This document shows positions 1-16,624 of a DNA stretch of 16,624 nt, piece after piece (the stretch's first letter is position 1; the number at the start of each line of letters is the position of its first letter). The stretch covers positions 1 through 16,624 of the forward strand of contig CAMOVS010000004.1 in assembly GCA_946627575.1 (NCBI GenBank), given 5' to 3'. A program made the translations under genes and the position numbers. The DNA comes from an uncultured Lachnospiraceae bacterium (GTDB lineage Bacteria; Bacillota; Clostridia; Lachnospirales; Lachnospiraceae). Under the pieces are notes generated by a model. That model did no database searches, had not been told where the DNA came from, and worked only from the letters and a program-made list of their open reading frames with translations.

Positions 1-1
1 G

Positions 2-247
2 ACGGTGATTGCTTCCACGGCCAGCCCCTACAAGTTCACCCGCAGCGTCATGAATGCCATCGATCCTGCCTATGACAGGAAGGATGATTTTGAGCTGGTG
101 GATGAGCTGGCCCGGATCTCCGGCGTGGCAATTCCCCAGGCTATCGAAGACATCCGGTCGGCCCCGGTTCTTCATGATGTGGTCTGCCGCAAAGAGGATA
201 TGTGCTCCGAGGTCTGCAGGATTCTCGGGATAACAGATGAGAAATAA
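2..247 (+). CDS. thrC: Threonine synthase, C-terminal fragment (5' end outside window)
   Basis: This is the last 81 codons of a gene that begins before the window and ends at a TAA. The visible part starts T-V-I-A-S-T-A-S-P-Y-K-F. The STASPYKF segment, followed by an Asp/Glu-rich helix and a terminal segment ending GITDEK, is typical of the C-terminus of the PLP-dependent threonine synthase of the long (E. coli/yeast-like) type. That enzyme converts O-phosphohomoserine to threonine in the cytoplasm. The PLP lysine and phosphate-binding loops would lie upstream and cannot be checked. Only 64 bp separate it from glf and no terminator hairpin is seen there, so read-through into glf is possible although the functions are unrelated. 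The family call rests on the short tail alone. Confidence 0.8.
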   Translation, partial: TVIASTASPYKFTRSVMNAIDPAYDRKDDFELVDELARISGVAIPQAIEDIRSAPVLHDVVCRKEDMCSEVCRILGITDEK

Positions 248-311
248 ATCGTTCATGGATTAAAGGGGAGCGGTTTTGGAAGGAAGATAAGGAAGAAAGG
301 ATAAGGACTTC

Positions 312-1424
312 ATGAAAAGATATGATTATCTGATTGTAGGGGCAGGGCTCTTTGGCGCAGTATATGCCTGTGAGATGACCAAGAAGGGATTGTCCTGTCT
401 GGTAATTGACAAGAGGGACCATATCGCCGGCAATATTTATACCGAAGAGGTCAAAGGCATCCGGGTTCATAAGTACGGAGCCCACATTTTCCACACTTCC
501 GACCGGGAAGTCTGGGAATACATGCAGGGATTCGCGGAGTTTAATCATTATATTAATTCCCCTATCGCCATCTGGCATGATGAGCTCTACAATCTTCCCT
601 TTAATATGAACACCTTCAGTAAGCTCTGGGGGATCCGGACGCCGGAGGAAGCCCGTCGTATTATTGATCGGCAGATCGCCGAGGCGGGAATCAAGGAGCC
701 GCGCAATCTGGAGGAGCAGGCTCTGTCTCTGGTGGGGCGGGACGTCTATGAGAAGCTGATCCGGGGCTATACAAGGAAACAATGGGGCCGGGACTGCAAG
801 GACCTGCCGGCTTTCATTATCCGCCGCCTCCCCCTTCGATTTACCTATGACAACAATTATTTCAAGGATCCCTGGCAGGGAATTCCCAAAGGAGGATATA
901 CGGCCATCGTTGGTAAGATGCTGGAAGGCTGCGATGTTCTTTTGAATACGGATTACGCAGACTTCAGGAAAGAGTATCCGGACATAGCAGAAACCACGGT
1001 CTACACAGGCCCCCTTGATGCTTACTATGATTACCGTTACGGCGTTCTCCGCTACCGGTCGGTCCGGTTTGAAACGGAGATCCTTCCTATGGAGAATTAC
1101 CAGGGTAATGCCGTCGTCAATTATACCGATGAGGAAGTGCCCTACACCCGGATTATCGAGCATAAGCATTTCGAATTCGGCAAACAGCCGGATACGGTCA
1201 TTTCCAGAGAGTATTCTGCCGAATGGGAACCGGGCATGGAGCCCTACTATCCGGTAAATGATCCTGAAAATGAAGCCCTGGCCGACCGATACCGGGCTCT
1301 GGCAGCCAGGGAAGACCATGTCATATTCGGCGGCAGGTTGGGAACCTACCGGTATTATGATATGGATAAGGTGGTCCGGGCAGCCCTGGACGCAGCGGCA
1401 GGGATGGAAAAGAAAAAAGAATAA
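312..1424 (+). CDS. glf: UDP-galactopyranose mutase
   Basis: This 370-residue protein is the FAD-dependent enzyme that interconverts UDP-galactopyranose and UDP-galactofuranose, the donor of galactofuranose for surface glycans. The N-terminal Rossmann motif GAGLFG lies at residues 10-15, followed by the adenine-binding acidic residue region VIDKRDHIAGNIY (31-43). Other family signatures are HKYGAHIFHT (53-62), NLPFNMNTF (94-102), the substrate-binding RKQWG (155-159), and the FAD-binding C-terminal segment GGRLGTYRYYDMD (340-352). The length matches the bacterial family (about 370-390 residues) and no key motif is missing. The start is the ATG after a modest AAGGA site about 4 nt upstream. 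No glycosyltransferase or capsule genes lie next to it, which is less usual. The following gap to rpoD contains a promoter but no terminator. Confidence 0.96.
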   Translation: MKRYDYLIVGAGLFGAVYACEMTKKGLSCLVIDKRDHIAGNIYTEEVKGIRVHKYGAHIFHTSDREVWEYMQGFAEFNHYINSPIAIWHDELYNLPFNMNTFSKLWGIRTPEEARRIIDRQIAEAGIKEPRNLEEQALSLVGRDVYEKLIRGYTRKQWGRDCKDLPAFIIRRLPLRFTYDNNYFKDPWQGIPKGGYTAIVGKMLEGCDVLLNTDYADFRKEYPDIAETTVYTGPLDAYYDYRYGVLRYRSVRFETEILPMENYQGNAVVNYTDEEVPYTRIIEHKHFEFGKQPDTVISREYSAEWEPGMEPYYPVNDPENEALADRYRALAAREDHVIFGGRLGTYRYYDMDKVVRAALDAAAGMEKKKE

Positions 1425-1491
1425 AAAGATGGTATGACTGTGAATATAAAAGACGGGGATACAAAAGTGAAAGCTACAAGATTAAAAAATA

Positions 1492-1520
1492 TTGACACAG
1501 CTTGCGAACCCTGTTAATAT
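1492..1520 (+). promoter_or_regulatory. Sigma-A promoter of rpoD with extended -10
   Basis: TTGACA (1492-1497) and TAATAT (1515-1520) are separated by exactly 17 bp, and TG at 1512-1513 gives the TGn extension of the -10. The -35 is a perfect consensus. It lies about 50 bp before the rpoD start, so the housekeeping sigma gene appears to be driven by a promoter that its own product would recognise. Confidence 0.88.
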
Positions 1521-1568
1521 TGTAAGATAACGCTGTTTTTCGATAGATACGAGAAGGAGGAGGACAGT

Positions 1569-2786
1569 ATGGACCAGACACCGCAGGCTGAGAAGATGGA
1601 AAATAAGGCTCCCTTGAATGAGGACGATCAGGAGGCAAAAGCCTCAGGAGCTGAAGGACAGGCTGATGCCGAATATGGAAACCTGGATCAATCCCGTATC
1701 GAGTTCACCCACATCATGGAAAGGCTTTTGAAGCAGGCCCATGATAATAAGAACTACCTGGAGTACAAGGACATCAATGACGCCTTTGCTAACTCAGAGC
1801 TATCCGCCGAGAAGTTTGAGTGGATACTTGATTATTTTGAGAAGCAGGGAGTGGACGTCCTCAATACCAGCGACGAGGATGCCGACGATAGTTTCCTGGA
1901 TGACGAGGATGAGGAAGTCAAGGTTATTGATGACACGGACATCCTTGAAGGTGTCAGTCTGGAGGATCCCGTCAGAATGTATCTGAAAGAGATCGGCAAC
2001 ATCCCGCTCCTTACGGTGGAGGAAGAGGTCTTCCTGGCCCAGCGTATCGAGAAGGGAGACGAACAGGCCCGCCAGCAGTTGATTGAAGCCAATCTGAGAC
2101 TGGTTGTCAGCATTGCCAAAAAGTACGTAGGCAGGGGCATGTCTTTCCTGGACCTGATCCAGGAGGGCAATATCGGTCTGATGAAAGCCGTTGAAAAGTT
2201 TGACTATAAGAAGGGTAATAAATTCAGTACTTATTCCACCTGGTGGATCCGTCAGGCCATCACCCGGGGGATTGCAGATACTGCCAAGACCATCCGTGTG
2301 CCGGTTCACATGGTAGAGACGATCAACAAGACCCTTCGAACTTCCAGAATGCTCCTTCAGGAGCTGGGCAGAGAACCTACCAATGAAGAGATCGCGGAGC
2401 GGATGGGCATGTCCGTTTCCAAGATCGATGAGATCCTGAAGACATCCAGAGACCCGGTTTCCCTGGACTCACCCATCGGCGAGGAAGAAGACAGCCAACT
2501 GGGGGATTTCATCAAGGATGAATCTTCATTATCTCCCATGGACTCCGCATCCTTCTCCATGCTCAAGGAAGAGCTGGATACGGCCATGGATTCCCTGACC
2601 GACCGTGAGAGAAAGGTTATCCGCCTCCGCTTCGGGCTGGACGACGGTAAGACCAGAACTCTTGAAGAAGTAGGAAGAGAATTTGACGTAACCAGAGAAC
2701 GTATCCGCCAGATTGAAGCCAAAGCTTTGAGGAAGCTCCGCCATCCCAGCCGGAGCCGGAAGCTTAAGGATTTCCTTCTGGATTAG
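1569..2786 (+). CDS. rpoD: RNA polymerase primary sigma factor (sigma-70/sigma-A)
   Basis: This 405-residue protein directs RNA polymerase to housekeeping promoters. After a low-complexity acidic N-terminus (1-40), a region 1.1-like segment spans about 41-100 and is followed by a very acidic linker (100-125). Region 1.2 is [11 protein letters not shown] (133-143). Region 2 runs from [20 protein letters not shown] to [11 protein letters not shown] (about 171-233), with the core-binding and -10-melting residues conserved. Region 3 follows (about 245-325). Region 4 includes the -35-binding helix-turn-helix, [20 protein letters not shown] (364-383). The large nonconserved region of Proteobacterial RpoD is absent, as in other Firmicutes. 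The start has a strong AAGGAGGAGG site (1554-1563), 5 nt before ATG. The gene is unusually monocistronic: it has its own promoter and terminator, and dnaG is not upstream. A secondary sigma factor is unlikely because region 1.1 is present. Confidence 0.97.
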
Positions 2787-2803
2787 AAGATAATATAAGC
2801 AAT

Positions 2804-2834
2804 GAGGCTGCCGATCCTTTTGGCAGCCTCTTTT
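2804..2834 (+). terminator. Intrinsic terminator after rpoD
   Basis: GAGGCTGCC (2804-2812) pairs perfectly with GGCAGCCTC (2822-2830) across a 9-nt loop, and TTTT follows directly (2831-2834). It lies 17 bp after the rpoD stop codon. The U-tract is short but the stem is GC-rich. Confidence 0.88.
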
Positions 2835-2849
2835 AAGATACCATAAGAT
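2820..2849 (+). promoter_or_regulatory. Possible promoter overlapping the rpoD terminator, for polC
   Basis: TTGGCA (2820-2825) and TAAGAT (2844-2849) lie 18 bp apart. The -35 would sit inside the descending arm of the rpoD terminator. Each hexamer differs from consensus, and the match could be chance in an AT-rich tract. It is listed because polC needs a start point after the terminator and nothing better is visible. Confidence 0.25.
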
Positions 2850-2857
2850 ACGAAATG

Positions 2858-2941
2858 GGGACGATGGTCTCTCTTTTGTCAAAATGAAGAAAAGACGAAA
2901 GAAGGGACGGTTCTCTCTTTTGTCAAAATGAAGAAAAGACG
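2858..2941 (+). repeat. Two direct copies of a roughly 40-bp repeat before polC
   Basis: Copy 1 (2858-2897) and copy 2 (2904-2941) both begin GGGACG and share an identical 30-bp block (2868-2897 and 2912-2941). That block runs from TCTCTCTTTTGTC through AAAATGAAGAAAAGACG. The period is 44 bp in the identical part, and copy 1 has two extra bases after GGGACG. Each copy contains the small palindrome TTTTGTCAAAA. The stretch has no coding potential on the + strand. From memory, GGGACGGTTCT-like elements recur in intergenic DNA of Clostridia, but this was not searched. Only two copies are present, so it is not a CRISPR array. Confidence 0.9.
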
Positions 2942-2981
2942 CAAAGGAGAAGGGGCTCCCATATGACCGAAAGGAGGACTC

Positions 2982-5900
2982 ATGGTGAAAGGACAGACTC
3001 TTGCAGAGGTTTTTCCGGATTTTCAGATTCCGGATTCCTATCAATATATATTTCATCATACCGTGGTGACCCGGGTTCTCTTGTCCCGGGAGAAGCGGAG
3101 GATGGCCCTCCATGTCTGCAGTGAACAGCTTGTCAGCCGGAAACAGTGGAATAAGATCGCCATGGATCTGAAGAAGGACCTTTTTGGCAATAACAGACTC
3201 TTTGTGGAGATTGTGGACAGCTACCGCTTGTCTTCCCGCTACGATCTGACCCGGATTACCAGGGATTACTGGGAGAGCATCCTGGCCGAGGTCCGGGAGA
3301 TGGGCCGGGTGGAGTACAGTATCCTTAAGAATGCCGATTGGGGCTTTGAGGGTAAGGTGATGACGCTTCTCCTGGAGGATTCTTTTATCGCCAGAGATAA
3401 GGCCGGCAGGCTTAAGGAATATCTGATCTCTATGTTCCGGGACCGGTTCGGCCTGGAGATTGAGGTGGGCTTTGACTTTAATGACGAGGCGAAGAAGGCT
3501 TTTTACAGGGCCAGAGACCATAAGCTTAAGCAGGAGGTCCACCATGTAATGGAACAGCTGGTTCCGGAGGGGGATATAGCCAGTGGTGGAGACAATTCAG
3601 GAGAAGGAGGGGCTGACCTTGTGGCTTCTTCCAGCGGATCCAATGGAACAAAAGGGTCGAATGGGTCCGGTGGATCGGCCGGAGGAGGCAGAAGCTTCCG
3701 GGGCGGCTCCGGAGGGACCAGCTTTTTTGAGGAGAGGGCCAGAAATCAGGCTTTCCGAAGGAAGAGCAGGGATCCGGATCTTATCTATGGACGGGATTGT
3801 GATGGAGAGATTGTTCCGGTGGAGGAGATTGTCGACGAGATCGGTACTGTGGTTGTTCACGGCAAGATCCTTGGGATTGAAACCCGGGAGATCCGGGGCG
3901 ATAAGATGATCATCCTCTTCTCTATCACTGATTTTACCGATACCATCCGGGGCAAGCTTTATTTTAAGATGGAGGAAGCCGGGGAATTCCTGGAACTCTT
4001 CCAGAAGGGAAAGTTCTACCGGATCAAGGCCAGACCGATTCATGACCGATATGAGCAGGATCTTACCCTCTCCTCCATATCCGGGATTAAGCCCATCCCT
4101 GATTTTACCCATAAGAGGATGGACCAGAGCCTGGATAAGAGGGTGGAGCTCCACCTGCACACGGTGATGAGTGATATGGACAGCGTGGTGGATATCGGAC
4201 AGGCGATCGCCACGGCCAAGGCCTGGGGCCATAAGGCCATGGCGATTACGGACCATGGTGTTCTTCAGGCTTTCCCCATTGCCGCCCACTGCATCAGCAA
4301 GGATGATCCCTTCAAGATTATCTATGGGCTGGAGGGGTATTTTGTCAATGACCGCAAGAAGCTGGTATCCGGTGACAGGGGCCAGACTCTGGCAGATGAT
4401 TATGTAGTCTTTGATCTGGAGACCACGGGTTTTTCCCCGACCAGGGACGCCATCATCGAGATCGGGGCGGTTAAGGTCCATGAGGGAAAGATCGTGGACC
4501 ATTTCAGCTGCTTTGTGGATCCGGAGAGGCCTATCCCCCTGAGAATCACGGAACTAACCAGCATAGATGACCGGATGGTGGAAGGGGCCGACAAGATCGA
4601 CCAGGTTCTTCCGAACTTCCTGGACTTCTGTCAGGGATGCGCCCTGGTGGCCCACAATGCGGATTTCGATGTCAGTTTTGTGGAGAAGAAGGCCCAGGCT
4701 CTGGGGCTGGAGACTTCCTTTACGGTGCTGGATACGGTTCAGATGGCCCGGCTCCTTCTGACGGACCTGAGCAAGTTCAAGCTGAATACCGTCTGCAAGC
4801 ACCTGGGGATCAAGCAGGAGCACCACCACCGGGCCGTGGATGACGCCCGCGTGACGGCTGAAGTTTTCCTGCGCTTTATCGATATGCTGGATAAAAAGGG
4901 AGTCCATACCCTTAAGGAGCTCAATGACCTTGGGGCCGTTTCGCCGGACCTGATCAAGAAAGCGCCTACTTACCATGGGATCATCCTGGTAAAGAACAAT
5001 ACGGGCCGGGTCAATCTGAACCGTTTGGTGTCTGCCTCCCACCTGGATTATTTCAACCGACGGCCCCGGATTCCGGAGAGTCTGATTGAGAAATACAGGG
5101 AGGGTCTGATCCTGGGGTCAGCCTGCGAAGCCGGAGAAGTCTTCCAGGCGGTGATCCGGGGCAGGAGCGACCAGGAGCTGGCTGACCTGGTGAATTTCTA
5201 CGATTATCTGGAGATCCAGCCCATAGGAAATAATGCCTTCATGCTGGAAAGCGACCGCTATGAGGCGGAGACCATAGAGGACCTTCAGGACTACAACCGG
5301 CGGATCATTGACCTGGGACGGCAGTTTGACAAGCCGGTGGTGGCCACCTGCGACGTTCATTTTATGAATCCCGAGGATGAGCTTTACCGGAGGATCCTGA
5401 TGGCCGGCAAGGGCTTCAAGGATGCCGACAAACAGGCACCTCTTTATTTCAGAACCACGGAGGAGATGCTGGCGGAGTTCTCCTATCTGGGCGAGGACCT
5501 GGCCCGGGAAGTGGTTATCACCAACAGCAATAAGATCGCAGACATGATCGAGAAGATCTCCCCGGTTCATCCGGATAAGTGCCCGCCGGTGATTGAGAAC
5601 TCCGATACAACGCTTCGAACCATTTGCTATGATAAGGCCCATGAGATTTACGGACCTGACCTGCCGCCCATCGTGGAGGAGCGCCTGGAGAGAGAGCTTA
5701 ACTCCATCATCTCCAACGGATTTGCCGTTATGTACATTATCGCCCAGAAGCTGGTCTGGGATTCGGTGGACCATGGCTATCTGGTTGGATCCCGGGGGTC
5801 GGTCGGTTCTTCCTTTGTAGCGACGATGTCGGGCATCACGGAGGTGAATCCTTTAAAAGCCCATTATATCTGTCCCAAATGTCATTTTACGGATTTTGAT

Positions 5901-7502
5901 TCGGAATATGTCCATCCTTATCAGATGAAGGGCATGTCCGGCTGCGATATGCCTGACAGGGATTGTCCGGTATGCGGGACGAAGCTGATCAAGGAGGGAC
6001 ATGATATCCCCTTTGAGACCTTCCTGGGCTTTAAGGGCAATAAGGAGCCGGATATCGATCTGAATTTTTCGGGTGAGTACCAGGCCAAGGCCCACAAGTA
6101 TGTGGAGGTTATCTTTGGGGAAGGCAAGGCCTTCCGGGCCGGCACCATAGGCACCCTGGCGGAGAAGACGGCCTACGGCTATGTCATGAAATACTTTGAA
6201 GAGCGGGGCATCCACAAGAGGCGGTGTGAGATTGAGCGGATTGCCGAGGGCTGTACCGGCGTCAAGAGAACCACCGGTCAGCATCCGGGCGGAATTATCG
6301 TGGTTCCTCATGAATACGAGATCTATGATTTCACGGCCATCCAGCATCCGGCCAATGACGTCAATACAGACATAGTCACCACACATTTTGAATATCATTC
6401 CATCGATCACAACCTGCTGAAGCTGGATATTCTGGGCCATGATGATCCCACCATGATACGGCGCCTGGAAGACCTGACCGGCCTTAAGGCCACCAATATT
6501 CCTCTGGATGACCCGGATGTCATGAGCCTCTTTCACGGGACGGAGATCCTGGGGATCCGGCCGGAGGATATCGACGGGGTCCAGACCGGGTCGCTGGGCG
6601 TGCCGGAGTTCGGAACCGACTTTGTCATCCAGATGCTCCTGGATACCAAGCCGACCTGTTTCTCGGACCTGGTCCGGATATCGGGCCTGTCCCACGGGAC
6701 GGATGTATGGCTGGGCAATGCCCAGACTCTGATTGAGAACGGGGATGCCCAGATCTCTACGGCCATATGCTGCCGTGATGATATCATGACCTATCTGATC
6801 AATATGGGCATGGACAAGGAGCTTTCCTTTACCATCATGGAAAAGGTCAGAAAGGGCAAGGGGCTGATTCCGGAATGGGAGGAAGAAATGCTGGCCCATG
6901 ACGTGCCGGACTGGTATATCTGGTCCTGCAATAAGATCAAATACATGTTCCCCAAGGCCCATGCGGCTGCTTATGTCATGATGGGATGGCGGGTGGCCTG
7001 GTTCAAGGTTCACCATCCCCTGGCCTATTATGCGGCTTATTTTTCCATCCGGGCTTCGGCCTTTTCCTATGAGACCATGTGCATGGGACGGGAAAAGCTG
7101 AGAGCCGTCCTGGATGAGCTGGAGTCGGCGCCCAAGGAGAAGCAGACCAAGAAGGACCAGGATACCATACGGGATGGAAGGATTGCCCTTGAGATGTACG
7201 CCAGAGGCTTTGAATTCATGCCAATCGATATCTTCAAGGTCAAAGCGCGGGACTGCCAGATTATCGATGGCAAGATCATGCCCGGTCTGGTCAGCGTGGA
7301 AGGCCTGGGCGATAAGGCCTGCGAGCAGGTGGAGGAAGCAGCGGCTCAGGGTCCCTTCTCTTCTCTGGATAATTTCCGGGTCCGGAGCAAGGTCAGCAAA
7401 ACCAATGTGGAGAAGCTTGTTGAGCTGGGGATCTTAAAGGGTCTGCCGGAAACGGACCAGCTGACCATCGATGACTTCCTGAATGGCGGATTTGCCATGT
7501 AA
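2982..7502 (+). CDS. polC: DNA polymerase III alpha subunit, PolC type (Gram-positive)
   Basis: This 1506-residue replicative polymerase carries an intrinsic proofreading exonuclease. In order: an N-terminal domain (1-195); a Gly/Ser-rich linker (about 199-247); an OB-fold domain (about 283-375); and a PHP domain starting LHLHTVMSDMDS near 389. The DEDDh exonuclease is inserted in PHP, with VFDLETTG near 476, HNADFD near 558 and HRAVDDA near 615. Then come a four-cysteine zinc site (CPKC near 964 and CPVC near 995), catalytic PDIDLNFS (1023-1030), and a C-terminal helix-hairpin-helix region (SVEGLGDKA onward). The B. subtilis enzyme is 1437 residues; the linker accounts for much of the excess. 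AAAGGAGG (2970-2977) lies 4 nt before ATG 2982 and 7 nt before GTG 2985, so either codon may be the true start. It is separated from rpoD by a terminator and by only 48 bp, without a terminator, from the next gene. Confidence 0.98.
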   Translation: MVKGQTLAEVFPDFQIPDSYQYIFHHTVVTRVLLSREKRRMALHVCSEQLVSRKQWNKIAMDLKKDLFGNNRLFVEIVDSYRLSSRYDLTRITRDYWESILAEVREMGRVEYSILKNADWGFEGKVMTLLLEDSFIARDKAGRLKEYLISMFRDRFGLEIEVGFDFNDEAKKAFYRARDHKLKQEVHHVMEQLVPEGDIASGGDNSGEGGADLVASSSGSNGTKGSNGSGGSAGGGRSFRGGSGGTSFFEERARNQAFRRKSRDPDLIYGRDCDGEIVPVEEIVDEIGTVVVHGKILGIETREIRGDKMIILFSITDFTDTIRGKLYFKMEEAGEFLELFQKGKFYRIKARPIHDRYEQDLTLSSISGIKPIPDFTHKRMDQSLDKRVELHLHTVMSDMDSVVDIGQAIATAKAWGHKAMAITDHGVLQAFPIAAHCISKDDPFKIIYGLEGYFVNDRKKLVSGDRGQTLADDYVVFDLETTGFSPTRDAIIEIGAVKVHEGKIVDHFSCFVDPERPIPLRITELTSIDDRMVEGADKIDQVLPNFLDFCQGCALVAHNADFDVSFVEKKAQALGLETSFTVLDTVQMARLLLTDLSKFKLNTVCKHLGIKQEHHHRAVDDARVTAEVFLRFIDMLDKKGVHTLKELNDLGAVSPDLIKKAPTYHGIILVKNNTGRVNLNRLVSASHLDYFNRRPRIPESLIEKYREGLILGSACEAGEVFQAVIRGRSDQELADLVNFYDYLEIQPIGNNAFMLESDRYEAETIEDLQDYNRRIIDLGRQFDKPVVATCDVHFMNPEDELYRRILMAGKGFKDADKQAPLYFRTTEEMLAEFSYLGEDLAREVVITNSNKIADMIEKISPVHPDKCPPVIENSDTTLRTICYDKAHEIYGPDLPPIVEERLERELNSIISNGFAVMYIIAQKLVWDSVDHGYLVGSRGSVGSSFVATMSGITEVNPLKAHYICPKCHFTDFDSEYVHPYQMKGMSGCDMPDRDCPVCGTKLIKEGHDIPFETFLGFKGNKEPDIDLNFSGEYQAKAHKYVEVIFGEGKAFRAGTIGTLAEKTAYGYVMKYFEERGIHKRRCEIERIAEGCTGVKRTTGQHPGGIIVVPHEYEIYDFTAIQHPANDVNTDIVTTHFEYHSIDHNLLKLDILGHDDPTMIRRLEDLTGLKATNIPLDDPDVMSLFHGTEILGIRPEDIDGVQTGSLGVPEFGTDFVIQMLLDTKPTCFSDLVRISGLSHGTDVWLGNAQTLIENGDAQISTAICCRDDIMTYLINMGMDKELSFTIMEKVRKGKGLIPEWEEEMLAHDVPDWYIWSCNKIKYMFPKAHAAAYVMMGWRVAWFKVHHPLAYYAAYFSIRASAFSYETMCMGREKLRAVLDELESAPKEKQTKKDQDTIRDGRIALEMYARGFEFMPIDIFKVKARDCQIIDGKIMPGLVSVEGLGDKACEQVEEAAAQGPFSSLDNFRVRSKVSKTNVEKLVELGILKGLPETDQLTIDDFLNGGFAM

Positions 7503-7550
7503 CCTGTGACATTTATCAAAAGCCATGCTTACATATAGGAGTAAAAGACC

Positions 7551-8054
7551 ATGAAGAATTATATTAGAAAAGCATCCCTGGGAGAGGGAGTCTGGGTTGC
7601 TCCCGGCGCCTGCGTGGTGGGCCGGGTGACCCTGGGCAGGGACTGCGGCGTCTGGTACAACGCTGTGATCCGGGGCGACGAAGACCGGGTTAGAGTAGGG
7701 GCTGAGACCAATATCCAGGACCAGGTGGTTATCCATGCCGACCATGGCTTCCCCTGCACCATCGGGGAAGGGGTGACCATAGGCCACAGTGCCATCGTCC
7801 ACGGCTGCACCGTGGGAGACAATACTTTGATCGGGATGGGGTCAACCATCATGAACGGAGCCCGGATCGGGCGAGACTGCATTATCGGTGCAGGAAGTCT
7901 GGTCACCCAGGGGACCGAGATCGCTGATGGCATGCTGGCCTTCGGTCGTCCTGCCAGACCCGTCCGTCCCCTGACCGAGGAGGAGCTGGAAGCCAACAGA
8001 AAAAGCAGCAGGGACTACCGGGATTTGAAAAATGTCCATGAAAACCTTGCATAA
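7551..8054 (+). CDS. Gamma-class carbonic anhydrase-like left-handed beta-helix protein
   Basis: This 167-residue protein is built of hexapeptide repeats (for example CVVGRV, CTIGEG, VTIGHS, CTVGDN, NTLIGM, ARIGRD, CIIGAG), which fold into a left-handed beta-helix and form trimers. The three zinc-ligand histidines expected of the gamma carbonic anhydrase/YrdA group are present at H62 (VIHAD), H79 (IGHS) and H84 (IVHG). The conserved RGD (41-43) and NIQDQ (54-58) segments are also present. Family members may hydrate CO2, but many are inactive or uncharacterised, and the acidic loop with the proton-shuttle glutamate of the archaeal Cam enzyme is not evident. The start is supported by AGGAG 9 nt before the ATG. 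It lies 48 bp after polC and is probably co-transcribed. The fold is certain; activity is not. Confidence 0.88.
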   Translation: MKNYIRKASLGEGVWVAPGACVVGRVTLGRDCGVWYNAVIRGDEDRVRVGAETNIQDQVVIHADHGFPCTIGEGVTIGHSAIVHGCTVGDNTLIGMGSTIMNGARIGRDCIIGAGSLVTQGTEIADGMLAFGRPARPVRPLTEEELEANRKSSRDYRDLKNVHENLA

Positions 8055-8186
8055 TGCCTTCCTCTTGATATAAGATAGAGAAGGATTCAGGAGAAGACCA
8101 GTCTCAGCCAGACACCCGGACGATTCCGATGGAGGCGGACCAGCCTTCCCTTATCGCAATCCGATGAACTCAGGAAGGAGTTAGAT

Positions 8187-9182
8187 ATGGCAAAACAGGA
8201 TAAATCATCAAGGAAAGGGAAATACCGCGGATATGATATCGAAGGACAGACAGGAAGCGACATCAACCGTCCATGGTTCTGGAAGGTTCTTCTGATCAGC
8301 CTGCTGCTGACCGCGGTCATTGTCACCGGTGTCTGCTTTACTTTCATGCACAGGAAGCATGAAGAAACCAGGTCCCTGGAGGAGATTAATGAGGCCAACA
8401 CCCTGAAAAACCTGATGAAAGACCATGATAATGTAAAGATAATCCGCTCCTATGCTCATCTGACCGAGGGAGAGGATTATACGGCTACCAGACAGATCAG
8501 CATCGGCGAGGGCGGAGATTATTATTGTTATTACAAGGTGGAAGGAACGGCTTCCGATTATAAGGAAGTGGTGGACCACGGGGAATTCTATCGAAATGAG
8601 GGAGATTTCTCTTATTATTACGGTTTGATCGGCGACGATTATGAAAAGAAATGCCTGGCTCCTATGGAGGAGGACGTCTTCCAGCTTAATACCGACGATA
8701 CCCTGGGAGACCAGAATTCCAGCGGGAATCTCAAGACCATCCGGCTCACCTACAATGTCCAGGGCGGCGATGAGTACAATACCAAGTACGGCTTTGAGGC
8801 CGGGACCGAGGTCGTGAAAAAGATTACCTACGAGTCGGATTCAAGACTGATTACCTCCGTATCGGAATCGGTGGATGATGAGGTCTTCTTCAGCTATCTG
8901 GTGGAATTTGACTCCGAGCTGAAGATCCCCCGTTTCTATCAGAAGATCAAGAAGCTGAAGACCATGAGAACCTGCACGGTTGTAAGCAGCTACCAGAGTG
9001 ATAAAGAGCAGACTTATGACTACACCTTCGGGATCGGAACCTACTTCACCGTATTTGAGCATGATGGCTATGGGATCTACCAGGACAAGGAGGGAAATGT
9101 AGAGTACAGCAAGTCCAACCTCCAGTTCCAGAACCCCATCACAGATCTTACCCTCTATGTGATTTCTGCCGGAGGGAAATAG
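8187..9182 (+). CDS. Uncharacterised single-pass membrane protein with large extracellular domain
   Basis: I do not recognise this 331-residue protein. The first 28 residues are basic and hydrophilic. One hydrophobic segment (about 30-54, FWKVLLISLLLTAVIVTG and onward) follows with no cleavage or lipobox motif, so it should be an N-in membrane anchor exposing residues 55-331 outside. The exposed part begins with a helical EEINEANTLKNLM segment and continues as alternating beta-type sequence rich in Tyr, Asp and Glu (for example YYCYYKV, FSYYYGLIGDDYEKK). This suggests a beta-sheet domain of the kind seen in lipoprotein-like surface proteins; that fold is inference. The start has AGGAAGGAG (8172-8180) 6 nt before ATG. 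The upstream gap (8055-8186) shows no convincing promoter, so it may be transcribed with polC and the carbonic anhydrase-like gene. Confidence 0.85.
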   Translation: MAKQDKSSRKGKYRGYDIEGQTGSDINRPWFWKVLLISLLLTAVIVTGVCFTFMHRKHEETRSLEEINEANTLKNLMKDHDNVKIIRSYAHLTEGEDYTATRQISIGEGGDYYCYYKVEGTASDYKEVVDHGEFYRNEGDFSYYYGLIGDDYEKKCLAPMEEDVFQLNTDDTLGDQNSSGNLKTIRLTYNVQGGDEYNTKYGFEAGTEVVKKITYESDSRLITSVSESVDDEVFFSYLVEFDSELKIPRFYQKIKKLKTMRTCTVVSSYQSDKEQTYDYTFGIGTYFTVFEHDGYGIYQDKEGNVEYSKSNLQFQNPITDLTLYVISAGGK

Positions 9183-9205
9183 ATTCGATAAAAGGATGTA
9201 GCAGG

Positions 9206-9240
9206 CAGGCAGCCCGGTCCCGGCAGGGGCGGGCTGCCTG
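9206..9240 (+). terminator. GC-rich hairpin after the membrane-protein gene, weak terminator
   Basis: CAGGCAGCCCG (9206-9216) pairs perfectly with CGGGCTGCCTG (9230-9240), an 11-bp stem with a 13-nt loop. It begins 23 bp past the stop codon. Only TT follows before CG, so there is no real U-tract. It may attenuate transcription, protect an mRNA 3' end, or terminate inefficiently. Confidence 0.45.
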
Positions 9241-9255
9241 TTCGTATACAGGCAG

Positions 9256-9273
9256 ATCCGGCAGAAGCCGGAT
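9256..9273 (+). promoter_or_regulatory. Small hairpin in the leader of the alanyl-tRNA editing gene
   Basis: ATCCGGC (9256-9262) and GCCGGAT (9267-9273) form a perfect 7-bp stem closed by the tetraloop AGAA. It ends about 7 nt before the GGGAG ribosome site at 9281-9285. It might influence translation or mRNA stability. No T-box or other known riboswitch signature was seen. Confidence 0.3.
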
Positions 9274-9294
9274 TGCATAAGGGAGTATAAAGAT

Positions 9295-10521
9295 ATGGAT
9301 ACAGAAAGACTTTATTATCAGGATGTCTACCTGAAAGAATGCGAGGCCCGGGTTCTTTCCTGCAGGAAGGAAGGAGACCGGTGCCGGGTGATCCTGGACC
9401 GGACCGTATTTTACCCGGAGGGAGGGGGTCAGCCGGCAGACCGGGGGGCCCTTTTTGTCCGGGAACCGGAGGGAGGCTGGCCGGAAGAAGACAAGGAAGT
9501 CTCCGGCAGACAGGTTCCTGTTCTTGATGTCCAGGAGGAAGAAGAAGAGATCGTTCATTTTACCTCGGAAGAAGTTCCGGAGGGAAGCCGGGTTCTTTGC
9601 CGGATTGACTGGGACCGGCGCTTTGATCTTATGCAGCAGCATTCGGGAGAGCATATCGTAAGCGGCCTGATTCATGAGACTTTCGGCTATGATAATGTGG
9701 GTTTCCACATGGGTGAGGACTGCATTACGATCGATTTGTCCGGTTCCATGACCATGGATCAGGCCCGGGAAATCGAAGCCCGGGCCAACGATTATATCGC
9801 AGGCTGCCATTCCGTGGAGGTTCTGTATCCCGGGCCGGAAGAACTGGATCATTATGATTACCGAAGCAAAAAAGAACTAAGCGGTGATGTGCGCCTGCTG
9901 GCCTTTCCCGGGGCTGACCTGTGTGCCTGCTGCGGCCTCCATGTAACCTGCACGGGGGAGATCGGCCTGGTGAAGATCCTTTCCTGCCATCATTTCCGGG
10001 AAGGAGTCCGGATCGAGATGCTGTCCGGCAAGAGGGCCCTGGCCTGGCTGGACACCCATTTTATCCAGAACAGCAGAATCGGCAAGGCCCTGTCCGTTAA
10101 GGCTGACGGGACGGCTGAAGCTGTGGACCGGCTGCAAAAAGAGAATTACGAATTAAAGGGAGCCCTGATGGAAGAAAAAAAGAAGGGGATGGCCCGGCTG
10201 GCCGCTTCCTGTAAGGGGGAGAGAGATATCTGCCTCTTCACTTCCGGTCTGGATCCCGTGGATGTCAGAAAATGTGCCGATGGAATCCTGGACCAGATCA
10301 GGGGCATCTGCGTCGTCCTTTCAGAACATGACAAGGAGGGATTCCAGTATGCCGCAGGCATCCGGGAGGGGGACATCCGCCCCCTGGTCAAGGAAATGAA
10401 CGGAAGGCTTTCCGGCCGGGGCGGCGGCAAGCCCTTCTTTGCGCAGGGTCTTATCCAGGCTTCGAAGGAAGAAGCCGAAGATTTCTTTCATGGCAAAGGT
10501 TTCTCGATCCGATGGGCCTGA
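9295..10521 (+). CDS. alaX: Alanyl-tRNA editing protein, long form (AlaX with DHHA1-like tail)
   Basis: This 408-residue protein resembles the editing and C-terminal parts of alanyl-tRNA synthetase without the catalytic domain. Such proteins hydrolyse Ser-tRNA(Ala) or Gly-tRNA(Ala) in trans. A glycine-rich domain near the N-terminus contains FYPEGGGQPADRG (39-51). The metal-binding editing site is complete: HSGEH supplies H116 and H120, and CCGLH supplies C212 and H216. A helical stretch (about 270-300) leads into a DHHA1-like C-terminal domain with the GRGGGKPFFAQG motif (374-385). The start is supported by GGGAG (9281-9285) 9 nt before the ATG. It lies between two unrecognised surface-protein genes, which do not obviously relate to tRNA editing. 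No alaS is nearby. A full synthetase is excluded because the class II core is absent. Confidence 0.93.
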   Translation: MDTERLYYQDVYLKECEARVLSCRKEGDRCRVILDRTVFYPEGGGQPADRGALFVREPEGGWPEEDKEVSGRQVPVLDVQEEEEEIVHFTSEEVPEGSRVLCRIDWDRRFDLMQQHSGEHIVSGLIHETFGYDNVGFHMGEDCITIDLSGSMTMDQAREIEARANDYIAGCHSVEVLYPGPEELDHYDYRSKKELSGDVRLLAFPGADLCACCGLHVTCTGEIGLVKILSCHHFREGVRIEMLSGKRALAWLDTHFIQNSRIGKALSVKADGTAEAVDRLQKENYELKGALMEEKKKGMARLAASCKGERDICLFTSGLDPVDVRKCADGILDQIRGICVVLSEHDKEGFQYAAGIREGDIRPLVKEMNGRLSGRGGGKPFFAQGLIQASKEEAEDFFHGKGFSIRWA

Positions 10522-10590
10522 GCCTCTGATATCCGATGGAATATGAGTAGGATTGCGGGAGTATGAAGTAAGGAACATGTCTTGGCATAC

Positions 10591-10597
10591 AAAGGAG
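10591..10597 (+). promoter_or_regulatory. Ribosome binding site deciding the lipoprotein start
   Basis: AAAGGAG ends 4 nt before ATG 10602 and 7 nt before ATG 10605. The second of the two consecutive ATG codons has the more usual spacing, so the protein may start one residue later than annotated. Confidence 0.6.
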
Positions 10598-10601
10598 CGA
10601 T

Positions 10602-11750
10602 ATGATGAATCATTTATTAAAAAACAAGTGCAGAACTATTTTGACCCTTTTCCTGACAGTGGTCCTGCTACTGTCGTCAGCAGCCTGCGGCAAATCCGCG
10701 GCCGGCCAGGATACCGGCTCCGGCTCGGGGACAGCGGAAGCAAAGACAGAGGTCGGACCGCCCCCTGCCCTGGCTGCTGAGGTAGAGCTGCCGGAGGAGG
10801 TCTCCACTATGGTCTATCCGGTTTGGGCCCTCCTGCTTACTGCCTCTAAGGACCGCCTGCCCTACTATGGTTATCCGGAAAATGCAAAAGATGATAATGC
10901 CGATGCATTCTATGAGCCCATGAGCATACTGACCACCCTCATCGAAGAGAAGACAGAATACGGAGAGGGACAGAAGACCGATGATGACCGCTATAAGGTA
11001 TCCGAGGAGGTCTTTTCCCGCTATGCCAACGCCCTTTTTGACAGCTATGGCATGCAGGAGATTGAAGCTCCGGAGCTGTCGGAAGAGGACGGATATGCGA
11101 TGTTGAATGATGAAGATCTCTACCCCTATAGCTTTACCAGGGCCGATCTGACCAATTATGAGGCGGTGGTGATCGGCTGTGTTAAAGATGAAGATAATTA
11201 CGGCTATGAACTGGACGCAGAGCTGCGGGACACGCAAAACCGGACGGTCCTTTATGAAGCAAGCTTCCATATGATTCCCTCATCCTTTGAAGGAGAGGAA
11301 GAAAAAGACCTATTCGGCTATTCTATTTGCGATATCGAGGATGAAGTGGATTATAAACTGGAGGAGGAACTGGCGGATCCGGAAGAGAATGATACCGATG
11401 CATCCGGGATCGAGACCCAACCGGAAGATAGGGACAGCGGCCTGAAGGAGATAGAGAACAGGTCAACAGAAAGCGATAAGGAAGAAGAATTACAGGGCAA
11501 TCCTGATGTGACAACATCGGATCCGGGCCGGGAGATCGACCAGGATGAGGCGGATGCCAAGGCAAGAGATTATTCCGGTCAGGAGAATCCTGTCTACCAG
11601 GGAAAGGAAAACCTGGAAGGTCAGGACTATTATAATTACACCTATAATGATGAGGAAGGCAGCAGCCGCAATGTCCTGGTGCCGACGGACGGAAGCGATC
11701 CCATCGGAGGCACCAAGAACGATGACGGCACGTGGTCTTTTGATCAGTGA
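10602..11750 (+). CDS. Uncharacterised acidic lipoprotein
   Basis: I do not recognise the family of this 382-residue protein. The N-terminus is a lipoprotein signal: basic residues (NHLLKNKCR), a hydrophobic core (TILTLFLTVVLLLSS), and a relaxed lipobox SAAC with the lipidated cysteine at position 29. A short Gly/Ser/Ala linker follows (30-60). Residues 61-255 look like a folded domain containing PYYGYPENAKDDNADAFY (87-104), an alpha-rich stretch, and a beta-type stretch YEAVVIGCVKDEDNYGYELD (186-205). Residues 256-330 are very acidic and low in hydrophobics, so probably disordered. The last 40 residues (YYNYTYNDEEGSSRNVLVP to GTWSF) look like a small separate beta module. It should sit on the outer face of the membrane. 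It follows the AlaX gene by 80 bp with no terminator between them. No clear terminator follows it either. Confidence 0.85.
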   Translation: MMNHLLKNKCRTILTLFLTVVLLLSSAACGKSAAGQDTGSGSGTAEAKTEVGPPPALAAEVELPEEVSTMVYPVWALLLTASKDRLPYYGYPENAKDDNADAFYEPMSILTTLIEEKTEYGEGQKTDDDRYKVSEEVFSRYANALFDSYGMQEIEAPELSEEDGYAMLNDEDLYPYSFTRADLTNYEAVVIGCVKDEDNYGYELDAELRDTQNRTVLYEASFHMIPSSFEGEEEKDLFGYSICDIEDEVDYKLEEELADPEENDTDASGIETQPEDRDSGLKEIENRSTESDKEEELQGNPDVTTSDPGREIDQDEADAKARDYSGQENPVYQGKENLEGQDYYNYTYNDEEGSSRNVLVPTDGSDPIGGTKNDDGTWSFDQ

Positions 11751-11810
11751 TCGGCAGCAGGCTGCTATTCACGGCTCCGCCAGCCATCAGGTATCGGAAT
11801 AGCAACAACA

Positions 11811-11850
11811 ATTACAAATAGATTTCAGAATATTACAAATAGGTTACAAT
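11811..11850 (+). repeat. Helically phased TTACAA direct repeats
   Basis: ATTACAAATAG occurs exactly twice (11811-11821 and 11832-11842), 21 bp apart. A third TTACAA follows at 11844-11849, 11 bp after the second. Spacings of 21 and 11 bp place the three copies on the same face of the helix, as expected for a cooperative protein-binding site. The binding protein is not known from the sequence. Confidence 0.6.
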
Positions 11851-11924
11851 TGGAAAAAGATTGGCATTTGTGCATTTTGCTGATTTTCCTATCAGTATTT
11901 CTTTATAAAAGAGAGATGGAATGA

Positions 11925-11964
11925 TTTTCCGGTGGATAAGTCCTGAGAATTATCCACCGGAAAA
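11925..11964. repeat. Perfect 15-bp inverted repeat built from two DnaA-box-like sites
   Basis: TTTTCCGGTGGATAA (11925-11939) is the exact reverse complement of TTATCCACCGGAAAA (11950-11964), with a 10-bp spacer. Each arm contains the 9-mer TTATCCACC, on opposite strands. It is unlikely to be a terminator: T-runs are on the 5' arm and A-runs on the 3' arm, and no U-tract follows on either strand. A DNA dyad for protein binding fits better. Confidence 0.85.
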
Positions 11965-12020
11965 AAAGCGAAAATATGTGAACAATCCAGTTATCCACCA
12001 AGTTATCCACATTATCCACA
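11931..12020. promoter_or_regulatory. Cluster of five DnaA-box-like sites
   Basis: Against the consensus TTATCCACA, the sites are 11931-11939 (minus strand, TTATCCACC), 11950-11958 (TTATCCACC), 11991-11999 (TTATCCACC), 12003-12011 (TTATCCACA) and 12012-12020 (TTATCCACA). The last two are perfect matches and abut with no gap; the third lies 12 bp before them. Five such 9-mers in 90 bp is far beyond chance. DnaA boxes of this density mark origins or DnaA-titrating/regulatory clusters. The nearest promoter (-35 at 12164) is about 145 bp away, so direct repression of hpf is not obvious. dnaA, dnaN and rpmH are not in the window, so function is inference. Confidence 0.85.
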
Positions 12021-12074
12021 AAAAAATCGGGCCGCCAGCCTCCCCTGAAAATTCGTCAATCCGAAACATTTGTT

Positions 12075-12090
12075 TTGTAGGAAATTGTAG
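12075..12090 (+). repeat. 10-bp-period TTGTAG repeat in AT-rich tract
   Basis: TTGTAG occurs at 12075-12080 and again at 12085-12090, one helical turn apart, in an AT-rich tract that follows the DnaA boxes and a GC-rich tract. It could be part of an unwinding element or a minor protein site, or be coincidental. Confidence 0.3.
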
Positions 12091-12163
12091 AATCTTAAAA
12101 AAATGAGGCCAAAGTGAAAGTGAGAGAGCAATGTGAATTGTCTGTCAATTTCCCCATTTCCTG

Positions 12164-12192
12164 TTGCCATCGGGAAGGATACTTGCTATAAT
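12164..12192 (+). promoter_or_regulatory. Promoter of hpf with extended -10
   Basis: TTGCCA (12164-12169) and a perfect TATAAT (12187-12192) are 17 bp apart, with TG at 12184-12185 giving the TGn extension. It lies 34 bp upstream of the hpf ATG. A short inverted repeat AATTG/CAATT (12136-12140, 12146-12150) sits just upstream of the -35. Confidence 0.88.
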
Positions 12193-12210
12193 TATAGTAC
12201 ATCAAGAGAG

Positions 12211-12216
12211 AAGGAG
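12211..12216 (+). promoter_or_regulatory. Ribosome binding site deciding the hpf start
   Basis: AAGGAG lies 9 nt before ATG 12226. The longer in-frame start at 12133 is upstream of the promoter -10 and has no such site, so 12226 is chosen. Confidence 0.8.
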
Positions 12217-12225
12217 TGTGATCGT

Positions 12226-12753
12226 ATGAAATATATTATCTACGGTAAGAATCTTGAGGTAACGGAGAGTCTTAAGCAGGCTGTGTATGACAAGTTCGGC
12301 AAGCTGGACAAGTTCTTTACGCCGGAAACCGAGGTTCAGGTCACATTAAGTATCCAGAGAGAAGAAGAGACCGTCGAGGCAACCATTCCCATGAAGAGAA
12401 ATATTCTCCGGGCGGAGCAGACCACTAAGGACATGTATGCTTCTATTGACCAGGTTGTCGATGTATTGGAGCGTATGGTCCGCAAATATAAAACCAAGAT
12501 TTCCAGTCATGGAAAGGGAGTCGGAACCTTCAATGAGGATTTCCTGGAAGAAGATGTGGACAGCAACGAGACCGTGAAGATCACCCGGAGCAAGAGGTTC
12601 GCGATCAAACCCATGGATGCAGAGGAAGCCTGCGTACAGATGGAGCTTCTGGGACATAGCTTCTTTGTCTTCCGCAATGCCGAGACCTTCGAAGTGAACG
12701 TGGTTTACCGAAGAAAAGGCGGCACCTATGGCCTGATCGAGCCGGAATTCTAA
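12226..12753 (+). CDS. hpf: Ribosome hibernation promoting factor, long form
   Basis: This 175-residue protein binds the small ribosomal subunit and pairs 70S ribosomes into inactive 100S dimers when growth slows. The N-terminal domain (1-95) begins MKYIIYGKNLEVTESLK and has the beta-alpha-beta layout with a basic helix (VLERMVRKYKTKISSH) expected of the S30AE fold. A linker of about 25 residues follows. The C-terminal dimerisation domain (about 118-175) has RSKRFAIKPMDAEEACVQME and ends NVVYRRKGGTYGLIEPE, diagnostic of the long form of Firmicutes. An in-frame ATG at 12133 would add 31 residues unlike the family, so it is not used. The gene has its own promoter and terminator. Its position just before secA matches B. 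subtilis (yvyD-secA). Confidence 0.95.
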   Translation: MKYIIYGKNLEVTESLKQAVYDKFGKLDKFFTPETEVQVTLSIQREEETVEATIPMKRNILRAEQTTKDMYASIDQVVDVLERMVRKYKTKISSHGKGVGTFNEDFLEEDVDSNETVKITRSKRFAIKPMDAEEACVQMELLGHSFFVFRNAETFEVNVVYRRKGGTYGLIEPEF

Positions 12754-12820
12754 TCGGAATTCGGAATTATTATCATTCGGAAGTATTATAATGAAGAAGA
12801 TATAAGATCTGAAGATTATA

Positions 12821-12846
12821 ACCCTGCGGCTTGCCGCAGGGTTTTT
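12821..12846 (+). terminator. Intrinsic terminator after hpf
   Basis: ACCCTGCGG (12821-12829) pairs perfectly with CCGCAGGGT (12834-12842) across a CTTG tetraloop, and TTTTT runs through 12842-12846. It lies 67 bp after the hpf stop and separates hpf from secA transcription. Confidence 0.93.
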
Positions 12847-12886
12847 CGTTGTGAAAGCAAGGAATCTTCGGGCGCCCCTCTTTTTC

Positions 12887-12915
12887 TTGAAATGACTTAG
12901 CGGAAATGTTATAAT
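12887..12915 (+). promoter_or_regulatory. Promoter of secA with extended -10
   Basis: TTGAAA (12887-12892) and a perfect TATAAT (12910-12915) lie 17 bp apart, with TG at 12907-12908 providing the TGn extension. It is 46 bp before the secA ATG. No secM-like upstream arrest peptide is present in the leader. Confidence 0.87.
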
Positions 12916-12961
12916 ACCATTTTTAGAGTAATCAATCTCATAATTATATATAGGAGGACCT

Positions 12962-15604
<2,643 letters not shown>

Positions 15605-15683
15605 GGATCCGTACGGTTTTGTCGATAAACCCTCATGCCGGCATCAGGCAGGTATATGAGTCCCGCCCACGGCGCGGACGGAT

Positions 15684-15698
15684 ACAATGATACATTGT
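15684..15698. repeat. Short inverted repeat in the secA-prfB gap
   Basis: ACAATG (15684-15689) and CATTGT (15693-15698) form a perfect 6-bp dyad around ATA, ending 10 bp before the prfB ribosome site. It could be an operator or be chance. Elsewhere in the 114-bp gap (15605-15718) there is a bulged 7-bp stem (15660-15666 with 15672-15679) but no U-tract, so secA and prfB may be co-transcribed. Confidence 0.35.
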
Positions 15699-15707
15699 CA
15701 TTTATAC

Positions 15708-15713
15708 AGGAGG
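15708..15713 (+). promoter_or_regulatory. Ribosome binding site deciding the prfB TTG start
   Basis: A perfect AGGAGG lies 5 nt before TTG 15719. No in-frame ATG is placed correctly. Starting at this TTG gives RF2 motif numbering identical to E. coli. Confidence 0.75.
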
Positions 15714-15718
15714 AAATC

Positions 15719-16624
15719 TTGGTTGAATTAGATCAATATAAACAGAAACTGAATCAATACCGGCAGCCGGTGGAAGAACTGGGCAAGACCCTGGAACTCG
15801 ACCGGAAGCAGAAGCGCATCTCCGCCCTGGAGAAAGAGATGCAGGCCGACGATTTCTGGTCCGACCCGGAGGCGGCCCAGAAGGTCATGAAGGAGCTTAA
15901 GGATCTTAAAGATTCCGTGACCTCCTTCCGGTCTATGGAACTTATGATGGATGACCTGGACACCATGATTGAGCTGGGCAATGAGGAAAATGACAGCTCC
16001 ATCATTCCCGAGATTGAGGAGATGATGGCTGAGTTCCTCTCCACCTACGATGAGATGAAGATCCAGACCCTCTTCTCCGGAGAATACGACAACAACAATG
16101 CCATTGTCACCCTTCACGCCGGGGCCGGCGGCACGGAATCCTGCGATTGGGCCGGCATGCTCTACCGCATGTACAACAAATGGGCGGACAGCCATGGCTT
16201 TTCCACGGAAGTCCTGGACTTCCTGGACGGCGATGAAGCCGGGATCAAATCCATCACCTTCCAGGTGAACGGAGAGCACGCCTTCGGTTATCTCAAGTCC
16301 GAGAGGGGCGTTCACCGGCTGGTAAGGATCTCCCCCTTCAACGCAGCAGGAAAAAGACAGACTTCCTTTGCCTCCTGCGATGTCATGCCCGATATCGAAG
16401 AAGATGTATCGGTAGAAATCGCCGATGAGGACATCCGGATCGACACCTACCGGTCCAGCGGAGCCGGCGGCCAGCACGTCAACAAGACCGACTCGGCCAT
16501 CCGCATCACCCATTTGCCGACAGGTCTGGTGGTTCAATGCCAGAATGAGCGATCCCAGCACAAGAACCGGGACAAGGCCATGCAGATCCTCAAGGCCAGA
16601 CTCTACCTGCTCAAGCAGCAGGAG
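15719..16624 (+). CDS. prfB: Peptide chain release factor 2, 3' end outside window
   Basis: The visible 302 codons encode most of release factor 2, which recognises UGA and UAA in the ribosomal A site and triggers release of the finished protein. From the TTG start, the stop-codon recognition tripeptide SPF falls at residues 205-207 and the catalytic GGQ at 250-252, the same numbers as in E. coli RF2. The N-terminal helical domain (about 1-110) and the [20 protein letters not shown] segment are typical. SPF rather than PxT rules out release factor 1. The usual programmed +1 frameshift site (CTT TGA C near codon 25) is absent: residues 24-28 are Thr-Leu-Glu-Leu-Asp, encoded in one continuous frame. 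It follows secA by 114 bp, as in B. subtilis. The window ends inside the gene, so the C-terminus cannot be judged. Confidence 0.96.

Follow-up and report, generated by a model that had tools for sequence, protein, structure and literature searches.

What function a dense cluster of DnaA boxes serves in a short intergenic gap ahead of hpf and secA is the question raised by this locus. It lies in the window, the whole 16,624-nt stretch of uncultured Lachnospiraceae DNA that was analysed, which belongs to a draft genome of 1.81 Mb in 354 contigs (70% complete). A sequence-only reading of the window had favoured a site for DnaA titration or timing, with a tie to hpf and secA or a moved replication origin as further options. 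Comparison with relatives indicates that the cluster is part of a widely conserved putative DnaA-box module.

The box array and its conserved spacing

The sequence-only reading had described five boxes packed into 90 bp, and direct reading of the letters finds five TTATCCACM boxes at 11931-12020, each where it had been placed. Four of them, all on the + strand, form the core: box A (TTATCCACC, 11950-11958) begins 53 bp before C, box B (TTATCCACC, 11991-11999) begins 12 bp before C, and boxes C (12003-12011) and D (12012-12020), both TTATCCACA, abut head to tail. The fifth, TTATCCACC on the - strand at 11931-11939, is outside the core conserved beyond the genus; some genus relatives (L030, L034, L035) likewise have a reverse box, 19 bp before A. 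A sixth, weak DnaA-like box (TTGTTCACA) is found at 11977-11985 on the - strand. The draft genome has 66 TTATCCACM, or roughly one every 27 kb, so a group of five within 90 bp greatly exceeds what chance would give. The word TTATNCACA, with at most one mismatch, has 19 matches in the window against 8.46 +/- 2.82 in shuffled sequence, and none of 200 shuffles reached 19.

The gap of 475 bp reported earlier runs from 11751 to 12225 at 38.7% GC, between the stop of the ORF at 10602-11750, directly upstream of the array, and the hpf ATG. Its flanks are AT-rich as had been said, with 37-40% GC, whereas most 2-kb bins of the window have 48-56%. The hpf gene (12226-12753, + strand) encodes a long-form ribosome hibernation factor with both S30AE domains, and secA follows on the same strand at 12962-15604. 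A likely sigma-70-type hpf promoter, TTGCCA-17 bp-TATAAT, was recognised by eye at 12164-12192 (+ strand), about 145 bp downstream of D. The ORFs at 8187-9182 and 10602-11750 have no Pfam match at E 0.001.

An inverted repeat with 18-nt arms (11925-11942 and 11947-11964, 94% complementary, 4 nt between) contains the reverse box and box A in its arms, a point absent from the sequence-only reading. DnaA-box hairpins load the helicase on some plasmids, and this strong repeat at 11925-11964, with two boxes in its arms, recalls them; only some members of the genus have it. A terminator or RNA reading was rejected: no T-run is seen behind the repeat by eye, the fold z-score was -2.37 (3 of 200 shuffles gave an equally good fold), and an Rfam search of 11700-12300 gave no match.

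The spacing of the + strand boxes is conserved among relatives, which the sequence-only reading had missed. The step from B to C (12 bp) and that from C to D (9 bp) are fixed across the order, the class and the phylum. The distance from A to C falls into three classes, 42-46 bp (48 loci), 52-55 bp (61 loci) and 63-66 bp (7 loci), and no other value between 25 and 84 bp occurs at the 116 loci with an A box; these counts, like the conservation counts below, are inflated by shared ancestry. The 116 derive from a spacing set of 160 loci, which counts at least one genome twice (L034/L050) and includes the nagZ-side arrays L153-L157; 137 have the C-D pair and 23 do not, and 21 more have no A box. 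The three classes differ by one turn of DNA, and a period near 10.6 bp is the best fit, with a broad peak. Box B is often TTATACAC or TTATTCAC in relatives, and the array region of 117 loci holds 266 forward versus 25 reverse copies of TTATCCAC.

Comparison with related Lachnospiraceae, a check proposed in the sequence-only reading, finds the boxes conserved and the conservation reaching other classes of the phylum; the absence of conserved boxes, named there as counting against a role, is not what is seen. Among 71 named hpf loci (80 named hpf relatives less nine with under 600 bp upstream), 61 have two or more exact TTATCCAC in the 600 bp ahead of hpf and four have none; none of 3550 shuffles and none of 66 control stretches taken from behind hpf reaches two. 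The exact abutting box pair is found at 45 of the 71. A B-C-D pattern, TTATNCACNNNNTTATCCACNTTATCCACA with at most two mismatches, is present in 120 of 245 genomes of the order, 94 of 293 of the class and 97 of 199 of the phylum, three sets that overlap slightly, and the reversed B-C-D control gave zero among the matches listed. At loci fetched by the motif only (30 order, 30 class and 20 phylum places among the matches listed), hpf lies downstream in 29, 13 and 12 cases, respectively, two of the 12 being the window itself and G027; the single order locus without hpf ends at a contig edge. Phylum matches in families f113, f129 and f103 belong to other classes, and secA was also found in 8 of 10. 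The gene order at L289 (f129) and L291 (f103) is comFA-comFC-array-hpf-secA, with the com names assigned by eye, and f103 has a csp-like gene before hpf (by eye).

The motif is not universal, since 79 of the 121 class genomes with hpf show none at two mismatches and 42 list it. Direct reading of 29 class hpf loci found 12 without a comparable box cluster in the 620 bp upstream. Searches of open-licence literature, judged by title and abstract opening, brought up no report of this module, nor of DnaA boxes with hpf or of LexA with DnaA boxes in clostridia, and what they listed on DnaA boxes in Lachnospiraceae concerned a plasmid.

The dyad beyond box D

Past box D the window carries a conserved dyad, CGAAACATTTGTTTTGT (12062-12078), that the sequence-only reading does not mention and that corresponds to the near-perfect palindrome CACAAAACANNTGTTTTGTG found in other families. 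The distance from box A to the dyad makes the module about 130 bp long. The dyad region forms a block, TGTCAAG..GAANATNYGTTTTGT..TGATAAAT, with its GTCAA word at 12055-12059 (+ strand) in the window. The block is conserved in 63 Lachnospiraceae-type loci, in an alignment anchored on the dyad pattern, where letters fixed by the pattern prove nothing and the flanking words are outside the anchor. The dyad half YGTTTTG is 42-45 bp past D in 80 of 86 loci and 34-35 bp past it in 3, a count that leaves out loci without an array and takes genus genomes twice (two copies each). A promoter inside the TGTCAAG...TGATAAAT block was considered and rejected, as the spacing misfits sigma-70 (by eye). TGTCGAA-like words, resembling Spo0A boxes, occur in some loci (by eye).

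At hpf in seven other families (f63, f72, f90, f85, f81, f31 and f40), CACAAAACANNTGTTTTGTG or a word one letter off it lies 11-12 bp past D, as found with a pattern that allowed little variation. The palindrome was not seen in families f22, f52 and f59, which have further box-like words there instead (by eye). In a search of 12 genomes at two mismatches the palindrome was present at the array in all 12, and in ten of them there is no copy besides the array's, G435 and G357 having one second copy each; 11 of the 12 had been picked because the palindrome was already seen in them, and only its absence elsewhere is new. The dyad was found neither at the oriC of the draft nor at three other box clusters. 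The helical phasing of the boxes and the near-single-copy palindrome are both new relative to the sequence-only reading.

Neighbouring genes and alternative explanations

The array is often found ahead of hpf, at a distance of 0.1-0.7 kb that varies while the internal spacing stays fixed. Of the 42 class genomes, 20 carry the motif on the hpf strand, 159-518 bp ahead of the gene, and four (G272, G298, G303 and G365) have hpf 2.7-3.5 kb downstream of the motif. In the remaining 18, which include fragmented drafts, the motif stands at another place or on a different contig. In G272 and G365 the gene after the array is ABC substrate-binding-like (by eye). In G355 and G313 the array and palindrome come after a Zn-ribbon gene and before a substrate-binding-like gene, and SigH precedes the Zn-ribbon gene (by NCBIfam in G313, by eye in G355); hpf in G355 is 1.05 Mb from the array and has no TTATCCAC upstream. 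G058, from the window's own family, keeps the array and the dyad (about 30 bp past D), with hpf on another contig without a cluster. In two other families (G641 and G575) the array and palindrome, 11 and 14 bp past D, lie between lgt and tsaD, the tsaD match of G641 being partial, and these arrays (L277, L279) have no A box at the phased distances. Because array and dyad are kept away from hpf in several lineages, the module appears to outlive its gene neighbours. In family f32 (L255, L256 and L257), 12-9 arrays are found between sigH-like and csoR-like or leuA-like genes (by eye). The sigH gene is also near the f37 arrays, and is perhaps a further resting place of the module.

The explanation that competes best is transcriptional control, in which DnaA at the array and a protein on the dyad would regulate hpf, and perhaps secA, linking hibernation to the DnaA level or the replication state. 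A same-strand hpf adjoins the motif-fetched array in 29 of 30 order loci and 20 of 42 class genomes, and does so in other classes as well; adjacency this frequent and ancient would also be explained by local regulation. In A. hallii (L030/L048) the dyad is just upstream of a likely hpf promoter (by eye), and DnaA acts on sda transcription in B. subtilis, according to the sda passages of PMC4447404. Set against this are the arrays with a dyad but without an adjacent hpf (G355, G058 and the lgt-tsaD arrays), the four genomes with hpf 2.7-3.5 kb downstream, and an array-hpf distance that ranges from about 0.1 to 0.7 kb when the internal spacing is fixed. Arrays apart from hpf weaken the case for an hpf operator. 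The earlier proposal that the cluster ties initiation to hpf and secA loses ground too, since several lineages keep the module with no hpf next to it and 12 of the 29 class hpf loci lack a comparable cluster directly upstream. We consider transcriptional control unlikely as the explanation of the module: hpf may be affected where the array adjoins it, but its control is probably not the main function.

More doubtful still is a passive sink, in which the array would simply take up DnaA, as one cluster among several, and would have neither a partner protein nor a special activity. The draft does hold further clusters, for example on contigs C1, C58 and C62, and six B. subtilis clusters act largely additively, as described in the part of PMC5295017 that deals with them. 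However, titration alone has no need of spacing classes one turn apart or of a near-unique palindrome at a fixed distance, and the dyad is missing from the oriC and three other clusters of the draft.

The cluster on C58 (L004, G000:C58:5184-5417) has five TTATCCACM between murC and dnaD-dnaC (helicase-loader-like), and two family members have arrays at the same place (L271 in G240 and L272 in G237). DnaA may regulate its own helicase-loading genes from the boxes at dnaD-dnaC. The cluster on C62 (L005, G000:C62:1570-1714) is between nusG and nrdD (anaerobic ribonucleotide reductase), and G004 has three boxes at 2,895 kb, two of them at the same 24-bp step as in L005. The cluster on C1 (L002, G000:C1:13089-13277) has three TTATCCACA, among which is a 12-9 array at one mismatch; it lies between D-Ala-D-Ala peptidase-like and glutathione-peroxidase-like genes, both below the NCBIfam cut-offs.

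It is very improbable that the dyad is a LexA (SOS) box through which DNA damage would act on DnaA or hpf. Look-alikes of it, CGAAAACACTTGTTTTCTT among them, do occur upstream of lexA in Anaerobutyricum. Among nine full-palindrome genomes, however, AAAACA-N2-TGTTTT is found within 400 bp upstream of none of the 19 LexA-family loci, two of which (L223 and L229) end at contig ends and may have a misplaced upstream stretch; the main lexA carries the canonical GAAC-N4-GTTY in eight of the nine; and a near-single-copy palindrome is unlike a regulon operator. In Anaerobutyricum the lexA promoter dyads at L178, L179, L181, L183 and L184 have AAAC-N4-GTTT forms beside GAAC-N4-GTTC forms. In the portion of the C. 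difficile LexA paper covered here (PMC4234289), secA and sigma-54 have no occurrence.

A replication origin moved away from dnaA, an option left by the sequence-only reading, finds some support in the close packing of strong boxes and in neighbouring DNA with a high AT content for this window, but is hardly credible and was rejected, because the only dnaA match in the draft is flanked by boxes on both sides and the skew of a complete relative, G004, has no switch at the array. The draft has a single match to the dnaA C-terminal domain, on contig C7. Five TTATCCACA precede dnaA there, and three TTATCCACM lie between it and a dnaN-like ORF (dnaN by position and by eye). In G004, on which a sampled form of the skew check proposed earlier was run, dnaA lies at 1 kb and the array ahead of hpf at 2,438 kb. 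GC skew, taken from twenty 20-kb samples, was positive at 20-1400 kb and negative at 1600-3490 kb, so its switches fall close to dnaA and around 1.4-1.6 Mb, and none is at 2.44 Mb. The cluster has neither the dnaA adjacency nor, by the sampled skew of G004, the GC-skew switch of an oriC. Across chromosomes, the dnaA-array distance is 0.04-0.29 of the half-chromosome in 11 of 12 and 0.61 in G004, the G422 array of this set being classed as hpf-type by its likeness to G375.

A candidate DnaA-control module and its known counterparts

The precise spacing and the persistence apart from hpf suggest a stand-alone switch controlling DnaA. The titration or timing role favoured by the sequence-only reading remains the best class of explanation and is extended by box conservation that reaches other classes. 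We give a probability of about 60% to the reading that the cluster is the putative DnaA-binding part of a stand-alone, non-coding DnaA-control module, similar to datA or to the B. subtilis clusters. DnaA would form a short head-to-tail filament on B-C-D, a bend in the linker would bring DnaA bound at A onto the same face, and a dimeric partner on the dyad would stabilise or time the complex. After duplication of the site, which usually falls in the origin-proximal third, the complex would lower the available (ATP-)DnaA, and lowered DnaA would restrain re-initiation. Both titration and a changed nucleotide state of DnaA can be considered; we prefer a datA-like negative role, since all core boxes share one direction.

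A more specific proposal is tentative, and we hold it at somewhat below even odds. It takes the locus as a widely kept, near-single-copy Gram-positive module, in which the phased four-box array and a dedicated partner palindrome would inactivate or time DnaA. This would be the missing counterpart of datA and DARS without IHF or Fis, with the gcp-type cluster as a relocated relative. Bacteria of this phylum are not known to have IHF/Fis systems. With its roughly 130 bp kept across classes, its helical-phase constraint and its near-unique palindrome, the module is a defined experimental target.

The datA locus has essential same-direction boxes at optimised intervals, one IHF site and a position near oriC, as given in the datA passages of PMC5742627. 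Like datA so described, the module is non-coding, outside and usually near oriC, with few strong boxes in one direction, intervals that appear to matter and a putative second protein site; boxes A to D are on the same strand, and the position is oriC-proximal in 11 of 12 chromosomes. Unlike datA, it has its palindrome outside the array, and an E. coli-type IHF consensus between boxes occurs in only 1 of 117 arrays. DARS1 and DARS2, in the corresponding parts of the same source, pair a core of boxes at set intervals with binding sites for further proteins, an arrangement that relatives share, and the module likewise combines a fixed-spacing core with a putative partner site kept among relatives. 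Box I of the three-box DARS core is reversed relative to II and III (PMC5742627), in contrast to the four core boxes here, which point one way; the extra reverse box before A is present only in some genus members. For C. difficile, DARS- or datA-like roles for oriC boxes are raised only as a possibility in the relevant part of the origin paper (PMC7561715).

The DnaA-box clusters of B. subtilis are also outside oriC and come from the same phylum. Their joint removal advanced initiation, according to the section of PMC5295017 on the six clusters. Unlike the window, the 20 top-ranked DnaA regions of B. subtilis in Table 1 of PMC4447404 include none at hpf (yvyD) or secA, and the parts of that paper on these regions name no palindrome. 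Region 4 in the same paper is gcp/ydiF, and it is this region that the arrays near tsaD (gcp) in families f110, f119 and f142 resemble (f110 genes by eye): the f110 arrays come after an ABC-F-like gene and, in L276, also before tsaD (by eye).
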